Below, in pieces: positions 1-64,000 of a stretch of DNA of 64,000 nucleotides; position 1 is the first letter of the stretch; every line of letters begins with the position of its first letter. The stretch is taken from NCBI RefSeq assembly GCF_000158095.2, contig NZ_CM011002.1, positions 5,236,257 to 5,300,256 of the forward strand, given 5' to 3'. The notes beneath the pieces were generated by a model. It did no database searches. It saw nothing but the letters and a program-made list of their open reading frames with translations, and was not told where the DNA came from. Position numbers and translations under genes: made by a program. Source of the DNA: Roseibium alexandrii DFL-11 (lineage in GTDB: Bacteria > Pseudomonadota > Alphaproteobacteria > Rhizobiales > Stappiaceae).

Positions 1-2
1 TT

Positions 3-389
3 CTCGACCCCGGTGGAGCCATCGACGGCTACGTTCTGCCGCCGGTCCCGGGAACGGGGCTTAAGTTTGGTGCTGGTATTCACAAATACACAGCAGAACC
101 CGATCAGGACCGGGTTGCCAAGGCCGGTGAAGGGGAAACTTTGCGTGACTACTTCTCGCCGCCGTTCGGCCGGATCAAGGAATACAAGGTCGATGATGTC
201 GTTACCTGCGCTTACACCTTCACATCAGACGAGCATTTCTTCTGCACAACAGAGGGCAAGGTGACGGTTGTCTCCGCATGCTCCGGGCACGGCTATAAAT
301 TTGGGGCTGTTGTCGGGCAAAAACTCGCAGATGGGTTTCAATCAAGAGACATGGACACGGCCCGTATCTGGCTGGAAGCCAGGGATTGA
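3..389 (+). CDS. FAD-dependent oxidoreductase, sarcosine-oxidase-like (3' end only)
   Basis: Only the last 128 codons are in the window; the start lies to the left. The frame is open from position 3 and ends with TGA at 387-389. The end reads like the C-terminus of the monomeric sarcosine oxidase / N-methyl-amino-acid oxidase family (DAO fold). It has a CAYTFTSDEHFF block matching the family's 'C.Y..T.D..F' segment, where FAD is held covalently through the cysteine, followed by SACSGHGYKFG, the glycine-rich C-terminal flavin loop. Members oxidise N-methyl or secondary amines with release of hydrogen peroxide. The substrate cannot be told from this fragment. It is convergent with speE and shares a terminator with it. 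Confidence 0.8.
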   Translation, partial: LDPGGAIDGYVLPPVPGTGLKFGAGIHKYTAEPDQDRVAKAGEGETLRDYFSPPFGRIKEYKVDDVVTCAYTFTSDEHFFCTTEGKVTVVSACSGHGYKFGAVVGQKLADGFQSRDMDTARIWLEARD

Positions 390-407
390 CGCCTACAGCA
401 AATATGA

Positions 408-434
408 AAAAGGCGGGGTCCATCCCCGCCTTTT
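408..434. terminator. Bidirectional hairpin terminator
   Basis: AAAAGGCGGGG and its complement CCCCGCCTTTT are separated by a four-base loop. A-tract and T-tract flank the stem, so the hairpin can terminate the oxidoreductase on the plus strand and speE on the minus strand. Confidence 0.85.
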
Positions 435-458
435 ATAAACTAAAATTTCACACAGACC

Positions 459-1331
459 TTAAGCTTTTGCCCGACCTTCTTCGACTGCGTCGAGGATGAA
501 CTTTGGAAGTGCGAAAGAGGCAGCATGGACATCGGGCGTGTAATACCGGGTGCCGAAACCCGCAGCCTTGAAACGCTCCTCAAGAACGGACACAGCTTGC
601 TTGCGCAAGTCCACATTGTCGCTCGCCCATCCAAGGGTCATGTGACCACCGAAATAGGTCGGAATGGCCGCAATGTAAGCCGCTGCGTCCTTGAAGATGC
701 GGGAGAACCGTTCGACACTGGTGACAAGCTCGTCTCTTTGCAAAAACGGCACGCCGTTTTGCGTCACCAGGATCCCGCCAGGGGTCAGGATGCGGTGAAT
801 GTCGCGATAGAACTCTTCTGAGAAGAGGACTGCCCCTGGGCCATGCGGGTCGGTGCTGTCGACGATCACAACATCAAAACGCCGGTCTGTTTCAGCGGCA
901 AATTTCAGGCCGTCTTCAATCACCAGCTCAAACCGCGGGTTCTCAAGAACGCCCTTGTTAAAGTCGGCGAAATGCTCCTCGGAAAAATCGACGACCGACT
1001 TGTCGATCTCGACCTGAACGAGGCTTTCTACGCTTGCGTGCTTCAGAACTTCTTCGGCCAAGCCGCAATCACCGCCGCCAACGATCAGAACAGACTTTGC
1101 CGCGCCGTGGGCGATGATCGGCACATGGGACATCATCTCATGGTAGATGAATTCGTCCCGCGTGGTGACTTGGGTCACCCCGTCGAGCATCAGGATCTTT
1201 CCAAATACAGGATTGGAAAAGAGCACCAGATCCTGGTGCTCTGTCTTTTCCTGATAGAGGATCTCGTCGCAGGTGTAGCTGACCTGAACGCCTGGATGGA
1301 GCGTTTCGTTGAAGACCAGACCGTTGCTCAT
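459..1331 (-). CDS. speE: Spermidine synthase
   Basis: A 290-residue polyamine aminopropyltransferase that moves the aminopropyl group of decarboxylated SAM to putrescine. The nucleotide-binding loop VLIVGGGDCG is at residues 81-90 (usual form GGGDGG) and the catalytic aspartate lies in VDSTDP, 157-162, followed by GPGAVLF. Length is normal for bacterial SpeE. The start ATG overlaps the speD stop as ATGA (1328-1331), so the two genes are translationally coupled and the supply of decarboxylated SAM is tied to its use. The Cys in place of the second Gly of GGGDGG is a mild deviation. It acts in the cytosol. Confidence 0.95.
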   Translation of the reverse strand: MSNGLVFNETLHPGVQVSYTCDEILYQEKTEHQDLVLFSNPVFGKILMLDGVTQVTTRDEFIYHEMMSHVPIIAHGAAKSVLIVGGGDCGLAEEVLKHASVESLVQVEIDKSVVDFSEEHFADFNKGVLENPRFELVIEDGLKFAAETDRRFDVVIVDSTDPHGPGAVLFSEEFYRDIHRILTPGGILVTQNGVPFLQRDELVTSVERFSRIFKDAAAYIAAIPTYFGGHMTLGWASDNVDLRKQAVSVLEERFKAAGFGTRYYTPDVHAASFALPKFILDAVEEGRAKA

Positions 1332-1882
1332 TCTGCTGCATCCAAAGCATGCGGTTTTGACAGCTGGTTCGCCACCTCACGCCCGCGCAGCAGCTCGGAA
1401 ACAGCAGTCTTGCCCGGCTTGAAAGCCTTGCGCAGCACTTCAACGCATTTTTCTGGCTGCGCGTCTCCGCACATGAAGACGTCAAATGCAGCATAGCCAG
1501 CTTCCGGCCATGTGTGGACAGAGATGTGACTTTCCGCCAGCACCGCAACGCCTGATACACCGGTCGGCTCGAAGGGGTGCAGGTGAATGTGCAACAAGGT
1601 TGCTCCGGCCTCTTCGACACACGCGCGCATGGTCTCTTCCATATAGGCGAGATCATCAATGCGTTCAGCATCGTAAAGGTCGATAATCAAATGCGCACCA
1701 GCGCAGTGGACCCCTTCTTTTTCAATGAAGTGATCCAAGCGGTCGTCTGAATAGACAGAGGCCGCAGTCGAAACGTTTTCTTCCTTCTGGGTGGTGCTTC
1801 TTGGCTCGGCAACGCTGATTGCGTCTTCTGCTACGCGAGCCTCCAAGTCCATCCCCAGTTCGAAGAGGGCGTTGCTTTTCAT
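1328..1882 (-). CDS. speD: S-adenosylmethionine decarboxylase proenzyme
   Basis: A 184-residue pyruvoyl enzyme that makes decarboxylated SAM for SpeE. The self-cleavage site is in LAESHISVHTWPE: cleavage between Glu117 and Ser118 would leave the pyruvoyl group on the new small-subunit start. The catalytic His123 and Cys138 (MCGD) are present. The N-terminus carries about 50 residues more than the compact Bacillus-type enzyme, with low-complexity character. The chosen ATG has a GGGAGAG ribosome-binding site. It is first in a two-gene operon with speE and is preceded by a 158-base leader holding a strong inverted repeat. Confidence 0.93.
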   Translation of the reverse strand: MKSNALFELGMDLEARVAEDAISVAEPRSTTQKEENVSTAASVYSDDRLDHFIEKEGVHCAGAHLIIDLYDAERIDDLAYMEETMRACVEEAGATLLHIHLHPFEPTGVSGVAVLAESHISVHTWPEAGYAAFDVFMCGDAQPEKCVEVLRKAFKPGKTAVSELLRGREVANQLSKPHALDAAE

Positions 1883-1915
1883 AATCGCTCTCCCAAACCA
1901 GCAGATGTCCCCGGT

Positions 1916-1950
1916 GGAGGGCCTTGACCCTTATTTCCGGAGCGCCCTCC
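1916..1950 (-). promoter_or_regulatory. Inverted repeat in the speD leader
   Basis: Perfect 7-base stem GGAGGGC/GCCCTCC (1916-1922 and 1944-1950) with a 21-base loop, 34 bases upstream of the speD ATG on the minus strand. The 5' arm carries an AAGGAGG that could look like a decoy ribosome-binding site. It may be a cis-acting control element of polyamine synthesis. It does not match a riboswitch class that I can name. Confidence 0.4.
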
Positions 1951-2082
1951 TTACAGATATTGTCTTTGAATCTCAATGGGGTGGTCGCAAAAAATTGCTG
2001 CAGTTAGCGCAGCTCTGCTATGTGATGCACTACGATAGGCTGAATGGGTGAAAAAATATTCCGCGATTTGAGGGCGTTAGCA

Positions 2083-2670
2083 ATGGCAATTGAGATCCGG
2101 CGTTTAACTGGCGAAGAACTGAAAAAAACCTTGGGCGCGCTGGCGCAGTTGCGCATATCGGTTTTTCGTGCGTGGCCGTATCTCTATGAAGGCACTTTGG
2201 CGTACGAAGAAAACTATTTAGGCCGGTATGCGGAGACGGAAGGCGCAGTGATTGTCGGCGCGTATGATGGCGACCGCTTGGTCGGGGCGGCGACAGGAGA
2301 GCCGCTTGGCGGAGAATACGAGGCTTTCCAGGCCCCCTTGAGAGCAAAGGGCTTTGATCCGGGCAAATTGTTTTACATGGCTGAATCGGTCCTGGACCCA
2401 GCGTACCGCGGCCGGGGCGTTGGTCATCTCTTCTTTGACGAACGCGAAGCCCACGCAAAGGAGCTGGGTTTTGGTGAGGCTGTCTTTTGTGCAGTCGTGC
2501 GTCCGGATGATCATCCGATGAAACCGGCGGACTACCGGCCGCTGGATCCGTTCTGGACAAAGCGCGGATATGCCAAGTTAGAGGGCGTGATGGTTACGTT
2601 CCCATGGCAAGATGTTGGTGAAAGCGAAGAGACAGACAAGCTCATGCAGGTTTGGTATCGGAAATTTTGA
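2083..2670 (+). CDS. GNAT-family N-acetyltransferase
   Basis: A 195-residue protein with a GNAT fold. The acetyl-CoA pyrophosphate loop is in DPAYRGRGVGHLFFDERE, which fits the R/Q-x-x-G-x-G/A pattern, and the end FWTKRGYAKLEG is typical of the last GNAT strands. I chose the ATG at 2083 because a GAGGG ribosome-binding site sits 8 bases upstream. An in-frame ATG at 2044 would add 13 residues. The substrate is unknown. It is divergent from speD, but nothing in the sequence shows that it acts on polyamines. Confidence 0.8.
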   Translation: MAIEIRRLTGEELKKTLGALAQLRISVFRAWPYLYEGTLAYEENYLGRYAETEGAVIVGAYDGDRLVGAATGEPLGGEYEAFQAPLRAKGFDPGKLFYMAESVLDPAYRGRGVGHLFFDEREAHAKELGFGEAVFCAVVRPDDHPMKPADYRPLDPFWTKRGYAKLEGVMVTFPWQDVGESEETDKLMQVWYRKF

Positions 2671-2717
2671 CGAAATACTGAAAATTTTCGTGTTTTTATT
2701 TCGCGTGTGAAATATCA

Positions 2718-2733
2718 ATAATTTGTAAATTAT
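2718..2733. promoter_or_regulatory. AT-rich palindrome upstream of solute-binding protein gene
   Basis: ATAATTT-GT-AAATTAT is a perfect dyad in a very AT-rich stretch (about 2671-2790), about 150 bases upstream of the next gene. It could be a regulator site or simply part of the promoter region. Confidence 0.3.
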
Positions 2734-2880
2734 ATTAATTGCACTGGTAATAATAATATTCGAGTTTTTGTTTCTTTTAATACTGTGATTACTCTTGGTT
2801 TCTATCCTCCTCACGTCTTTTACGGAGCACGGTCACGTTCGGTGATCGAACCGTTGTGTTTAAAGAAAAGGGCAAGTGGC

Positions 2881-3645
2881 ATGATCAATTGGAAAATGGT
2901 TTCAGGTGCGGGAATCGCCGTGTGTATGCTTGCAGGTCAAGCTGCCGCAGTTGAGTGCCCACGTGGTGGAACGTTGATTGCCGGAGCCAGTGATTACCGG
3001 CCTTATCAAAAGGTTGACGGCAACGAAGTCAGCGGAATGGACTTTGAAGTCATCGCCGTTGTGCTGGATAAACTTGGATGCGGGCTGGAAACACAGGCTC
3101 TCCCCTGGGCCCGCCATCTGAAAGGGCTGGAAGACGGCAATGTCGATATTGCCTCCCCGGTTTCCAAGACGGAAGAGCGCGAGGCCTTCGCGCATTTCAG
3201 CAGTCCCTATGTTGATGCTCAGGAAGTCCTGTTCGTACCTGCCGGCAAAGAAGGGGAATACAGCTCTCTTACTGATTTCTTCGAAAAGGGCGGCAAACTT
3301 GGGACCATCCGCGAATATGCATATGGCGGTGACTTCAATGACCTGAAAGATAAATATGCCAGTCAGATAGATGACACCGACAGCCAGGAATCCAATCTGA
3401 AAAAGCTTGCAGCTGGACGTATCGATGCGACATTGGGTGAAGTGTTCGTGGTGTCGGAGGATATCAAGCGGTTGGGATTTGGTGACAAAGTCGTCGCGTC
3501 AAATGTCATTATCTCTTCCGATGCATCCTACATCATGTTCAGCAAAAAAAGTGTACCGGAAGAGTTCGCAACGGCTTTCAGCGAGCAAATGCAGGCGATG
3601 AAAGATTCCGGCGAATTCGACGCGATCACGGCGAAATACAAGTAG
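2881..3645 (+). CDS. Family-3 extracellular solute-binding protein (orphan)
   Basis: A 254-residue secreted protein. A signal peptide (about residues 1-21, ending in AGQAAA) is followed by a bacterial periplasmic binding domain of the amino-acid type. The block YRPYQKVDGNEVSGMDFEV is the usual opening 'P.....g...GfD.Ev' of the family. I start at the ATG at 2881, which puts the signal peptide at the N-terminus; the frame is open further upstream. No permease or ATPase gene is adjacent, so it is either an orphan ABC component or a periplasmic sensor partner. The neighbour downstream encodes another member of the family. Confidence 0.8.
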   Translation: MINWKMVSGAGIAVCMLAGQAAAVECPRGGTLIAGASDYRPYQKVDGNEVSGMDFEVIAVVLDKLGCGLETQALPWARHLKGLEDGNVDIASPVSKTEEREAFAHFSSPYVDAQEVLFVPAGKEGEYSSLTDFFEKGGKLGTIREYAYGGDFNDLKDKYASQIDDTDSQESNLKKLAAGRIDATLGEVFVVSEDIKRLGFGDKVVASNVIISSDASYIMFSKKSVPEEFATAFSEQMQAMKDSGEFDAITAKYK

Positions 3646-3667
3646 GCCCGACAGGACTTCGGTTAAC

Positions 3668-3703
3668 CGCGCTCTAGTGCCAACAGCATTGGGGCGCGTT
3701 TTT
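3668..3703 (+). terminator. Probable rho-independent terminator
   Basis: CGCGC pairs with GCGCG around an inner CCAA/TTGG stem, followed directly by TTTTT. It ends the first solute-binding protein gene. The rest of the gap, about 3704-3974, shows no gene or site that I can support. Confidence 0.5.
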
Positions 3704-3974
3704 CTTCCGGTCAGGTATATAGCGAGTAGCCGCACCTATCGTAAAAAAAGACCATATTTTCTACCGGGTCATTGTCTGATATCAGAAAGACCTTCGGAAT
3801 GGGCTGCGAAACAAGGCCTATCAACGGATCTGGACGTTCAGCCAGCCGCCATTGATCACCAACACGTGTGCCGAATTTAAACCCTTTATTGAGCGATTGC
3901 CCCGACACTTGTGGGATACTCGAGCTGTGCTTTTGCGCGGTGAACTGCTGAGGGCGGGCGAAACGAGAAAAAGA

Positions 3975-4823
3975 ATGGCGAGAGTTGCCAAGAAGTCATT
4001 GAGTGCCAGTACATTTATCCTCGCGCTGTTTGGCGTGTGGATCGCCGTTTTATTGATTGGGTCACCAGCAATCTCTCAGGAACTGAGGCTCGTGACATCG
4101 CCTTGGCCACCATCCAACTATCTGGATGACGAAGGGCAACCAACCGGTCTTTCCGTCGCTATTATTGATGCCATTAAAGATAAACTCGGTCTGTCGACGC
4201 CGATCGAGGTCATCCCATGGGCGCGTGGTTACAAAATTGCGCAGTCCGAGCCGAACATCCTGTTGTTCACGGCCGCCAGGACACCGGAGCGCGAAGAGAT
4301 GGGCTTCACGTTCATCGCGCCGGCTGTGATGTGGACACATGGGCTTCTTGCCAAAAAAGATTCCGGTATCGATATCCAGAGTTTGGAAGGCGCCCGTTTA
4401 CAGGGGTTGACCGCAGTAGGGGTTCGAGGATCCTGGCAGGTGAAACTTCTTCAGGAAGCTGGCATAGACACTGTCGCAGCGGACGACCAAGAAACATGTG
4501 CCCGGATGCTTCTGGCGGGCCGCGTTGACGTGTGGATCACATCACAATTGCAGGCGTCGGTGGTTCTCGAAAACATCGATGCGGAGCAATCCTCCGTGGA
4601 ACCGGTTTTCATCCATAGACGTTCGCCTTCCTATCTCATGGTGTCGAACGGAACCGACCCGCAACTTCTGAAGAAGTGGCAAGACGCTTTTGATGAGCTG
4701 AAGAACAGCGGCGCACTTCACAAGGTAGCAGAAGAGTGGAGTGAACGTCTCGGCATTCCGCTCATATACGATCTGGAAGAGGGTTTTTCCGCCAAAAACG
4801 ATGCTCTCGATACCACTGGCTGA
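3975..4823 (+). CDS. Family-3 extracellular solute-binding protein (second orphan)
   Basis: A 282-residue protein. A long hydrophobic leader (residues about 13-31, then a cleavage-like ISQE) comes before a periplasmic binding domain that starts LRLVTSPWPPSNYLDDEG, the form seen in PBPb-type amino-acid-binding proteins. I chose the ATG at 3975 so that the leader is N-terminal; the frame stays open back to 3852. There is no permease or ATPase gene nearby. It follows another orphan binding protein but shares only family-level features with it. A ligand cannot be assigned. Confidence 0.75.
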   Translation: MARVAKKSLSASTFILALFGVWIAVLLIGSPAISQELRLVTSPWPPSNYLDDEGQPTGLSVAIIDAIKDKLGLSTPIEVIPWARGYKIAQSEPNILLFTAARTPEREEMGFTFIAPAVMWTHGLLAKKDSGIDIQSLEGARLQGLTAVGVRGSWQVKLLQEAGIDTVAADDQETCARMLLAGRVDVWITSQLQASVVLENIDAEQSSVEPVFIHRRSPSYLMVSNGTDPQLLKKWQDAFDELKNSGALHKVAEEWSERLGIPLIYDLEEGFSAKNDALDTTG

Positions 4824-4838
4824 ACCTAATTAACATCC

Positions 4839-4873
4839 GCGCCAATAAAATGGCGCAAGGGCAATGAATGCCC
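4839..4873. terminator. Pair of hairpins between convergent genes
   Basis: Two adjacent stem-loops: GCGCCA-ATAAAA-TGGCGC (4839-4856) and GGGCA-ATGAA-TGCCC (4859-4873). They lie between the solute-binding protein gene (+) and the SIMPL gene (-). No long T-run follows, so termination is probable rather than certain. Confidence 0.45.
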
Positions 4874-4892
4874 CTGCGATTGATGGTGTTGA

Positions 4893-5657
4893 TTAGTTCG
4901 AAATCTGCCATTGAATGGTGACTGAGGCAGAGATGGTTTCCTCCCCTGCCTCGATTGGAACAGCATCGGCCTTGGCCATCATCATGCCTTCTGCGCGCAT
5001 CATGACCGGCCGGGGCATCTGAATACCGGTTTCTGAAATCGAGACGATGCCGCCGAGCTCAACTCCGGCTGCTTCTGCGAAAATGCTTGCTTTGTGTTTT
5101 GCTTCCTGAACCGCGCGCTTGCGGGCCTCGTCGAGTTTCTCGTCCGGGTCGCTCACCTGAAAGCGGATGCCATCCACCGAGTTCGCGCCGCTGTCGACGG
5201 CACCTGTCAGGAGGTCGCCAAGTTTGGTCAGGTCGCGGACATTGATTTCCACCCCGTTACGCACCTCATAACCGGTGATGTCTGGCTGGCGGTTTGAGTT
5301 GTCCGTGATGCGCTCATATCGCGGATAGATCGCAAAGCCGCTTGTCTGAATGTCCTTGGCCTCAATTCCGGCGGCTTTGATCTTCTCGATCACCTTGGCG
5401 AGATCGGCAGTGTTTCCGGACAGAGCATCAGCTGCCGTCTTTGAGATCGTGACCACCCGTGCGGTGATCACCGCCATGTCCGGGGCGACAGAGACTGTTC
5501 CGCGGCCGTTCATTGTGATTGACCCGGTGAGGGCCGCGGTCTCATCAGCATAGCCAGGAGCGGCGGCGAGTGATGCCACTGCGAATACGGCGGCGATGAA
5601 GGCATTTCTGGAAACTTTTGGCAGCTTGCCAATGCTCGACTGAATGAACTGCTGCAT
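4893..5657 (-). CDS. SIMPL-domain (DUF541) periplasmic protein
   Basis: A 254-residue secreted protein. Residues about 18-37 form a signal peptide ending in GYADE. The SIMPL domain follows: ITMNGRGTVSVAPDMAVITARV near residue 46 is its typical opening, and GYEVRNGVEINVRDL is its central block. Members include E. coli YggE (oxidative-stress linked) and BP26 of Brucella, an outer-membrane-associated antigen that forms channel-like oligomers. The biochemical role of the family is unclear. An AGGA ribosome-binding site precedes the ATG. Confidence 0.88.
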   Translation of the reverse strand: MQQFIQSSIGKLPKVSRNAFIAAVFAVASLAAAPGYADETAALTGSITMNGRGTVSVAPDMAVITARVVTISKTAADALSGNTADLAKVIEKIKAAGIEAKDIQTSGFAIYPRYERITDNSNRQPDITGYEVRNGVEINVRDLTKLGDLLTGAVDSGANSVDGIRFQVSDPDEKLDEARKRAVQEAKHKASIFAEAAGVELGGIVSISETGIQMPRPVMMRAEGMMMAKADAVPIEAGEETISASVTIQWQISN

Positions 5658-5777
5658 GGGTCTTATTCCTTTGAACGATATTCAAAAACTGTTGCAGAGG
5701 TGAACCGCCAATAGGGCAGGGGTAAGGCCACGTGGTTCAGCTGGCATTCATCTAGTCCGTGCCCTTCGAATAATGGA

Positions 5778-6845
5778 TCAGCTGCCCGGCTGAGTGGCGG
5801 CGGGCAGATCGCCGATCTCGCCGTTTTCGGAAAGCAGAACTGCTACAGGCCTTGCTGCCTCGATTTTGGAACACACGATCACGATCATCACCGTCAGCGG
5901 CACACACAGCACCATCCCGACCACACCCCAGATCGCGCCCCAAAGCGCCAGAGATAACATGATCACCAATCCGGACAGGTTCAGGTTTGCCCCCATCAGC
6001 CGCGGTTCGATCAGATTGCCAATTGAAAACTGGATCAGTCCAAGGCCCGTCGCGATGATCAGGAATGGGCCAAGGGTGTCGTAATAGACGATCGCCAGTA
6101 GGCTTGGGAAAATCACGCCGATCAAAGACCCGATCGTCGGGATGTAATTCAAAATAAAGGCAATGAAGCCGAAGAGGGCTGCATAGGGCAAACCGATTGC
6201 AATCAAGACGAGGCTTGTGAGGACGCCCGTTGCGACTGACACAGCGGTTTTGATGGTGAAATAATGCATCAGCGACGAATTGATTTCCGCGCGGATCGCA
6301 AAGGCGGCTTTCGCCCGCTCCGGTGTTGCAAACAGCTTCTCGAACTTTCGGTCGAAGGTGGACTGCTCAAGCAGCAGGAACAGCACATAGATGAAGACAA
6401 GGCTGGCAGATCCCGCAATCGCGGTTACCACACTTGCTCCCGCCGTCACCATCCTTGGCACCACGGAATCCGGGAAAAGGTCCCGCAGTTCCACCGGGTC
6501 GTTGAGGTGAAACAGATCCGCTGCCTGCGTGAACAGCTCTTCCAGCCGCCGTTGATAGGTTGGTGCATCCTGGGCGAGCTGGGTAAGGTTGACGGCGACA
6601 ATGTCCAGAACAAATGTGCTGACGCTGAAGATTGTCAGAAGGGCGAGGGGAAACGCCACAAGCCCGGGAAGATGAAAATTTCCGTAGCCGATCCGCCGGT
6701 AAACGTTCGACAGTGCGTTGATCATGTACCAGACGATGATTGCGATGATGAACGGCAGAAGCAGCGACCGCCCGACCACCAGAAGCCAGCCAACCATGGA
6801 AATCAGGAAGACGGTGAGGGTCAGGGTCAACAGGGGTGAGCGCAT
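5778..6845 (-). CDS. AI-2E/PerM family membrane transporter
   Basis: A 355-residue integral membrane protein with about 7-8 predicted membrane segments: two at the N-terminus (residues 5-45), one near 60-85, one near 150-165 and a cluster at 200-330. The block LNYIPTIGSLIG is the family signature (NYIP.iG..ig), followed by the conserved IEPRLMGANLNLSGLVIMLSL region. Members include TqsA (AI-2 export in E. coli), PerM and Na+(Li+)/H+ antiporters, so the substrate cannot be assigned. It runs the same way as the SIMPL gene, with 120 bases between them. Confidence 0.85.
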   Translation of the reverse strand: MRSPLLTLTLTVFLISMVGWLLVVGRSLLLPFIIAIIVWYMINALSNVYRRIGYGNFHLPGLVAFPLALLTIFSVSTFVLDIVAVNLTQLAQDAPTYQRRLEELFTQAADLFHLNDPVELRDLFPDSVVPRMVTAGASVVTAIAGSASLVFIYVLFLLLEQSTFDRKFEKLFATPERAKAAFAIRAEINSSLMHYFTIKTAVSVATGVLTSLVLIAIGLPYAALFGFIAFILNYIPTIGSLIGVIFPSLLAIVYYDTLGPFLIIATGLGLIQFSIGNLIEPRLMGANLNLSGLVIMLSLALWGAIWGVVGMVLCVPLTVMIVIVCSKIEAARPVAVLLSENGEIGDLPAATQPGS

Positions 6846-7073
6846 GCGAAGGTCCCGCCAAACTGATTGGCATTACAGATTCTTTCGCCCGACCGTACCC
6901 CGCTCCGAGGGCCATTGAAAGTCCGGTTCGTATCGGGGAATATGGACCTCTTCGGGAGAGGACCAAACCGCGGGAATGAGCAGTTTCCCGTCCTTGCGCG
7001 CGCAGTCAGGACGTGACATTGTGCGGCGCTTTTTGCTTCCCGTTTCCGGAGGCGCAATATCAAGAGGTCGTCG

Positions 7074-7904
7074 ATGAATTCCAAAGCTGTTCGCCGCTTG
7101 TTGCGTGTGATCATTCCACTGGCCATTTTGTTTTGGCTCGTGCCGTGGATTGCAGGGATCTTCATTGTGTGCGGCTTGATCGACTTTGCCCGCCACAAGC
7201 GGTTCGACAGTGCACTGATCGCCAAGTATTTCTCCGGCAACGGTCTTCTGACCTGGGTGCTGTCACCTGTGAACCTGCTGTTTGATCTGATCTCCAAGCG
7301 TCATCATTACCGCATGCAGCTGAGCGAGTTTCCTGATGAGGAGCGCGCTGAAATCGAAGAGATGCTTCAGGTCTTCAAGGATCGTCAGGATGAAATCCTC
7401 ACCGACCTGAAGGCCCGCATGGGCGATAAGCGCCGGGGCATGGTTTTTTATCGCTGGTATGACGAACAGGGCGATCAGTCGATCCCGGAGTTCAACCGCG
7501 ACTTCAAATACATCAAGACGATCGGTGTATCCCTGTTCAACGGTCAGGAGAAGACGTCCCTCCATTTCGGCCCGCTCCGCCTCACCATCCGTCTCCTCTA
7601 CAACATGACCACCCGCCAGAGCGATGAGGTGTTCATCGAGGTGAATGGCGAGAAGCATTTCTGGCACGACGATCCGCTGTTCATCTTCGACGACACGATC
7701 CAACATCGCTCGGTCAATGGTGAAGACGGCCTGCGCGCCTGCGTATTTGTGGATGTCCTGCGCCCGAGCGCGTTCACCGGTCTTCAAAATGTCTGCGTGA
7801 AGATCTTCAACGTGCTTCTTTCAGGCATCAACCGGGTCTTCTACAAGAACTGGGACATGCTGAACAAGAAACAGGATGGCGCGGCACCCGCTGCTGGCGA
7901 GTAA
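7074..7904 (+). CDS. LpxO-like aspartyl/asparaginyl beta-hydroxylase domain protein
   Basis: A 276-residue protein with a hydrophobic N-terminus (residues 9-35) and a C-terminal Fe(II)/2-oxoglutarate oxygenase domain of the Asp/Asn beta-hydroxylase type. The block VNGEKHFWHDDPLFIFDDTIQHRSVN (second part) fits the family's '..W..g....FDdt..H.a.N', with the distal iron-binding His. The first iron site reads LHFGPLRLTIRLLYN, where LpxO-type enzymes usually have H-R/K-D/G before the conserved R-Y-H-L block, so it is divergent. A membrane-anchored lipid A 2-hydroxylase role is possible but not shown. The start has a GAGGT ribosome-binding site. Confidence 0.72.
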   Translation: MNSKAVRRLLRVIIPLAILFWLVPWIAGIFIVCGLIDFARHKRFDSALIAKYFSGNGLLTWVLSPVNLLFDLISKRHHYRMQLSEFPDEERAEIEEMLQVFKDRQDEILTDLKARMGDKRRGMVFYRWYDEQGDQSIPEFNRDFKYIKTIGVSLFNGQEKTSLHFGPLRLTIRLLYNMTTRQSDEVFIEVNGEKHFWHDDPLFIFDDTIQHRSVNGEDGLRACVFVDVLRPSAFTGLQNVCVKIFNVLLSGINRVFYKNWDMLNKKQDGAAPAAGE

Positions 7905-7924
7905 CTTCCTGAGGTCAAATTAGT

Positions 7925-7966
7925 AAAGGCTGCGCCGGTTTTCTGCTGGTGCAGCCTTTCTTTTTT
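7925..7966 (+). terminator. Rho-independent terminator
   Basis: AAAGGCTGC pairs with GCAGCCTTT across a 17-base loop, followed by C and six T. It ends the beta-hydroxylase gene. Confidence 0.85.
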
Positions 7967-8171
7967 CAAGAGCGGCTGTTGAACTGCCGTGCTGCGCATT
8001 CAGAATGAAGTTTTTGCCTGATAAGTGTGCGGGTTCAAGCGCAAAGAGGCGGCGCTTTGGGTCAGGCAAACACTGCGTTGTTGAGGAGGCGGGAAACCGC
8101 TTGAGAGGCCGGGGCCTTTCGTGTAGGTAGCAAATCAGGGCGTGCGTCAAATCGTGTTTGGCTGCCGCCGT

Positions 8172-8248
8172 GGGCCTGTAGCTCAACTGGTTAGAGCCGT
8201 CCGCTCATAACGGATTGGTTGGGGGTTCGAGTCCCTCCGGGCCCACCA
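8172..8248 (+). tRNA. tRNA with anticodon CAT (Ile2 or elongator Met)
   Basis: A 77-nt cloverleaf with encoded CCA. The acceptor is GGGCCTG/CGGGCCC with one T-G pair, the D arm GCTC/GAGC, the anticodon stem GTCCG/CGGAT with loop CTCATAA (anticodon CAT at loop positions 3-5), variable loop TGGTT, T arm GGGGG/CCCTC with TTCGAGT, then A and CCA. The first acceptor pair is a normal G-C, so this is not initiator tRNA. CAT can be elongator Met or the lysidine-modified Ile2 that reads AUA. The overall sequence looks more like Ile2 of alphaproteobacteria, but I cannot settle this by eye. Confidence 0.93.
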
Positions 8249-8302
8249 TTTTTCTCCAGCATATTTCTCTCGTTTAGTTCTTCTGAAAAGGCATCCAGCC
8301 TG

Positions 8303-9211
8303 TCAGGCCTGATCGCAAAGCGCTGGAACCGTCTTGAATTTCGCTTCCAAGAAATCCGTAAATGCCCGAACCCGCGCAGAGGGCAGGCGGGAGGGTGGGC
8401 GCACAGCAAACACTTTCCAGTACGGAGAGACAGTGTGGTTTTTCAAAACCGGTATCAATGACCCGTTGGTGAGTTGGTCGGCGATTTCCCAAGCGCATTT
8501 TCTAGCTATCCCAAGACCTGAACGAGCTGCCTCAGTGATGGCTTCGGCGCTCGTACTCGAAAAGTTACCGTTGATCTTCACATCATGGAGCGTGCCATCG
8601 GCGCTTGTGAGCGACCATGTTCTCATGTCCTCCCGCGCAAGGCAGTTGTGGTGCTTCAGATCTTCTAGGGTCGTCGGAACGCTGTGTCGTTCAAGATATT
8701 TTGGCGAAGCGACAAGAAGCCTGGGGCTCTCGGCCAGCTTGCGTGCCTTCAGTGTTGATGGAGCCAGTTCGCCGATACGTATTGCCATGTCGAACCCTTG
8801 TTCGACGATATCTACCACCGAGTCACTCATTGCAAGTTGGAGAGTTACGCCAGGATGGTGTTCAAGAAACTCTGTCACATGAGGCGCAATGTGCAAGCGT
8901 CCGAAGGATGCAGAACACGCAACTCGAAGGTCTCCCTTGATGTCCTGCGCATCCGGCTGGATGTCGGCGAGGGCTTCCTCAACGTTGCCGAGAATACGCT
9001 TTGCGTGTGCGAGAAATATCTCACCGTCTGTAGAAAGAGAAACCGCGCGGGTGGTTCGGTGAAGAAGCTGCGTTCCAACTGTGGTCTCAAGAGCCTGCAA
9101 ACGCTGCGTAGCAGCCGTCGCTGACAGACCGAATTCTGCACCCGCCTTCCCGATTGCACCCAGCGCGGCGACCCTAACGAACAATTCTAGCGACTTGAGG
9201 TCGATGGACAT
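8303..9211 (-). CDS. LysR-family transcriptional regulator
   Basis: A 302-residue LTTR. The N-terminal winged helix (residues 1-60) has LELFVRVAALGAIGKAGAEFGLSATAATQRLQALE, the typical LysR HTH, and HRTTRAVSLSTDG forms the wing. The effector domain from about 90 onward resembles the CrgA/DmlR type (GDLRVACSASFGRLHIAP, then FDMAIRIGEL). It is divergent from the cupin gene at 9334 with 122 bases between the starts, the usual arrangement in which the regulator controls its neighbour. The effector is unknown. The gene ends 54 bases from the tRNA. Confidence 0.93.
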   Translation of the reverse strand: MSIDLKSLELFVRVAALGAIGKAGAEFGLSATAATQRLQALETTVGTQLLHRTTRAVSLSTDGEIFLAHAKRILGNVEEALADIQPDAQDIKGDLRVACSASFGRLHIAPHVTEFLEHHPGVTLQLAMSDSVVDIVEQGFDMAIRIGELAPSTLKARKLAESPRLLVASPKYLERHSVPTTLEDLKHHNCLAREDMRTWSLTSADGTLHDVKINGNFSSTSAEAITEAARSGLGIARKCAWEIADQLTNGSLIPVLKNHTVSPYWKVFAVRPPSRLPSARVRAFTDFLEAKFKTVPALCDQA

Positions 9212-9254
9212 TATTCTCTTTATCCAAATAGTAATTTTGATTTCCAGCCGATTA

Positions 9255-9279
9255 TTAATTGAAAGTGGAGCTTAATTAA
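9255..9279. promoter_or_regulatory. Candidate LysR operator between LysR and cupin genes
   Basis: TTAATT and AATTAA are separated by 13 bases inside the divergent promoter region. The spacing is in the range of LysR-type dyads with a T-N11-A core. It is a weak match because the region is AT-rich. Confidence 0.3.
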
Positions 9280-9333
9280 AGAGGCAGACGAAGAAATGCG
9301 GCCCGCGCCGCTTCAAATCTCAGGGTTCAAAAG

Positions 9334-10205
9334 ATGCGTTACTCCTCCCAGGCAATTGCCAGTGTCTTCGCTGCTACACTAACCGCCACTTCAGTTTCTG
9401 CTCAGGATCAGAAGTCTGCTGAAGGGGTGCAGGTGGTTCCAAGTTCGGCTGTTGAGTTCCAGCCCCTCAACCCGGCGCGTGGAGACGCCAGTCCGCAAGC
9501 AGGTGTCTTGTGGGGTGACATTCGCGAAGACGTGCCGACCGGTACCATCATCCGGTTCAAACCCGGCTTCAGCTCGCCGCCGCACATCCACAACATCACA
9601 TACCGGGCTGTTGTGATCAGCGGTGCTGTTCACAATGATGATCCGTCCGCAGAACTCATGTGGATGGGGTCAGGCTCGTTCTGGACGCAACCCGCTGGCG
9701 CGTCTCATATCACAGCAGTGCGCGAGGATGCGGGGCTGTCCAGCGCTTTCCTGGAAATCCAGGAAGGTCCTTATCTGGTTCAACCCAAGGACAGAGCGTT
9801 TGCCAACGGGGAGTTCCCGGTGAACGTGGAGGCAGACAATATCGTTTGGATCGATGCCGGGGACGTGTCTTGGGTTGATGCGCCTGGGGCCTTGGAAGGA
9901 GAAAATGGGCCGCAAATGGCCTTTCTCTGGGGGAACCCAAGCGAGGGTGAGAGAAACGGGACTTTTCTGAGACTGCCATCAGGTTTTAAGGGAGCGATTG
10001 CCGGCGGAGACAACTGGTTGAGGGCCGTTGTCATACAGGGCGCTGTTACCCATCAAACAACTGCGGCAGAAGACTCCACGCCGCTTGATCCAGGAGCTAT
10101 TTCGGTTCGCAGTCGGTGACCGCGCATATGGTGACATGTGCTGGATCGGAGGCGTGCATTTTTTACATGAGCGTTGATGGCAAGTATGAGGTCTCCAGCT
10201 CTTGA
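9334..10205 (+). pseudogene. Two-cupin DUF4437-like secreted protein, frameshifted near its 3' end
   Basis: The uninterrupted frame runs 9334-10119 (261 codons). A signal peptide (residues 1-23, ending SVSAQ) leads into two cupin-like halves, the first with FKPGFSSPPHIHNITYRAVVISG, which holds the metal-type histidines. After LDPGAI the frame goes out of register. The +2 frame from 10098 reads YFGSQSVTAHMVTCAGSE and on to a stop at 10203-10205, which continues the cupin repeat sensibly (a glycine turn, then HMV, then a strand pair). Loss of one base at 10096-10098 explains it. The gene is therefore a recent pseudogene or carries a sequencing error. It is divergent from the LysR gene. Confidence 0.75.
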
Positions 10206-10238
10206 TCTGAAGAACCGTTTGAAAAATCAACTCATGCT

Positions 10239-10264
10239 AGACACAGCAGCAAACGGCTGTGTCT
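10239..10264 (+). terminator. Hairpin after the cupin gene
   Basis: Perfect 9-base stem AGACACAGC/GCTGTGTCT with an 8-base loop, 34 bases after the restored cupin stop. There is no T-run, so it may be a weak terminator or an RNA-stabilising hairpin. Confidence 0.4.
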
Positions 10265-10314
10265 TGCCCACTTTCCTTTACTAGAGCAGCGGGGGCGGCC
10301 GAAGGGATGGATTG

Positions 10315-11679
10315 ATGCGTTTTTTCCAACCAACTGCCAAGCCGCAGGTCTCGAAATCCGTTGCTGGCGCCATCGCACGGGAAGAGGCGTCCGGCCTGTC
10401 CTATGTCTTTTGGGGACGGAACCTGGTTCTGGTTCTTTTGGCCATTTGGGTGGCGCTCACGCTCCCCTTCGAGCGATCATCACTTTATCTCAGTGCTATC
10501 CTTGCCTTCGCTGCCCTAGGGATCGTTCCATACGCCCTGCGGCATCACACCGGTGCCAATACCGCTCCCGTTTTGGCTTTTATCCTTCTTGATGCGGCAG
10601 CACTGAGTTTTGTTCTGATTGTGCCAACGCCATTTGATTTTGAAGGCTGGACACAGCAAATGAACTTGAGAACACCTGCCTTTCTCTATCTTGGCGTGTT
10701 CGTTGTCAGCATGGCTTTGAGCTACAAGCCAACGCTCGTCATCTGGACAGGACTTGCAGCTGCCGCGTTTTGGTCTCTTGGATATTTGTGGGTCGCAACA
10801 CAGCCAAACGCCATACCGTTTACGTCTGGTGATGTTCTTGACGAAGGTTTAGGGCCGGAGATGGCGCTGGCCAAAATCCTTGACCCCAATGCGGTTGGCC
10901 TATCACGATTGTCTAATCAGGTCGTGTTTTTGGTGCTGATTTCCGTGATCCTGACGATCGTGGTGGTCCGCTCGCGTGCGCTTGTTCGCCGGCAGGTCGC
11001 CGCAGAAGCTCAGCGCGCAATGTTGTCACGCTACTTTTCTCCAAACATCGTCCGTGAATTCTCGGAGGGCCGCTGGGAGCCGGACGAGCCCGGCAACCGA
11101 CCGGTCGCCGTGCTCTTCGCAGATATGGTCGACTTTACGTCGATCTCAGAAAAGCTGCCGCCACATGAACTAATAGCTTTGTTGCGCGCCTTTCATGGGC
11201 GTTTGGCGAAGGTTGCCTTCGAGCAAGATGGAACAATCGACAAGTTCATCGGCGATGCGGTGATGGTTCACTTTGGAACTCCACGTACCCGCCCGAACGA
11301 TGCTGAAAGGGCGCTCAGATGTGCTGCGCGAATGGCGGAAGTGATCGGCGAATGGAAGGCTGAAAGGGAACGGGAGGGGGCGCCGCCAATTGGTGTTGGG
11401 ATCGGTGTTCACTACGGCACAGCAGTTGTCGGCAACATTGGTGATGAACACAAGCTGGAGTACACGGTTCTCGGAGACACGGTGAATGTCGCCAGCCGCT
11501 TGGAAAAGCTGACCCGGGAAATCGGAGCCCAGGTTGCCGTCAGCAACGAGTTGATAGAAGCGGTGAAGCGAGGAGGCGCCAATCCCAGTGTTGTTGCACC
11601 TGACTTTTTGGAGGCCGGAGTACATGACGTTCGTGGCCGGCGTGAGCCAATCGAAATCTGGTCACTCAGCTGTGTCTAG
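10315..11679 (+). CDS. Membrane-bound class III adenylate/guanylate cyclase
   Basis: A 454-residue protein. About six hydrophobic segments in residues 25-225 form a membrane domain, followed by a cytosolic class III cyclase catalytic domain from about 260. The metal-binding aspartates lie in VLFADMVDFTSISE and FIGDAVMVHFG, and GDTVNVASRLE holds the substrate/transition-state region. The domain is complete, so it probably makes cAMP (or cGMP). The membrane part is not a CHASE2 or HAMP domain that I recognise. I start at the ATG at 10315, with GAAGGG upstream; a TTG lies one codon earlier. The 3' end overlaps the convergent amidohydrolase gene by 18 bases. Confidence 0.9.
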   Translation: MRFFQPTAKPQVSKSVAGAIAREEASGLSYVFWGRNLVLVLLAIWVALTLPFERSSLYLSAILAFAALGIVPYALRHHTGANTAPVLAFILLDAAALSFVLIVPTPFDFEGWTQQMNLRTPAFLYLGVFVVSMALSYKPTLVIWTGLAAAAFWSLGYLWVATQPNAIPFTSGDVLDEGLGPEMALAKILDPNAVGLSRLSNQVVFLVLISVILTIVVVRSRALVRRQVAAEAQRAMLSRYFSPNIVREFSEGRWEPDEPGNRPVAVLFADMVDFTSISEKLPPHELIALLRAFHGRLAKVAFEQDGTIDKFIGDAVMVHFGTPRTRPNDAERALRCAARMAEVIGEWKAEREREGAPPIGVGIGVHYGTAVVGNIGDEHKLEYTVLGDTVNVASRLEKLTREIGAQVAVSNELIEAVKRGGANPSVVAPDFLEAGVHDVRGRREPIEIWSLSCV

Positions 11680-12837
11680 GCCCGAAAGAAAATCCTCTGC
11701 CAGGTCCACCCAGAACGCTGCGCCGAGGGGCAGGACGTCGTCGTTGAAGTCGTATTTCGGATGATGGAGCGGCGGGTCGTTGTCCGTTTTGGCCGTCCCA
11801 AGCAGAAAGAAACATCCGGGATTCTCTTCAAGGAAGTAGGCGAAATCTTCGCTGCCCATGATCGGGTCCTGCATGGTTTTCACCTTGTCGCCGCCGGCAA
11901 AGCGCCGGGCAATCGACCGCATATAATCTGTCTCTTTCCTTGGGTTCACCATGGGAGGATAACCGCGCTCGTAGTCAACGGCCACTTTGAGGCCGTAGCT
12001 TGCCGCCTGGCCTTCCGCGACTTGTCTTATGCGGGTCTCCAGCTCATCCCGGACATCCGGGTCAAAAGCGCGGACGGTCAGGCTCATCTCGGCGCGTTCC
12101 GGGATCACGTTGCTAGCAATGCCGCTGTTGAAGGCACCAACCGTGATCACGGCCTGCCGCATGGGATGGATGTTACGCGCCACAATGCTTTGCAGTGCCA
12201 TGATGATCGACGCGCCGCAGACAATCGGATCCGGGGTTGATTGCGGTTCCGCGCCATGGCCGCCTTTGCCGATCACCGTGATCTTGCATTCATCGGCTGC
12301 CGCCATCATTGGGCCGTCGATGAAATGGAACTCCCCAAACGGCAGGTCGGGGTCATTGTGGAGGCCAAATACTGCGTCGCAGGGAAATCGCTCAAACAGG
12401 CCATCCTCGATCATCAGTTTCGCGCCGCCAAAATTCTCTTCGGCTGGCTGGAAAATGAGATGTACCGTGCCGTCGAACTGTTTGCGCTCTGCCAGCCGTT
12501 TGGCCGCACCAAGCAGCATTGCGGTGTGACCATCGTGGCCGCAGGCGTGCATCACGCCGGGATGGGTGCTGGCATAGTCTGCGCCGGTCTCTTCCTTGAT
12601 CGGCAGGGCGTCAAAGTCGGCCCGAATTCCAATGCAGCGGCTGGAGGTGCCATTTCGAAGGGTTGCGACGACACCGGTTTTGCCCAGACCCCGTGTCACC
12701 TCATAGCCCATCGCGGTGAGTTCGCTGGTGACATAGTCCGAGGTCTTGAATTCCGACAGGCCAATTTCGGGGATTGAATGCAGATGATGCCGCGTTGCGA
12801 CCAGATCCGCATCGAAATTGGTGGTCTGTTTGGTCAT
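11662..12837 (-). CDS. M20 family amidohydrolase (hippurate-hydrolase/aminoacylase-like)
   Basis: A 391-residue metallopeptidase-fold enzyme that would hydrolyse an N-acyl amino acid. The metal-binding blocks HACGHDGHTAMLLGAA and QPAEENFGGA (catalytic and metal Glu) are present, as are the dimerisation-domain block GKGGHGAEPQ and the late MGSEDFAYF with metal ligands. It is the last gene of the ABC transporter operon, 33 bases after the permease, so it may act on what the transporter brings in, such as acylated arginine or lysine. The start is the first ATG in the frame; a TTG six codons earlier is possible. It overlaps the convergent cyclase gene. Confidence 0.88.
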   Translation of the reverse strand: MTKQTTNFDADLVATRHHLHSIPEIGLSEFKTSDYVTSELTAMGYEVTRGLGKTGVVATLRNGTSSRCIGIRADFDALPIKEETGADYASTHPGVMHACGHDGHTAMLLGAAKRLAERKQFDGTVHLIFQPAEENFGGAKLMIEDGLFERFPCDAVFGLHNDPDLPFGEFHFIDGPMMAAADECKITVIGKGGHGAEPQSTPDPIVCGASIIMALQSIVARNIHPMRQAVITVGAFNSGIASNVIPERAEMSLTVRAFDPDVRDELETRIRQVAEGQAASYGLKVAVDYERGYPPMVNPRKETDYMRSIARRFAGGDKVKTMQDPIMGSEDFAYFLEENPGCFFLLGTAKTDNDPPLHHPKYDFNDDVLPLGAAFWVDLAEDFLSGLDTAE

Positions 12838-12870
12838 TTTCAAAAGTGCTTTCAAAAAGTGGCCGGATGC

Positions 12871-13686
12871 TTAGGCGCCCCGGCTTGGAATGCGGCTTTC
12901 AAGATAGCGGAACAGCAATACCAGAATTCCGGTCAAGCACATATAGATTAGCGCCAGCAGCAGCAAGGGCTCATAGACGAGGAAGGTGTCCTGGCGCACC
13001 CGTGTGATGACCGCGTAAGCATCGACCACGGTGATCGTTGCGACAAGAGGCGTCGATTTCAGCTGCAACACGGTTTCGCCGCTCAAGGTCGGCAATGCGC
13101 GATAGAACGCCCGTGGCAGCCAGATCCGGCGGAACATGGTGAAGCGGTTCATGCCGAAGGCGCGGGCAGCTTCAAGCTCTCCGCGCGGCACGCCGGCAAA
13201 GGCCCCGCGCATGACTTCGCCTTCATAGGCCGCAAAAGACAGCATCAGCGCAGTGAAGCCATAAGGCCAGGCGTCCCGCAAATACGGCCAGAACATGGAT
13301 TGGCGGATTTCCGGATATTGGGCAAAGACGGATCCGAGGCCGTAGTAGAGCAACCAGAGTTGCAGGAGCAAAGGCGTGCCGCGGATCAATGTGCAGAACC
13401 CACGGGCAAGCGCTGCAAGCGGCCAGGGGCCCGTAACCTGGACAAGGCCGATCGGCAAGGCCAACAGAAACCCGACAGCGGCGGTTGAGAACAGGAGGAA
13501 CAGTGTCTCGCCAATGCCGTAGAGCAGCCGTGTCTGATATTTTGGCAGCCAGTCCCAGCGCATGAAGTAAATGGCGCAAAAGACGATCACCCCAAAGAAG
13601 GCGATCAGGAAGATCCGGTGCGGCTCCAACAAGCGGCGTGGGGGCGGCGGCACATATGCGGGCATGGTGACTTTTGTATCGCTCAT
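12871..13686 (-). CDS. Basic amino acid ABC transporter permease (HisM/ArtM type)
   Basis: A 271-residue inner-membrane permease of the polar amino acid uptake family (HAAT/PAAT). There are about five membrane segments, with a proline-rich cytosolic N-terminus (PPPPRR near residue 15). The EAA-like loop EVMRGAFAGVPRGELEAARAFGMNRF, which contacts the ATPase, is clear, and TLIRGTPLLLQLWLLYYG is the typical block before it. It is fourth in the operon, 1 base after the partner permease stop, and should form a heterodimer with it. Confidence 0.93.
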   Translation of the reverse strand: MSDTKVTMPAYVPPPPRRLLEPHRIFLIAFFGVIVFCAIYFMRWDWLPKYQTRLLYGIGETLFLLFSTAAVGFLLALPIGLVQVTGPWPLAALARGFCTLIRGTPLLLQLWLLYYGLGSVFAQYPEIRQSMFWPYLRDAWPYGFTALMLSFAAYEGEVMRGAFAGVPRGELEAARAFGMNRFTMFRRIWLPRAFYRALPTLSGETVLQLKSTPLVATITVVDAYAVITRVRQDTFLVYEPLLLLALIYMCLTGILVLLFRYLESRIPSRGA

Positions 13687-13687
13687 C

Positions 13688-14416
13688 TCACACCGGCCCC
13701 GCTATGCCGCGGCGGGCACGTTTTTCGATGATGGCGATGACGCGGTTCGAGACCAGCGTCAGTGTCAGGTACATCAGACCGGCTGCGCAGAAAAACAGCA
13801 TATAGGCCTTGGTGCTGCCCGCGGCCTGGCGGGTGACCAGCGTCAGTTCGCTGAAGCCAACGACGGCCAGCAAGGCGGTGTCCTTGGTGGCGATCAGCCA
13901 GAGGTTGGAAAGGCCCGGAATGGCGTAGGGCAACATGGCGGGCAGGGTGATGCGGCGCAACGTTTTCAGCGGTGACATCCCATAGGCGCGCGCTGCTTCG
14001 ATTTGCCCCGGTGGCACAGCCTTGATGGCACCACGCAAAACTTCGGTTTGATAGGCGCCCTGAACAACGCCGATCACGAAAATCCCGGCGGCGAGACCGC
14101 TGATGTCGACACGCGGCAGGCCGACGAGGCCCAGCAGTGCGTTCACTGTATCTGTGCCGGCGTAATAGAGGAGCAGGATGAGGACCAGTTCCGGCACCGC
14201 CCGGATCACCGTGGTGTAGACTTCCAGAAGATCCCGGAGGATCGGGCCGCCATAGAGTTTGCCAAAGGCCCCTGCAATCCCGATCATGAGACCGAGCGAG
14301 AACCCGCCGACGGCGAGTTGCAAAGACGCGGCAAAGCCTTCCAGAAGCACGCCGCCCCAGCCGGGCGGAGAAAGAGCGAGAAGGTTCAGATTGAGAAATC
14401 CGGCATCAACGGCCAT
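13688..14416 (-). CDS. Basic amino acid ABC transporter permease (HisQ/ArtQ type)
   Basis: A 242-residue permease of the same PAAT family. It has five membrane segments, the block TVIRAVPELVLILLLYYAG and the EAA loop EVLRGAIKAVPPGQIEAARAYGMSPL. The two permeases are related but not identical, as in HisQ/HisM. It follows the solute-binding protein gene with a strong hairpin in the gap, which often lowers permease expression relative to the binding protein. Confidence 0.93.
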   Translation of the reverse strand: MAVDAGFLNLNLLALSPPGWGGVLLEGFAASLQLAVGGFSLGLMIGIAGAFGKLYGGPILRDLLEVYTTVIRAVPELVLILLLYYAGTDTVNALLGLVGLPRVDISGLAAGIFVIGVVQGAYQTEVLRGAIKAVPPGQIEAARAYGMSPLKTLRRITLPAMLPYAIPGLSNLWLIATKDTALLAVVGFSELTLVTRQAAGSTKAYMLFFCAAGLMYLTLTLVSNRVIAIIEKRARRGIAGPV

Positions 14417-14448
14417 TGGCGGCAGGCAACCTTTTCAAAAGGAGAGGG

Positions 14449-14474
14449 CCGCCGGCGCAAGTGCGCGCCGGCGG
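14449..14474 (-). terminator. Intercistronic hairpin after the binding-protein gene
   Basis: Perfect 10-base GC-rich stem CCGCCGGCGC/GCGCCGGCGG with a 6-base loop, between the binding protein stop and the first permease start. There is no T-run. It fits a partial attenuator or a 3' stabiliser that gives more binding protein than permease. Confidence 0.6.
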
Positions 14475-14493
14475 AAAAGCGGAAGGCTGGCCG

Positions 14494-15273
14494 TTAACCG
14501 CCGTAAATGTCGAAATCGAAGTACTTCTTGGAGAACTCTTCGTAGGTGCCGTTAGTGCGGATAGCAGCGATGGCGGCGTTGATCTTTTCTTTCAGCTCAT
14601 CTTCGCCCTTGCGCAGGCCAACGCCCACGCCGGCGCCGAGAATGGCCGTATCATCAGCGACATTGCCCTTGTATTCGCAGCACGCGCCTGCGTCAGACTT
14701 CAAGAACGCATCAAGTGCGATAGCGTCTGCCTGGACCGCGTCGACACGGCCGGCTGCCAGATCCTGGTTGGCTTCATCCTGTGTCTGGTACTGCTTGATG
14801 TCGTCAGCGGCCGGAGCGAAGTACTTGTCCGCGTAAGCCGCGTGGATCGTGGAGACTTGAACGCCGAGGATCTTGCCGGACAAGCCTTCCGGAGTTGCTT
14901 CGAAGTCGTCACCCTTGGCACCGATGATGCTGGTCGGCGTGTTGTAATACTTGTCGGAGAAGTCGATGGTTTTCAGACGCTCTTCGGTGATCGACATGGA
15001 GCCGACGATCATATCGATCTTGCCGGAGGTCAGCGCCGGGATGATACCGTCCCAGGCAACCGGGGTGATCACACAATTGAGCTTTGCTTCCGCGCAGACC
15101 GCTTCCATGAATTCGACTTCCCAACCGACCCAGTTGCCGCTGGCATCCGGGGAGGTAAACGGCGGGTACGGTTCTGCGGCAACCCCGACCTTGACGTCCT
15201 GCGCCTGCGCGCCGGAGATTGCTGCAACGCTCACCGCGGTTGCCACAAAAGATGCTTTGATCATGTGTTTCAT
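14494..15273 (-). CDS. Lys/Arg/Orn-type ABC transporter substrate-binding protein
   Basis: A 259-residue secreted binding protein with a signal peptide (1-24, ending AQAQD). The family-3 opening VGVAAEPYPPFTSPDASGNWVGWE and the block IDMIVGSMSITEERLKTIDFS match the lysine/arginine/ornithine-binding (ArgT/HisJ) group, where the SM(S/T)IT..R segment holds the amino-acid carboxylate. Its place next to arginine transaminase genes supports a basic amino acid, most likely arginine, as ligand. This is an inference from context. Confidence 0.9.
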   Translation of the reverse strand: MKHMIKASFVATAVSVAAISGAQAQDVKVGVAAEPYPPFTSPDASGNWVGWEVEFMEAVCAEAKLNCVITPVAWDGIIPALTSGKIDMIVGSMSITEERLKTIDFSDKYYNTPTSIIGAKGDDFEATPEGLSGKILGVQVSTIHAAYADKYFAPAADDIKQYQTQDEANQDLAAGRVDAVQADAIALDAFLKSDAGACCEYKGNVADDTAILGAGVGVGLRKGEDELKEKINAAIAAIRTNGTYEEFSKKYFDFDIYGG

Positions 15274-15438
15274 GCTGTTCCCCTGTTTTCACTGTGTTTG
15301 CCCGATTGTTCGGGATGGTCAGCCCGCGATGAGGTGCGGGACGACCGGTCTTTGAACTTGCCGAAGACTGCCTTTTTCCTCCCGGCAGGGCTTTGGCACT
15401 CTGGTGGCCGGTTCACGGTGTGGTCGTGAGCATCCGGC

Positions 15439-16212
15439 CTAGTGGACCGAACTGATGAACTGTTTCAGTCTCTCCGATTTCGGGTCGCCAAAGACCTGAT
15501 CCGGTGGTCCCTGTTCTTCGATGATACCGTTGTGCAAAAAGATCACGTGGCTTGCGACGTCGCGTGCAAACTTCATTTCGTGTGTCACAAGGACCATGGT
15601 TCTGTTTTCTTTCGCCAAGTCTCCGATCACACTCAGCACTTCCCCGACCAGTTCGGGATCGAGCGCTGAAGTGGGTTCGTCAAAGAGAAGTGCCAGCGGC
15701 TGGACAGCCAGGGCGCGGGCAATTGCTGCGCGTTGCTGCTGGCCGCCGGACAAGAAGGCCGGATAGACGTCCTGCTTCTCATGCAACCCGACCCGGCGCA
15801 GCAGCGTTTCGGCGATTTCGACCGCCTCATCCCGTTTCATGCCGAGCACATGGACCGGCACTTCGATCACGTTTTGAAGCACCGTCATGTGTTGCCACAG
15901 ATTGAAGCTTTGAAAGACCATGGCCAGCTGACTGCGGATGCGCTCGATCTGTTTGCGGTCCGCTGGCCGCAAGCCATGATGACGGTCGTCTTTCAGGGCA
16001 ATGGCTTCGCCGTGTATTGTCACCGATCCGGCACTTGGAAGTTCGAGCATGTTGATGCATCGAAGGAAGGTGGATTTGCCGGAGCCTGACCCGCCAATGA
16101 TTGCGATGACGTCTCCTTTGTTGGCCGTCATCGAGACCCCCTTCAGAACCTCGAGAGGCCCAAAACGCTTAAAGAGGTCTCGCACCTCTATGGCTGGCGC
16201 CACATCTTCCAT
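15439..16212 (-). CDS. Basic amino acid ABC transporter ATP-binding protein (HisP/GlnQ type)
   Basis: A 257-residue ABC ATPase. Walker A is GGSGSGKST, the signature LSGGQQQR, Walker B LLFDEPTSALDPE and the switch histidine is in LVTHEMKFARDV. The insert GEAIALKDDRHHGLRPADRK after strand 2 is typical of HisP. It is the first gene of the operon, 165 bases upstream of the binding protein, and is divergent from the TetR gene. The operon order is ATPase, binding protein, two permeases, amidohydrolase. Confidence 0.94.
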   Translation of the reverse strand: MEDVAPAIEVRDLFKRFGPLEVLKGVSMTANKGDVIAIIGGSGSGKSTFLRCINMLELPSAGSVTIHGEAIALKDDRHHGLRPADRKQIERIRSQLAMVFQSFNLWQHMTVLQNVIEVPVHVLGMKRDEAVEIAETLLRRVGLHEKQDVYPAFLSGGQQQRAAIARALAVQPLALLFDEPTSALDPELVGEVLSVIGDLAKENRTMVLVTHEMKFARDVASHVIFLHNGIIEEQGPPDQVFGDPKSERLKQFISSVH

Positions 16213-16552
16213 TCTTCCGCCATTGCCCAGCTAAGCCGCCGGAGCTGTTGGTGTTTTTTGTCCCGCTGGCTTGTCGTTGTTTCCGGTAGAGCGCCAGCTG
16301 ACTGCCCGGTTGTTCCGTCAAGCTTTGCATCGGCTCAGAAATTATTCAAGTGTATAATTTGGGCTTGTGTGCTTATTATTCAGTCGTATAGTAAGCAGGA
16401 ATCTAAGCGCACGAATGATGCGCTTTCGCTCCCATTATTGGGCGGCGGCTTAAGAAACGGGAGGCGTGAGGTGCAATGAGTGCGATGTTTGCAGCCGCTT
16501 GTCTCCTGCAAGTCCAAAAACCGGTTTTGACTATTGCTGAACGGGTGGTGAG
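16213..16552. promoter_or_regulatory. Divergent promoter region of the transport operon and TetR gene
   Basis: 340 bases without a gene. It separates the ABC transporter operon (leftward) from tetR-aruH-aruI (rightward). It holds two related AT-rich repeats at 16341-16358 and 16375-16392, listed separately. The rest shows nothing I can name. Confidence 0.6.
16341..16392. promoter_or_regulatory. Two tandem operator-like repeats, candidate TetR sites
   Basis: ATTATTCAAGTGTATAAT (16341-16358) is an imperfect palindrome matching at 7 of 9 paired positions. ATTATTCAGTCGTATAGT (16375-16392) shares ATTATTCA and GTATA with it. The starts are 34 bases apart, roughly three helical turns. They lie about 160-210 bases upstream of the TetR start, between the two divergent operons, which fits autoregulation and joint control. 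Confidence 0.45.
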
Positions 16553-17197
16553 ATGACCCGGCGGTCGTTCCATAGAGCGCCGGAAGCCGAGCGCCGCCAG
16601 GATCTGATCACTGCAACACTGGACTGCATTTCCGAGCTTGGATTGCAAGGCGCAACCGTGCGCGAGGTGGCAACGCGTGCTGGCGTGACGCCCGGTCTCA
16701 TCCGCCACTATTTCTCCAGCAAAGATCAGATGTTGCAGGCAGCCTATCGCGAAGTCATGACTGGCATGACGTCGAAGGTCGCCGACGCGGCCGACAAGGG
16801 GCAATCGAGCGCCCGTGCCCGATTGCACGACTTCATTGTTGCGAACCTGACACCGCCGGTCGCCGACGGCCGGGCTTTGTCACTCTGGGCAGCCTTCATC
16901 AGTCATGTCCGGGTCGACCCGGACTTTGCAGAGATCCACCGGGAAAGCTATCTGGCGTTCCGGTCTGTGCTTGAAGCGCTTGTCGCTGATGTTCTCACGG
17001 AAGCCGGGCAAGCGGCGGACACCAAGCGATGTCAGGAGCTTGCCATCGCGATCAACGGCGTGATCGACGGCTTGTGGCTTGAAGGCACGCTGGTGGGCGA
17101 TCTCTTCTCCGAAACACCTTTGCCGGGCATTGCTGTCCGGTCTGTGGAAGTCCTTTTGGGCGGCATTTCTCTTGCTGCCGATACTCAACAAACCTGA
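16553..17197 (+). CDS. TetR-family regulator (BetI-like)
   Basis: A 214-residue regulator. The N-terminal HTH (about residues 12-60) contains ATVREVATRAGVTPGLIRHYFSSKDQML, the TetR recognition-helix region, and the C-terminal ligand domain resembles the BetI type (LSLWAAFISHVRVDPDFAEIHRE, then NGVIDGLWLEG). It is the first gene of the aruH-aruI transcript, 10 bases before aruH, so it probably represses its own operon and perhaps the divergent transporter in response to an arginine-derived molecule. This is an inference from position. Confidence 0.9.
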   Translation: MTRRSFHRAPEAERRQDLITATLDCISELGLQGATVREVATRAGVTPGLIRHYFSSKDQMLQAAYREVMTGMTSKVADAADKGQSSARARLHDFIVANLTPPVADGRALSLWAAFISHVRVDPDFAEIHRESYLAFRSVLEALVADVLTEAGQAADTKRCQELAIAINGVIDGLWLEGTLVGDLFSETPLPGIAVRSVEVLLGGISLAADTQQT

Positions 17198-17207
17198 GAG
17201 ACCGACT

Positions 17208-18389
17208 ATGCGTTATGCGTCGATCACCGACCGGTTGACCCATTTGGGATCCGGAAAATGGACTGTTCATCTGAAGGCCCGCGAAATGGTGGATGCGGGC
17301 ACACCGGTGATCGAGCTGACGATTGGCGAGCCGGACATCATGCCGGACAAAGCCCTCCTGGATGAAGCTGAACGGTCGATGCGGGCTGGCCGGATCCGGT
17401 ATTCGAACGGGCGCGGGGAGCCGAAAATCATCGCCGCGTTGACAGAAAAATACCGACAACGCCGACCAAGCATTTCGGAGCGCAATATCCTGTGTTTTCC
17501 CGGTACGCAGACAGCGCTTTTTGCGGTGATGTTGGGTCTTGTCGAGGGCGGGGATGCGGTGCTTGTGCCGGATCCCTACTACGCGACATATGAAGGCGTC
17601 ATTGCTGCGACGGGCGCGGCCATGGTGCCGGTCCCCTTGCGTCCGGAAAATGGGTTTCACCTCAAGCCGAAAGACCTTGAAGCGGCCGTAACACCTAATG
17701 CCCGAGTGCTGCTTCTCAATACGCCCCACAATCCGACAGGGGCAGCGCTGACCGCAGATGAAATCGCGGCAATTGGCGAGGTTTGTCAGCGTCATGATCT
17801 CTGGATCGTCTGTGATGAGGTCTATGAGAAGCTGATCTTCGACCGCACGTTTGCATCACCCTTCGATATTGAGGCGCTGCAAGAACGAACGATTGCTGTC
17901 TCGTCGATTTCCAAGTCTCATGCAGCGCCCGGTTTCCGGTCTGGATGGGCTGTCGGTCCGGAGGAATTCTGCGACCGGTTGCTCGCAGTCTCCGAAACCA
18001 TGCTCTTTGGCGGGCAACCATTTATTGCGGACATGACAGCGATGGCCGTTTCCGGCGAGTTTGATACCGCTGAACGCATGCGGGAGAGCTACAAGCGGCG
18101 TGCCGAGATTTTGATGGAACATCTTGGCGGCCATGGTGCCCTGCGGCCGATGATGCCAGAAGCGGGCATGTTTCTGCTGGTTGATGTCAGTGGCACCGGG
18201 TTGGATGGTGAAACGTTTGCAACGCGCCTTCTGGATGAAAAACACGTTGCCGTCATGCCCGGCGCCTCGTTTGGCGAACAAGCGGCCGGGTTCATTCGGC
18301 TTTCGTTGACGGTCGCAGATGACACATTGCGGGAAGCGGCCGGACGGATCGCGACGTTCGCTGATGAGCTGGCGGCGAATGTGGGATGA
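17208..18389 (+). CDS. aruH: Arginine:pyruvate transaminase-like aminotransferase
   Basis: A 393-residue class I/II PLP aminotransferase. The Schiff-base lysine is Lys236 in SSISKSHAAPGFRSGW, the cofactor-binding NTPHNPTGA lies at 171-179 and CDEVYEKL holds Asp203. It would convert arginine and pyruvate to 2-ketoarginine and alanine. The specificity call rests on coupling to an AruI-like decarboxylase (its stop overlaps the AruI start) and on the adjacent basic amino acid transporter. Other aspartate-type transaminases share the fold. I start at the ATG at 17208, with GAGAG upstream; the frame is open earlier but overlaps the TetR gene. Confidence 0.82.
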   Translation: MRYASITDRLTHLGSGKWTVHLKAREMVDAGTPVIELTIGEPDIMPDKALLDEAERSMRAGRIRYSNGRGEPKIIAALTEKYRQRRPSISERNILCFPGTQTALFAVMLGLVEGGDAVLVPDPYYATYEGVIAATGAAMVPVPLRPENGFHLKPKDLEAAVTPNARVLLLNTPHNPTGAALTADEIAAIGEVCQRHDLWIVCDEVYEKLIFDRTFASPFDIEALQERTIAVSSISKSHAAPGFRSGWAVGPEEFCDRLLAVSETMLFGGQPFIADMTAMAVSGEFDTAERMRESYKRRAEILMEHLGGHGALRPMMPEAGMFLLVDVSGTGLDGETFATRLLDEKHVAVMPGASFGEQAAGFIRLSLTVADDTLREAAGRIATFADELAANVG

Positions 18390-20008
18390 AAGAAATGGGC
18401 GTAGTTGAAAAAACTGTTGGCGAGGCCCTGATCGACCTCCTTGAAATCAACGGTGTGGACACCGTGTTCGGTATTCCGGGCGTTCATACGGTCGAACTTT
18501 ACCGGGGACTGGCTTCTTCTTCCATCCGCCACATTACGCCCCGGCATGAGCAAGGCGCTGGCTTTATGGCCGATGGATATGCGCGTGTGACCGGCAAGCC
18601 CGGCGTTGCTCTAGTCATCACCGGACCGGGGCTGACCAACACCATCACCGCGATGGCGCAGGCCTATCAGGATTCGATCCCCATGCTGGTGATCTCCGGA
18701 GTGAACACGCGGGACAGTCTTGGCCATGGCCGCGGCATGTTGCATGAATTGCCCGATCAGCGGGCTATGATGGCAACACTGGCCGTTATGTCGCATACGC
18801 TGCTTGATCCAAATGACCTTCCATCAGTGATGGAACGGGCCTTCTCTGTTCTGAAATCCCGCAGGCCAGGTCCGGTTCACATCGAGATCCCGACCGATGT
18901 CATGCCGCAAAAGATAACAATTGAAGCCTGGAAGCCGGTCATCGCCAGCGGCCCACGAGGAGCTGCCGCAGAAGTCACTTACCTCGCGGCCAAGTGCCGG
19001 TCAGCGAAGCGGCCCGTGATCCTGTGTGGTGGTGGATCGATCTCGGCAGCTCAAGGGATTCAACGGCTTGCCGAGAGCTTGGATGCGCCATTGGTCACGA
19101 CGGTGAACGCAAGGGGTATGTTTGCGGGGCATCCGCTGTCGATTCCGGCAAGCCCGAGCTTGAAGGCAGTGCGCGCACTCGTGTCGGATGCCGATCTGGT
19201 GATCGCGCTTGGCACGCAGATGGGTCAGACCGATTACGACATGTATGCCGATAACTGCTTCCCGGAACTTGAAAACCTGGTGCGGGTCGACATCGATCCC
19301 GACCAGTTGGCCCGAGGACCATCAGCTGCGCTTTCGATCCTCTCCACCGTTGATCAGCTGGTGACAGATCTTCTGTCCGCTCTTCCAAATCACAGCGCAC
19401 ACTGTGACGGCGCGGCGCGTTCAAAAGCCTGCCGTGAAGAGACCTTTGCCGCACTCACTCCAAAGATGAAGGCAGAGATCGCGGTTCTTGAGACCATTCG
19501 CGATACGCTGCCGGGCTGCATCATCGTCGGTGATTCCACGCAAGCCATTTATTCCGGAAATCTCTATTTTGAAGCCGGACAGCCGAAGGGCTGGTTCAAT
19601 GCCGCCACCGGTTTTGGTGCGCTTGGGTATGGTCCGCCTGCCGCGGTGGGGGCAAGCCTCGGTGAACCAGGTGTTCCGGTCGTTTGCATCGTTGGCGACG
19701 GTGGATTTCAGTTTTCGCTGGCCGAGATCGGGTCGGCCAAAGACTGCGAGGCAAATGTCATTTTCCTTGTCTGGAACAATGACGGATACGGTGAGATCCG
19801 CACCTTCATGGAAGACAGCGGGATTGAACCTGAGGGCGTGACGCCATCCGCCCCGGATTTTCTGAAAATCGCGGAAGGCTATGGCTTGCCGTCAATCCGA
19901 TTGGCGGATGTTTCGGAGCTCAATGACGCGCTGATCGATATGGCTAAAATATCCGGTCCGGCACTGATTGAAATCCATGAACTTGAGACCCGGGGCGCGA
20001 CCGCTTAG
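18386..20008 (+). CDS. aruI: 5-guanidino-2-oxopentanoate (2-ketoarginine) decarboxylase-like ThDP enzyme
   Basis: A 540-residue thiamine-diphosphate enzyme of the acetolactate synthase/benzoylformate decarboxylase family. The catalytic Glu55 is in [20 protein letters not shown] and the cofactor motif GDGG...NND begins near residue 438 ([20 protein letters not shown] region). The opening [15 protein letters not shown] is the form seen in AruI of the arginine transaminase pathway. The product would be 4-guanidinobutyraldehyde. It overlaps aruH by 4 bases. No dehydrogenase or guanidinobutyrase gene follows, so the rest of the pathway must be elsewhere. Confidence 0.85.
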
Positions 20009-20526
20009 GGCACCCTTTTGCTCAACTGAGACAGGTCAACTTTACCGGTCCAGAGCTGTTCTCCTGATGCGTTCCGCGTGCGTCAAGTTCTTATTTCTAA
20101 AGTGTAATTCGTTAGTCTAATAGACTTACGAAGCCCCTACTGAAGTATGGGCCTACGTAAGTAGTCTTGAGTATATTTTGCGCATCGATAGAAAACTAAA
20201 CTCGCATTCCAGTGAAGTTCGGTGACGATCGTCACGATAGGTCAACAAGCAGTATGAACCTCGTTTTGAGCGGGGTTACAGATTGAGGTCTAGGGAAGGG
20301 GGTTCCTCGGCCAAGTGCTGAGTGCGTGCCAAATGGAGAAAATCGGTTGTAAATAGTCATGGCGCAACTTTCCCGGACATCTCCGGAAGTCGCTGTGTTC
20401 AAGGCCCAGCCGCTCCACAGCCAGCATCCAGCATTCAGGCTCAAGGTTCCAATTCAAAACACGCGATTGAGGCGCCGCGTTCGCCGGGGCGTTTGAACCT
20501 TAACAGGATCAAGTGGAGGAGACTGT
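20009..20526. promoter_or_regulatory. Long leader/promoter region of the symporter operon
   Basis: 518 bases without a gene between aruI and the DUF4212 gene. It contains a 13-base palindrome and a long hairpin (20114-20162, listed separately). The 3' part is GC-richer and ends with GGAGGAGA, the DUF4212 ribosome-binding site. No terminator with a T-run is seen after aruI. Confidence 0.55.
20114..20162. repeat. Palindrome overlapping a large hairpin
   Basis: AGTCTA-A-TAGACT (20114-20126) is a perfect palindrome. Its right arm overlaps the left arm of a second inverted repeat, ACTTACG (20124-20130) with CGTAAGT (20156-20162), inside which GCCC (20133-20136) pairs with GGGC (20149-20152) and TAC with GTA. 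It could be an operator or an RNA hairpin after aruI. Confidence 0.5.
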
Positions 20527-20787
20527 ATGTCCGAAAACTCATCCAACAACGAATATTGGTCCGCCAATATGCGCATCATCAAGATCAGCCTCGTTATCTG
20601 GGCGCTGGTTTCTTTCGGGTTTGGCATTTTGCTGCGCCCGCTGCTGAGCGGTATTCCCGTCGGCGGCACCGATCTGGGCTTCTGGTTTGCCCAGCAGGGT
20701 TCCATCCTCGTGTTCCTCGGGCTGATCTTCTTTTACGCCTGGCGCATGAACCAGCTCGATCGCGAGCATGGTGTGGACGAAGAATAA
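20527..20787 (+). CDS. DUF4212 small membrane subunit of sodium/solute symporter
   Basis: An 86-residue protein with two membrane segments (about 17-38 and 52-70), the family's usual size. DUF4212 proteins are encoded just before VC_2705-type sodium:solute symporters and are thought to be their small subunit. The gap to the symporter gene is 14 bases. The start has a strong GGAGGAGA site. The alternative partner in this position in other bacteria is DUF485. Confidence 0.92.
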   Translation: MSENSSNNEYWSANMRIIKISLVIWALVSFGFGILLRPLLSGIPVGGTDLGFWFAQQGSILVFLGLIFFYAWRMNQLDREHGVDEE

Positions 20788-20801
20788 GGGCGGCCTGAGA
20801 T

Positions 20802-22586
20802 ATGGATCAGTTTACGATAAATCTGCTGTTTGTGGGTGGCTCTTTCGCCCTCTACATCGGCATCGCGATCTGGGCCCGCGCAGGGTCTACATCTGAATTT
20901 TACGCCGCTGGCCGCGGTGTTCACCCGGTCACCAACGGAATGGCGACCGCAGCGGACTGGATGTCAGCTGCCTCGTTCATTTCCATGGCTGGCCTCATCG
21001 CTTTCACCGGCTACGACAACTCTTCGTTCCTGATGGGCTGGACCGGCGGCTACGTGCTGCTGGCATTGCTGCTTGCGCCTTACCTCCGCAAGTTCGGCAA
21101 GTTCACGGTGTCCGAATTCATCGGGGACCGGTTCTACAGCCAGACGGCTCGGATCGTTGCCGTTGTCTGCCTGATCGTTGCCTCGACAACCTACGTTATC
21201 GGTCAGATGACCGGCGTTGGGGTTGCCTTTGGCCGCTTCCTGGAAGTTGACAACACAACCGGTCTTCTGATCGGTGCCTGTGTCGTTTTCGCTTACGCGG
21301 TTTTCGGGGGCATGAAGGGCGTGACCTACACGCAGGTGGCTCAGTACTGCGTTCTGATCACGGCTTACACCATCCCGGCGATCTTCATTTCGCTGCAGCT
21401 GACCGGCAACCCGATCCCGGGTCTGGGTCTGTTTGGCAATGATGTTGCCAGCGGTGTGCCGCTGCTTGCCAAGCTGGACCAGGTGGTCACAGAACTTGGC
21501 TTTGCGTCCTATACGGCTCACCATGCCAACACGCTGAACATGGTTCTCTTCACCCTGTCCCTGATGATCGGTACTGCGGGCCTGCCGCATGTGATCATGC
21601 GCTTCTTCACGGTTCCGAAGGTTTCCGATGCGCGCTGGTCTGCCGGATGGACGCTTGTCTTCATTGCGCTTCTTTATCTGACAGCTCCGGCTGTTGGCGC
21701 GATGGCGCGTCTCAACATCACCGAAATGATGTGGCCGAATGGCGGTATCAACGGCGGCGCTGTTGCTGTGGAGCAGATCGAAAACGACTCGAAGTACGAC
21801 TGGATGTCGACGTGGCAAAAAACCGGTCTTCTGGACTGGGAAGACAAGAACGGCGACGGCAAGATCCAGTACTACAACGACAAGAATGCCGATCTGCAAG
21901 CCGTTGCTGCGGAAAAGGGCTGGGAAGGCAACGAGCTGACCAAGTTCAACCGCGACATCCTTGTTCTGGCAAATCCGGAGATCGCCAACCTTCCGAGTTG
22001 GGTGATTGGTCTGGTGGCTGCAGGTGGTCTGGCAGCAGCCCTCTCGACGGCGGCCGGATTGTTGCTCGCGATCTCGTCGGCGGTGTCGCATGACTTGATC
22101 AAGGGGGCCTACAATCCAAGTATCTCGGAGAAGGGCGAACTGTTGTCGGCACGAATAGCCATGGCGGTCGCGATTGTTGTCGCGACTTATTTGGGATTGA
22201 ATCCACCCGGGTTCGCGGCGCAGACGGTGGCCTTGGCCTTCGGACTTGCGGCGGCCTCGATCTTCCCCGCCTTGATGATGGGCATCTTCACCAAGGTGAA
22301 CAGCCGCGGCGCGGTTGCCGGGATGATCGCAGGGATCTCCGTCACGCTGATCTACATCTTCCTGCACAAGGGCTGGCTGTTCATTCCGGGCACCAATTCC
22401 TTCACAGATGCTGATCCGCTGCTCGGTCCGATCAAGTCCACGTCCTTCGGTGCAATTGGTGCCATGGTGAACTTCACCGTTGCCTACTTCGTCTCCAAGG
22501 CGTCTGCCCCGATCCCGACGGAAATCGAAGAGCTCGTGCAGAGCATTCGGGTCCCGCGCGGAGCCGCAGCAGCTCAGGATCACTAA
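20802..22586 (+). CDS. Sodium:solute symporter, VC_2705/ActP-like
   Basis: A 594-residue SSS-family transporter with about 13-14 membrane segments. The block GMATAADWMSAASFISMAGLIAF near residue 50 and YVIGQMTGVGVAF are typical of the acetate-type (ActP) branch; organic monocarboxylates are the likely substrate, taken up with Na+. An insert near residues 345-365, in the loop after TM8, reads DKNGDGKIQYYND, which resembles an EF-hand calcium loop. The DUF4212 partner and the downstream signalling genes suggest a regulated carboxylate uptake system. Confidence 0.9.
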   Translation: MDQFTINLLFVGGSFALYIGIAIWARAGSTSEFYAAGRGVHPVTNGMATAADWMSAASFISMAGLIAFTGYDNSSFLMGWTGGYVLLALLLAPYLRKFGKFTVSEFIGDRFYSQTARIVAVVCLIVASTTYVIGQMTGVGVAFGRFLEVDNTTGLLIGACVVFAYAVFGGMKGVTYTQVAQYCVLITAYTIPAIFISLQLTGNPIPGLGLFGNDVASGVPLLAKLDQVVTELGFASYTAHHANTLNMVLFTLSLMIGTAGLPHVIMRFFTVPKVSDARWSAGWTLVFIALLYLTAPAVGAMARLNITEMMWPNGGINGGAVAVEQIENDSKYDWMSTWQKTGLLDWEDKNGDGKIQYYNDKNADLQAVAAEKGWEGNELTKFNRDILVLANPEIANLPSWVIGLVAAGGLAAALSTAAGLLLAISSAVSHDLIKGAYNPSISEKGELLSARIAMAVAIVVATYLGLNPPGFAAQTVALAFGLAAASIFPALMMGIFTKVNSRGAVAGMIAGISVTLIYIFLHKGWLFIPGTNSFTDADPLLGPIKSTSFGAIGAMVNFTVAYFVSKASAPIPTEIEELVQSIRVPRGAAAAQDH

Positions 22587-22633
22587 TACCTGTCCGGGCC
22601 GCTGCTTGCGGCGGCCCGTCCAGTTCCGATCTT

Positions 22634-22666
22634 GTCCTGCCCGGCTCATACTGGGCAGGACTTTTT
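22634..22666 (+). terminator. Rho-independent terminator after the symporter
   Basis: Perfect 9-base stem GTCCTGCCC/GGGCAGGAC with a 10-base loop and five T. The next gene, on the same strand, begins 25 bases later, so this may act as an attenuator that limits transcription of the downstream genes. Confidence 0.85.
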
Positions 22667-22690
22667 GTTTCCGGTTCAAAAGGCTGTGCC

Positions 22691-24520
22691 ATGTCGCTGA
22701 CATCCGATCAGATCCTGCAGTTCCTAAGATCGGTGCATCCTTATGATGCCCTGCCTGCCGATGTGCAAAGTGCCATCGTGGGGCAAATCGATGTCCGGGA
22801 TCTGGAGCCGGGCACTTCCGTCTACGAATTCGGCAGCAGCATTCCAGGCCTCTTTATAATCTACGACGGTGCGATCGAAGTACGGGACGAACAGGGCGCT
22901 GTCCTCAGTTACCTTGGATCGAGAAACTCCTTTGGTGAGCGCGGGCTGTTGAAAAACGGACTTGCGGTGACAATCGCGACCGCAGACACCGCCGCGACCC
23001 TGTTGGTCGTTCCTTCCGGGCTGTTCAAAGATCTCATTCGGGACCACCAACCCTTCGCCCGTTTTTTCGACCGGAGCCGGAAACCACAGGCGCGGGAAAG
23101 AGACCTGGCAACCACGCAGGTTTCCACCTTTATGGCGGGCAAGCCAATCACATGCGCGGCGGATGATACCGTTCAATTGGCGGCAATACGAATGCGGGAG
23201 AACCATGTCTCCTCGCTGTGTGTGGTGAATTCCGATGACGCCTTGATCGGGATCGTCACCATTCGGGACCTTTCCGGGAAGATCCTTGCAGAGGGGCGGC
23301 CAATAGAGACACCCGTGGACGCCGTGATGACCGCGAACCCGGTGACGCTGGCCCCATCCTCTATCGGTTCCGATGTCTTGCACCTGATGATGGAACGCCG
23401 GATCGGCCATGTTCCGATTGTTAAAGGTGGGAAACTGGCTGGGATCGTAACGCAAACGGATCTGACCCGGTTTCAAGCAGTCAGTTCGGCCGAGTTGGTC
23501 GGCGAAATCACCAGTGCGGCAACGGCCGAAGAGATTGCAAAGGTTACGGCCCGTATTCCGAACCTCTTAGTTCAGTTGGTCGGCAGCGGTAACCGTCATG
23601 AAGTGGTGACCCGGTTGATCACCGACATTGCTGATACAACAACCCGGCGCCTGCTTGCCCTGGCCGAGGAAAAACTTGGACCGGCCCCGGTTCCGTACCT
23701 ATGGCTTGCGTGCGGATCACAGGGGCGGCAGGAGCAGACAGGCGTGAGTGATCAGGACAATTGCCTGTTCCTGGATGACAGCGTCACGGAAGCGGATCAA
23801 ACCGGGTATTTTGCCGAGCTTGCGAAGTTTGTCCGTGATGGTTTGAACACCTGCGGTTATGTCTATTGTCCGGGGGACATGATGGCGACCAATCCGCGCT
23901 GGTGTCAGCCGGTCAAGGTCTGGAAAAACTACTTTGAAGGCTGGATCGACAAGCCGGATCCGATGGCGCAAATGCTGAGTTCGGTGATGTTCGACCTGCG
24001 GCCGATCGGCGGGCACGTACCGCTGTTCGCCAACCTCCAGGAGGAAACGCTGGAAGTAGCCGCCCGCAATTCAATATTCGTGGCGCATATGATCAGCAAT
24101 TCGCTGAAGCATACGCCGCCCCTCAATCTGCTGCGCGGCCTTGCCACAATCCGGTCCGGCGAAAACAAGAACACCCTGGATATGAAGCACAACGGTGTTG
24201 TGCCGGTGGTGGATCTCGGGCGGATCTATGCTCTGCGCGGTGAGATCAAGGCCGTCAACACACGAGCCCGCCTTGTAGAGGCCAAGGAGAAGGGTCAGTT
24301 GAGCCAATCCGGCGGTGGGGATCTGATCGATGCCTATGACCTGATCGCCGAAACACGGCTGTTGCACCAGGTGGATTTGATCAAGCAGGGCTTGCCGCCG
24401 AACAATTTCATGCAACCCTCGATCTTGTCAGACTTCGAGCGCAGCCATTTGCGTGATGCCTTTGTTGTGGTCAAAACTATGCAGTCGTCGGCGGGGCAGG
24501 GCCGTGGCATGCTGAATTAA
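22691..24520 (+). CDS. cNMP-binding / CBS pair / DUF294 nucleotidyltransferase protein
   Basis: A 609-residue cytosolic multidomain protein. In order: a cyclic-nucleotide-binding-like domain (about 20-125), two CBS repeats (about 145-270), a GlnD-type putative nucleotidyltransferase domain (DUF294) with GSQGRQEQTGVSDQDN near residue 342, matching the pol-beta motif GS-x-D-x-D, and the DUF294 C-terminal domain (about 465-609). In GlnD the same fold uridylylates PII proteins. The target here is not known. Its place behind an acetate-type symporter suggests control of uptake by nucleotide status. Confidence 0.88.
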   Translation: MSLTSDQILQFLRSVHPYDALPADVQSAIVGQIDVRDLEPGTSVYEFGSSIPGLFIIYDGAIEVRDEQGAVLSYLGSRNSFGERGLLKNGLAVTIATADTAATLLVVPSGLFKDLIRDHQPFARFFDRSRKPQARERDLATTQVSTFMAGKPITCAADDTVQLAAIRMRENHVSSLCVVNSDDALIGIVTIRDLSGKILAEGRPIETPVDAVMTANPVTLAPSSIGSDVLHLMMERRIGHVPIVKGGKLAGIVTQTDLTRFQAVSSAELVGEITSAATAEEIAKVTARIPNLLVQLVGSGNRHEVVTRLITDIADTTTRRLLALAEEKLGPAPVPYLWLACGSQGRQEQTGVSDQDNCLFLDDSVTEADQTGYFAELAKFVRDGLNTCGYVYCPGDMMATNPRWCQPVKVWKNYFEGWIDKPDPMAQMLSSVMFDLRPIGGHVPLFANLQEETLEVAARNSIFVAHMISNSLKHTPPLNLLRGLATIRSGENKNTLDMKHNGVVPVVDLGRIYALRGEIKAVNTRARLVEAKEKGQLSQSGGGDLIDAYDLIAETRLLHQVDLIKQGLPPNNFMQPSILSDFERSHLRDAFVVVKTMQSSAGQGRGMLN

Positions 24521-24572
24521 AAACACCGGACGAGGGGCTTAGCGTCTCCTCGCTATCCGGATGGGGGAGTGA

Positions 24573-25094
24573 ATGTTTGTTGAACTGATTGCAACGATTG
24601 TTGCCGGTATTGCTGCCGCAGGGCTTGTGATGCTGATCAACCGGGCGCTGGGCGGGCGGATGCCGAAGTGGCTTGCCCCCGTCATGGCGGGTGTTGCGAT
24701 GCTCGCGACCACCATCTCAAGTGAATACGGCTGGTACGAACGAACCCGGGAAACGCTGCCAGAGGGTCTCGTCGTTGCGCAGACCGTTGAAAACCGGTCC
24801 TTCTACCGGCCCTGGACCTTCGCCCTGCCTTATGTCGAGCGGTTTGTTGCGATCGACACCTTGTCGATCAAGACCCATGACGCTCAGCCGGGGATGAAAC
24901 TCGCTGACGCCTATTACTTCGGCCGCTGGTCGACGGTGAACAAGTTGCCGGTGCTGACCGATTGTACCGAAACGCGCCGGGCGGCTCTCATTGATGCCGT
25001 CACCTTTGAAGACAGTGGTACAATCGACGGCATCCAGTGGGTTCAGGTGCCGGAGAGCGATCCAATGGTGTCAACGATCTGCGGAGTGGGATGA
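24573..25094 (+). CDS. Conserved hypothetical membrane protein
   Basis: A 173-residue protein I do not recognise. It has two N-terminal membrane segments (about 3-23 and 36-52), then a soluble, tryptophan-rich part (GWYERTRE, WTFALPYVERF, FGRWSTVNK, GIQWVQVP) likely on the periplasmic side. There are two cysteines late in the sequence. Its stop overlaps the exonuclease start as ATGA, so the two are co-translated, which suggests they form one unit in the membrane. Confidence 0.75.
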   Translation: MFVELIATIVAGIAAAGLVMLINRALGGRMPKWLAPVMAGVAMLATTISSEYGWYERTRETLPEGLVVAQTVENRSFYRPWTFALPYVERFVAIDTLSIKTHDAQPGMKLADAYYFGRWSTVNKLPVLTDCTETRRAALIDAVTFEDSGTIDGIQWVQVPESDPMVSTICGVG

Positions 25095-26506
25095 TGCTGA
25101 CGTCACTCAGTTTGCGATTGCGGGTATTTCTCATGTTCCTGGGAATGACTGCGGCTGTCTGGGTGGCAATTGGTCTTGCTCTTTACATCGGATTGGGGCG
25201 CGCTGCAGAGACTGGTGTGGCCGGTGCTTTCACCTTTTCCGGGATCCTTCTGTTCTTTCTTTCACTGGCGATCTTCACCGGATGCTGGTTTTTGTTCGAC
25301 ACCAATGTCGCCAAGCCGGTCGAACGCATTGCCGCGGCCATGCGGACAAGGGCGCATGCTGGGGTGGAGGTTTCCGTCGATCAAAATGAAGCACGCTATC
25401 TCGGTGATCTGGGTCCGGCCGTTGCAGCCGTAACTGGCGAGTTATCGAAAGCCTCAGAGGATGCTGAGGGGATTGTCGCCGAAGAAACCGCGCGGCTCGC
25501 AGCGGAGCGGGCACATCTGGCTTTGCTGCTGACGGAAATCCCGGTTGCAATTGTTCTAGTCAGTCCGACCCATCAGATCATGCTCTATGACGGACAGGCC
25601 GCTGATGTTTTGAAACAGGTGCATGTTCCGCGCCTGAGCTCGTCCATCTACGACTATTTCGCCGAAAGCGAACTTCGTCCGGGGTTTGAGCAGCTGACGG
25701 AGGCCCGGCGGGAAGTCGATGTTGAGGTACACGGAACGAAAGGCAATCTCTCGTTTCAGCTGCGCCTGAAGAAGTTGAGCGAAGCCTCCGGGTTCATGAT
25801 CTTGATCGACAGCACCAACGCGCGCATAGCGCCGGAAGCTGCGCGCCCGTTGATCTATGACTTTGATCTGACTGAGCGCGATACTGAAAAGGCCATTGAA
25901 AACTGTTCCCTCAGCGAGCTTTCCTTCACGGTGTTCGATACCGAGACAACCGGTCTGATGCCGAACAAGGACGATATTGTGCAGATCGGCGCAGTTCGGG
26001 TCGTCAATGGACGCATGGTTCCCGGCGAACGAATTGATCAATTGGTCAATCCCGGCCGACCTATTCCGCCTGCTTCCAGCAAGGTTCACGGGATCTCAGA
26101 CACCATGGTCGCCGATGCGCCCCAGCCTCTGGAGGCGGTGGCGGATTTCCATGAATTCGCACGTGAGTCGGTCATCGTTGCCCATAATGCGCCGTTCGAT
26201 CTGGCGTTCTTGCAGAAATACGGGAAGGTTGCCGGTCTGGAGTGGCCCCATCCGATACTGGACACGGTGCTTTTGTCAGCTGTGGTGTTTGGCTCGAACG
26301 AGGTGCACACCCTCGACGCTTTGTGTGAGCGGCTTTGTATCGATATCCGGCCTGAAGTCCGTCACACTGCGCTTGGCGATGCGGAAGCCACCGCAGAAGC
26401 TCTTTGCAAGTTGCTGCCAATCCTTACGTCGAAGGGTTTTGAGACCTTTGGTGACGTGATCCAGGAAACCCGGAAGCACGGGCGGCTCCTAAAGGACATG
26501 AACTGA
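25091..26506 (+). CDS. Membrane-anchored sensor-like DnaQ (DEDDh) 3'-5' exonuclease
   Basis: A 471-residue protein with an unusual layout. Two membrane segments (about 10-30 and 37-62) are followed by a HAMP-like stretch and a PAS-like region (about 145-240, LTEIPVAIVLVSPTHQIMLYDGQAADVL). A DEDDh exonuclease domain comes from about 275: VFDTETTGL holds the first D and E, VAHNAPFDLAFL the third acidic residue, and HTALGDAEATAEAL the His and last Asp. All catalytic residues are present. The first ATG (25091) overlaps the upstream stop. Rather than a replication proofreader, it may be a sensor or a small-RNA/nucleotide processing enzyme. Confidence 0.88.
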   Translation: MMLTSLSLRLRVFLMFLGMTAAVWVAIGLALYIGLGRAAETGVAGAFTFSGILLFFLSLAIFTGCWFLFDTNVAKPVERIAAAMRTRAHAGVEVSVDQNEARYLGDLGPAVAAVTGELSKASEDAEGIVAEETARLAAERAHLALLLTEIPVAIVLVSPTHQIMLYDGQAADVLKQVHVPRLSSSIYDYFAESELRPGFEQLTEARREVDVEVHGTKGNLSFQLRLKKLSEASGFMILIDSTNARIAPEAARPLIYDFDLTERDTEKAIENCSLSELSFTVFDTETTGLMPNKDDIVQIGAVRVVNGRMVPGERIDQLVNPGRPIPPASSKVHGISDTMVADAPQPLEAVADFHEFARESVIVAHNAPFDLAFLQKYGKVAGLEWPHPILDTVLLSAVVFGSNEVHTLDALCERLCIDIRPEVRHTALGDAEATAEALCKLLPILTSKGFETFGDVIQETRKHGRLLKDMN

Positions 26507-26897
26507 TCCGGAAAGTGCGCTGAATAGGTTATCAAAGATCTGTCGGATGACCGTCAATTTATGCTGCACCGCGTCATTTTAGTTTCGTTTGCAGTGCGAA
26601 TAGCGTCGATTAGATTTCAAATTTGTTTTCAACTTGAGCAATTCGAAAGCAAATTTCGCTGGTTTTTTGTCAGATATGTGTCACAATTGCGCTGTTTCGG
26701 GTTTCGTTTTGTCCTAAAAGTCGCAAATATCAAACGATCTTATTTCGAGAAAATCCATATTTTTCAATATCTTATATCCAAATAATCCCACTCAAACTAT
26801 CTACTAAATTTTTAGTTTGACAATGCGGCTTCCCTGAGTCCAATTTGTCACAGCCGGATAAAAGTCGGCATAGATACTCTCATGGGAGGAAATAAAG
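26507..26897. promoter_or_regulatory. Promoter region of the glycerol transporter operon, with TTTCG repeats
   Basis: 391 AT-rich bases without a gene. TTTCG occurs at 26583-26587, 26654-26658 (paired as CGAAA-N5-TTTCG from 26644), 26695-26699 and 26702-26706. Repeats of TTTCG are typical of DeoR-family GlpR operators, so GlpR control is plausible. A TTGACA -35-like hexamer is at about 26817-26822, without a clear -10. Confidence 0.45.
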
Positions 26898-28634
26898 ATG
26901 CGCAAGTATCTTCTCTGCGCAGTTGCGGCCAGTGCCGTGATTGCAGGAGCAGGGTCTGCTTTTGCCGATGAGGCGGCAGCACAAAAGTGGATCGACCAGG
27001 AATTCCAGCCATCCGTTCTGACAAAGGATGAGCAACTTGCAGAAATGCAGTGGTTCATTCAGGCCGCAGAACCGTTCGATGGCATGGAAATCAACGTTCT
27101 GTCTGAAGGCATTCCGACTCACTCTTACGAGTCTGAGGTTTTGACCAAAGCCTTTGAGGAAATCACCGGTATCAAGGTGAACCACCAGATCCTCGGTGAA
27201 GGTGAAGTGGTGCAGGCAGTCCAGACACAGATGCAGACTGGCCGGAACCTCTATGACGCTTATGTCAACGATTCCGACCTGATCGGTACGCACTCCCGTC
27301 TGCAGCTCGCCTACAACCTGACCGACTGGATGGCAGGCGACGCAAAAGACGTGACCAACCCGGGTCTCGATCTCGACGACTTCATGGGTATCCAGTTCAC
27401 CACCGGTCCGGATGGCGATCTGTACCAGCTTCCCGACCAGCAGTTCGCGAACCTCTACTGGTTCCGTAAAGACTGGTTTGACCGTGAAGACCTGAAAACG
27501 GCCTTCAAGGACAAATACGGCTACGATCTCGGCGTTCCGGTTAACTGGTCCGCTTACGAGGACATTGCTGAGTTCTTCTCTAAGGATGTCAAAGAAATCG
27601 ACGGCGTCGCGATTTACGGTCACATGGACTATGGTAAGCGCGCTCCTGATCTCGGCTGGCGCATGACCGATGCATGGCTCTCCATGGCCGGTGCAGGCGA
27701 CAAAGGCGAGCCGAACGGCGTTCCGGTTGACGAGTGGGGCATCCGCATGGAAGCCGACACATGTAACCCGGTTGGTGCATCAGTATCCCGCGGTGGTGCT
27801 GCAAACGGCCCGGCGGCTGTTTACGCGATCCGCAAGTGGGATGAGTGGCTGCGCAACTATGCGCCTCCAGGCGCTGCAAGCTTCGACTTCTACCAGTCTC
27901 TGCCGGCTCTGAGCCAGGGCAACGTTGCTCAGCAGATCTTCTGGTACACCGCATTCACCGCGGACATGGTGAAGCCGAAGTCTGAAGGCAACAACACTGT
28001 GGACGACGAGGGTACCCCGTTGTGGCGTATGGCTCCCAGCCCGCATGGTCCTTACTGGGAAGAAGGCCAGAAGGTCGGTTATCAGGACGTGGGTTCCTGG
28101 ACGATCCTGAAGTCCACTCCGGTTGACCGCGCAAAAGCTGCATGGCTTTACGCTCAGTTCGTTGTTTCCAAAACAGTCGACACCAAGAAGAGCCACGTGG
28201 GTCTGACGTTCATTCGCGACAGCACCGTCAACCACGAGTCCTTCACCGAGCGAGCGCCGAAACTCGGCGGCTTGGTTGAGTTCTACCGCTCCCCGGATCG
28301 TGTTGCCTGGTCCCCGACCGGCGTTAACGTTCCGGATTATCCGAAGCTGGCCCAGATCTGGTGGCAGCAGATCGGTGACGTGAACTCAGGTGCCTTCACC
28401 CCGCAAGAGGCTATGGATCGCCTCGCGCAAGAAATGGACATCGTCATGTCCCGTATGCAGCAGGCTGATGAGCGTGCCAACGTCTACGGTGGTTGCGGAC
28501 CGCGTCTGAATGAAGAGCGTGACGCAGAATACTGGCTGTCTCAGCCGGGTGCTCCGAAGGCCAAGCTCGCAAACGAGAAGCCGCAGGGCGAAACCGTCAA
28601 CTACGACGAACTGGTTGCTCGCTGGCAGCAGTGA
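26898..28634 (+). CDS. glpV: Glycerol ABC transporter substrate-binding protein
   Basis: A 578-residue secreted protein with a signal peptide (1-23, ending SAFADE). It belongs to the large family-1 solute-binding group and matches GlpV of the rhizobial GlpSTPQV system by length and context, with the C-terminal AEMxW-type blocks (TKDEQLAEMQWFIQAAEPF, then a long Trp-rich body). The order glpV-glpS-glpT-glpP-glpQ-DUF2160 supports glycerol as substrate. The kinase and dehydrogenase genes glpK and glpD are not in the window. A GGAGG site precedes the ATG. Confidence 0.88.
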   Translation: MRKYLLCAVAASAVIAGAGSAFADEAAAQKWIDQEFQPSVLTKDEQLAEMQWFIQAAEPFDGMEINVLSEGIPTHSYESEVLTKAFEEITGIKVNHQILGEGEVVQAVQTQMQTGRNLYDAYVNDSDLIGTHSRLQLAYNLTDWMAGDAKDVTNPGLDLDDFMGIQFTTGPDGDLYQLPDQQFANLYWFRKDWFDREDLKTAFKDKYGYDLGVPVNWSAYEDIAEFFSKDVKEIDGVAIYGHMDYGKRAPDLGWRMTDAWLSMAGAGDKGEPNGVPVDEWGIRMEADTCNPVGASVSRGGAANGPAAVYAIRKWDEWLRNYAPPGAASFDFYQSLPALSQGNVAQQIFWYTAFTADMVKPKSEGNNTVDDEGTPLWRMAPSPHGPYWEEGQKVGYQDVGSWTILKSTPVDRAKAAWLYAQFVVSKTVDTKKSHVGLTFIRDSTVNHESFTERAPKLGGLVEFYRSPDRVAWSPTGVNVPDYPKLAQIWWQQIGDVNSGAFTPQEAMDRLAQEMDIVMSRMQQADERANVYGGCGPRLNEERDAEYWLSQPGAPKAKLANEKPQGETVNYDELVARWQQ

Positions 28635-28662
28635 TCACCTGGTCTGTCTTGACCAAAACATC

Positions 28663-28685
28663 GGACCGGGGCTTGCCCCCGGTCC
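28663..28685 (+). terminator. Hairpin between glpV and glpS
   Basis: Perfect 9-base stem GGACCGGGG/CCCCGGTCC with a 5-base loop. There is no T-run. It fits the usual hairpin after a binding-protein gene, which gives more GlpV than GlpS, GlpT, GlpP and GlpQ. Confidence 0.6.
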
Positions 28686-28760
28686 TTCACCGATCCGAAT
28701 GTGACAGGCGGCTGCGGCAATAAAATCGCGCTTGGGCCTGGACGGACGCGGGCATAAAAA

Positions 28761-29825
28761 ATGTCTCTACAACTTAAAAACGTCAGTAAGCGCGTGGGCT
28801 CTATCACCCATGTGAAGGAAACCACCTTGTCTCTCGAACCAGGGCATTTCAATGTTCTGCTCGGAGAAACCGGATCCGGGAAAACCTCCCTCATCAAGAT
28901 GATGGCAGGTCTCGACAGTCTCGCGACCGGTGAAATCTTTATCAATGGCAAGAACGTGTCCGGCCTGAGTGCGCAGAAGCGCAATATCAGCCTGGTTCAC
29001 CAGTTCTTCGTCAACTATCCGCACATGACGGTGTTCGACAACATCGCCTCGCCGCTAAAAGTGGCCGGTGTTGCCAAGTCGGAGATCGCCGATCGCGTAG
29101 CAGAGGCCGCCGGCTTGATGAAGCTGGGGCCGTATCTGCAGCGCAACCCACATGAGTTGTCCGGCGGGCAGCAGCAGCGGTGTGCACTTGCACGAGCAAT
29201 CGTCAAGGAAAGCGATGCGGTGTTTCTCGATGAGCCGCTTGCCAACCTCGATTACAAGCTGCGCGAAGAATTGCGTGATCAGCTTCCGGAGTTGTTTGCA
29301 GGACGCGGCGCCGTCGTTGTCTATGCGACGTCGGAACCTGAAGAAGCACTTCTTCTGGGCGGGCGCACGGCCCTCATGACCGACGGCAACGTTGTTCAGT
29401 TTGGCCCAACGGCAGAGATCTACCGGCAGCCAAAAGATCTGGATGCTGCGAAGGTGTTCTCCAACCCGCCGATCAACACGGCCGAGGTCTCTAAGCAAGG
29501 TGAGGAGGTCATCCTGAATGACCAAACCCGCTGGAAACTCTCCGGTGCGGCCGCTGGTCTTTCCGACGGACTTTATATGCTGGCTATCCGCCCGCACCAC
29601 GTCATGCCGGTCGAGACCGAGCACAACACGGTGCGCCTTGAGGGGCACGTACAGGTCACTGAGCTGAGCGGTTCTGAAAGCAGCGCGCACTTCGATATGG
29701 ACGGCCAGTCCTGGGTGTCTTTGTCTCCAGGGGTGCATCCGTACTTTGTCGGTGAGGTCCACACCTTCTATCTGGATCCGAACCACTGTTTCTTCTTTGC
29801 CCCGAGTGGCGAGCTGGTGGCGTAA
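28761..29825 (+). CDS. glpS: Glycerol ABC transporter ATP-binding protein GlpS
   Basis: A 354-residue ABC ATPase. It has Walker A GETGSGKTS, signature LSGGQQQR and Walker B AVFLDEPLANLD, with a C-terminal TOBE-like domain (from about 240) typical of carbohydrate-uptake ATPases. Unlike its partner GlpT it has a canonical signature. It is followed by glpT after 12 bases. The ribosome-binding site before the ATG at 28761 is poor, which fits lower expression than GlpV. Confidence 0.88.
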   Translation: MSLQLKNVSKRVGSITHVKETTLSLEPGHFNVLLGETGSGKTSLIKMMAGLDSLATGEIFINGKNVSGLSAQKRNISLVHQFFVNYPHMTVFDNIASPLKVAGVAKSEIADRVAEAAGLMKLGPYLQRNPHELSGGQQQRCALARAIVKESDAVFLDEPLANLDYKLREELRDQLPELFAGRGAVVVYATSEPEEALLLGGRTALMTDGNVVQFGPTAEIYRQPKDLDAAKVFSNPPINTAEVSKQGEEVILNDQTRWKLSGAAAGLSDGLYMLAIRPHHVMPVETEHNTVRLEGHVQVTELSGSESSAHFDMDGQSWVSLSPGVHPYFVGEVHTFYLDPNHCFFFAPSGELVA

Positions 29826-29837
29826 GGAGAGGACTTC

Positions 29838-30926
29838 ATGGCACAAATCACGCTTTCAAATCTGCGTCACAGCTATCACCCAAATCCAACGAGTGATGCT
29901 GACTATGCGCTGAAGAAGATCGATCTGACGTGGGAAGACGGTGGAGCCTATGCGCTTCTTGGACCGTCCGGCTGCGGCAAGTCCACGCTTCTCAACATCA
30001 TTTCCGGTCTGCTCGTTCCCTCGGAAGGTAAGATCCTTTTCGGCGATCAGGACGTGACGTCTCTGCCGCCGGCACAGCGCAACATCGCTCAGGTGTTCCA
30101 GTTCCCGGTCATCTACGACACGATGACTGTTTACGACAATCTGGCGTTCCCGTTGCGCAACCGGGGCCGTGACGAGGACATCGTCAAGCAGCGGGTCACC
30201 GCGATTGCCGAGATGCTTGAAGTCACGGACATGCTGAACACCCGTGCGGCAAACCTGTCGCCGGACAACAAGCAAAAGATCTCCATGGGCCGCGGTCTCG
30301 TTCGTCAGGACGTTAACGTCGTGATGTTCGATGAGCCGCTCACTGTGATCGATCCGCATTTGAAGTGGAAGCTCCGCTCCAAACTGAAGGAACTTCACCA
30401 GCGGGTGAAGGCGACCATGATCTACGTGACGCACGATCAGACCGAAGCTCTGACGTTCGCCGACAAGGTCGTGGTGATGCAGGATGGCGAAATCGTTCAG
30501 ATGGGCACCCCTGTCGAGTTGTTCGAGCGGCCTGCGCATACCTTCGTTGGACACTTCATCGGTTCTCCGGGCATGAACGTTTTGCCGTGTAATGTGAAAG
30601 GCGGCGCTGCCTTCTTCGGCGGTGAACAAGTAAGCCTTGAGGGTCCGGCCAAGGACGTCGCAGATGGCGGCGCTGAAGTCGGTATTCGTCCGGAGTTTGT
30701 CTCCATTGCCTCCAACGGACAGGGCGTTGAAGCCGTTGTCCGCAAGGTTGCGGATGTTGGCCGTCACAAGGTGGTGGAAGCCATCGCTCATGACAGCCGC
30801 ATTCACGCGATCCTGGAAGGGGAGGCGCCAAGTGCCGGTGAGGCCGTCAAGCTTCAGTTCAAACAATCCCAGACCCGTCTCTACAAGGACGGCTGGCTGG
30901 CCAGTTCCCCAGAGGAGGCTGCCTGA
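29838..30926 (+). CDS. glpT: Glycerol ABC transporter ATP-binding protein GlpT
   Basis: A 362-residue ABC ATPase. Walker A GPSGCGKST and Walker B VVMFDEPLTVIDPH are intact. The signature is not canonical: the LSGGQ position reads NLSPDNKQKISMGRG. The switch His is in YVTHDQTEALTFA, and a TOBE-like C-terminal domain follows from about 245. With GlpS it would form an asymmetric ATPase pair in which one site has a weakened signature. The stop overlaps glpP (1 base). Confidence 0.88.
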   Translation: MAQITLSNLRHSYHPNPTSDADYALKKIDLTWEDGGAYALLGPSGCGKSTLLNIISGLLVPSEGKILFGDQDVTSLPPAQRNIAQVFQFPVIYDTMTVYDNLAFPLRNRGRDEDIVKQRVTAIAEMLEVTDMLNTRAANLSPDNKQKISMGRGLVRQDVNVVMFDEPLTVIDPHLKWKLRSKLKELHQRVKATMIYVTHDQTEALTFADKVVVMQDGEIVQMGTPVELFERPAHTFVGHFIGSPGMNVLPCNVKGGAAFFGGEQVSLEGPAKDVADGGAEVGIRPEFVSIASNGQGVEAVVRKVADVGRHKVVEAIAHDSRIHAILEGEAPSAGEAVKLQFKQSQTRLYKDGWLASSPEEAA

Positions 30927-31792
30927 TGAAAACGCAAAATCAACGCGCCTGGTTCTTTGTTCTTCCGGTCCTCCTTCTGGTGGCGTTCAACGCGCTCATC
31001 CCGATGATGACCGTTGTGAACTACTCCGTTCAGGAGACCTTTGGCGACAACCTCTTCTTTTGGGAAGGCCTTCGCTGGTTCCAGGAGGTTCTGCAGTCTG
31101 AACGCTTCCATAATGCGCTTGGCCGGCAGTTTTTCTTCACCTTTATGATCCTGATCATCGAGATCCCTCTTGGCATTGCGATTGCGCTTTCGATGCCGAA
31201 GAAGGGGCCTTGGGTTCCGGTTTGCCTCGTTCTGATGGCTCTGCCGATGCTGATCCCGTGGAACGTGGTCGGTGCGATGTGGAACATCTTCACCTTGCCG
31301 GATATCGGCCTTCTCGGGTACTTCTTGAACCACACGCTGGGCATTTCCTACGACATGACCCAGGATCCGGTTGCCGCCTGGGTGACGATCATCGTCATGG
31401 ATGTCTGGCACTGGACGTCTCTGGTCGTGCTCCTGAGCTATGCTGGTCTGGTGTCCATTCCGAACGCCTACTATCAGGCTGCTGAGATCGATGGTGCGTC
31501 CAACTGGGCTGTGTTCCGCTTCATTCAGTTGCCGAAGATGAAAACGGTCCTGACGATCGCGATCCTGCTCCGCTTCATGGACAGCTTCAACATCTACACC
31601 GAACCGTTCGTCTTGACCGGCGGCGGTCCTGGCAACTCGACCACGCTTCTGTCCATCGATCTGGTGAAAATCGCCCTTGGTCAGTTCGACCTTGGTCCGG
31701 CTGCCGCCATGTCCCTCATCTACTTCGCCATCACGCTGCTGACCTCCTGGTTGTTCTACACGCTGATGACGAAAGACGACAACAAAGCTTGA
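30926..31792 (+). CDS. glpP: Glycerol ABC transporter permease GlpP
   Basis: A 288-residue inner-membrane permease of the MalF-like CUT1 group with six membrane segments. The EAA-type loop ISIPNAYYQAAEIDGASNWAVFRFIQLP region is present near residue 180, where the ATPase docks. It is third of the permease/ATPase block and overlaps glpT by 1 base. Confidence 0.9.
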   Translation: MKTQNQRAWFFVLPVLLLVAFNALIPMMTVVNYSVQETFGDNLFFWEGLRWFQEVLQSERFHNALGRQFFFTFMILIIEIPLGIAIALSMPKKGPWVPVCLVLMALPMLIPWNVVGAMWNIFTLPDIGLLGYFLNHTLGISYDMTQDPVAAWVTIIVMDVWHWTSLVVLLSYAGLVSIPNAYYQAAEIDGASNWAVFRFIQLPKMKTVLTIAILLRFMDSFNIYTEPFVLTGGGPGNSTTLLSIDLVKIALGQFDLGPAAAMSLIYFAITLLTSWLFYTLMTKDDNKA

Positions 31793-31803
31793 GGAGAACC
31801 ATC

Positions 31804-32601
31804 ATGAGAATGAGAAATCTGGTTCCCATCCTGTACATTCTTTTCTTGATGTTGCCGATTTATTGGCTCGTCGCGATGAGTTTCAAAACCACCAACGAGA
31901 TCCTTTCCGGGTTCTCCTTGTTCCCGCAGACCTGGACGTTCGAGAACTACATCGAGATCTTCACCGATCCGACATGGTACTGGGGCTACATCAACTCGAT
32001 CATCTACGTGACACTGAACACGGTGATCTCGGTGTGTGTGGCTCTGCCGGCAGCTTATGCCTTCTCCCGCTACTCTTTCGTGGGCGACAAGCATCTGTTC
32101 TTCTGGTTGCTCACCAACCGGATGGCGCCGGCCGCCGTCTTCGCACTGCCGTTCTTCCAGCTTTATTCCGCCGTTGGTCTGTTCGATACGTACTTGGCTG
32201 TTGCACTTGCACACTGCCTGTTCAACGTGCCGCTGGCGGTCTGGATCCTGGAAGGGTTCATGAGCGGTGTGCCGAAGGAACTGGATGAGACCGCTTATGT
32301 GGACGGATATTCCTTCCCGCGGTTCTTCATGACCATCTTCCTGCCGGCCATCAAGTCCGGTGTCGGTGTAGCGGCGTTCTTCTGCTTCATGTTCTCCTGG
32401 GTAGAAATGCTTCTGTCCAAGACACTGACGGCCGTTGAGGCAAAGCCGATTGCCGCCGTCATGACACGGACCGCGTCATCTGCAGGGTATGAACTCGGGC
32501 TTCTGGCGGCCGCCGGGACACTGACGATTATCCCGGGCGCGATCGTGATCTACTTTGTCCGTAACTACATTGCCAAGGGCTTTGCCCTGGGGAGGGTGTA
32601 A
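31804..32601 (+). CDS. glpQ: Glycerol ABC transporter permease GlpQ
   Basis: A 265-residue MalG-like permease with six membrane segments. The EAA loop SGVPKELDETAYVDGYSF is clear near residue 160. I start at the ATG at 31804, which has GAGGAGA 5 bases upstream; an in-frame TTG at 31789 is less likely. It is 11 bases after glpP. Its stop overlaps the DUF2160 start (TAATG). Confidence 0.9.
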   Translation: MRMRNLVPILYILFLMLPIYWLVAMSFKTTNEILSGFSLFPQTWTFENYIEIFTDPTWYWGYINSIIYVTLNTVISVCVALPAAYAFSRYSFVGDKHLFFWLLTNRMAPAAVFALPFFQLYSAVGLFDTYLAVALAHCLFNVPLAVWILEGFMSGVPKELDETAYVDGYSFPRFFMTIFLPAIKSGVGVAAFFCFMFSWVEMLLSKTLTAVEAKPIAAVMTRTASSAGYELGLLAAAGTLTIIPGAIVIYFVRNYIAKGFALGRV

Positions 32602-32879
32602 TGCTGGGATGGATGGCCTGGACCTGGCCGACGGCCCTGTTGTTTGTCGGCATCTTCAGCGCAATCGGGTTCCTGACGGTGCTCGAGCTGAAATTCCCCG
32701 GTGGTGCGGAACGCGTAGGCATTCTTCGCCTGACCACGACCCGCGGCGATCGCCTCTTCATCACGCTGCTCGGAACGGCCTATATCTTCCTGGCCTGGCT
32801 GGGTCTGGTCGGGATGCCGCTGTGGTGGCCGTTGGCGATCAGCATTGGCTGGGGTTTCTTCTGCTTCTGGAAGGTTTAG
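32601..32879 (+). CDS. glpU: DUF2160 membrane protein (GlpU-like)
   Basis: A 92-residue protein with two or three membrane segments (about 8-28, 52-72, 73-90). DUF2160 proteins sit in the glycerol ABC operon of rhizobia, where the gene is called glpU; the role is unknown. It starts at the TAATG overlap with glpQ and is the last gene of the operon. Confidence 0.85.
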   Translation: MLGWMAWTWPTALLFVGIFSAIGFLTVLELKFPGGAERVGILRLTTTRGDRLFITLLGTAYIFLAWLGLVGMPLWWPLAISIGWGFFCFWKV

Positions 32880-32979
32880 TGCCGGCCGGACGTAAAGATT
32901 AGGCGTGGAAGTTTCGCAAGAGATGGTGCAAAAATAGGGATGTTAAGTTCCATCCGAACCGCATGATTGCAGGACGAGA

Positions 32980-33375
32980 ATGAGAAAGCGTAAAAGCAAC
33001 GAGTTGCTCACCGAAGTCGAACTGGAGTTCATGACTGAACTTTGGAAAATCGGCGAAGGTTCCGTGCGGGATGTCCTCGCATGTTTGCCGCCGGAGAGAA
33101 AACTTGCCTATACGTCCTGTGCAACGATCATGCGGATCCTGGATGAAAAGGGCTTCGTGGACAGCCGAAAAGATGGGAAGACACTGATCTATTCCCCGCG
33201 GCTCTCCAAAGATTCCTACCAGTCCCGTTCCTTGCGAAACTTGTCAGACAAGTTGTTTGACGGGACGCCCGCCTCGCTGGTGGCGCGTCTCGTCGACGAC
33301 TACGATCTTTCGCAGAACGATCTGGAGGAAATAAGAGCGTTACTGGACAGGAGGAGGACAGATGACGCTACCTAA
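32980..33375 (+). CDS. BlaI/MecI/CopY-family transcriptional regulator
   Basis: A 131-residue winged-helix repressor. LTEVELEFMTELWKIGEGSVRDVLACLPPERKLAYTSCATIMRILDEKGFV covers the BlaI HTH domain (first 20 residues of each half checked), and YSPRLSKDSYQSRSLRNLSDKLFDGTPASLVARLVDD is the dimerisation end. It overlaps the next gene by 14 bases, the normal blaI-blaR arrangement. A BlaI cleavage site (N-F) is not obvious. Confidence 0.9.
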   Translation: MRKRKSNELLTEVELEFMTELWKIGEGSVRDVLACLPPERKLAYTSCATIMRILDEKGFVDSRKDGKTLIYSPRLSKDSYQSRSLRNLSDKLFDGTPASLVARLVDDYDLSQNDLEEIRALLDRRRTDDAT

Positions 33376-34516
33376 CCAGATTTTCGATATCTACATCGAC
33401 CTCAACATAACTTTCGCCATCACGGCGGTGGTTTGGCTGGTCGCGAAATTGGTCCTGGAGCGACTGGGCGTCAAACTGGCCTATTCCGTTCAGCTCGGTC
33501 TGTTGAATGGCTTGTTTGTCATCACCGCGCTCTCCCCGGGAGCCGTTGCCCTTTATCGTCACCTTCTGGATGCCGGTGTTGTTCCCGGCGCCATGTCCGT
33601 GAATTTGTCTGATATGGTCGTCTCGCAATATTTGCGGGGTGGTATTGCCATTCCGGCGCAGGATTTCCAGTCTCTTCTGGGCCTGCGAGGACAGCTGTCT
33701 TCGGAAATCCTGTCCCTGACCTCGGTGCTCGGCGCGGGGATCGTGTCAGTCTTCCTTGCAGGTGTCACGTTTTTCGGGCTGAAACTCGCCAAAGGCTTCA
33801 TTCAGCTGAACCGGGCTTTGGCCTCATGTCATGTCTGGCGGGACCACGGCAGGCTCCGGCTTTTGCTCTCAGACACAGCCGTTGTTCCGTATTCGGCCCG
33901 CGGCCTGACCCGGAATTACGTGGTATTGCCAAGCGAGTTGCTAACCCAGAGCGAAGACCTCAAGCTGGTTCTGAAACATGAGTTTGAGCACCTGCGGCAA
34001 GGGGATGTGACGTGGGAGATCGGTCTGGAACTTCTGCGCCCGTTGTTTTTCTGGAACCCGTTCTTTTACATCTGGAAGTCGGAGGTCGAGCGCCTGCGTG
34101 AACTGGCTTGCGATCAAAAGGTCGCGGAGAACGCGCAAGTGGATCTGAAGTCCTATTGCATGTGCCTGTTGCGTGCCGCGAAGGCCGGAATTCAAAAGCG
34201 CGAAGCCTTTTCGAACCAAAACCGATCCAGCGTTGCAGCTGTCGCGCTGATCGAGGTGCAGGACCGCTTGCTTCGGCGCTCGCCATCCCAAAAGCTCCGC
34301 AGCCGTGTCGAAGCGTTGATGGAACAAGACCGCGCCAAGCCGCATACCTGGCTGGTGGCCATGGTGATTGTTCCGATGGCAGCGGTGGTGTTCCTCACCG
34401 GGCTGGCCATCCAAAAGCCTGCGGACTGGAGCCAGGATCGCTTGATGCTGTCAGCGATCATCAATCTGGAGCGTCTTGAGACGATCAATGCATTCGGCAA
34501 GGCGCCTTACCGGTAA
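33362..34516 (+). CDS. M56-family (BlaR1-like) membrane metallopeptidase without a sensor domain
   Basis: A 384-residue protein with membrane segments near 15-35, 45-65, 115-145 and 335-355. Zinc motif HEFEH is near residue 206 (LKHEFEHLRQGD), and ELACDQKVAE follows. BlaR1 proteins are about 585-600 residues with a C-terminal penicillin-binding sensor. This one ends about 30 residues after the last membrane segment, so it cannot sense beta-lactams that way. It would cleave the BlaI-type repressor encoded just upstream in response to another signal. Confidence 0.88.
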   Translation: MTLPNQIFDIYIDLNITFAITAVVWLVAKLVLERLGVKLAYSVQLGLLNGLFVITALSPGAVALYRHLLDAGVVPGAMSVNLSDMVVSQYLRGGIAIPAQDFQSLLGLRGQLSSEILSLTSVLGAGIVSVFLAGVTFFGLKLAKGFIQLNRALASCHVWRDHGRLRLLLSDTAVVPYSARGLTRNYVVLPSELLTQSEDLKLVLKHEFEHLRQGDVTWEIGLELLRPLFFWNPFFYIWKSEVERLRELACDQKVAENAQVDLKSYCMCLLRAAKAGIQKREAFSNQNRSSVAAVALIEVQDRLLRRSPSQKLRSRVEALMEQDRAKPHTWLVAMVIVPMAAVVFLTGLAIQKPADWSQDRLMLSAIINLERLETINAFGKAPYR

Positions 34517-34545
34517 ACTGCGTTTTGTCTTGGCCAACGTTCAGG

Positions 34546-34574
34546 ATCCCCGGCCTGACGCCGGGGATTTTTTT
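34546..34574 (+). terminator. Rho-independent terminator
   Basis: ATCCCCGGC pairs with GCCGGGGAT around a 5-base loop, followed by a run of seven T. It ends the BlaI-M56 unit. Confidence 0.92.
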
Positions 34575-34717
34575 ATCAGCCCGATTGGATCGATTGTTAC
34601 GTGTCCTCGAATAAACCGTTCACAATTTAACATATAGTCGATCTTGGTTGAGTTTATTATCTCTTATTCATGAACAAACCGGCGATGTCCGCTGGCGACA
34701 TGACTCTGGAGAGACCG

Positions 34718-35317
34718 ATGAGCTCTGATGTTAAAACGATCCTGCATATTGACGCATCCGCACGCAAAACCGGCTCCGTAACGCGAGAGCTGACTGAGAC
34801 GCTGGTCAAGTCGCTTGCGACGGCGAACCGGGATGCGAAGATCCTGACCCGCGACGTGTCTCAAGGTCTGCCGTTTATCGATGAGACCTGGGTCGGAGCA
34901 ACTTTTACAGATCCGGCTGAGCGCACTCCCGAGCAGCGCTTGAAACTCGCCGTTTCCGATACGCTTGTTTCAGAGCTGAAGGCAGCGGACGTGGTTGTCA
35001 TTGGTACACCGATTTACAATTTTTCGGTGCCTGCAGCTTTGAAGGCTTGGATCGATCAAGTCGCGCGCGCTCGGGAGACGTTCCAGTACACCGAGAACGG
35101 TCCTGTGGGTCTTTTGAAAGACAAAAAGGCGATCATAGCAGTGGCGTCCGGTGGTACACAGGCCGGGTCTGAAATCGACTTCGCAACGACCTACCTAAAG
35201 CACTTCCTTGGTTTCCTGGGCATCACTGATGTGACCGTGATCGCAGCCGATCAGCTGATGGTCAATCCGGACAAGCGCGCGGATGCGATATCGCTTGCGG
35301 AGCAACTGGCAGCCTAA
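34718..35317 (+). CDS. azoR: FMN-dependent NADH-azoreductase
   Basis: A 199-residue flavodoxin-fold quinone/azo reductase. ILHIDASARKTGSVTRELT near the N-terminus is the FMN phosphate-binding loop, and GTPIYNFSVPAALKAWIDQV and AVASGGT bind the isoalloxazine ring, as in AzoR. It reduces quinones or azo compounds by two electrons, usually as a detoxification enzyme. The ATG at 34718 has GGAGAG 6 bases upstream; an ATG at 34670 in the same frame would add 16 residues. Confidence 0.92.
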   Translation: MSSDVKTILHIDASARKTGSVTRELTETLVKSLATANRDAKILTRDVSQGLPFIDETWVGATFTDPAERTPEQRLKLAVSDTLVSELKAADVVVIGTPIYNFSVPAALKAWIDQVARARETFQYTENGPVGLLKDKKAIIAVASGGTQAGSEIDFATTYLKHFLGFLGITDVTVIAADQLMVNPDKRADAISLAEQLAA

Positions 35318-35358
35318 GACGCGCAGCGTCCCGCTCCCAAACCCGAGAGAGAATGAAA

Positions 35359-35393
35359 AAACCGGCGCGGCTTCTTAAGCCCACGCCGGTTTT
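35359..35393 (+). terminator. Rho-independent terminator
   Basis: AAACCGGCG/CGCCGGTTT with an inner GGCTT/AAGCC stem, followed by TTT. It ends azoR. A-tracts on the left let it also act on the minus strand, where it would follow the 27-residue ORF. Confidence 0.8.
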
Positions 35394-35616
35394 CCATGTT
35401 GTACGCCCCCGTGAATCTCTTTTCACGTTGTCTGCAACTCAGTCACTCACTCCGCTGCACTTAACATTTCGTGTTGCTCTTATGTGCAGCCGATCGGTGT
35501 TGTTTTGGTTGCTTTTTTCATTCCTCGTTGCAGATAAAAATTCCGGTCCAGCCTATTTTTGAAGCGCTTTGGCAGGCGCTACAATTCTATTTCCCTGCCG
35601 GACCAACCTCGAGATC

Positions 35617-35700
35617 TCAGATCAGTCCCAGAACAATTGCAGCCAAAAACGCAAAGGCTGCAAAGAATGCGATCATGTTCAGGTTACGTACAAGAGTCAT
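35617..35700 (-). CDS. Candidate 27-residue hydrophobic membrane protein
   Basis: A 27-codon ORF. It starts at the ATG at 35700 with a perfect GGAGG at 6-7 bases upstream and ends in TGA at 35617-35619. The sequence starts MTLVRNLNMIAFFAAFA and ends AAIVLGLI: a charged N-terminus, then one continuous hydrophobic segment of about 18 residues, the form of small bacterial membrane peptides. It lies in a 607-base gap that otherwise holds only the azoR terminator. I infer that it is real from the strong ribosome-binding site and the membrane-segment pattern. No homologue is known to me. Confidence 0.6.
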   Translation of the reverse strand: MTLVRNLNMIAFFAAFAFLAAIVLGLI

Positions 35701-35924
35701 CTGTATTCCTCCCGTCACATCGGTCACAGCCGCTGACATTAATGCAGTCTTAACGAGAAGCGAAGAAAAAAAGATGCTGCATCGCAGCGGTGTTTTATCC
35801 CTCAGGTTGCAGCCAAGTGATTTCGTGAATAAGGCAACTAAAATCTGGGCATCCCAGGTAGTGGTCTATTAAGCCGGTCGCGGTACTGTGTACACATCAA
35901 CGCGTAGCGCGCTGCGGAGAGAGA

Positions 35925-37067
35925 ATGACCGAATTGGCAAAGCTTGCTGATCTTGCAAAGGATTCAAGCACAGCAGGCCGCAAAAGCCTTATTGCAACGC
36001 TGACTGAGATGTTTCTGGCTGCTGGTGATGCCCGCGGTGAGAACGCGGCTTTTTTGTTCGGGGACATCGCTCTCAAATTATTGGGCGATCTGGAGGAAGA
36101 CTCCCGGGCAGAGCTCGCCGAACGGGTCTCGAAAGACCATTTTGCGCCGCATCAACTCATGCTGGAATTGGCGAAAGATACCCTTGCTGTCGCTGAACCC
36201 GTCCTTACGAATTCGCCCGTTTTGAAGTCTGAGGACCTGGTTGAGATCGCTTCCGCGGCGTCCATGGACCATCTTGAAGCGATCGCAGAAAGAGTTCCGA
36301 TTGAAGAGGCTGTAACTTCTGTCCTCGTTGATCGTGGAGATCCGTCCGTGTTGTCGAAGGTCGCTGCCAATGAGGGCGCGGTAATCGCTGATAACTCTTT
36401 CATGACAATCGTCGACAAGGTTGGCCGGGATGAAGCGGTGCAAGCCGCTTTGATCGGGCGGCCAGATCTGCCTCTTGAGGTCGGCCAGGTTCTTCTGCCG
36501 CTTTTGACCGAAGAGCTTCAAAAACAAGTGCTTGCATTGGGCAAAGACAATTATCTGGCACAGATGCTGGCGCAGGCCTCGAAGGAAAAGAAGAAAAACC
36601 AGCTGGAATCGATTGAGCGGGCAAAGCTCCAGGTGAAGGCGCTCGTCAAAGACATCAAAAGCGGCCGCCAAATGGTCGACGAGGCTGTCCGCAAGTTTGC
36701 AAAGGCAGGGCAGGCAACGGAACTTGCCCTTTTGCTGGCTGGATTGAGTGATCTGCCGCCTGCGGCTGTGTCTCAATTGCTGTTCAGCCCGAACGACAAA
36801 CCGCTTATTATACTTTGCAAGGCCAACAATGTCAGGGCCGAGGCCTACAAGGACATCCTGATGATGCGGGCGCAGCGCCTGAACATTGGTGGAATGGAGT
36901 TGAACGAAGCGATCCAGCGCTTTGGACTCATGAGCGTTGAAGGTGCCAAGAGATCGCTGGAGGTACTGCGGCAAACATCTCAGGCCGCGGCCGCCAAGCC
37001 GGCAGGAACGGCAGGCGAGCCATCGTCTCAGTCACCGAAGAAAGCGCCTTTTGCTGCCCACAGGTGA
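35925..37067 (+). CDS. DUF2336 domain protein
   Basis: A 380-residue cytosolic, all-helical protein with a HEAT-like pattern (repeats such as VAANEGAVIADNSFMTIV and 'hhDR.DPSVL' near residues 110-170). DUF2336 proteins are common in alphaproteobacteria; the function is unknown. The C-terminus is low-complexity (TSQAAAAKPAGTAGE). The start has GGAGAGAGA upstream. It is convergent with the lysE gene. Confidence 0.8.
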   Translation: MTELAKLADLAKDSSTAGRKSLIATLTEMFLAAGDARGENAAFLFGDIALKLLGDLEEDSRAELAERVSKDHFAPHQLMLELAKDTLAVAEPVLTNSPVLKSEDLVEIASAASMDHLEAIAERVPIEEAVTSVLVDRGDPSVLSKVAANEGAVIADNSFMTIVDKVGRDEAVQAALIGRPDLPLEVGQVLLPLLTEELQKQVLALGKDNYLAQMLAQASKEKKKNQLESIERAKLQVKALVKDIKSGRQMVDEAVRKFAKAGQATELALLLAGLSDLPPAAVSQLLFSPNDKPLIILCKANNVRAEAYKDILMMRAQRLNIGGMELNEAIQRFGLMSVEGAKRSLEVLRQTSQAAAAKPAGTAGEPSSQSPKKAPFAAHR

Positions 37068-37153
37068 GCCGCGGTCAAGGACTACGCCGTAACCCTTTGC
37101 ATATCTTTGCCATGTCGATGAAAAATCTCTCCAGCGCTGGCGTTGTTGTGAGC

Positions 37154-37780
37154 TCAGCTGCTTGATCTTTGCAAGGTTGCCGTCATCGCGGCTGCAGAGA
37201 TCAGAAATCCGCCGCCAACACGATTTATCAGCCTGAGCAAGGACGGGCTGCGAAGTTTCTGGCCGACGGCTGCTGCCGCGAACGCATAAACAGCGGCATT
37301 CACGATCCCAAGTACAACGAAGGTGATCCCCAGCAGGAACAGCTGCGGAACGACGGGGGCCTGCGGTGCGATGAAATGCGGCAGAAATGCCATGAAGAAG
37401 ACAATACCCTTCGGGTTCAACGCCGTTACCACATAGGCGTGCCAGAAGATCTTGCCGGCCGGAATGTCGGCAACGGTGTGGGGCCCGAGCGCCGACGGAC
37501 GGCTGCGCCACATCTTGAGGCCCAACCAGACGAGATAAGCCGCGCCGACCCATTTGAGCACTGTGAATGCCGTCGCTGATGCGGCCAGCAACGCGCCCAG
37601 GCCCAACAGCGAGGCGGCGGCAGCCGTTGCATCTCCAAGGCCCACTCCCATCACGCTTGCAGCCGCGGATTTCCGTCCTTGCGTCAACGCGTAGCTGACG
37701 ACGAGCATGATCGTCGGGCCGGGAATGGCCAAAACGATGAGGGTTGCAGCGACATAAGCGAGATAAAGTTCAAGGGTCAT
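37154..37780 (-). CDS. LysE-family amino acid exporter
   Basis: A 208-residue membrane protein with six segments and the typical LysE opening (IVLAIPGPTIMLVVSYALTQG, residues about 14-34). Members export basic amino acids, homoserine or other amino acids; the substrate is not known. I start at the second ATG (37780), giving the usual MTLELYLAYV; the first ATG (37798) would add 6 residues. Neither has a good ribosome-binding site. It is divergent from the extensin-like gene, with the starts 95 bases apart. Confidence 0.85.
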   Translation of the reverse strand: MTLELYLAYVAATLIVLAIPGPTIMLVVSYALTQGRKSAAASVMGVGLGDATAAAASLLGLGALLAASATAFTVLKWVGAAYLVWLGLKMWRSRPSALGPHTVADIPAGKIFWHAYVVTALNPKGIVFFMAFLPHFIAPQAPVVPQLFLLGITFVVLGIVNAAVYAFAAAAVGQKLRSPSLLRLINRVGGGFLISAAAMTATLQRSSS

Positions 37781-37875
37781 TTTGGTACCAATCTTCATTC
37801 TGGTTCGCGACCATAGACCTCTGGACCGAAATCGACAATGATATCGGTGTGATCGTCGCAGCCGGATCGGACGAA

Positions 37876-38634
37876 ATGCAGGCTTTGATTTTTTTGTTAT
37901 GTTTTAGCTTGTTTGCTGCCTTTTCACCGGCCTTTGGTAAGGAAGTTTCTCCTCCAGCCCCCTCTTCAAAGCCGCTCGCACCAGGCACTCAAGACCGATT
38001 TGTTGAAGGTGTCGACCTGCCGAGGAAAAAGCCGGACGCAGAACCAGGCAAGCCCGCAGACCCAATGATCCAGCGGGTGACTGAACAAATCTGCAACCTG
38101 CCGAGTGTGACATTTGTTCAACGCGTGCCGATCGAGACGGACAACGGCTGCGGATTTGAAAATGTTGTCGCCGTGACCAAAGTCGGCTTGAAAAGCGGAG
38201 ATGAAATCTCCTTTCCAGGACCTGTCATGATCACATGCGAGTTTGCACGGGTGGTGGCGGATTGGATCCGGCAAGATGTTCTTCCGGCTGCCCGCAATGA
38301 GTTGGGCATGGACGTCACCGGGCTCCTGACAGGACCGGGATATCAGTGCCGGCGCCGCGACAATCTCCCGGATGGGAAGCTTTCCGAGCACGCACTTGGC
38401 AAGGCGGTCGACGTATCCGGTTTCCGGCTCGCAAATGGGGATGTCATTTCGGTTATGAAAGACTGGCCGGAACCGGAGACGGCCCCGGGCAAGTTTCTAA
38501 GGGCAGTCCATGCAGCAGCTTGCAAGCGCTTTACAACCGTACTGGGGCCGGATGCCGATCCCAACCATGAAGCTCATTTTCATCTGGATACGGGCTGTCA
38601 CGGCAAGGACTGTACCTATCTCATTTGTCAGTAA
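37876..38634 (+). CDS. Extensin-like C-terminal domain protein (secreted)
   Basis: A 252-residue secreted protein with a signal peptide (1-19, MQALIFLLCFSLFAAFSPAFG region), a proline-rich linker (residues about 24-60) and an extensin_2-like domain with SEHALGKAVDVSGF and HEAHFHLDTG, the pair of His-containing blocks that resemble the VanY/DD-carboxypeptidase zinc site. Four to six cysteines (CNLPSV, GYQCRRR, CHGKDC, LICQ) suggest disulphides. It probably acts on peptidoglycan in the periplasm. The ATG at 37876 is the one that gives a signal peptide. Confidence 0.85.
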   Translation: MQALIFLLCFSLFAAFSPAFGKEVSPPAPSSKPLAPGTQDRFVEGVDLPRKKPDAEPGKPADPMIQRVTEQICNLPSVTFVQRVPIETDNGCGFENVVAVTKVGLKSGDEISFPGPVMITCEFARVVADWIRQDVLPAARNELGMDVTGLLTGPGYQCRRRDNLPDGKLSEHALGKAVDVSGFRLANGDVISVMKDWPEPETAPGKFLRAVHAAACKRFTTVLGPDADPNHEAHFHLDTGCHGKDCTYLICQ

Positions 38635-38708
38635 TTTCCGGTCACGGCTTGCAATCTTAGCCATGGCTTGTTCCTCTCATCGTCATGATGAAACGATCGG
38701 AGCCACGT

Positions 38709-39929
38709 ATGGAGCGTTACAAAACTGCTGCTGAAGTTGCCTTGGACTTGCGTCCGGATCACCCAATTTATTGTTTCCGGCCATCGGTGCTCCGCGCGGA
38801 TGCGCAGAACTTCAAAAAGCTGTTTCCTGGGAAAACAGCATATGCCGTAAAAACCAACGGTGAACCCTTTGTTCTGAAGGAATTGGCGGCGGCGGGGTAT
38901 GATTGTTTTGATGTGGCATCTCCGGCAGAGTTTGCCGCCGTGCGTGAAGCATCGCCGAAGGCGGAGATGCTCTACATGCACCCGATCAAGGCGCAATCCG
39001 ATATCCGTCTCGCCCTGGAACAATACGGTATCCGGGTAATGTCACTCGACCATGAAGACGAGGTGGCAAAGATCCTCCGGATTGTCCGGGCTCTGGATAT
39101 AGATCCCGCGAAAATCACACTGTTTGTGCGGATCGCTACCAAGGGCCATGCAGCGTATGAGTTGTCGAAGAAATTTGGCGCTGCGCCGGGACATGCTGTT
39201 GAACTTCTGCAACGCATTCACAGGATCGGCTTCAAGTGCGGTCTCTGTTTCCACGTCGGCAGTCAGATTGAGGAGCCGGAAACCTATGAGCGGGCACTGG
39301 CCTCAGCTGATTGGATCCGCTCCCGCGCTGGCGTTCCGATTGTCGAGCTTGATGTTGGCGGCGGTTTTCCTGCTGTTTACGGCCATGATCCGAGACGCAA
39401 GGTACCCGATTTGCCGACCCTTGAAGAGTTGATGGGACAAATCCGCTCAGACATTGCCGAATGGGCGTTTGACGATATTCCGTTGGTGGCAGAACCAGGC
39501 CGGGTCGTCGTGGCAAGGTCCATATCCCTGATCGTCCGGGTGCTTTTGAAGAAAGGCCGGCGGCTCTATATCAATGATGGGATTTGGGCGTCTCTCTCGG
39601 ACAGCTGGACCGGCAAAATCACCTTGCCGGCCCGCTTTATCCCGGACCCTGCGCGGCGCACACGCTCTGGCAAGGCCGGCAACATCGTGCCGTTTAAGGT
39701 CTGCGGGGCAACCTGTGACAGCGTTGATATTCTCTCCCGGCCGTTCTGGCTTCCAGAGACGGTGGACACCGGGGATTGGATCGAAATCGGCCATATCGGC
39801 GCATACAGCCTGTCTCTCAGGACACGGTTTAACGGCTTCTACCCAGATACGGTTATCGAGGTGGATACTCCGTTTGATGCGGGTGAAGAACCGGAAAGCT
39901 TTGCCTCAATCGAGACGATGGCTGACTAG
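38709..39929 (+). CDS. PLP-dependent ornithine/lysine-type decarboxylase (fold III)
   Basis: A 406-residue alanine-racemase-fold decarboxylase. The PLP lysine is Lys48 in AYAVKTN, the phosphate-binding block VELDVGGGFPAVY and the EPGR block (VAEPGRVVV) are present, and the active-site cysteine lies in VCGATCDSVD. It matches eukaryote-type ornithine decarboxylase of alphaproteobacteria, which makes putrescine, the substrate of the SpeE encoded at 459-1331. A lysine/ornithine dual role is possible. The ATG at 38709 has GGAG upstream; a start at 38685 is possible. Confidence 0.88.
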   Translation: MERYKTAAEVALDLRPDHPIYCFRPSVLRADAQNFKKLFPGKTAYAVKTNGEPFVLKELAAAGYDCFDVASPAEFAAVREASPKAEMLYMHPIKAQSDIRLALEQYGIRVMSLDHEDEVAKILRIVRALDIDPAKITLFVRIATKGHAAYELSKKFGAAPGHAVELLQRIHRIGFKCGLCFHVGSQIEEPETYERALASADWIRSRAGVPIVELDVGGGFPAVYGHDPRRKVPDLPTLEELMGQIRSDIAEWAFDDIPLVAEPGRVVVARSISLIVRVLLKKGRRLYINDGIWASLSDSWTGKITLPARFIPDPARRTRSGKAGNIVPFKVCGATCDSVDILSRPFWLPETVDTGDWIEIGHIGAYSLSLRTRFNGFYPDTVIEVDTPFDAGEEPESFASIETMAD

Positions 39930-39960
39930 GCAGGTCGCAAGACGCTTAAACCAAAAAGCG

Positions 39961-40001
39961 GCGGCAGCGGGTGGCCAGTTCGGCTGGCCTGTCGCTGTGC
40001 G
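39961..40001 (-). terminator. Probable terminator hairpin between decarboxylase and BA14K genes
   Basis: GGCCAG-TTCGG-CTGGCC (39973-39989), extended by GCAGCG pairing with CGCTGT outside. On the minus strand it is followed within a few bases by CGCTTTTTGG, so it probably ends the BA14K gene. Confidence 0.5.
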
Positions 40002-40057
40002 CCTCAGGTCATTGAGGTCTCGAGGGATAGTATTTCCACCCTCCGAGTGTCTGCTAT

Positions 40058-40528
40058 TTACTGGCAGAATTTTTGAACGCCGCTGTAGGTGGTGAATGTT
40101 CCGGTCGATGGATTGAAAGACCGGTACTTCGACGAACAATAGTCGTACCAGGCCGGGCTCCAGGGTTGAAATCCGACCGGTCCACTTACGGGACCCGGAT
40201 AAGGCGCACGCGGGTAGGGATATGCCGGGCCACGGGGCGGGCCAGCATAGGACGGCTTGCTGGTTGCCCCCAAAATGATTGCACCGGCAGCAAGTCCAAT
40301 GACACCGGCTGCGATGGCCGCGCCAACGTTGTTGTTGTTCTTGTGCTTATGAATATGTTTGTGCTTGTGATTATGCCGGTTGTGTCCGCGGTGCGGGCGA
40401 TGGCCCTCATGCCAGCCGCCACCATGGCGCCAGCCATCGCGCGGGCCTGCTTCTGCGGCAGATACCGCCGGCAACATTAGGGCGCCGGTCAGGGCAACGG
40501 CCAGGATGCGTTTAGCGAAGGTTTGCAT
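40058..40528 (-). CDS. BA14K-family secreted protein
   Basis: A 156-residue protein with a signal peptide (1-25, ending AEAGP), then a histidine-rich segment (HNRHNHKHKHIHKHK), one hydrophobic stretch (about 70-90) and a C-terminal BA14K-like motif YCSSKYRSFNPSTGTF followed by KFCQ. BA14K proteins are small immunoreactive alphaproteobacterial proteins; a lectin-like role has been suggested. The His-rich part may bind metal. The start has GGAGAGTAAATCG before the ATG. Confidence 0.82.
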   Translation of the reverse strand: MQTFAKRILAVALTGALMLPAVSAAEAGPRDGWRHGGGWHEGHRPHRGHNRHNHKHKHIHKHKNNNNVGAAIAAGVIGLAAGAIILGATSKPSYAGPPRGPAYPYPRAPYPGPVSGPVGFQPWSPAWYDYCSSKYRSFNPSTGTFTTYSGVQKFCQ

Positions 40529-40674
40529 CGATTTACTCTCCGTTTGGGGCGCGCCATTTGCGCTGCCGTGATTTGATGATGCAACATTGCCCAAAGCGCG
40601 CTGAACCGGTCCTGAGATCGCCGTTCATCTTGTGTTCAGGTTTCTCAGGTTGTGTGTCCCAAGCAGGAGGCCGC

Positions 40675-41457
40675 ATGGCAGATAGTCAGGAAAATCAAGC
40701 AAATAACGAAAAGTCGGTGATCCGGGATACGGATGACGAGGCCCGGAAACTGGCCAAAGAATTGATCCGGACGGCCCGCTTCGGCGCCTTGGCAGCCTTG
40801 GAACCTGACACCGGATGTCCCCTTGCGAGCCGGGTTGCCGTTGCAACAGATCTTGATGGAACGCCGGTGATCCTCACCAGCACTTTGTCCGGTCACACAA
40901 GTGCGATCCTCGCCAACCCCGCCTGTTCGTTGCTGGTTGGTGAACCGGGGAAAGGGGACCCGCTAGCCCATCCGAGAATTTCTTTGTTCTGCAAAGCGCG
41001 CCGTGTAGAGCGGGAAACCGAAGAGCATGCGCGTTTGCGCCGGCGCTACCTCTCTCGCAACCCCAAGGCCGAGCTTTATGTAGATTTCGGTGATTTCTCG
41101 TTCTTTGCCCTGGATCTACAGCGGGCCAGCCTGAATGGTGGCTTCGGCAAGGCGTTTGAACTCGGCAAGGATGATCTTCTGACCGATGCTGCCGACGTGC
41201 AGGCCTGGTCGGCGATGGAAAGCGGCGCGGTCGATCACATGAACGAGGACCACCGCGACGCCATCAAACTTTATGCCGAAGTTCTCCTGAAAGCCGAAGA
41301 CGCCAACTGGCGGCTTGCCTGCCTCGACCCTGAGGGGCTCGACCTCGTGGCGGGAGATCGGATTGTGCGCCTGTGGTTCAAGGAGCGGCTCGCAGATCCC
41401 GCACGGCTTCGGGAAACCCTGGTTGCGCTGGCGCTCCAGGCCCGTAATCAGGATTGA
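40675..41457 (+). CDS. HugZ-family heme oxygenase / pyridoxamine-oxidase-like protein
   Basis: A 260-residue two-domain protein. Residues about 20-165 form a split-barrel flavin-reductase-like fold (PNPOx-like; ARFGALAALEPDTGCPLASRV is the usual strand-rich opening) and the C-terminus, from about 180, is DUF2470 with the HMNEDHRDAIKLYA block, where HugZ-type heme oxygenases bind heme through histidine. It would degrade heme or act as a heme store. The start has AGGAGG 5 bases upstream. Confidence 0.86.
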   Translation: MADSQENQANNEKSVIRDTDDEARKLAKELIRTARFGALAALEPDTGCPLASRVAVATDLDGTPVILTSTLSGHTSAILANPACSLLVGEPGKGDPLAHPRISLFCKARRVERETEEHARLRRRYLSRNPKAELYVDFGDFSFFALDLQRASLNGGFGKAFELGKDDLLTDAADVQAWSAMESGAVDHMNEDHRDAIKLYAEVLLKAEDANWRLACLDPEGLDLVAGDRIVRLWFKERLADPARLRETLVALALQARNQD

Positions 41458-41475
41458 GCAGGCAGCTGGGCGGTC

Positions 41476-43230
41476 TCAAGCCGCTCGGAGATGCCCCAGA
41501 AAGTCATCAAGGCTTGTTTGGACCGTGTTGATTTGAGTTGCGACGAGCTCAACCCCGCCCACGACATCTTTCAGTTTTTCACCGGAAGCCTCGGCCGAGC
41601 GGTTAACCTGGGTAATGTTTTCTGAAATCTCCGTGCTGCCATGCGCCACTTCCGAGGCGTTCTTGGCGATCTCGGACGTCACTGCGTCCTGTTCTTCAAT
41701 CGCCGAGGCAATGCCAGCGATCTTGTCGCGGACATCGGTCATGGAGCGCACCACATCTTGAATGGAAACCGAGCAGGAAGCCGCGCCAGACTGAACTCCG
41801 GTCAGCTGAGAGCCGATCTGTTCGGTCGCTTGGCCGGTTTGTGTGGCTAGGGCTTTGACTTCGGACGCAACGACCGCGAACCCTTTTCCGGCTTCTCCTG
41901 CACGGGCTGCTTCGATCGTGGCATTCAAGGCCAGCAGGTTGGTTTGACCGGCAATATCCGTGATGAGCTTAAGCACATCATTGATCTCACTCGCTGCAAC
42001 CGACAGGGACGAGACGGTTTCTTCCGAGGTTTCAGCTTGTTTGGAGGTCTGGTCCGTTGATGTGTTCGCTAAGGTAACCTGCCGGGCAATCTCCTGGATC
42101 GAAGCGGCAAGTTCTTCGGCGGCTGATGCGACGGACTGGACGCTGGCCGTGGATTGTTCAGCAGCTGCGGCGACCGTATGGGAGCGATTGATCGTATCGG
42201 AACTCATTTGAGCAAGATCATCCGCGTGCACCGACAGTTTTTGTAAGGCCGATTGAACTTCCGAGCAGCTGGTCATCATCACCCGCTCCAGTTCGTCCGC
42301 CAAACGCAAGCGTGTCTCCCGCCGCTCCTCAACAGCGCGCTCTTCTTCTTCGCGGGCTTGGGTCTGTAACCGTTGCATTTCAATTGTGTTTTGCCGGAAG
42401 ACTTCAAAAGCCTCGGCAACCGCGCCAATCTCATCGCGCGACCTGACTTTGACTGAAACGTCCGTATCGCCATTGGCCAGGCTTTTCAGGCCGTTGGAGA
42501 CCTCCTTCAACGGCATAGCAATACCGAAACGCGCATAGAGGACCGAGCCGGTCACACAGAGACCAAGAGAGATGACGGCTGTCCAGATGATCTGCTGAAA
42601 AGCCTGTTTTTCATGGGCTTCTGCAGCCTGAGCCGCTGCCAGAGTAAATTGCTCGATTTCCTGAAGAAGGGCGATCAGTTCCCGGTCAAGACGTTCCTGT
42701 TCTTCCTCTAAGGTGAGGACGATCGCAGCTGCTGCGGCCAAGTCTTCTGCATCTATGTAATGCAGGACTTCATCAACGTGTGACTTGTATTGCGCGTATT
42801 CGGCCTCGATCCGTTTGAGTTGATTGAGGGCACTTTCAAACTCTGTCCTTTCAATCTCTGAAGCGGCATTGTCCAGGGCATATTTTGCCAGGTCCTCAGC
42901 TTTCAGGATTTCGTCAGCGACCTGGACCTCAAGTTTCAAGATTGCAGATTTGACATCGCCAATTGCGTGCTTCTCTTCGCCAGCTTCCAGGCCGGAAAGA
43001 CGCATGAGACGTTCGACGAGGGCAGCTTGTTCCAGTTGATGGTTGGTAACGTGACTGATCGCTGTTGTCAGCGGAATGTCTTTTTCGGCAATGTTGGTCA
43101 GTTCCTTGCCAATCATGGACATCTGGTAGACGGAGACACCCGCCACCACGATGAGCCCAGCACAAAGAAAGGCGACCAGCCCAAGTATTTTCGTTGCAAC
43201 CGTTGCGGATACCTGACGTGAAAGTGCCAT
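41476..43230 (-). CDS. Methyl-accepting chemotaxis protein
   Basis: A 584-residue MCP with a first membrane segment at about 10-32, a helical-bundle ligand domain (about 33-205), a second membrane segment near 210-230, a HAMP domain (to about 285) and a cytosolic signalling domain with [20 protein letters not shown], the hairpin tip conserved in MCPs, followed by [13 protein letters not shown]. It senses an unknown periplasmic ligand and signals to CheA. Coiled-coil heptads in the ligand domain resemble 4HB-type sensors. Confidence 0.94.
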
Positions 43231-43542
43231 CGCAGAATCTCCTGCGCTTATTGATTGGAAGGTCCTAAAAACGCTACGTAATTTTATGTAGACTGATGCT
43301 GATCAGTTGAAGAAACGGTAAATTTTATCGTTCAAAGAAAAAGTTTTGCAATTTATGATAGAATTCACGATGACGAAACTACAAAAATTCAATCCTGTGA
43401 AAATAAGGTGGTCAGTTCTCGGCATCGGGCGTTGCTGCTGACACACGAGCGTTTCGATTTTGGTTTGAAACTTATGCCTAAGGGCAGGTTTACCCAGCAC
43501 TCCGCCGTGCCGGATGGAGGGCACGGCGGAGGGTTTGCTGGT
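43231..43542. other. Gap between chemoreceptor and Tim44-like gene
   Basis: 312 bases. The part nearest the MCP has a near-palindrome, CTACGTAA-TT-TTATGTAG (43274-43291), possibly a regulator site for the MCP gene. The part nearest the Tim44-like gene has a long hairpin flanked by direct repeats (listed separately). No gene is seen. Confidence 0.5.
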
Positions 43543-43550
43543 TTACCCAG
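43487..43550 (-). terminator. Long hairpin with flanking 11-base direct repeats after the Tim44-like gene
   Basis: CTCCGCCGTGCC (43500-43511) pairs perfectly with GGCACGGCGGAG (43520-43531), a 12-base stem with an 8-base loop. GGTTTACCCAG occurs at 43487-43497 and again at 43540-43550, where it includes the stop codon of the Tim44-like gene. It should terminate or stabilise that transcript; there is no T-run. Confidence 0.6.
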
Positions 43551-44550
43551 TTCCCTGGATGGCGGACAGCAGCCAGTCACCGCCGGAGCTGCGGACGAAT
43601 GTCCAGACTTCTGTGCTTTCGGAAGGCGCATCCGGGTCTCCGGAAATGACCTCATGACTGTCCCGTTTGGCGATGTAATCGACTGCGCTGTAGCGCATAG
43701 CGACTGTTACATAGTCATTTCCATTTTCGTTCCAGGATTCGGCAACATCGCCCTGGAGCAGTTTGACATCCGAAACAACGTTCTTTTTGCCGGCTGAGGC
43801 GAGTTCGCCGAGTTCTTCTGCCAGATAGGACATGGCTTCCGGTGTTGCCAGCTGGCGCAACGCGGCATAGTCCTCACTGGCGTAGGCGGACTGAACTTCG
43901 CTCAGCATGTCCTCAAACCGGTCAAGGTCTGCTGCTGTTGCCTCATAAGGCTGGGTTGCCGGCTGGTCAAAGGTTTGAGAAGTTGAGCCACTGGCTCCAC
44001 CACCGCCAAAGCTGAACGGGGTTGCCTGAGATGCGTTCTGGTCTGGTGCTGGTTGGTTGGGCGCCCGTTCAAAAGGGTTTGGGCCAGCGGTTGCCGGTTG
44101 TTGCCGGGAGCGAAAGAAGCGCATGGCGAGGCTGACCAGCAAAACGATAAGGCCGACTTGAAGGATCAGGCCGAGGAACCCGGCGAAGCCGCCAAGGCCG
44201 CCGCCAAACAGCATTCCGACGAGACCTCCGAGCATTAAGCCGCCAAGCAAGGCGCCTCCGAACCCGCCAAAGAGGCCAGGGCGCTGTGCATTTGCAGCTT
44301 GTCCGCCAGCGCCCGGAGTGGTCCGCTGTGTCTGTGCAGGCTGGGGCGTCATAGACCGTTGAACGGGTGCTGCTGTTTCCGGCGCGGTTTTGGTCGCGGG
44401 CGGTGCGGAGTAGGTTTTGCTGCCTCTGCTGCCAAATCCGCCGAACCCGCCTTTTCGGGCTTCGGCATAGTCAGTTGCGGCAAACATCGTTGCGATCGCA
44501 ACGATCATGAAGGCTGTCGTCTTGCGCAGGCGGCGGGCGGCAGCAGGCAT
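43543..44550 (-). CDS. Tim44-like domain membrane protein
   Basis: A 335-residue protein. Signal peptide or anchor (about 10-30), Gly/Pro/Gln-rich low-complexity region (30-100), glycine-rich hydrophobic segments (LFGGFGGALLGGLMLGGLVG, about 102-150), then a Tim44-like (MRPL45-type) domain in the last 130 residues, which opens FEDMLSEVQSAYASEDYAALRQ and ends in AMRYSAVDYI and GGDWLLSAIQG. This is like the bacterial Tim44 family around membrane-bound stress proteins. I start at the ATG at 44550, with AGAGGAGACG upstream; the frame is open upstream to 44736 but lacks a site. Confidence 0.83.
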   Translation of the reverse strand: MPAAARRLRKTTAFMIVAIATMFAATDYAEARKGGFGGFGSRGSKTYSAPPATKTAPETAAPVQRSMTPQPAQTQRTTPGAGGQAANAQRPGLFGGFGGALLGGLMLGGLVGMLFGGGLGGFAGFLGLILQVGLIVLLVSLAMRFFRSRQQPATAGPNPFERAPNQPAPDQNASQATPFSFGGGGASGSTSQTFDQPATQPYEATAADLDRFEDMLSEVQSAYASEDYAALRQLATPEAMSYLAEELGELASAGKKNVVSDVKLLQGDVAESWNENGNDYVTVAMRYSAVDYIAKRDSHEVISGDPDAPSESTEVWTFVRSSGGDWLLSAIQGTG

Positions 44551-44721
44551 TTTCGTCTCCTCTTGAGGGCCATTTTGGCCGGTTGCAGCAGATGTAGGGA
44601 TTTCCCTATCAATTGCCAGCGGTGAGAGTGGGTCTTTGTGGCGAAAACAAAGAAATTTCATGTTGAGGCAGGCTAGGAAAATGCATCTTGGGAAACCGTA
44701 AGTCGGGCTCAGAAAACAAAA

Positions 44722-44746
44722 GAGGGCGGGGATCATCCCCGCCCTC
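44722..44746 (-). terminator. Rho-independent terminator after the oxoprolinase gene
   Basis: GAGGGCGGGG pairs with CCCCGCCCTC across a 5-base loop. On the minus strand TTTTGTTTT follows, so it ends the oxoprolinase transcript. Confidence 0.88.
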
Positions 44747-44769
44747 GAATATATAACTTTGGCAGAAGG

Positions 44770-47700
44770 TTAGGCCTTGCCCCAGCCGCCAGCTGTTGGG
44801 GTGATGACCGTGACGGCTTCACCCGGCTCCAGAATGGTCTGATCGCAGCCCTTGAGCGGCTGTACCGTTCCGTCCAGACGGCGGACCTCGGTGCGGCCAA
44901 GTTCGCCGTTCTCGCCGCCTTCCATGCCTTTCGGCTCGATGGTGCGGTGGGAGCCAAGGATGGCGCAGTCCATCTTTTCCAGAAAACGCAACGTACGTTT
45001 GGTGCCGTCACCCGCCGACCATTTGCCCTTGCCGCCGGAGCCTTTCCGGATGTGGAAATCCTCCAGAAGCACAGGGAAGCGGAACTCCAGGACTTCCGGA
45101 TCGGTCAGGCGCGAGTTGGTCATGTGCACATGAACACCGTCCGTACCCTTGAAGCCGGGGCCTGCCGGGGAGCCTGAGCAGATGGTTTCATAGTACTGGT
45201 AGGTGTCGTTGCCGAAGGTCAGGTTGTTCATCGACCCTTGGCTGTTTGCCATCGCGCCAAGTGCTGCAAAGACTGCATTGGTGACGTGCTGGGACGTCTC
45301 CACATTGCCCGCAACAACGGCTGCCGGATAAGACGGGCGCAACATGCAATCGTCCGGGATGATGATGTTGATCGGCTTCAGGCAGCCGGCGTTCATCGGG
45401 ATATCGCCGTCAACCATCACGCGGAAGCAATAGAGGATTGCAGCCCGGGTGACCGGTTCTGGCGCATTGAAGTTGTTCGGCTTAACGGCGGAGGTGCCGG
45501 TGAAATCGACCGTTGCCTCGCGCTTGTCTTTATCGACCGTGATCTTGACCTTGATGGTTGAGCCTTGGTCTGTCGGGTATTCGTACTCTGAGTCTTTCAG
45601 GGCTTCGATGACCCGCCGCACGCTCTCTTCGGCGTTGTCCTGAACATGGCCCATATAGGCCTGAACGACGTCCAGACCGAAGTGGGACACCATCTTGCGC
45701 AATTCCTGAATGCCCTTTTCATTGGCCGCGACCTGTGCGGAGAGGTCGGCAACGTTCTGATGCGGGTTTCTGGCCGGATAGGCGTGATCCGTCAGCAGGT
45801 TGACGAGTTCGGCCTCGCAGAAACGGCCCTGATCGACGAGCTTGAAGTTGTCGAAGAGGACACCTTCCTCGTCCACCTTGGTGGCAAGCGGGGTCATGGA
45901 ACCCGGCGCGGAGCCGCCGACATCTGCGTGGTGACCGCGGGACGCGGCCCAGAACAGGATCTCCTTGCCTGCATTGTCGAAAACCGGCGAGACGACCGTG
46001 ATGTCCGGCAGGTGTGTGCCGCCATTATACGGAGCGTTCAGCGCAAACACATCGCCCGGCTTGATCTTGCCCATGTTCAGCTTGATCACGGTTTCAACGG
46101 ACCGGTCCATGGACCCAAGGTGCACCGGCATGTGCGGCGCGTTGGCGACCAGGGCGCCGCTGGCATCAAAGACGGCGCAGGAGAAGTCAAGGCGTTCCTT
46201 GATGTTCACCGAATAGGCTGTGTTCTGCAGCGTGACACCCATCTGTTCGGCGATGGACATGAAGAGGTTGTTGAACACCTCCAGCATGACCGGATCGGCG
46301 TGGGTGCCGATGGCGTCGGCCCGCTTGAGCGGCACAACCCGGTGAAGGATGACATGATCCTTGGCGTTGATCTCGGCCTGCCAGCCATCTTCGACGGCAA
46401 TGGTCGCATGCGGTTCAATGATCACCGCCGGACCCATGACTTTCATACCGGGCTTGAGGGTCTCACGCTTGAAGATACCGGCATCATGCCACTGGCCTTC
46501 GGAGTAAATCCGTGTGCCTTTTGCTGCGGCTGGAACATCGGACGCCAAGGTAAGGTCCGGCTCGACAAGACCTGCGCCGCCGCCGGCGGTTTCCACCTCA
46601 AGGGCTTCGACCACCACCGGCTTGTTGTCATAGGCAAAGCCGAATTGCTTCTTGTGCGCATCCTCAAAGGCTGCGCGCATTTCATCAACTGTGCCGAGAA
46701 GAACAGGCAGGGGGGTGTCGGTGCCGTCATAGCGCAAATGTGCAGTCGCGACCGTCCGGCGGGCGTCTTCTGTCACACCCTGTCTGTCGAGTTCGGCTTC
46801 GGTCTGGGCGCTGAGGTCCTTGCGCAGCGCATCCAGCTCGGGAAGCAGCTCCTCGGTCATGGTTTTGACGACCGCTTTTTGACGGTCAGCGCGAATGTCG
46901 GCAAGGCCCATGCCGTAGGCGGACAAGATGCCGGAGAACGGATGCAGGATGACCGTCTTCATGCCGAGGCTGTCGGCGACCTTGCAGCCGGTCTGGCCGC
47001 CCGCGCCGCCAAAGCAGGTCAGGGCGTATTCGGTGACATCATAGCCGCGCTGAACGGAAATCTTCTTGATGGCATTTGCCATGTTTTCGACAGCGATTTT
47101 CAGGAAGCCGTCAGCGACTTCCTCCGGTGCCCGGCCGTCACCGATCTGGCTTGCCAGTGTGGCAAACCTCTCACGCACCACATCGCCATCCAGCGGCTGA
47201 TCCTGGTTCGGGCCGAAGATTTTCGGAAAGAATTCCGGCGCCAGTTTGCCGGTCATCAGGTTCGCATCGGTGACGGTCAAAGGACCGCCGCGGCGGTAAC
47301 AAGCGGGGCCCGGGTTGGCGCCCGCACTGTCCGGACCGACCTTGAACCGGCCGTCCGCATAATGGAGGATCGAGCCGCCGCCAGCTGCGACCGTGTGGAT
47401 CATCATCATCGGCGCGCGCATGCGCACACCGGCAACTTCCGTTTCAAAGGCGCGCTCATAGTCGCCATCATAGTGGCAGACATCCGTTGAGGTGCCGCCC
47501 ATGTCGAAGCCGATGATCTTGTCATAACCGGCCATTGCCGAGGTTTCGACAGCACCGACAACACCGCCCGCCGGACCGGAGAGGATCGCGTCCTTGCCCT
47601 GAAACAGGTCCGCAGCAGTCAGACCGCCGGAGGACTGCATGAACATCAGGCGCGGGCCTTCGCCCAGCTCTTCCTGAACTTGGTTCACATAACGGCGCAG

Positions 47701-48354
47701 GATCGGAGACAGGTAGGCATCAACGATGGTGGTGTCGCCGCGACCGACCAGTTTCATCAGCGGCGAGACTTCATGAGAGACCGAAATCTGCGGGAAGCCG
47801 ATCTCTTGGGCGATTTTCTTCAGAGCTTGCTCGTGGGCCGGGTAGGCGTAAGCGTGCATCAGGACGATTGCGATGGAACGGATCCCAGCGTCCCAAGCGG
47901 CCTGCATTTCGCTACGGGCCCGTGCTTCATCAAGAGCCTGTTCGAGAGTGCCGTCAGCCTGCACGCGTTCCGAAATCTCATAGACGCGCTCATAAAGCAG
48001 TTCCGGCTTGATGATTTCCTTGGCGAAGATGTGCGGGCGGGCCTGATAGCCGATCTCCAGCGCGTCCCGGAAACCGCGCGTGATGAAGAGGGCGGTGCGC
48101 TCACCCTTGCGCTCCAGCAGCGCGTTGGTGGCAACGGTTGTGCCCATCTTGACCGTCGCGACCTTGTCCGACGGGATTGGTTGACCCTTTTCAACGCCGA
48201 GAAGTTCGCGAATGCCTTGAATGGCGGCATCACGGTAGGCTTCCGGGTTTTCTGACAAGACCTTGTGTGGATGGAGGGTTCCGTCCGGTGCGCGGCCAAC
48301 GATGTCCGTAAATGTGCCGCCGCGATCGATCCAAAAGTCCCACTTGGCTGTCAT
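44770..48354 (-). CDS. Fused hydantoinase A/B, 5-oxoprolinase-like
   Basis: A 1194-residue fused enzyme. An N-terminal HyuA half (about 1-690) has an ATP-using actin/hexokinase-like fold ([15 protein letters not shown] near residue 8 and [10 protein letters not shown] near residue 270), and a C-terminal HyuB half (about 700-1194) opens [20 protein letters not shown]. Fused forms of about 1200-1280 residues catalyse ATP-dependent ring opening of 5-oxoproline to glutamate; some act on hydantoins. I start at the ATG at 48354, which has GAGGGA just upstream. A 22-base palindrome lies 82 bases upstream of this start. Confidence 0.9.
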
Positions 48355-48435
48355 TTTATCCCTCATCTTTATGTTTTCCTGCCGGCGATAGACCTGCCGG
48401 GCAGACGCGTTATCCGCCATCGATGGATTTATGCT

Positions 48436-48457
48436 GACATTTTATCGATAAAATGTC
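48436..48457. promoter_or_regulatory. Perfect 22-base palindrome upstream of the oxoprolinase gene
   Basis: GACATTTTATC followed directly by its exact reverse complement GATAAAATGTC. It lies between the oxoprolinase (minus) and the GT87 gene (plus). A 21-base core (48441-48461) recurs with one change at 50084-50104 upstream of the TRAP operon. It has the form of an operator for a dimeric regulator. Confidence 0.8.
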
Positions 48458-48548
48458 GATGAAAAAATCGAATTTTCTTTTACCCGGAGTTTAAGGCTTG
48501 TTTTGTATGCGTCTTTTTGAGGGAGCCAAAGCGCGGGATGATGTGCAC

Positions 48549-49787
48549 ATGAAGAGTACTGGTGGTTCAAACCCGCTCACCGAGTCGGGAACGTTCCGCT
48601 ATGGATTGCGCATGAGTAATCCAGTGGCGGACAGTGTTCTCATGTTCACTCTGACTTTTGTTGGGGCTGTGCTGGTTCTGAGGTTTGGGTTTGAAATATT
48701 AAAGATGGTCTTCGCGGAACGTCCCATGTTTCCGGACTTCGTGAGTTTCTGGTCTGCGGGTTTTTTTGCGGTCCAGGGAGCCGCAGTTGAGGCCTACAAT
48801 TATCAGCTTCTAAATTCATTTCAGTTTGAAGAGTTCGGTCAAGGAGAACTCCCATTTCTCTATCCGCCGACCTGGTTGATGGTGATTTCGCCATTTTCCA
48901 TGTTGCCTTATCGGCCCTCTGCGCTTTTGTTTGAGGCGCTTCAAGTCATCGCGTTGGCAGTGGCTTGCAGGTATTTGCTGCGTGACCGGGCAATTCTCTG
49001 GATCCTGATTTTCTTTCCGACAGTGATCTCCGGGATCATTCACGGGCAAAACGCCGTGCTCAATACTGCGCTATTGGCCGGAGCACTTGGAGCGCTGGAT
49101 CGTGATCGGCCGGTTCTTGCCGGCATTCTGATTGGATTGCTGAGCTACAAGCCTCAATTGGGAATCTTGATCCCGTTTGCACTTTTGGCCGGTCGTGAAT
49201 ACCGAGCATTTGCATCAGCCGCCGTGACGACCTTGTTATTTGCCACTGCTAGCTGGGTTGTCTTTGGGGCGGAGGTCTGGCGCGCGTTTATTGAGACCAT
49301 TGCGTTTGCTCGCGACTGGCTGGAAAGCGGCCAAACGCCGGCAAACAAATATGCCTCCATTCTAGGTTGGTTACGCCAATTCGGGGTTGGAAACACGGCT
49401 GGAATGATTGTACAAGTTGGCTTCGCTTTGGCATCGGTTGGAGCTGTTGTGTGGTCATGGCGCCAGGATCTGCCGATGACCCTCAAGGGCAGTTTACTGG
49501 TTATCGGGACATGCCTCTCTACGCCTTACTTGCTGGACTATGATCTGGCTCTTTTGGTTATTCCTGTGTTGCTGCTTATCCAGCAGGGGAATGAGAGCGG
49601 GTATCTGAGTTTTGAGAAATTAAGCATTGCGCTCGCCGTGTTTAGCTTCCTTTTTACAAGCCTCTGGGGCGTCCAAATGCCTATTACGGCGATTGGGGTG
49701 CCATCGATTGTTTTGTTTGCTCTCGTTCTGCGCCGCGCTGTCGTGGGGCAGCGGGCAGGTTTTGGCCAGACCAGCTGTCCCGCATGA
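48549..49787 (+). CDS. GT87 (DUF2029) family membrane glycosyltransferase
   Basis: A 412-residue polytopic membrane protein with about ten hydrophobic segments. FPDFVSFWSAGFFAVQG near residue 60 is the family's acidic first loop (D-F/W-x-x-x-W/Y-x-A), followed by LPFLYPPTWLMVISPFS and later GQNAVLNTALLAG. Members use polyprenyl-phosphate sugars, often mannose, and transfer them on the periplasmic side. The start is uncertain: ATG codons at 48507, 48549 and 48612 are all in frame, and none has a strong ribosome-binding site. It is divergent from the oxoprolinase gene; no functional link is shown. Confidence 0.82.
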   Translation: MKSTGGSNPLTESGTFRYGLRMSNPVADSVLMFTLTFVGAVLVLRFGFEILKMVFAERPMFPDFVSFWSAGFFAVQGAAVEAYNYQLLNSFQFEEFGQGELPFLYPPTWLMVISPFSMLPYRPSALLFEALQVIALAVACRYLLRDRAILWILIFFPTVISGIIHGQNAVLNTALLAGALGALDRDRPVLAGILIGLLSYKPQLGILIPFALLAGREYRAFASAAVTTLLFATASWVVFGAEVWRAFIETIAFARDWLESGQTPANKYASILGWLRQFGVGNTAGMIVQVGFALASVGAVVWSWRQDLPMTLKGSLLVIGTCLSTPYLLDYDLALLVIPVLLLIQQGNESGYLSFEKLSIALAVFSFLFTSLWGVQMPITAIGVPSIVLFALVLRRAVVGQRAGFGQTSCPA

Positions 49788-50222
49788 GACATCATCGTTT
49801 GCCAAGTTCGCCCACCATTCTAAAACCGATCTTCAGGTCTACGACCGATCTACCGGGCTAGATAAACCTTAGCAGCACCCCTTAGCAGTCCTAAAACGGG
49901 TCTCCGCGGCACCTCGGATATCATTGCAGAGGTGAGGCGAAGACATACATATACGCGGTATGGTAGAGAAGGCCTAATTTACCTTTCAATAATTGTATTA
50001 AAACATCCAATTCTGTGTCGGAGAATTCGAGTTACTCCCCGGGAGGCTTTGTTTTTCCGTGCTTCTGAGATTTTTGAAAAGAATTTATCGATAAAATGTT
50101 GATGTTTTATCTTTTCCGGATTAGCGTTTAGTTGGCAGCCGTGGATGGGCGTTCGCAGAAAACGCCGTCATGCTGCCCTGCTCAGGTTCAAGAAACCCCT
50201 TTGCTTCTAAGAGGAGAACATC
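49788..50222. promoter_or_regulatory. Intergenic region before the TRAP operon
   Basis: 435 bases without a gene. It contains a 9-base direct repeat CCTTAGCAG twice within about 21 bases near 49868, and the operator-like site at 50084-50111. The TRAP ribosome-binding site AGAGGAGA is at 50209-50216. No terminator for the GT87 gene is clear. Confidence 0.55.
50084..50111. promoter_or_regulatory. Operator-like site upstream of the TRAP operon
   Basis: TTTATCGATAAAATGTTGAT is in 50084-50103, matching the oxoprolinase site with one change, and the inverted repeat GATAAAA (50090-50096) / TTTTATC (50105-50111) overlaps it. It lies 112-139 bases upstream of the DctP start. A common regulator is likely. 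Confidence 0.75.
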
Positions 50223-51221
50223 ATGTTGAAGTCACGATCCCTGGCAAAGGCCGGGATGACGTTTGCCGCTGCTGCCGCCTTTGGCGTTGCAGGCCTTACT
50301 GCCGCTGCTGCCGAAACCAAGTGGGACATGCCGACCCCATATGGTGATAGCAATTTCCACACCCAGAACATTGCAGCGTTCGCCGATGAAGTTGCAGACA
50401 AGACTGGCGGCTCACTGACAATTCAACTTCATTCAGCTGGATCGCTTTTCAAGCATCCAGAAATCAAGAACGCGGTCCGTAAGGGCCTGGCACCGATCGG
50501 TGAGGTTCTGGTGTCGCGTCTTTCAAACGAAGATGCTGTCTTCGGCGTGGATTCTGTTCCGTTCCTCGCCCCGTCTTATGACCAGGCTTGGAAACTGTAT
50601 CAGGCGTCCAAACCGGCGCTTGAAGAAAAACTTGCCGAACAGGGCCTTCAGCTCCTCTACACGGTGCCGTGGCCGCCACAGGGCATTTACGCGAAAAACG
50701 AAGTGACAAAAGGTTCTGACCTGTCCGGACTGAAATTCCGCGCCTACAATGCGGCGACTGAGCGTCTTGCGATTTTGGCAGACGCCATCCCGACGCAGAT
50801 TGAAGTGCCGGATATTCCGACCGCATTCTCGACAGGCCGTGTCGAGGCCATGATCACATCCCCGTCCACCGGTGCCAACTCCAAGGCCTGGGACTTCCTG
50901 ACCCATTATCATGACACGCAGGCCTGGTTGCCGAAGAATATGGTGATCGTCAACAAGTCTGCATTTGACGCGTTGAACGATGCGGAAAAGTCTGCAGTTC
51001 TGGAAGCTGCCGCCACGGCTGAAACCCGCGGTTGGGAAGCCTCAAAAGTTGAGACCAAGTCCAAGACTGCAGTTCTTGCCGAAAACGGCATCACCGTTGT
51101 CCAGCCGAGCAGCGAACTGATTGCAGATCTTGCCGCAATCGGTGAGACAATGGCCACAGAATGGCAAGAACAGGCCGGCGAAGATGGTACTGCCATCCTG
51201 GAAGCCTACAAGGCCAACTAA
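50223..51221 (+). CDS. TRAP transporter substrate-binding protein DctP
   Basis: A 332-residue secreted binding protein with a signal peptide (1-30, ending AAAAET). The DctP fold has the conserved Arg/Asn core: GLKFRAYNAATERLAILADAIP, around residue 170-190, holds the arginine that binds a carboxylate in TRAP proteins. The substrate is not known; 5-oxoproline or a related acid is suggested by the shared operator with the oxoprolinase. It is first in the operon, followed by a hairpin. Confidence 0.92.
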   Translation: MLKSRSLAKAGMTFAAAAAFGVAGLTAAAAETKWDMPTPYGDSNFHTQNIAAFADEVADKTGGSLTIQLHSAGSLFKHPEIKNAVRKGLAPIGEVLVSRLSNEDAVFGVDSVPFLAPSYDQAWKLYQASKPALEEKLAEQGLQLLYTVPWPPQGIYAKNEVTKGSDLSGLKFRAYNAATERLAILADAIPTQIEVPDIPTAFSTGRVEAMITSPSTGANSKAWDFLTHYHDTQAWLPKNMVIVNKSAFDALNDAEKSAVLEAAATAETRGWEASKVETKSKTAVLAENGITVVQPSSELIADLAAIGETMATEWQEQAGEDGTAILEAYKAN

Positions 51222-51231
51222 GACTGGAAAG

Positions 51232-51259
51232 CGCCGGGCCTGAACTGCCCGGCGTTTTT
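51232..51259 (+). terminator. Terminator/attenuator between dctP and dctQ
   Basis: CGCCGGGC/GCCCGGCG (8-base perfect stem, 7-base loop), followed by TTTTT. It probably terminates most transcripts after dctP, which gives more binding protein than permease. Confidence 0.88.
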
Positions 51260-51290
51260 CTTTCTGCCGCTAAATATTGGGGGAGAGCGG

Positions 51291-51848
51291 ATGCGAAATG
51301 CGCTCAATGGATTGTACAAGACGGCAACGGTTTTGGCTGCCTGCTGTCTTGTGACAATTGCTCTACTTGTATCTCTTCAGGTCATGGGGCGGCTGCTGGA
51401 CGGTGCACGCGGCCTGGTCGGCCTGGAACCACTGGGATTGTTGGTTCCGTCGCTCGCTGAAATCGCCGGTTTCTTTCTCGTCGGCGCATCCTTTCTGGCG
51501 CTGGCCGGAACACTGCGCAACGGGGACCATATCCGGGTTTCCATTCTTTTGCAGGGTGTGGGCCCGGCCGTTGCCCGGCTCCTGAATATCTGGGCCCTAG
51601 CCGTTGCGTTCGCTCTCGCTGCGTATTTTACCTGGCACGCTTTGGCACTGGTACTGGACAGCTACCGCTACAACGAAGTGTCTTTCGGCATCATTCCGAT
51701 CCCGCTCATGTTTCCGCAGGCAGTCATGACACTCGGGCTCTTCGTCCTTGCGATTGCGCTGCTGGATGATCTCGTCACATCCTTGACCGGAAAAGCGCCA
51801 AGTTATGAAACCGTCGTTCGCGACGACCCGATTGAAGGGAGCGAGTAA
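51291..51848 (+). CDS. TRAP transporter small permease DctQ
   Basis: A 185-residue small membrane subunit with four segments (about 12-35, 55-75, 95-115, 140-160). SLAEIAGFFLVGASFLALAGTLRNGDHIRVS is the conserved region in the middle (checked in its parts). It pairs with DctM. GGGGGAGAG precedes the ATG, and its stop overlaps the DctM start (TAATG). Confidence 0.9.
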   Translation: MRNALNGLYKTATVLAACCLVTIALLVSLQVMGRLLDGARGLVGLEPLGLLVPSLAEIAGFFLVGASFLALAGTLRNGDHIRVSILLQGVGPAVARLLNIWALAVAFALAAYFTWHALALVLDSYRYNEVSFGIIPIPLMFPQAVMTLGLFVLAIALLDDLVTSLTGKAPSYETVVRDDPIEGSE

Positions 51849-53152
51849 TGGATTTTTCTCTTCTATCCTTCTTGCTTGGCTTGGGCATGCTGGCCGCGCT
51901 TGCCACGGGCATATGGGTGGCGGTTGCGCTGTTCGCCGTCGCTCTTGCTACGATGATGCTGCTGGTCTCTGTTCCAGCCGGGCCGGTCATGGCGACCACA
52001 GTCTGGGGCGCGTCTCACCACTGGGACCTCACGGCCTTGCCGATGTTTATCTGGATGGGAGAAATCCTGTTTAGGTCGCGGTTGTCGGAAGACATGTTTG
52101 CCGGATTGTCGCCCTGGATGCGGAACCTGCCTGGCCGCCTTTTGCACGTGAACATCCTGGGCTGCGGGATATTTGCGGCTGTGTCAGGCTCTTCCGCCGC
52201 AACGGCCGCAACGGTTGGCCGAATGTCTTTGCCGGAGCTGAGAAGCCGTGGCTATGACGAGAAACTGGCGATCGGCACTTTGGCCGGGTCCGCAACCCTT
52301 GGCTTGCTTATCCCGCCGTCGATCATTTTGATCGTTTACGGCGCAGCTACCGAGCAGTCGATTGCGCGGCTCTTCATGGCAGGTGTCTTGCCTGGCGCGA
52401 TGTTGTGTCTTTTGTTCATGGGCTATGTCGCAGTTTGGGCGATGCTGAACCGTGACAAGATGCCGGCCAAGGAAGAAAAGCTTCCGCTCTGGACGCAGAT
52501 CAAAGCGACGCGGCGCCTCTTCCCGGTTATTGGTCTGATTATTGGCGTCATCGGCTCGATCTATGCTGGTCTTGCCTCGCCAACGGAAGCTGCTGCAATC
52601 GGCGTCGTGCTGGCGCTTTTGTTGTCCTGGGTGTCCGGGACCTTGAACCGCAAGAGTTTTGCGGACGGTCTCCTGGGCGCGACACGCACATCCTGCATGA
52701 TTGCGTTCATTCTTGCGGGTGCGGCCTTCCTGACCGTCGCGATGGGGTACACAGGCATCCCTCGGGAGCTGGCCTCCTGGATCGGCGGAATGGACATGTC
52801 ACCGTACGTGCTCTTATTCGCGCTGACGATCTTCTTCGTTGTCCTCGGCTGTTTCCTGGACGGGATTTCCGTTGTGGTTCTAACCACATCCGTGATCCTG
52901 CCCATGGTGGAGCAGGCTGGCCTTGATCTGATCTGGTTTGGGATTTTCATCGTTCTTGTCGTTGAAATGAGTCAGATCACACCTCCAGTCGGCTTCAACC
53001 TGTTTGTTATTCAGGGAATGACGGGGCGCAACATCTTCTCCGTTGCACGTATGGCTTTGCCGTTCTTCCTGTTGATGGTTGTGGCGCTGGTTCTGCTTGT
53101 CGCCTTCCCGGGGTTGGCCCTGTGGTTGCCTCAGACGATGTTGAGCAATTAA
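51848..53152 (+). CDS. TRAP transporter large permease DctM
   Basis: A 434-residue membrane protein with about 12 segments. Typical DctM blocks are present: SGSSAATAATVGRMSLPELRSRGYDEKLAIGTLAGSATLGLLIPPS (seen in parts) and ITPPVGFNLFVIQGMTGRN near the end. It is the Na+-coupled transport subunit. It is followed 34 bases later by the MarR-type gene. Confidence 0.93.
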   Translation: MDFSLLSFLLGLGMLAALATGIWVAVALFAVALATMMLLVSVPAGPVMATTVWGASHHWDLTALPMFIWMGEILFRSRLSEDMFAGLSPWMRNLPGRLLHVNILGCGIFAAVSGSSAATAATVGRMSLPELRSRGYDEKLAIGTLAGSATLGLLIPPSIILIVYGAATEQSIARLFMAGVLPGAMLCLLFMGYVAVWAMLNRDKMPAKEEKLPLWTQIKATRRLFPVIGLIIGVIGSIYAGLASPTEAAAIGVVLALLLSWVSGTLNRKSFADGLLGATRTSCMIAFILAGAAFLTVAMGYTGIPRELASWIGGMDMSPYVLLFALTIFFVVLGCFLDGISVVVLTTSVILPMVEQAGLDLIWFGIFIVLVVEMSQITPPVGFNLFVIQGMTGRNIFSVARMALPFFLLMVVALVLLVAFPGLALWLPQTMLSN

Positions 53153-53186
53153 AAGGGCATTCCAGAACAACTTGAGAGAACGATTA

Positions 53187-53723
53187 ATGACTGAGCGACC
53201 GAAACCCAACTCCGATGCCCAAATTGGTCCTGTGGTTTCGGCCGCTCATCTTGCGTCCGGTGCCATGCCGGCCCTCTCGGAAATCGAGTTTGCCGTCACG
53301 ATGATGGTCAACGCATATCATCGCTGGATGGTCCGTTGTATGGCTGCCAGTGGCTCGGAGGGGCTCGGCCCTCTTGATGTCTTGGTTCTCCACTCGGTCA
53401 ATCACCGCGGGCGCGCTAAGACACTGTCCGATATTTGTCTGGTCCTGAACATCGAAGACACGCATACGGTGACCTACGCGCTCAAAAAACTTGAGAAAGC
53501 CGGACTGATTACCTCTGGTCGGCGCGGCAAGGAAAAAACCGCTGAGATCACCCCCGAGGGTGAGACCGCATGCATGGAATATCGACGCTTGCGGGAGGCG
53601 CTCCTGGTCGAGCCCATGAAAGCGCTTGGGCTCGATGAGAGCGAACTCTCCCGGCTTGCCGCAACCCTTCGCCTCGTTTCCGGAAACTACGACCAAGCCG
53701 CCCGCGCTGCAGCTGCCATGTAA
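53187..53723 (+). CDS. MarR-type winged-helix regulator
   Basis: A 178-residue protein with a winged-helix domain. GPLDVLVLHSVNHRGRAKTLSDICLVLNIEDTHTVTYALKKLEKAGLITSGRRGKEK, in parts, is the MarR-like HTH with wing (residues about 60-120). It matches the COG5631-type regulators. It is the last gene of the TRAP operon. As a dimer it is a good candidate to bind the TTTTATCGATAAAA-type sites at 48436 and 50084; this is an inference. Start at the ATG at 53187, with GAGAGA upstream. Confidence 0.88.
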   Translation: MTERPKPNSDAQIGPVVSAAHLASGAMPALSEIEFAVTMMVNAYHRWMVRCMAASGSEGLGPLDVLVLHSVNHRGRAKTLSDICLVLNIEDTHTVTYALKKLEKAGLITSGRRGKEKTAEITPEGETACMEYRRLREALLVEPMKALGLDESELSRLAATLRLVSGNYDQAARAAAAM

Positions 53724-53731
53724 AAATGGTT

Positions 53732-53756
53732 CTGCGGCCCCTAAAGCAGTTTTTCG
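53732..53756 (+). terminator. Weak terminator after the MarR-type gene
   Basis: CTGC pairs with GCAG over a 10-base loop, followed by TTTTTCGTTTT. The stem is short, so it is weak support. Confidence 0.4.
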
Positions 53757-53761
53757 TTTTA

Positions 53762-53785
53762 ATACTGCAATAATTCTTGTAGTAT
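53762..53785 (+). promoter_or_regulatory. Candidate ArsR operator
   Basis: ATACTGCAA (53762-53770) and TTGTAGTAT (53777-53785) form a dyad with one mismatch across a 6-base spacer. It ends 6 bases before the arsR start, so bound ArsR would block transcription start or early elongation. The position and form fit an autoregulated ArsR box. Confidence 0.65.
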
Positions 53786-53791
53786 CGAATT

Positions 53792-54127
53792 ATGAGATCA
53801 GATGATGCAATTATGGCTCTTGGCGCTCTCGCCCAGGAAGACCGGCTGGCGGCTTTCAGGCTGTTGATGATGGAGGGAGACCAAGGTCTTCCGTCCGGCG
53901 CAATCGCAGAGCGCCTCGACGTAGCGCCCACCAGGATGTCCTTCCATCTGGCAACTCTGGAAAAAGCCGGGCTTTTGAACACGCGCCGGGAAGGGCGGCA
54001 CATCCATTACTCCGTCGACTATCTGAGGATGCGATCCTTGCTTGGATTTCTCATCGAAGACTGTTGCGGCAACAATCCCGATATCTGCTGCTTTCCCATC
54101 AGCGCCCCCAATCAGGAAACACACTAA
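53792..54127 (+). CDS. arsR: ArsR-family arsenite-responsive repressor
   Basis: A 111-residue winged-helix repressor. The recognition helix region VAPTRMSFHLATLEKAGLL is near residues 44-62. The C-terminus carries Cys91, Cys92, Cys99 and Cys100 (DCCGNNPDICC), matching the As(III) site of the Acidithiobacillus type of ArsR, which uses C-terminal cysteines, rather than the E. coli alpha-3 CVC type. It is the first gene of the ars operon, 1 base before arsC. Confidence 0.9.
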   Translation: MRSDDAIMALGALAQEDRLAAFRLLMMEGDQGLPSGAIAERLDVAPTRMSFHLATLEKAGLLNTRREGRHIHYSVDYLRMRSLLGFLIEDCCGNNPDICCFPISAPNQETH

Positions 54128-54128
54128 A

Positions 54129-54542
54129 ATGACCATCACAATTTACCACAATCCGAAATGTGGGACGTCCCGGAACACGCTGGAGATGATCCGCAAGGCT
54201 GGCGTTGACCCAGTCGTGATCGAGTATTTGAAAACGCCGCCATCCCGCGACGAGCTGGTGAATTTGATCGCAAGAATGGAGATTTCAGTCCGCGATTTGC
54301 TCCGCCAGAAGGGGACACCTTTTGATGAACTGGGGCTTGGCGATGAGAAATGGACCGATGACCAGTTGATCGACTTCATGATGGAGCACCCGATCTTGAT
54401 CAACCGACCTGTCGTCGTGAGCGACAAGGGTGTCCGGCTCTGCAGGCCCTCAGAAAGGGTCGTTGATTTGCTTCCGGTCGATATCGGCGCATTCACAAAG
54501 GAAGATGGGGAAGTGGTCAACGCCGGGAGCACAAATGTTTGA
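54129..54542 (+). CDS. arsC: Arsenate reductase (glutaredoxin type)
   Basis: A 137-residue enzyme of the R773 ArsC type. The catalytic cysteine is in [12 protein letters not shown], near residue 11. Arg residues that bind arsenate are in [16 protein letters not shown] and RLCRPSERV. It reduces arsenate to arsenite with glutaredoxin and glutathione. It follows arsR by 1 base. It overlaps arsH by 8 bases. No arsenite permease gene (arsB, acr3) or aqpS is adjacent. Confidence 0.93.
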
Positions 54543-55242
54543 CGGAAAACCTGAGGACCTCCCGAATGTGAGCTTTGCGGACATCAAGCCCGTAACCGCT
54601 GGAAAAGTGGATCAGGCGGCAGCATTCGATCACCCGCCGCGCATACTGCTTCTCTATGGATCTTTACGGGAGCGGTCCTATAGCCGATTGCTGGTTGAAG
54701 AAGCTGCCCGCCTGTTGACGGCTTTCGGGGCGGAAACCCGGATCTTCAACCCTTCAGGATTGCCGTTGCCAGATGATGCCGATGCAAGTCATCCCAAAGT
54801 GGCTGAACTGCGGGATCTGAGCATTTGGTCGGAGGCTCAGGTGTGGTGTTCGCCCGAACGCCACGGCGCTATGACAGGCATCTTGAAAACTCAAATCGAC
54901 TGGATCCCGTTGAGCACCGGGGCCGTCCGTCCAACACAAGGCAAAACACTAGCTTTGATGCAAGTCTCGGGTGGGTCCCAGTCTTTCAATGCTGTTAACC
55001 AGATGCGGATCCTTGGCCGCTGGATGCGGATGGTCACGATACCGAACCAATCCTCGGTTCCGAAGGCGTATACCCAGTTTGATGATGACGGACGCATGCT
55101 GCCATCACCACTCTACGACCGTATTGTGGACGTCATGGAAGAGCTGATGAAGTTCACACTGTTGGTGCGCGGGCGGTCTGACTATTTGGTGGATCGATAT
55201 TCTGAACGTAAGTCTGATCGGCAGAAACAGGGAGCAGCCTAG
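54535..55242 (+). CDS. arsH: ArsH organoarsenical oxidase / NADPH:FMN oxidoreductase
   Basis: A 235-residue flavodoxin-fold protein. [25 protein letters not shown] holds the FMN phosphate loop (GSLRxxS), and [21 protein letters not shown] is the ArsH-type catalytic loop. ArsH oxidises trivalent organoarsenicals such as MAs(III) to the pentavalent form and reduces quinones. The start at 54535 overlaps arsC by 8 bases, with GGGAG upstream. It is the last gene of the ars operon. Confidence 0.93.
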
Positions 55243-55252
55243 CCAAACTGTA

Positions 55253-57445
55253 TCAGGAACCTTGAACAGCGACCGGTGTTCCAAAGGAAGCGTCGGTCGG
55301 TAAACTGTTACTGCTTTCCATGTCAGATTTCGCAGATTTGACGAAGGCTTTCTGCGGCCCGCTAGAATTTGTGGCTGGGTCTGAACCCGGTTTTGCAGAT
55401 TGTGTCGCCCATGTCTTTTTCACTGAGCGAATCTTGGCTGTCATATCGGCTTGAACGGTTTCATGAACCTTTACGTCATCAGGTTTGCCGTACAGATACC
55501 CTTGGATCAGATCGCAACCGGCGGCGCGAAGCAAAATGGCTTGCTCTTCGGTTTCAACACCTTCTGCGGTGATGGTGACATTCAAAGACCTGCCAAGACC
55601 GACGATTGACGTAACAATTGCATCCGTGCTGGCTTCCTTGCCAAGATCTTGGATGAAGGCCTTGTCGATCTTGATCTTGTCGAACGGGAACAGGCTCAAA
55701 TAGCTTAGCGATGAGTAACCGGTGCCGAAGTCGTCCATGGCGATTGAAACGCCCATATCGCGGATTTGCCGGAGCGTGTGGACGACGGAATCAGTATTGG
55801 AAATGAGCAAGCTCTCAGTGATTTCAATTTCAAGACGTTTCGGGTCCAGGCCTGAGCTCTGAAGGGCGCGCGCCACGCGCTTTTGTATGTCGCCGGCTGC
55901 GAACTGGGCAGGGGACATGTTGATTGCTACCCGCCGATTGGAGTTGGGCCACAGCGCAGCTTCCCTGCAAGCTTGCTCCAAGACCCAATTGCCAATGTCT
56001 TCGATCAGGCCCGTGTCTTCTGCAATCGGAATGAACGAATCCGGGCGCATCATGCCCTTGGTGGGATGCTCCCAGCGGATCAGTGCTTCATATCCCTTCA
56101 ATGAGCCATCACTCAGAGCGTATTGAGGCTGATACTTGAGTTTCAACTGATCGAACTTGAGAGCCTTGACCAGACCCTGTTCGATCTCTTTTCGTTTCTG
56201 AGCTTCCGCATCCAAGTCCTGTGTGTACCAGCAGAACGTGGACCGACCTTCGTGTTTTGCGCGGTAAAGTGCGAGGTCTGCGCAGTGAAGCAAACGTGAG
56301 GAGCGCCAAGATCCATCGGTGGCCCGCGCCAATCCGATGGACAAGGATATTTTGATTTCCCGGCCGTCGATATTGCAGGGCGGATCTGTGGCACTGATCA
56401 TGTCAGCTGCCAAACGTGCCATGCGGCCAGTATCCGAGACCGAGGTTAGCATGACGGCGAACTCGTCCCCTGACAGACGCGCAACCAGATGCCCGCTGAA
56501 GACCGATTTCAAACGGTCCGCAATGATCTGCAGAAAAACATCTCCAATCCCGTGGCCATGGGTGTCATTGATTTCCTTGAACTTGTCCACGTCGATGATC
56601 ATGACACCGATGTTCGATGCCTTCGCCTGGGCAAAACGGAGCGCTTCACTCAAACGTGCATTGAAGACGGCCCGGTTCGGCAACCCGGTTAACGTGTCAT
56701 GATGCGCCAGGTACTGAATGTTTTTGCTGGTCTGCAGTTGTTCGCGAAAGCGCATCCAGAGCAGAATGCCGGCGAACAAAAAGGATATGAGACACAAGCC
56801 TCCGATTGCCGCACTCACTGAAAAGAGCAGGGGTACAAGGCTTTTCATGATAGTCGCTGTGCTTACCAGGGCAATCAGACTGCGCGAATTCGCATCCTTG
56901 GCCGGATACACGATGACTGCTTTGTTCCCGAATTTCCCGACTGTATTCATGTCGGGAATGGCCAGAATTCGAGGTGAACTCAAAGCCGCGACCTTTGCAT
57001 CTGTCAGGGTCTGCGGCGCCAGGAAGAGGTTTTTCTCCTCCCACTCGGGCGATGCCCAGGCAGCAGACTGCGGCCCTTCGCGGGTTTCCATGGCAGATGG
57101 CAAGATGGAAAAGTGAAGGACTCCGGCCGGCGCATGACCGGATTGCAACGAATTCTGTAACGTATCGACTTGTTCGTGATACGCGTTTGATCGCCCATCA
57201 CTTGTCAACGTCATACGCAGGCCATCGAGGGTCTGCGGCAAGACTGCTGTGTCCCGGACCTCACGCGGCTGTAAGGTGTCGTAGACCGTATCCGCCCACG
57301 CAGCATAGGTCTGTTCCAAGCCCTTAACCAGGAGCCAATGGGTCAATAGCCGATTGCTCGCGTAGACGCCTGCAGCCAGAAGCATTACCAGCGACATGGA
57401 TATCAAAAATATAACAATGTTACTTCTGACAAATGACGTGGCCAT
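55253..57445 (-). CDS. Membrane-bound GGDEF-EAL protein
   Basis: A 730-residue protein. Membrane segments at about 9-29 and 203-232 enclose a periplasmic sensor (about 35-200, resembling CHASE4 by size only). The GGDEF domain (about 245-400) has SGDEF at 325-329 instead of GGDEF, and the EAL domain (about 425-680) starts YEALIRW at 452-458, with EITES and MDDFGTGYSSLSYL present. The EAL residues needed for catalysis look complete. The diguanylate cyclase site may be active, as SGDEF is found in active enzymes. No upstream I-site (RxxD) is seen at the usual spacing. It is convergent with arsH. Confidence 0.93.
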   Translation of the reverse strand: MATSFVRSNIVIFLISMSLVMLLAAGVYASNRLLTHWLLVKGLEQTYAAWADTVYDTLQPREVRDTAVLPQTLDGLRMTLTSDGRSNAYHEQVDTLQNSLQSGHAPAGVLHFSILPSAMETREGPQSAAWASPEWEEKNLFLAPQTLTDAKVAALSSPRILAIPDMNTVGKFGNKAVIVYPAKDANSRSLIALVSTATIMKSLVPLLFSVSAAIGGLCLISFLFAGILLWMRFREQLQTSKNIQYLAHHDTLTGLPNRAVFNARLSEALRFAQAKASNIGVMIIDVDKFKEINDTHGHGIGDVFLQIIADRLKSVFSGHLVARLSGDEFAVMLTSVSDTGRMARLAADMISATDPPCNIDGREIKISLSIGLARATDGSWRSSRLLHCADLALYRAKHEGRSTFCWYTQDLDAEAQKRKEIEQGLVKALKFDQLKLKYQPQYALSDGSLKGYEALIRWEHPTKGMMRPDSFIPIAEDTGLIEDIGNWVLEQACREAALWPNSNRRVAINMSPAQFAAGDIQKRVARALQSSGLDPKRLEIEITESLLISNTDSVVHTLRQIRDMGVSIAMDDFGTGYSSLSYLSLFPFDKIKIDKAFIQDLGKEASTDAIVTSIVGLGRSLNVTITAEGVETEEQAILLRAAGCDLIQGYLYGKPDDVKVHETVQADMTAKIRSVKKTWATQSAKPGSDPATNSSGPQKAFVKSAKSDMESSNSLPTDASFGTPVAVQGS

Positions 57446-57719
57446 TCAGCTCGGCACCATTTCGGATAAACGGTTGCGCTAAAGTAGGGCAAAAGTCTTT
57501 AACCATCATGAATCTCATTGTTTTCCAACAATACAGCGAGCTTGCGTCAAAAAGCAGGTTGTTAGGTGATCCCAATGCCTAGAATAGGCAGGGTTTCGAG
57601 GCCAGCTAGCCAAAGCCCCGATGTGCAGTTAGAAGGGTTTTGAAGTCGATCCCGGCGATTCCAGCTGCTCCGGGTTTGGGCTGAATGATCGGCAATCGAA
57701 CCCTCAAGGGAGTTTAAGT

Positions 57720-58412
57720 GTGAGCGTCTGGAGCAGCATCGGAAGCATAGTCGGTGCGATTGGAACTGGCGGAGCGCAGATTGTTGACAGGCTTGTTCAG
57801 CTTGTGTTGGCTCGGCCTGAGGGTGTGAACACAGTCGGTTTCACTGTGGCAATGATTGCGCTTTCAGCAAAAATGGCAAAGGCTGACGGCGTTGTAACTG
57901 CCGACGAAGTGATTGCCTTTCGGGAACTCTTCGATGTGCCCCCGAGCGAAGAAAAGAACGTCGCGCGGTTGTTTAATCTCGCTCAGGAAGATATCGCGGG
58001 TTTTGACGTTTACGCCAAAAAACTCGCTGACCTCTTCCCTTATGACCGGAAGACACTGCTTGATATTTTGGATGGCCTTTTTCACATTGCCAAAGCTGAC
58101 GGCGTCGTGCACCAGAGCGAAATAAGCTACCTTTCGGAAGTGGCTAAGGTTTTTGGACTGGATGATCGTGAGTTTTCCAAAGCACTTGCCCGCCATGTCC
58201 GCAAAGACGGGGATCCTTACGAAGTCTTGGGAATTGGTGCGCAGGCCAGCGATGCTGAATTGAAAGCTCACTACCGGCGGGAAGTTCAAGAAACCCATCC
58301 TGACCGGCTTATTGCCCGCGGAGTTCCGGAGGAATTTGTCCGGATCGCCAATGACCGCCTGGCCGCATTGAATGAGGCATGGGCGCAGATCTGCGCGGAA
58401 AGGGGCATATGA
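57720..58412 (+). CDS. TerB/DnaJ co-chaperone-like protein
   Basis: A 230-residue protein with a TerB-like helical domain (about 35-155, with acidic pairs in AKADGVVTADEV and AKADGVVHQSEI) and a C-terminal J-domain (about 165-230) with THPDRL, the essential HPD motif. The layout is that of DjlA minus its membrane anchor; the start has only weak hydrophobicity. The start is GTG at 57720, with AAGGGA 8 bases upstream. The end overlaps the amidase start as ATGA. It probably recruits DnaK to a cell-envelope process. Confidence 0.86.
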   Translation: MSVWSSIGSIVGAIGTGGAQIVDRLVQLVLARPEGVNTVGFTVAMIALSAKMAKADGVVTADEVIAFRELFDVPPSEEKNVARLFNLAQEDIAGFDVYAKKLADLFPYDRKTLLDILDGLFHIAKADGVVHQSEISYLSEVAKVFGLDDREFSKALARHVRKDGDPYEVLGIGAQASDAELKAHYRREVQETHPDRLIARGVPEEFVRIANDRLAALNEAWAQICAERGI

Positions 58413-59170
58413 GCGTTGCGACTGATACCGGCGTCAAGGCACGCGTTCATCCATCTCCGAACCATGGAGACCGTGCGGCGGAGGCGCCGATTGACATGCT
58501 GATCCTGCACTACACTGGCATGCAGACCGGGGAAGAGGCTCTGCAAAGACTGTGCGATCCGCGTTCTGAGGTTTCTGCACATTATGTCGTTCAAGAAGAT
58601 GGCTCTATTTTGCAATGCGTCCCGGAAGCCCGGCGTGCCTGGCATGCCGGGAAGAGTTTCTGGAAGGGCGAGCGGGACATCAATTCCAGGTCGATCGGCG
58701 TTGAGATGGTCAATCCTGGACATGAATTCGGTTATCGGTCCTTCGCCGAGCCTCAAATAGAGGCGGTCATTGCGCTTTGCGCTGATGTGTGTGCCCGGCA
58801 TCAAATCCATCCGTGGATGGTGCTGGCCCATTCCGACATCGCTCCAAGCCGCAAAGAAGATCCCGGTGAATTGTTCCCTTGGGACAAGCTGGCTGCTGCC
58901 GGCGTTGGTCATTACGTGGTGCCAGAACCTATTGGTTCCGGGCTCTTCATGCAGGAGGGTGAAGAAGGCCAACCCGTTGAAGCGTTGCAGTCCATGCTGG
59001 CGCTTTATGGATACGAAGTCGACATCAATGGCCGCTTTGACCGCCGCACGAGCGAAGTGGTGACGGCCTTTCAGCGCCACTTCCGCCCCGAGAAAGTTGA
59101 CGGCGTGGTGGACGCTTCAACAATCGAAACACTTCACAACCTTCTATCCAAGCTGCCGTCTTTGAAATAG
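58409..59170 (+). CDS. N-acetylmuramoyl-L-alanine amidase with peptidoglycan-binding domain
   Basis: A 253-residue AmiD/AmpD-like Zn amidase. ILHYTGM holds the first Zn His, GVEMVNPG the catalytic-type Glu, and VLAHSDIAPSRKEDPGELFPW the second Zn His and the Asp region. C-terminal PG_binding_1 repeat: LQSMLALYGYEVDINGRFDRRT (first part). No signal peptide is obvious, so it may act in the cytosol or be exported otherwise. The start overlaps the TerB-DnaJ stop. Confidence 0.9.
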   Translation: MSVATDTGVKARVHPSPNHGDRAAEAPIDMLILHYTGMQTGEEALQRLCDPRSEVSAHYVVQEDGSILQCVPEARRAWHAGKSFWKGERDINSRSIGVEMVNPGHEFGYRSFAEPQIEAVIALCADVCARHQIHPWMVLAHSDIAPSRKEDPGELFPWDKLAAAGVGHYVVPEPIGSGLFMQEGEEGQPVEALQSMLALYGYEVDINGRFDRRTSEVVTAFQRHFRPEKVDGVVDASTIETLHNLLSKLPSLK

Positions 59171-59240
59171 GTCTGGCTGAACCAAGTTTCGTGAACGCCC
59201 GAGTGGCGCTTTCCTTCCGTTAATCCTTGATGAAAGTGGC

Positions 59241-59300
59241 GGGCACAATCTGCACAACTGTGCCCCGGTTTGGTCTGCGATGTGTCACAGCTCTGACACA
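59241..59300. repeat. Two tandem perfect inverted repeats upstream of the lytic transglycosylase
   Basis: GGGCACA (59241-59247) pairs with TGTGCCC (59259-59265); TGTGTCA (59281-59287) pairs with TGACACA (59294-59300). They lie after the amidase and 156 bases or more before the transglycosylase start. They could be a terminator or operator pair. Confidence 0.4.
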
Positions 59301-59455
59301 AATTGCAGACTCTTCTGATGTTGCGATGCAAAAATCAGTAAAATTCTGAAACATATTGTAATAATTCGTGATTTTGCAGTGCAAAATTTCGTCCCATAAC
59401 TCGGCCATTTCTCCGCTCCGAAAACCTTACATCAAAAACCAAACGGGCTGGACGA

Positions 59456-60007
59456 ATGTTACGGTCGATTAAAATAGCTACTGGGGCGCTGTGTGTTTTC
59501 GCCCAAACTCTTATGATCCCGGCGCAAGCCATCGCTGCTGATCCGCGGACTGTGCTCAATGAATACGGCGGCAACCGCAGTGTTGCATCGCTTTCCTCAG
59601 GCGCCAAATCCACTAAGACGGGAAATCCCCGCAAAGATAAATATGCGTCTCTCATCCGCAAGGCAGCCAAAAAGCACGGCGTGCCGATCAAGATCGCAAA
59701 GGCGGTTGTCGAGGTTGAGAGCAACTTCAATTCACGGGCGCGCGGGGCTGCCGGCGAAGTCGGCCTGATGCAAATCAAGCCGGCGACAGCGCGCGGTATG
59801 GGCTATCGCGGATCTACAAAGGCGCTCTACCACCCAGAAACCAATCTCGAATGGGGGATGAAATACCTTGCCGGAGCACATGATCGGGCAAATGGCGATC
59901 TGTGCGGAACCATTCTGCGCTACAACGCTGGTCACTATGCCAAGCGGATGAACCCGATCAGCCGCCGCTATTGCAAAAAAGTACAGCGGATCCTGGCGTC
60001 CAGCTAA
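59456..60007 (+). CDS. Lytic transglycosylase (SLT domain), secreted
   Basis: A 183-residue secreted enzyme with a signal peptide (1-27, ending AIAAD). The SLT domain has the catalytic Glu88 in EVESNFNSRA, followed by GLMQIKPATARGMG, the conserved GLMQ..P..A block, and LRYNAGHY. It cleaves the glycan strand with formation of 1,6-anhydro-MurNAc. It is in the same strand block as the amidase, separated by 285 bases. Confidence 0.93.
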   Translation: MLRSIKIATGALCVFAQTLMIPAQAIAADPRTVLNEYGGNRSVASLSSGAKSTKTGNPRKDKYASLIRKAAKKHGVPIKIAKAVVEVESNFNSRARGAAGEVGLMQIKPATARGMGYRGSTKALYHPETNLEWGMKYLAGAHDRANGDLCGTILRYNAGHYAKRMNPISRRYCKKVQRILASS

Positions 60008-60040
60008 CTTGTGACAGGGCGGTCACTCGTGGGCATTGAA

Positions 60041-60076
60041 AACCCCGTTGCAGTCGCAGCGGGGTTCTTCTTTTTT
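60041..60076 (+). terminator. Rho-independent terminator
   Basis: AACCCCG pairs with CGGGGTT, followed by a T-rich run. It ends the lytic transglycosylase gene. Confidence 0.85.
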
Positions 60077-60087
60077 CAGCTTCTTGG

Positions 60088-60750
60088 TCAGGCAAATTTC
60101 TGCCGTGCTGCCAGAATGGAGGCCGGTGGCTCAACGCCGTCCGGTACATCCGCTGCGGCATAGGGTTGGCCGAAACCGGTGGCGACCGGGACTATTCCGG
60201 CCCAAATGTCCGTGCCGATATCAATCGGATCGTCGACCGGAGGGCCTGTGCGTACCTTGGTACTCACGTGCTCCACATCGAGAACCAACACACCGGTGGC
60301 TTTCAGTTCCTTTTGCAACATCTCGCGGCATTCCGCCCACCGGCCCGGGGCCATGTGATCGGTAATCGCGGCAAGGGCGATGTTCTTTTCTTCAAGATCT
60401 TCTACGAGACGCGCGGTCCCATGAACGATCACACACCGGAAGTTCATGGAGTGATGGAAAGCGGACCGGCCAAACACCAGGCCGTCCAACAGGGTTACCT
60501 CGAGGCTTGCAGGGACACCGGCCTTGTTGTCCTTGATAATCCGGGTGGTGCTGGCCCCATGAATGTAGAGCTTGTCGCCGATGCGTGCGTAGACCATCGG
60601 GATAACCATCGGGCGGCCTTCATGGATGAAGCCGCAATGCGCGACCAGACCGGCATCCAGAATTTCGTTTGCCAGTTCCTTGTCATACCCGCCGCGATTC
60701 ATTTGCCGGATTTTGGCGTAGGGGGGCAGGTCGGGTTTTTCGTGTTTCAT
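60088..60750 (-). CDS. Pyridoxamine 5'-phosphate oxidase-like flavin-binding protein
   Basis: A 220-residue split-barrel protein of the PNPOx-like group, resembling the NimA/5-nitroimidazole-reductase branch (residues about 25-150). VAHCGFIHEGRPMVIPMVYARIGDKLYIHGAS (in two halves) is the FMN-binding opening of the family. It is divergent from a MocR-type regulator of vitamin B6 genes, which suggests a link to PLP or PMP, but the reaction is not known. Confidence 0.83.
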   Translation of the reverse strand: MKHEKPDLPPYAKIRQMNRGGYDKELANEILDAGLVAHCGFIHEGRPMVIPMVYARIGDKLYIHGASTTRIIKDNKAGVPASLEVTLLDGLVFGRSAFHHSMNFRCVIVHGTARLVEDLEEKNIALAAITDHMAPGRWAECREMLQKELKATGVLVLDVEHVSTKVRTGPPVDDPIDIGTDIWAGIVPVATGFGQPYAAADVPDGVEPPASILAARQKFA

Positions 60751-60832
60751 CGTGTTCTTCTCGGATCGCGTTCTTGTGTATGCCGGTTATGATCGATAAT
60801 CTGGCTCCATAGAAAGGTCCGGTTTTGAAAAA
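60751..60832. promoter_or_regulatory. Divergent promoter region for the PNPOx-like and MocR genes
   Basis: 82 bases between the divergent starts. TTAT and ATAA flank GATCG (about 60789-60801). This is weak as an operator. The region must hold both promoters. Confidence 0.3.
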
Positions 60833-62302
60833 ATGAAAGTACCAGAACTGCTCGAAGGTGTCTGTGACCTGGACCGGTCATCGTCTGTTCCACTAAGCCA
60901 GCAGATTTACAGAGCGTTGCGCGAGGCGGTCGGGCAGGGGCGCTTGAAAGCGGGCATGCGTTTGCCATCGTCCCGCAGTTTTGCGCAGCAGCAAGGTATC
61001 TCGCGGAACACGGTCAACACGGCCTATGAGCTGTTAAAGGCAGAAGGGATCGTAGAGGTGAGCGTAGGCGTTGCGCCAGTGATTGTTGGCGGCACCTTAC
61101 CTGAAGGCGCCAAAATACAAAGCGTCAACACTGTGCCTCCGCGCGGACTTTCCAAACGGGGGAACCAGCTCGCGAGGAACCTGCGTGGCGACAGCTGGGG
61201 TCAGCGCCATGAAGCGCTGCAGCCGGGTGCGCCTGCATTGGATATCTTTCCCTATGAAAACTGGGCACGTTGTTTGCGCAGAGCTGTGAGAACGGTTCGG
61301 TCAACCGATCTGCTCTATCAGCATCCATCAGGCTATCCTCCGTTGAAAGCGATCCTTGCGGATTATCTTGCAAGTGAGCGCGGTGTCCGTGCCACACCGG
61401 ACCAGATCCTGATCGTTCCATCAATGCAGGCGGCGCTCGCGGGCATTTCCCAGGCACTCTCGGATCCTGGCGATACAGCTTGGATTGAGGATCCGGGCTA
61501 TATGGGCGCGCGGACGGCCTTTCATGGGGCAGGATTGAATATCCGGGGTTTGCCGGTGGATGAGTATGGGGTCCTGCCGGATGGCCTCCAGAAGGACAGC
61601 CCACACCCGAGGCTGATTTACGTCACACCGTCCCATCAGTATCCGTTCGGGGCCCGGTTGCCGCTCGCCCGGCGGCTCGCCTTGATCGAGAACGCTTCCC
61701 GAATGGGCGCGACAATTCTCGAAGACGATTACGACAGCGAGTTTCTGTTCGAAGGCCGCCCGGTTGCCGCTCTTCAAGGGCTCGCAGGTGGTGGAGAGGT
61801 GATCTATCTCGGCACCTTCTCAAAGAGCCTGTTGCCTGGGCTGCGGGTGTCTTATGCCGTTGTGCCGGAGGACCTTTGTGGTCCGTTAGCCGGAGTTTTC
61901 CGGAACATGGGGCAACTGGCCAATGTGCATGCCCAGATCGCGCTCGCCGACTTCATCGACAGCGGACATTACCGGGCGCACCTGAAACGTATCCGGTCCG
62001 TCTACCAGCAACGGGGCAACGACCTTGTCGCGGCGCTTAAAGAAGTGCTGGGCAATGCAGTGTCAGTCGAGCCGCCGCTCGGCAACGTGCAGGTGACTGT
62101 CCGCTTTAACGAAGACTTGGATGATCGGAATGTTGCGCGCGGCATGCAAGCCCGCCGTTTTTCCGTGTCACCGTTGTCCGTCTGTTATCTGGACGCAGCA
62201 CCTGAGCCTGGATTGATTATCGGATTTGCCGGGGCAACGGAGGATCAAATTCGCGGCGGTGTTCGGGCTCTCTCCGACCTGTTGAGCGCGCGCCTAAACT
62301 GA
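60833..62302 (+). CDS. MocR/PdxR-type GntR regulator with aminotransferase domain
   Basis: A 489-residue protein. N-terminal GntR winged helix (about 15-85): PLSQQIYRALREAVGQGRLK and SRNTVNTAYELLKAEG. Then a fold-I aminotransferase-like domain (about 120-489) with the PLP lysine Lys331 in GTFSKSLLPGLRVSY and DDYDSEF. This is the MocR family layout; PdxR regulates PLP synthesis. It is divergent from a PNPOx-like gene, so it probably controls that gene in response to PLP. Confidence 0.92.
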   Translation: MKVPELLEGVCDLDRSSSVPLSQQIYRALREAVGQGRLKAGMRLPSSRSFAQQQGISRNTVNTAYELLKAEGIVEVSVGVAPVIVGGTLPEGAKIQSVNTVPPRGLSKRGNQLARNLRGDSWGQRHEALQPGAPALDIFPYENWARCLRRAVRTVRSTDLLYQHPSGYPPLKAILADYLASERGVRATPDQILIVPSMQAALAGISQALSDPGDTAWIEDPGYMGARTAFHGAGLNIRGLPVDEYGVLPDGLQKDSPHPRLIYVTPSHQYPFGARLPLARRLALIENASRMGATILEDDYDSEFLFEGRPVAALQGLAGGGEVIYLGTFSKSLLPGLRVSYAVVPEDLCGPLAGVFRNMGQLANVHAQIALADFIDSGHYRAHLKRIRSVYQQRGNDLVAALKEVLGNAVSVEPPLGNVQVTVRFNEDLDDRNVARGMQARRFSVSPLSVCYLDAAPEPGLIIGFAGATEDQIRGGVRALSDLLSARLN

Positions 62303-62321
62303 AGCCTGATCGGATATGTGG

Positions 62322-63938
62322 TCAGGTTTGGTCCAACTCCATCTCCATCTCAAGACGCGCTTCGGTCTTGGGAGCTTCGCTGTTCCTTCCGTCCACGAGA
62401 TGCACCGAGATCCGCCATAAATGGTAGGTTGTACGATGCAGCCAGCGGATGCTGTCGACGCGGGCGATGGCCTCTTCCAGACCAACCTGATCGTTGGCGG
62501 CCTGGTTCAAGGTATTTTCCCGGGTCAGCCGGCGTTCTTCTCTAAATGCTTGCCGAAGCGCATCAAACTCAGTGGGAAGGGCAGGGCTACCGTCAGCCTC
62601 AACGAAACGTCCCGCAAGGCCGGAAAGTTGATGCCCGAACCGAGTGAGGTGCTCTGTTGTTTGGATCGTCTCGATCCGGTCGCTCTGGCGGAGCCGGTCG
62701 GTCAGCCGGTCCATATGGTCGAGTGCGTGCAAAAGGTGAATGTGGTCTGCATTGGCAGCGGGATCGTCCGGCCCTGTTTTGATGCGATCCAAATAGGACC
62801 GGAGGGATGTGTTCGTCTGCTCAAATGCATCAGGGGAAACGAGTGGGATTCCTTCTGGCTTTGCCCGAAGTACATCTGAGACTGCTCCGAAAAGCAGTTT
62901 TGCCTGATCTTGCACGGCTGCGCGCGCTGCATCCAAAGCGGCTTGCGGATATTTTAAGAGGCGATCGTCCAACCGCTCGGCCGGGTCTGCTCCCTTGGAC
63001 GGGATCAGCCATATGATCAAACGTGCGAAATGCTTTGTAACGCCAACGACGGCCAGTACTCCGATTAGGTTAAACACGGTGTGAAAGCCGACCAGCGCAA
63101 TCTGGGGGTCAAGGTGCGGCCCGGCAGCCGCGTAGAGCCAGCCGAGCGGAACAAGGAGGCAAAACGCTATCAAACCGGTCATCAGATTATAAACGACATG
63201 CGCAAACCCTGTGCGGCGGGATGCAACCGATCCGCCGACGGTTGCAAGCGCTGCAGTCGCTGTTGTTCCAACGTCCATACCAATGACAAGAGCCGCAGCC
63301 TGCGGGAAGGAAATTGCTCCAACCGTCAGGGCTGCCAGTGCTGTTGCAACACCGGCGCTTGAGGATTGGGTGATGAGCGTGATCACCACTCCGATCAGAA
63401 CCAGTTGAAGCCGGCCAAGGAACGTATCGCCGGGAAAATCATCCGGAGTGATCCGGCCCTCCAGAATAGAAAAGCCCTGCGTCAATGTATCTATGCCGAC
63501 GAACAGGAGGCCAAACCCGGCGATCGCCAGGCCGAACGGTTGCCAGCGGCCGCGGCCGAACAGTTGCAAAAGAACACCAAAAAAGATCAACGGCTGGGCC
63601 AGCAGGCCGATCTTGAGTTTGAAGCCGAGGAGGGCGACCATCCAGCCCGTAATCGTCGTGCCGATGTTTGCCCCGAAAATGACCCCAAGGGCCTGCGGAA
63701 ATGTCATCAATCCCGCACTGACGAAACCGACTGTCGCGACAGTGGTTGCGCTGGACGACTGTAACAAGGCTGTTGCCAATGCGCCGGAAAGGGCACCGGT
63801 TGCGGGTGTTCTGGTTGAATTTTGAATGTACTGGCGGAGCCGGTTTCCCGCGAGCTGCCGCAATCCCCGGGTCATAAGGTGCATGCCCAGCAGAAACAGG
63901 CCGAGCCCACCAAAGATTGTTATTACGGATTGGATCAT
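62322..63938 (-). CDS. Na/Pi-cotransporter family protein with PhoU-like C-terminus
   Basis: A 538-residue protein of the NptA/PNaS family. Two related membrane halves (about 1-165 and 175-300) each have the QSSSA-type signature: ALLQSSSATTVATVGFVSAG and LITQSSSAGVATALAA. A cytosolic PhoU-like helical C-terminus follows (about 340-538). It probably moves phosphate with sodium. Its start at 63938 is just inside the window; upstream is not seen beyond 64000. Confidence 0.92.
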   Translation of the reverse strand: MIQSVITIFGGLGLFLLGMHLMTRGLRQLAGNRLRQYIQNSTRTPATGALSGALATALLQSSSATTVATVGFVSAGLMTFPQALGVIFGANIGTTITGWMVALLGFKLKIGLLAQPLIFFGVLLQLFGRGRWQPFGLAIAGFGLLFVGIDTLTQGFSILEGRITPDDFPGDTFLGRLQLVLIGVVITLITQSSSAGVATALAALTVGAISFPQAAALVIGMDVGTTATAALATVGGSVASRRTGFAHVVYNLMTGLIAFCLLVPLGWLYAAAGPHLDPQIALVGFHTVFNLIGVLAVVGVTKHFARLIIWLIPSKGADPAERLDDRLLKYPQAALDAARAAVQDQAKLLFGAVSDVLRAKPEGIPLVSPDAFEQTNTSLRSYLDRIKTGPDDPAANADHIHLLHALDHMDRLTDRLRQSDRIETIQTTEHLTRFGHQLSGLAGRFVEADGSPALPTEFDALRQAFREERRLTRENTLNQAANDQVGLEEAIARVDSIRWLHRTTYHLWRISVHLVDGRNSEAPKTEARLEMEMELDQT

Positions 63939-64000
63939 GTCCCGAATTTAGGAGCAACTCGAGCCGATCGACATCTGAAGTTATACCTACACGTCCTGCG

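Follow-up and report, generated by a model that had tools for sequence, protein, structure and literature searches.

Introduction

In Corynebacterium glutamicum, the PxpR-pxpTABC system places the uptake of 5-oxoproline (pyroglutamate, cyclized glutamate) and a 5-oxoprolinase under a local repressor with 5-oxoproline as its signal, and the 2026 paper on it states that, to its authors' knowledge, the regulation of bacterial 5-oxoproline metabolism had not been studied before (PMC13274462). On the transport side, DctP6 and DctP7 of Bordetella pertussis (2pfz, 2pfy) are described as pyroglutamate-binding TRAP receptors (PMC13274462, PMC12344293, PMC5812351), and their genes lie near a gene for a eukaryotic-type 5-oxoprolinase (PMC13274462). 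The passages of these papers that deal with the two receptors describe no regulator or operator for them (PMC13274462, PMC12344293, PMC5812351).

We examined a stretch of 64,000 nucleotides from the marine bacterium Roseibium alexandrii DFL-11 (hereafter the window), in which a gene for a HyuA-HyuB-type oxoprolinase neighbours a TRAP transporter operon that ends in a gene for a MarR-type regulator. MarR-family proteins act on palindromic operators and govern small local regulons, and a local catabolic regulon under such a protein is an ordinary kind of system. We consider it likely, from sequence comparison, that two palindromes at this locus are the operators of a small 5-oxoproline regulon that is repressed at both of its units by the linked MarR protein.

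PxpR is the nearest functional parallel: uptake and opening of 5-oxoproline are under local control, with a palindromic site by the promoter (PMC13274462). The parts differ, however, since the C. glutamicum system consists of a GntR-type regulator, a secondary carrier of the APC superfamily and PxpABC, whereas the window holds a MarR-type regulator, a TRAP transporter and a HyuA-HyuB-type enzyme; likewise, 5-oxoproline sensing has been shown for PxpR and is a proposal for the window MarR (PMC13274462). The window cluster does not belong to the PxpR type of regulon (a GntR-type regulator with PxpABC), and pxpABC is absent from it. A search of an open-access library turned up no account of this MarR regulon or of its pairing of regulator and substrate.

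Results

Gene content of the cluster

The oxoprolinase gene is read leftwards, and dctP, dctQ, dctM and marR are read rightwards (Table 1). The likely oxoprolinase start is an ATG (complement of 48352-48354) behind GAGGG, the longest open reading frame beginning at 48420, and Pfam domains of HyuA and HyuB are united in the single chain. The enzyme stayed under the cut-off of every NCBIfam equivalog that it matched, and it did not reach those of the caprolactamase (CapAB) models NF050156 and NF050157 (352.4 and 165.2 bits; cut-offs 1000). Its closest solved relatives are 7hk5, an N-methylhydantoinase, and 6yra_A.

Table 1. Coordinates of the genes, predicted operators and putative promoters in the window.
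Feature	Position	Strand	Remarks
HyuA-HyuB fusion, 5-oxoprolinase-like, 1194 aa from likely start	44770..48354	-	PF05378, PF01968, PF19278, PF02538
Tentative oxoprolinase promoter	48431..48459	-	-35 TCGACA (48459-48454), weak -10-like CAGCAT (48436-48431); operator core in spacer
Operator 1 (predicted), 28 bp	48433..48460	.	5' of oxoprolinase gene; encloses palindrome 48436-48457; matrix score 40.3
GT87-type gene	48498-49787		PF09594; between the two units
Operator 2 (predicted), 28 bp	50076..50103	.	5' of dctP; core TTTATCGATAAA 50084-50095; matrix score 35.4
Likely dctP promoter	50099..50127	+	-35 TTGATG 50099-50104, 17-base spacer, -10 TAGCGT 50122-50127
dctP, TRAP solute receptor, pyroglutamate-binding type	50223..51221	+	PF03480
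dctQ, small TRAP permease subunit	51291..51848	+	PF04290
dctM, large TRAP permease subunit	51848..53152	+	PF06808; TIGR00786 above cut-off
marR, MarR-type winged-helix regulator, predicted binder of both operators	53187..53723	+	PF13463, PF12802 above cut-off

The regulator matched PF13463 with 71.4 bits and PF12802 with 29.8 bits, and PF01047 remained under its cut-off. Its predicted model (mean pLDDT 88.9) runs from a long helix through a winged helix to two long C-terminal helices, which is the MarR order; the winged-helix topology and the long first and last helices are shared with E. coli MarR (5h3r), HpaR (22oz) and CouR (5cyv). Of the 50 listed fold matches, none exceeded 25% identity, and all that had a family name were MarR-type; comparison of the sequence with the PDB gave no match at E <= 0.01. 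At E <= 1e-10 there are 2369 homologues; where the 120 of them that were listed carry a name, it is a general one such as 'winged helix DNA-binding protein', 'predicted MarR family transcription regulator' or 'transcriptional regulator'. In the recognition-helix region, E90, D91, T92, V95, Y97 and K101 were invariant in 32 aligned members.

Two further features were noted beside these genes. Between dctP and dctQ (51230-51262), an inverted repeat that is rich in G+C and runs into T (AGCGCCGGGC...GCCCGGCGTTTTTC) was seen by eye and not listed by the general scan; it is perhaps a partial terminator that yields more receptor than permease. Positions 53792-55242, 3' of marR, hold an ArsR-type regulator (PF12840) and two frames that by eye resemble arsenate reductase and ArsH, and these three form a separate unit.

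Two near-identical palindromes are rare in the genome

The sequence-only reading had placed a perfect 22-base palindrome 82 bases from the oxoprolinase start, and this was borne out: GACATTTTATCGATAAAATGTC occupies 48436-48457, 5' of the gene, with position 48436 lying 82 bases from the likely start. A near copy at 50083-50104, 1.6 kb away and 5' of dctPQM-marR, stops about 119 bases short of the dctP start (ATG 50223). The same reading had described the recurrence as a 21-base core with one change. This held insofar as 50084-50104 and 48441-48461 differ at a single base, but 'core' is slightly loose for a stretch that runs 4 bases past the palindrome; the second site departs from the palindrome's central 20-mer at 2 positions. 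It had also argued from the GT87 gene between the two sites. The gene is present, but the argument carries little weight, as GT87-like matches (39-91% identity) occurred in only 7 of 80 relatives' loci, and this gene would therefore be a variable neighbour.

At up to 3 mismatches, the central 20-mer was found at these two places only in the 5.46-Mb genome (3 contigs). Within the window, WTTTATCGATAAAW had 3 matches at up to 2 mismatches, 2 of them exact (shuffle mean 0.25), and a matrix built from relatives' sites (described below) gave the next best place after the two operators a score of -5.8. A looser 16-base pattern, again at up to 2 mismatches, matched 15 places in the genome versus 2 for its reversed control.

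A global regulator with many sites was also considered and rejected, because the 13 non-operator places (12 stretches with a partial core) all scored 11.4 or less. The top score of 11.4 belongs to a weaker operator-like place (L149:1565), 5' of a short open frame beside an MsrA-like frame, which may be a third, minor site or a chance match. Elsewhere in the same genome, two ATTATCGATAAT palindromes (G000:C1:5220691-5220706 and 5220827-5220842; L154) stand 136 bp apart, and they are probably the site of another regulator, since the top matrix score in that stretch was only 0.1.

We then compared 41 Roseibium genomes, all of which (41/41) carry marR, and 40 of which carry the pattern within 2 mismatches, among the matches listed. 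The one genome without a pattern match (L156) scored 17.4 5' of its oxoprolinase gene. A core spread over many unrelated loci, which the sequence-only reading had named as telling against it, was not what we found: among the matches listed, all 65 distinct sites at one mismatch or fewer fell in this cluster, 63 of them within 7.6 kb of marR and 2 on a short contig with the oxoprolinase gene and dctP. At 2 mismatches, 17 sites among the matches listed lay elsewhere than the cluster.

The operator is conserved as three phased hexamers

Relatives were collected as 80 named loci via the MarR protein, the nearest of them from Labrenzia/Roseibium. The oxoprolinase was found in 70 and pxpA in 4; the 6 with neither comprise four loci truncated by their contigs (L004, L021, L076, L080), one with an oxoprolinase end at the locus edge (L038) and one with none (L040). 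Searching these relatives for the palindrome core, as the earlier reading had proposed, showed both sites to be conserved, one 5' of the HyuA-HyuB fusion and another, separately, 5' of dctP in the TRAP operon. In the Stappiaceae range (L003-L065), 53 of 63 loci keep the 12-bp core with no more than one mismatch (all but L021, L036, L046-L049, L058, L061, L062 and L064), so the sites are not lost from relatives with the same genes. Where dctPQM was missing from the fetched locus (L009, L019, L022, L033, L035), the site stayed with the oxoprolinase gene and marR, and in L023, where the two units are about 0.3 kb apart, two sites lie in between.

The matrix was trained on 85 sites from L003-L065 (73 distinct; one, L016 17940, off-cluster), with the consensus CATCGACAATTTATCGATAAATTGTCGATG. 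The conserved operator is built of three RTYRAY hexamers at 11-bp intervals, arranged around TTTATCGATAAA, and spans about 28 bp. Of 90 Stappiaceae sites, 57 had a hexamer at precisely -11 bp, 81 at 0 and 48 at +11 bp. Further out the count was at most 2/90, and a fourth in-register hexamer, which we considered and rejected, was present at -22 and at +22 bp in 1/90 each. By eye, a few distant sites (L086, L091) seem longer.

In Pseudovibrio (L046-L049), two hexamers in the gap between the oxoprolinase gene and marR read ATCTAC / GTAGAY in place of ATCGAY. We sought a matching change in the recognition helix of the Pseudovibrio MarR proteins and found none, which counts against the MarR regulon reading. 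In the draft genome of Pseudovibrio denitrificans (L046:6162-9738), the oxoprolinase splits into several tblastn pieces, where decay and sequencing error cannot be told apart.

Operator placement fits repression

In the likely dctP promoter, the -35 box falls on the right hexamer of operator 2, and in 29 of 33 relatives' dctP regions a -35-like hexamer begins 9 bases right of the operator centre, with TANNNT 16-18 bases further on. The oxoprolinase promoter is weak, its strict pattern occurring in 25 of 53 relatives, and a general promoter scan of the window listed neither promoter. Because operator 2 overlaps the dctP -35 box, we read the control as repression; the placement of the operators at both promoters would fit blocking of the polymerase, and marR, as the last gene of the dctP operon, would thus be under negative feedback.

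In the same regulon, the same regulator could also act as an activator, at either promoter or at both. The operator centre is placed some 9 bases 5' of the dctP -35 box, and activators, too, bind just upstream of such boxes. Yet the oxoprolinase operator would sit between the -35 and -10 elements if the weak promoter reading (25/53) is right, and the MarR proteins studied so far are mostly repressors. We therefore regard activation as unlikely and retain repression.

The operator accompanies marR outside the training set

Gene starts could be assigned in 38 of the 40 class-sampled marR loci fetched (all but L120 and L121), and we scored the regions upstream of them. The highest score per locus was at least 5 in 29/38 and at least 10 in 23/38, and among distant named marR loci the same thresholds were reached in 14/17 and 13/17. 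Loci that hold the same oxoprolinase but come from genomes lacking a marR match reached 5 in 0/20 (range -39 to -9), as did dinucleotide shuffles (0/380, 0/170 and 0/200). With oxoprolinase upstreams alone, the split was 19/32 with marR versus 0/20 without (Fisher p = 4.5e-6, a guide only, as the rows are related). The controls, whose oxoprolinases are 61-66% identical, were 20 of 163 marR-less genomes from about 12 genera, chosen from the best oxoprolinase matches and not a random draw.

In three of the control genera, genomes with marR occur as well, and within each of these genera the loci with marR scored higher: 14.3 versus -24.7 and -32.5 without marR in genus g91, 5.9 and 0.2 versus -26.2 in g178, and -2.7 versus -26.5 and -9.0 in g46. 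The misses count against the MarR regulon reading: nine of the 38 fell below 5 (L094 0.2, L095 1.8, L096 -1.4, L104 -2.7, L113 4.0, L114 -2.6, L118 4.4, L119 -34.7 and L122 -33.4), and so did three of the 17 distant loci (L067, L068, L077). A single control locus, L131, has dctPQM adjoining the oxoprolinase gene, and it has neither marR nor operator.

With the sites conserved, and absent in 20/20 marR-less controls, the proposal of the sequence-only reading that a TRAP importer and a ring-opening enzyme form one regulon under the linked MarR protein gains support. That the palindromes arose by chance, or as a functionless local duplicate, is suggested by their spacing of just 1.6 kb, but their conservation at both genes over many families, and their absence from shuffles and controls, make this explanation negligible.

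marR is linked to two unrelated kinds of oxoprolinase

Across 385 class-sampled genomes (cut-offs E <= 1e-20 for marR and E <= 1e-100 for the oxoprolinase), marR was found in 40 and the oxoprolinase in 201. The 40 fetched marR loci include 31 with the oxoprolinase, 17 with dctM and 4 with pxpA, pxpB and pxpC together (L112, L113, L116, L117); 5/40 have neither oxoprolinase type nearby (L114, L119-L122), which counts against the MarR regulon reading. In four of the named loci (L070, L071, L075 and L082; Rhodobacterales), the neighbours of the regulator are dctPQM, pxpB-pxpC-pxpA and a membrane protein that matches no Pfam family. The identity of pxpABC was checked on L070, where PF03746 (with NF003814 above cut-off), PF02626 and PF02682 were found and the NCBIfam PxpB and PxpC models stayed under their cut-offs; in the other seven of these eight loci (L071, L075, L082, L112, L113, L116, L117), it was assigned by homology. 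PxpABC is expected to perform the same reaction as the window oxoprolinase and has the same marR family alongside in all eight, yet its families are unrelated to PF05378/PF01968/PF02538 of the window enzyme. In L116 and L117, pxpA is divergent from marR-pxpB-pxpC, and the gap holds a site scoring about 26.

On a marR tree of 70 of the 120 loci L003-L122 (oxoprolinase-labelled near-copies and short rows removed), the pxpABC label needs 5 changes, at least 4 of them forced by well-supported branches; several deep forks are open, and the count may be slightly high, as L076 and L080, scored as having neither enzyme, are contigs that end before the place of pxpABC.

Two neighbours of these loci deserve mention. 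The membrane protein of L070 (5847-6782, - strand), between dctM and pxpB, has no Pfam or NCBIfam match, has homologues in L071, L075 and L082, and is transporter-like by eye. A FAD oxidase resembling D-amino-acid dehydrogenase lies beside marR in 14 of the 80 named loci, for example L045:8539-9798 (- strand; PF01266 and the best NCBIfam match, below cut-off), with homologues in L042-L044, L050-L052, L054, L057, L071, L075, L076, L080 and L082. In L045, L050-L052, L054 and L057 it has its own operator core just upstream, and it may perhaps have a role for D-5-oxoproline or D-glutamate.

Could the operator belong to a regulator encoded elsewhere, with marR merely a co-inherited neighbour? Some marR loci lack a clear site, and the Pseudovibrio site changes are not mirrored in the recognition helix. 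Against this, the site is missing from all 20 marR-less loci, including those within the three shared genera, and the strong Roseibium sites are in this cluster only, among the matches listed. It also follows marR in the five loci fetched without dctPQM (L009, L019, L022, L033, L035) and in six where pxpABC replaces the oxoprolinase (L070, L071, L075, L082, L116, L117). Judged from the families' first residues, every other regulator family was confined to a minority, at most, of 33 loci with an operator; antisense frames were included in this count, and marR's own 33/33 holds by construction, as the loci were picked by marR. We consider a different regulator very unlikely and take the linked MarR protein as the candidate binder.

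The receptor points to 5-oxoproline

The best sequence matches of the window DctP were 2pfy (2.9e-92), 2pfz (6.6e-89) and 6wgm (2.7e-72), the next standing at 3e-17. A fold search gave three structures titled pyroglutamate receptors at 45, 47 and 42% identity, and at most 23% for the others among the matches listed. The protein thus falls in the pyroglutamate-binding subfamily, being nearest to DctP6, DctP7 (45-47% identical) and 6wgm, and the DctP proteins of L070 and L044 were also closest to these three.

The sequence-only reading had left the substrate as 5-oxoproline or a hydantoin. We can narrow this to 5-oxoproline as the most likely substrate, because the nearest solved relatives of DctP are three pyroglutamate receptors, and because two unrelated enzymes of one reaction share one regulator. 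A regulon serving hydantoin or another cyclic amide would agree with the enzyme family, which includes N-methylhydantoinases and caprolactamase and in which the closest solved relative is an N-methylhydantoinase. Given the grouping of DctP, and the presence of the 5-oxoprolinase pxpABC next to this regulator in four positions of the marR tree, we judge such a substrate highly improbable.

Discussion

Our comparisons support three points: the operator is conserved, it is linked to marR, and the receptor belongs to the pyroglutamate type. We infer that both operators are bound by the MarR-family protein, presumably a dimer, and that this protein represses, rather than activates, the oxoprolinase gene and the dctPQM-marR operon, and hence itself. 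5-Oxoproline or its product would release the repressor, upon which the TRAP system would import 5-oxoproline and the oxoprolinase would open it to glutamate, spending ATP.

More broadly, we lean towards the view that this MarR clade is a widespread 5-oxoproline sensor of Alphaproteobacteria, reading three helically phased RTYRAY hexamers 11 bp apart, which may have kept its pathway while the HyuA-HyuB fusion and PxpABC were exchanged several times.

The locus points to a second control system for 5-oxoproline, unrelated to PxpR and with a defined operator. If this is true, it would give a function to proteins now named just 'winged helix DNA-binding protein' or 'predicted MarR family transcription regulator' and a substrate to the TRAP transporters of these clusters, and it would be a clear case of a regulator keeping its pathway through enzyme replacement.
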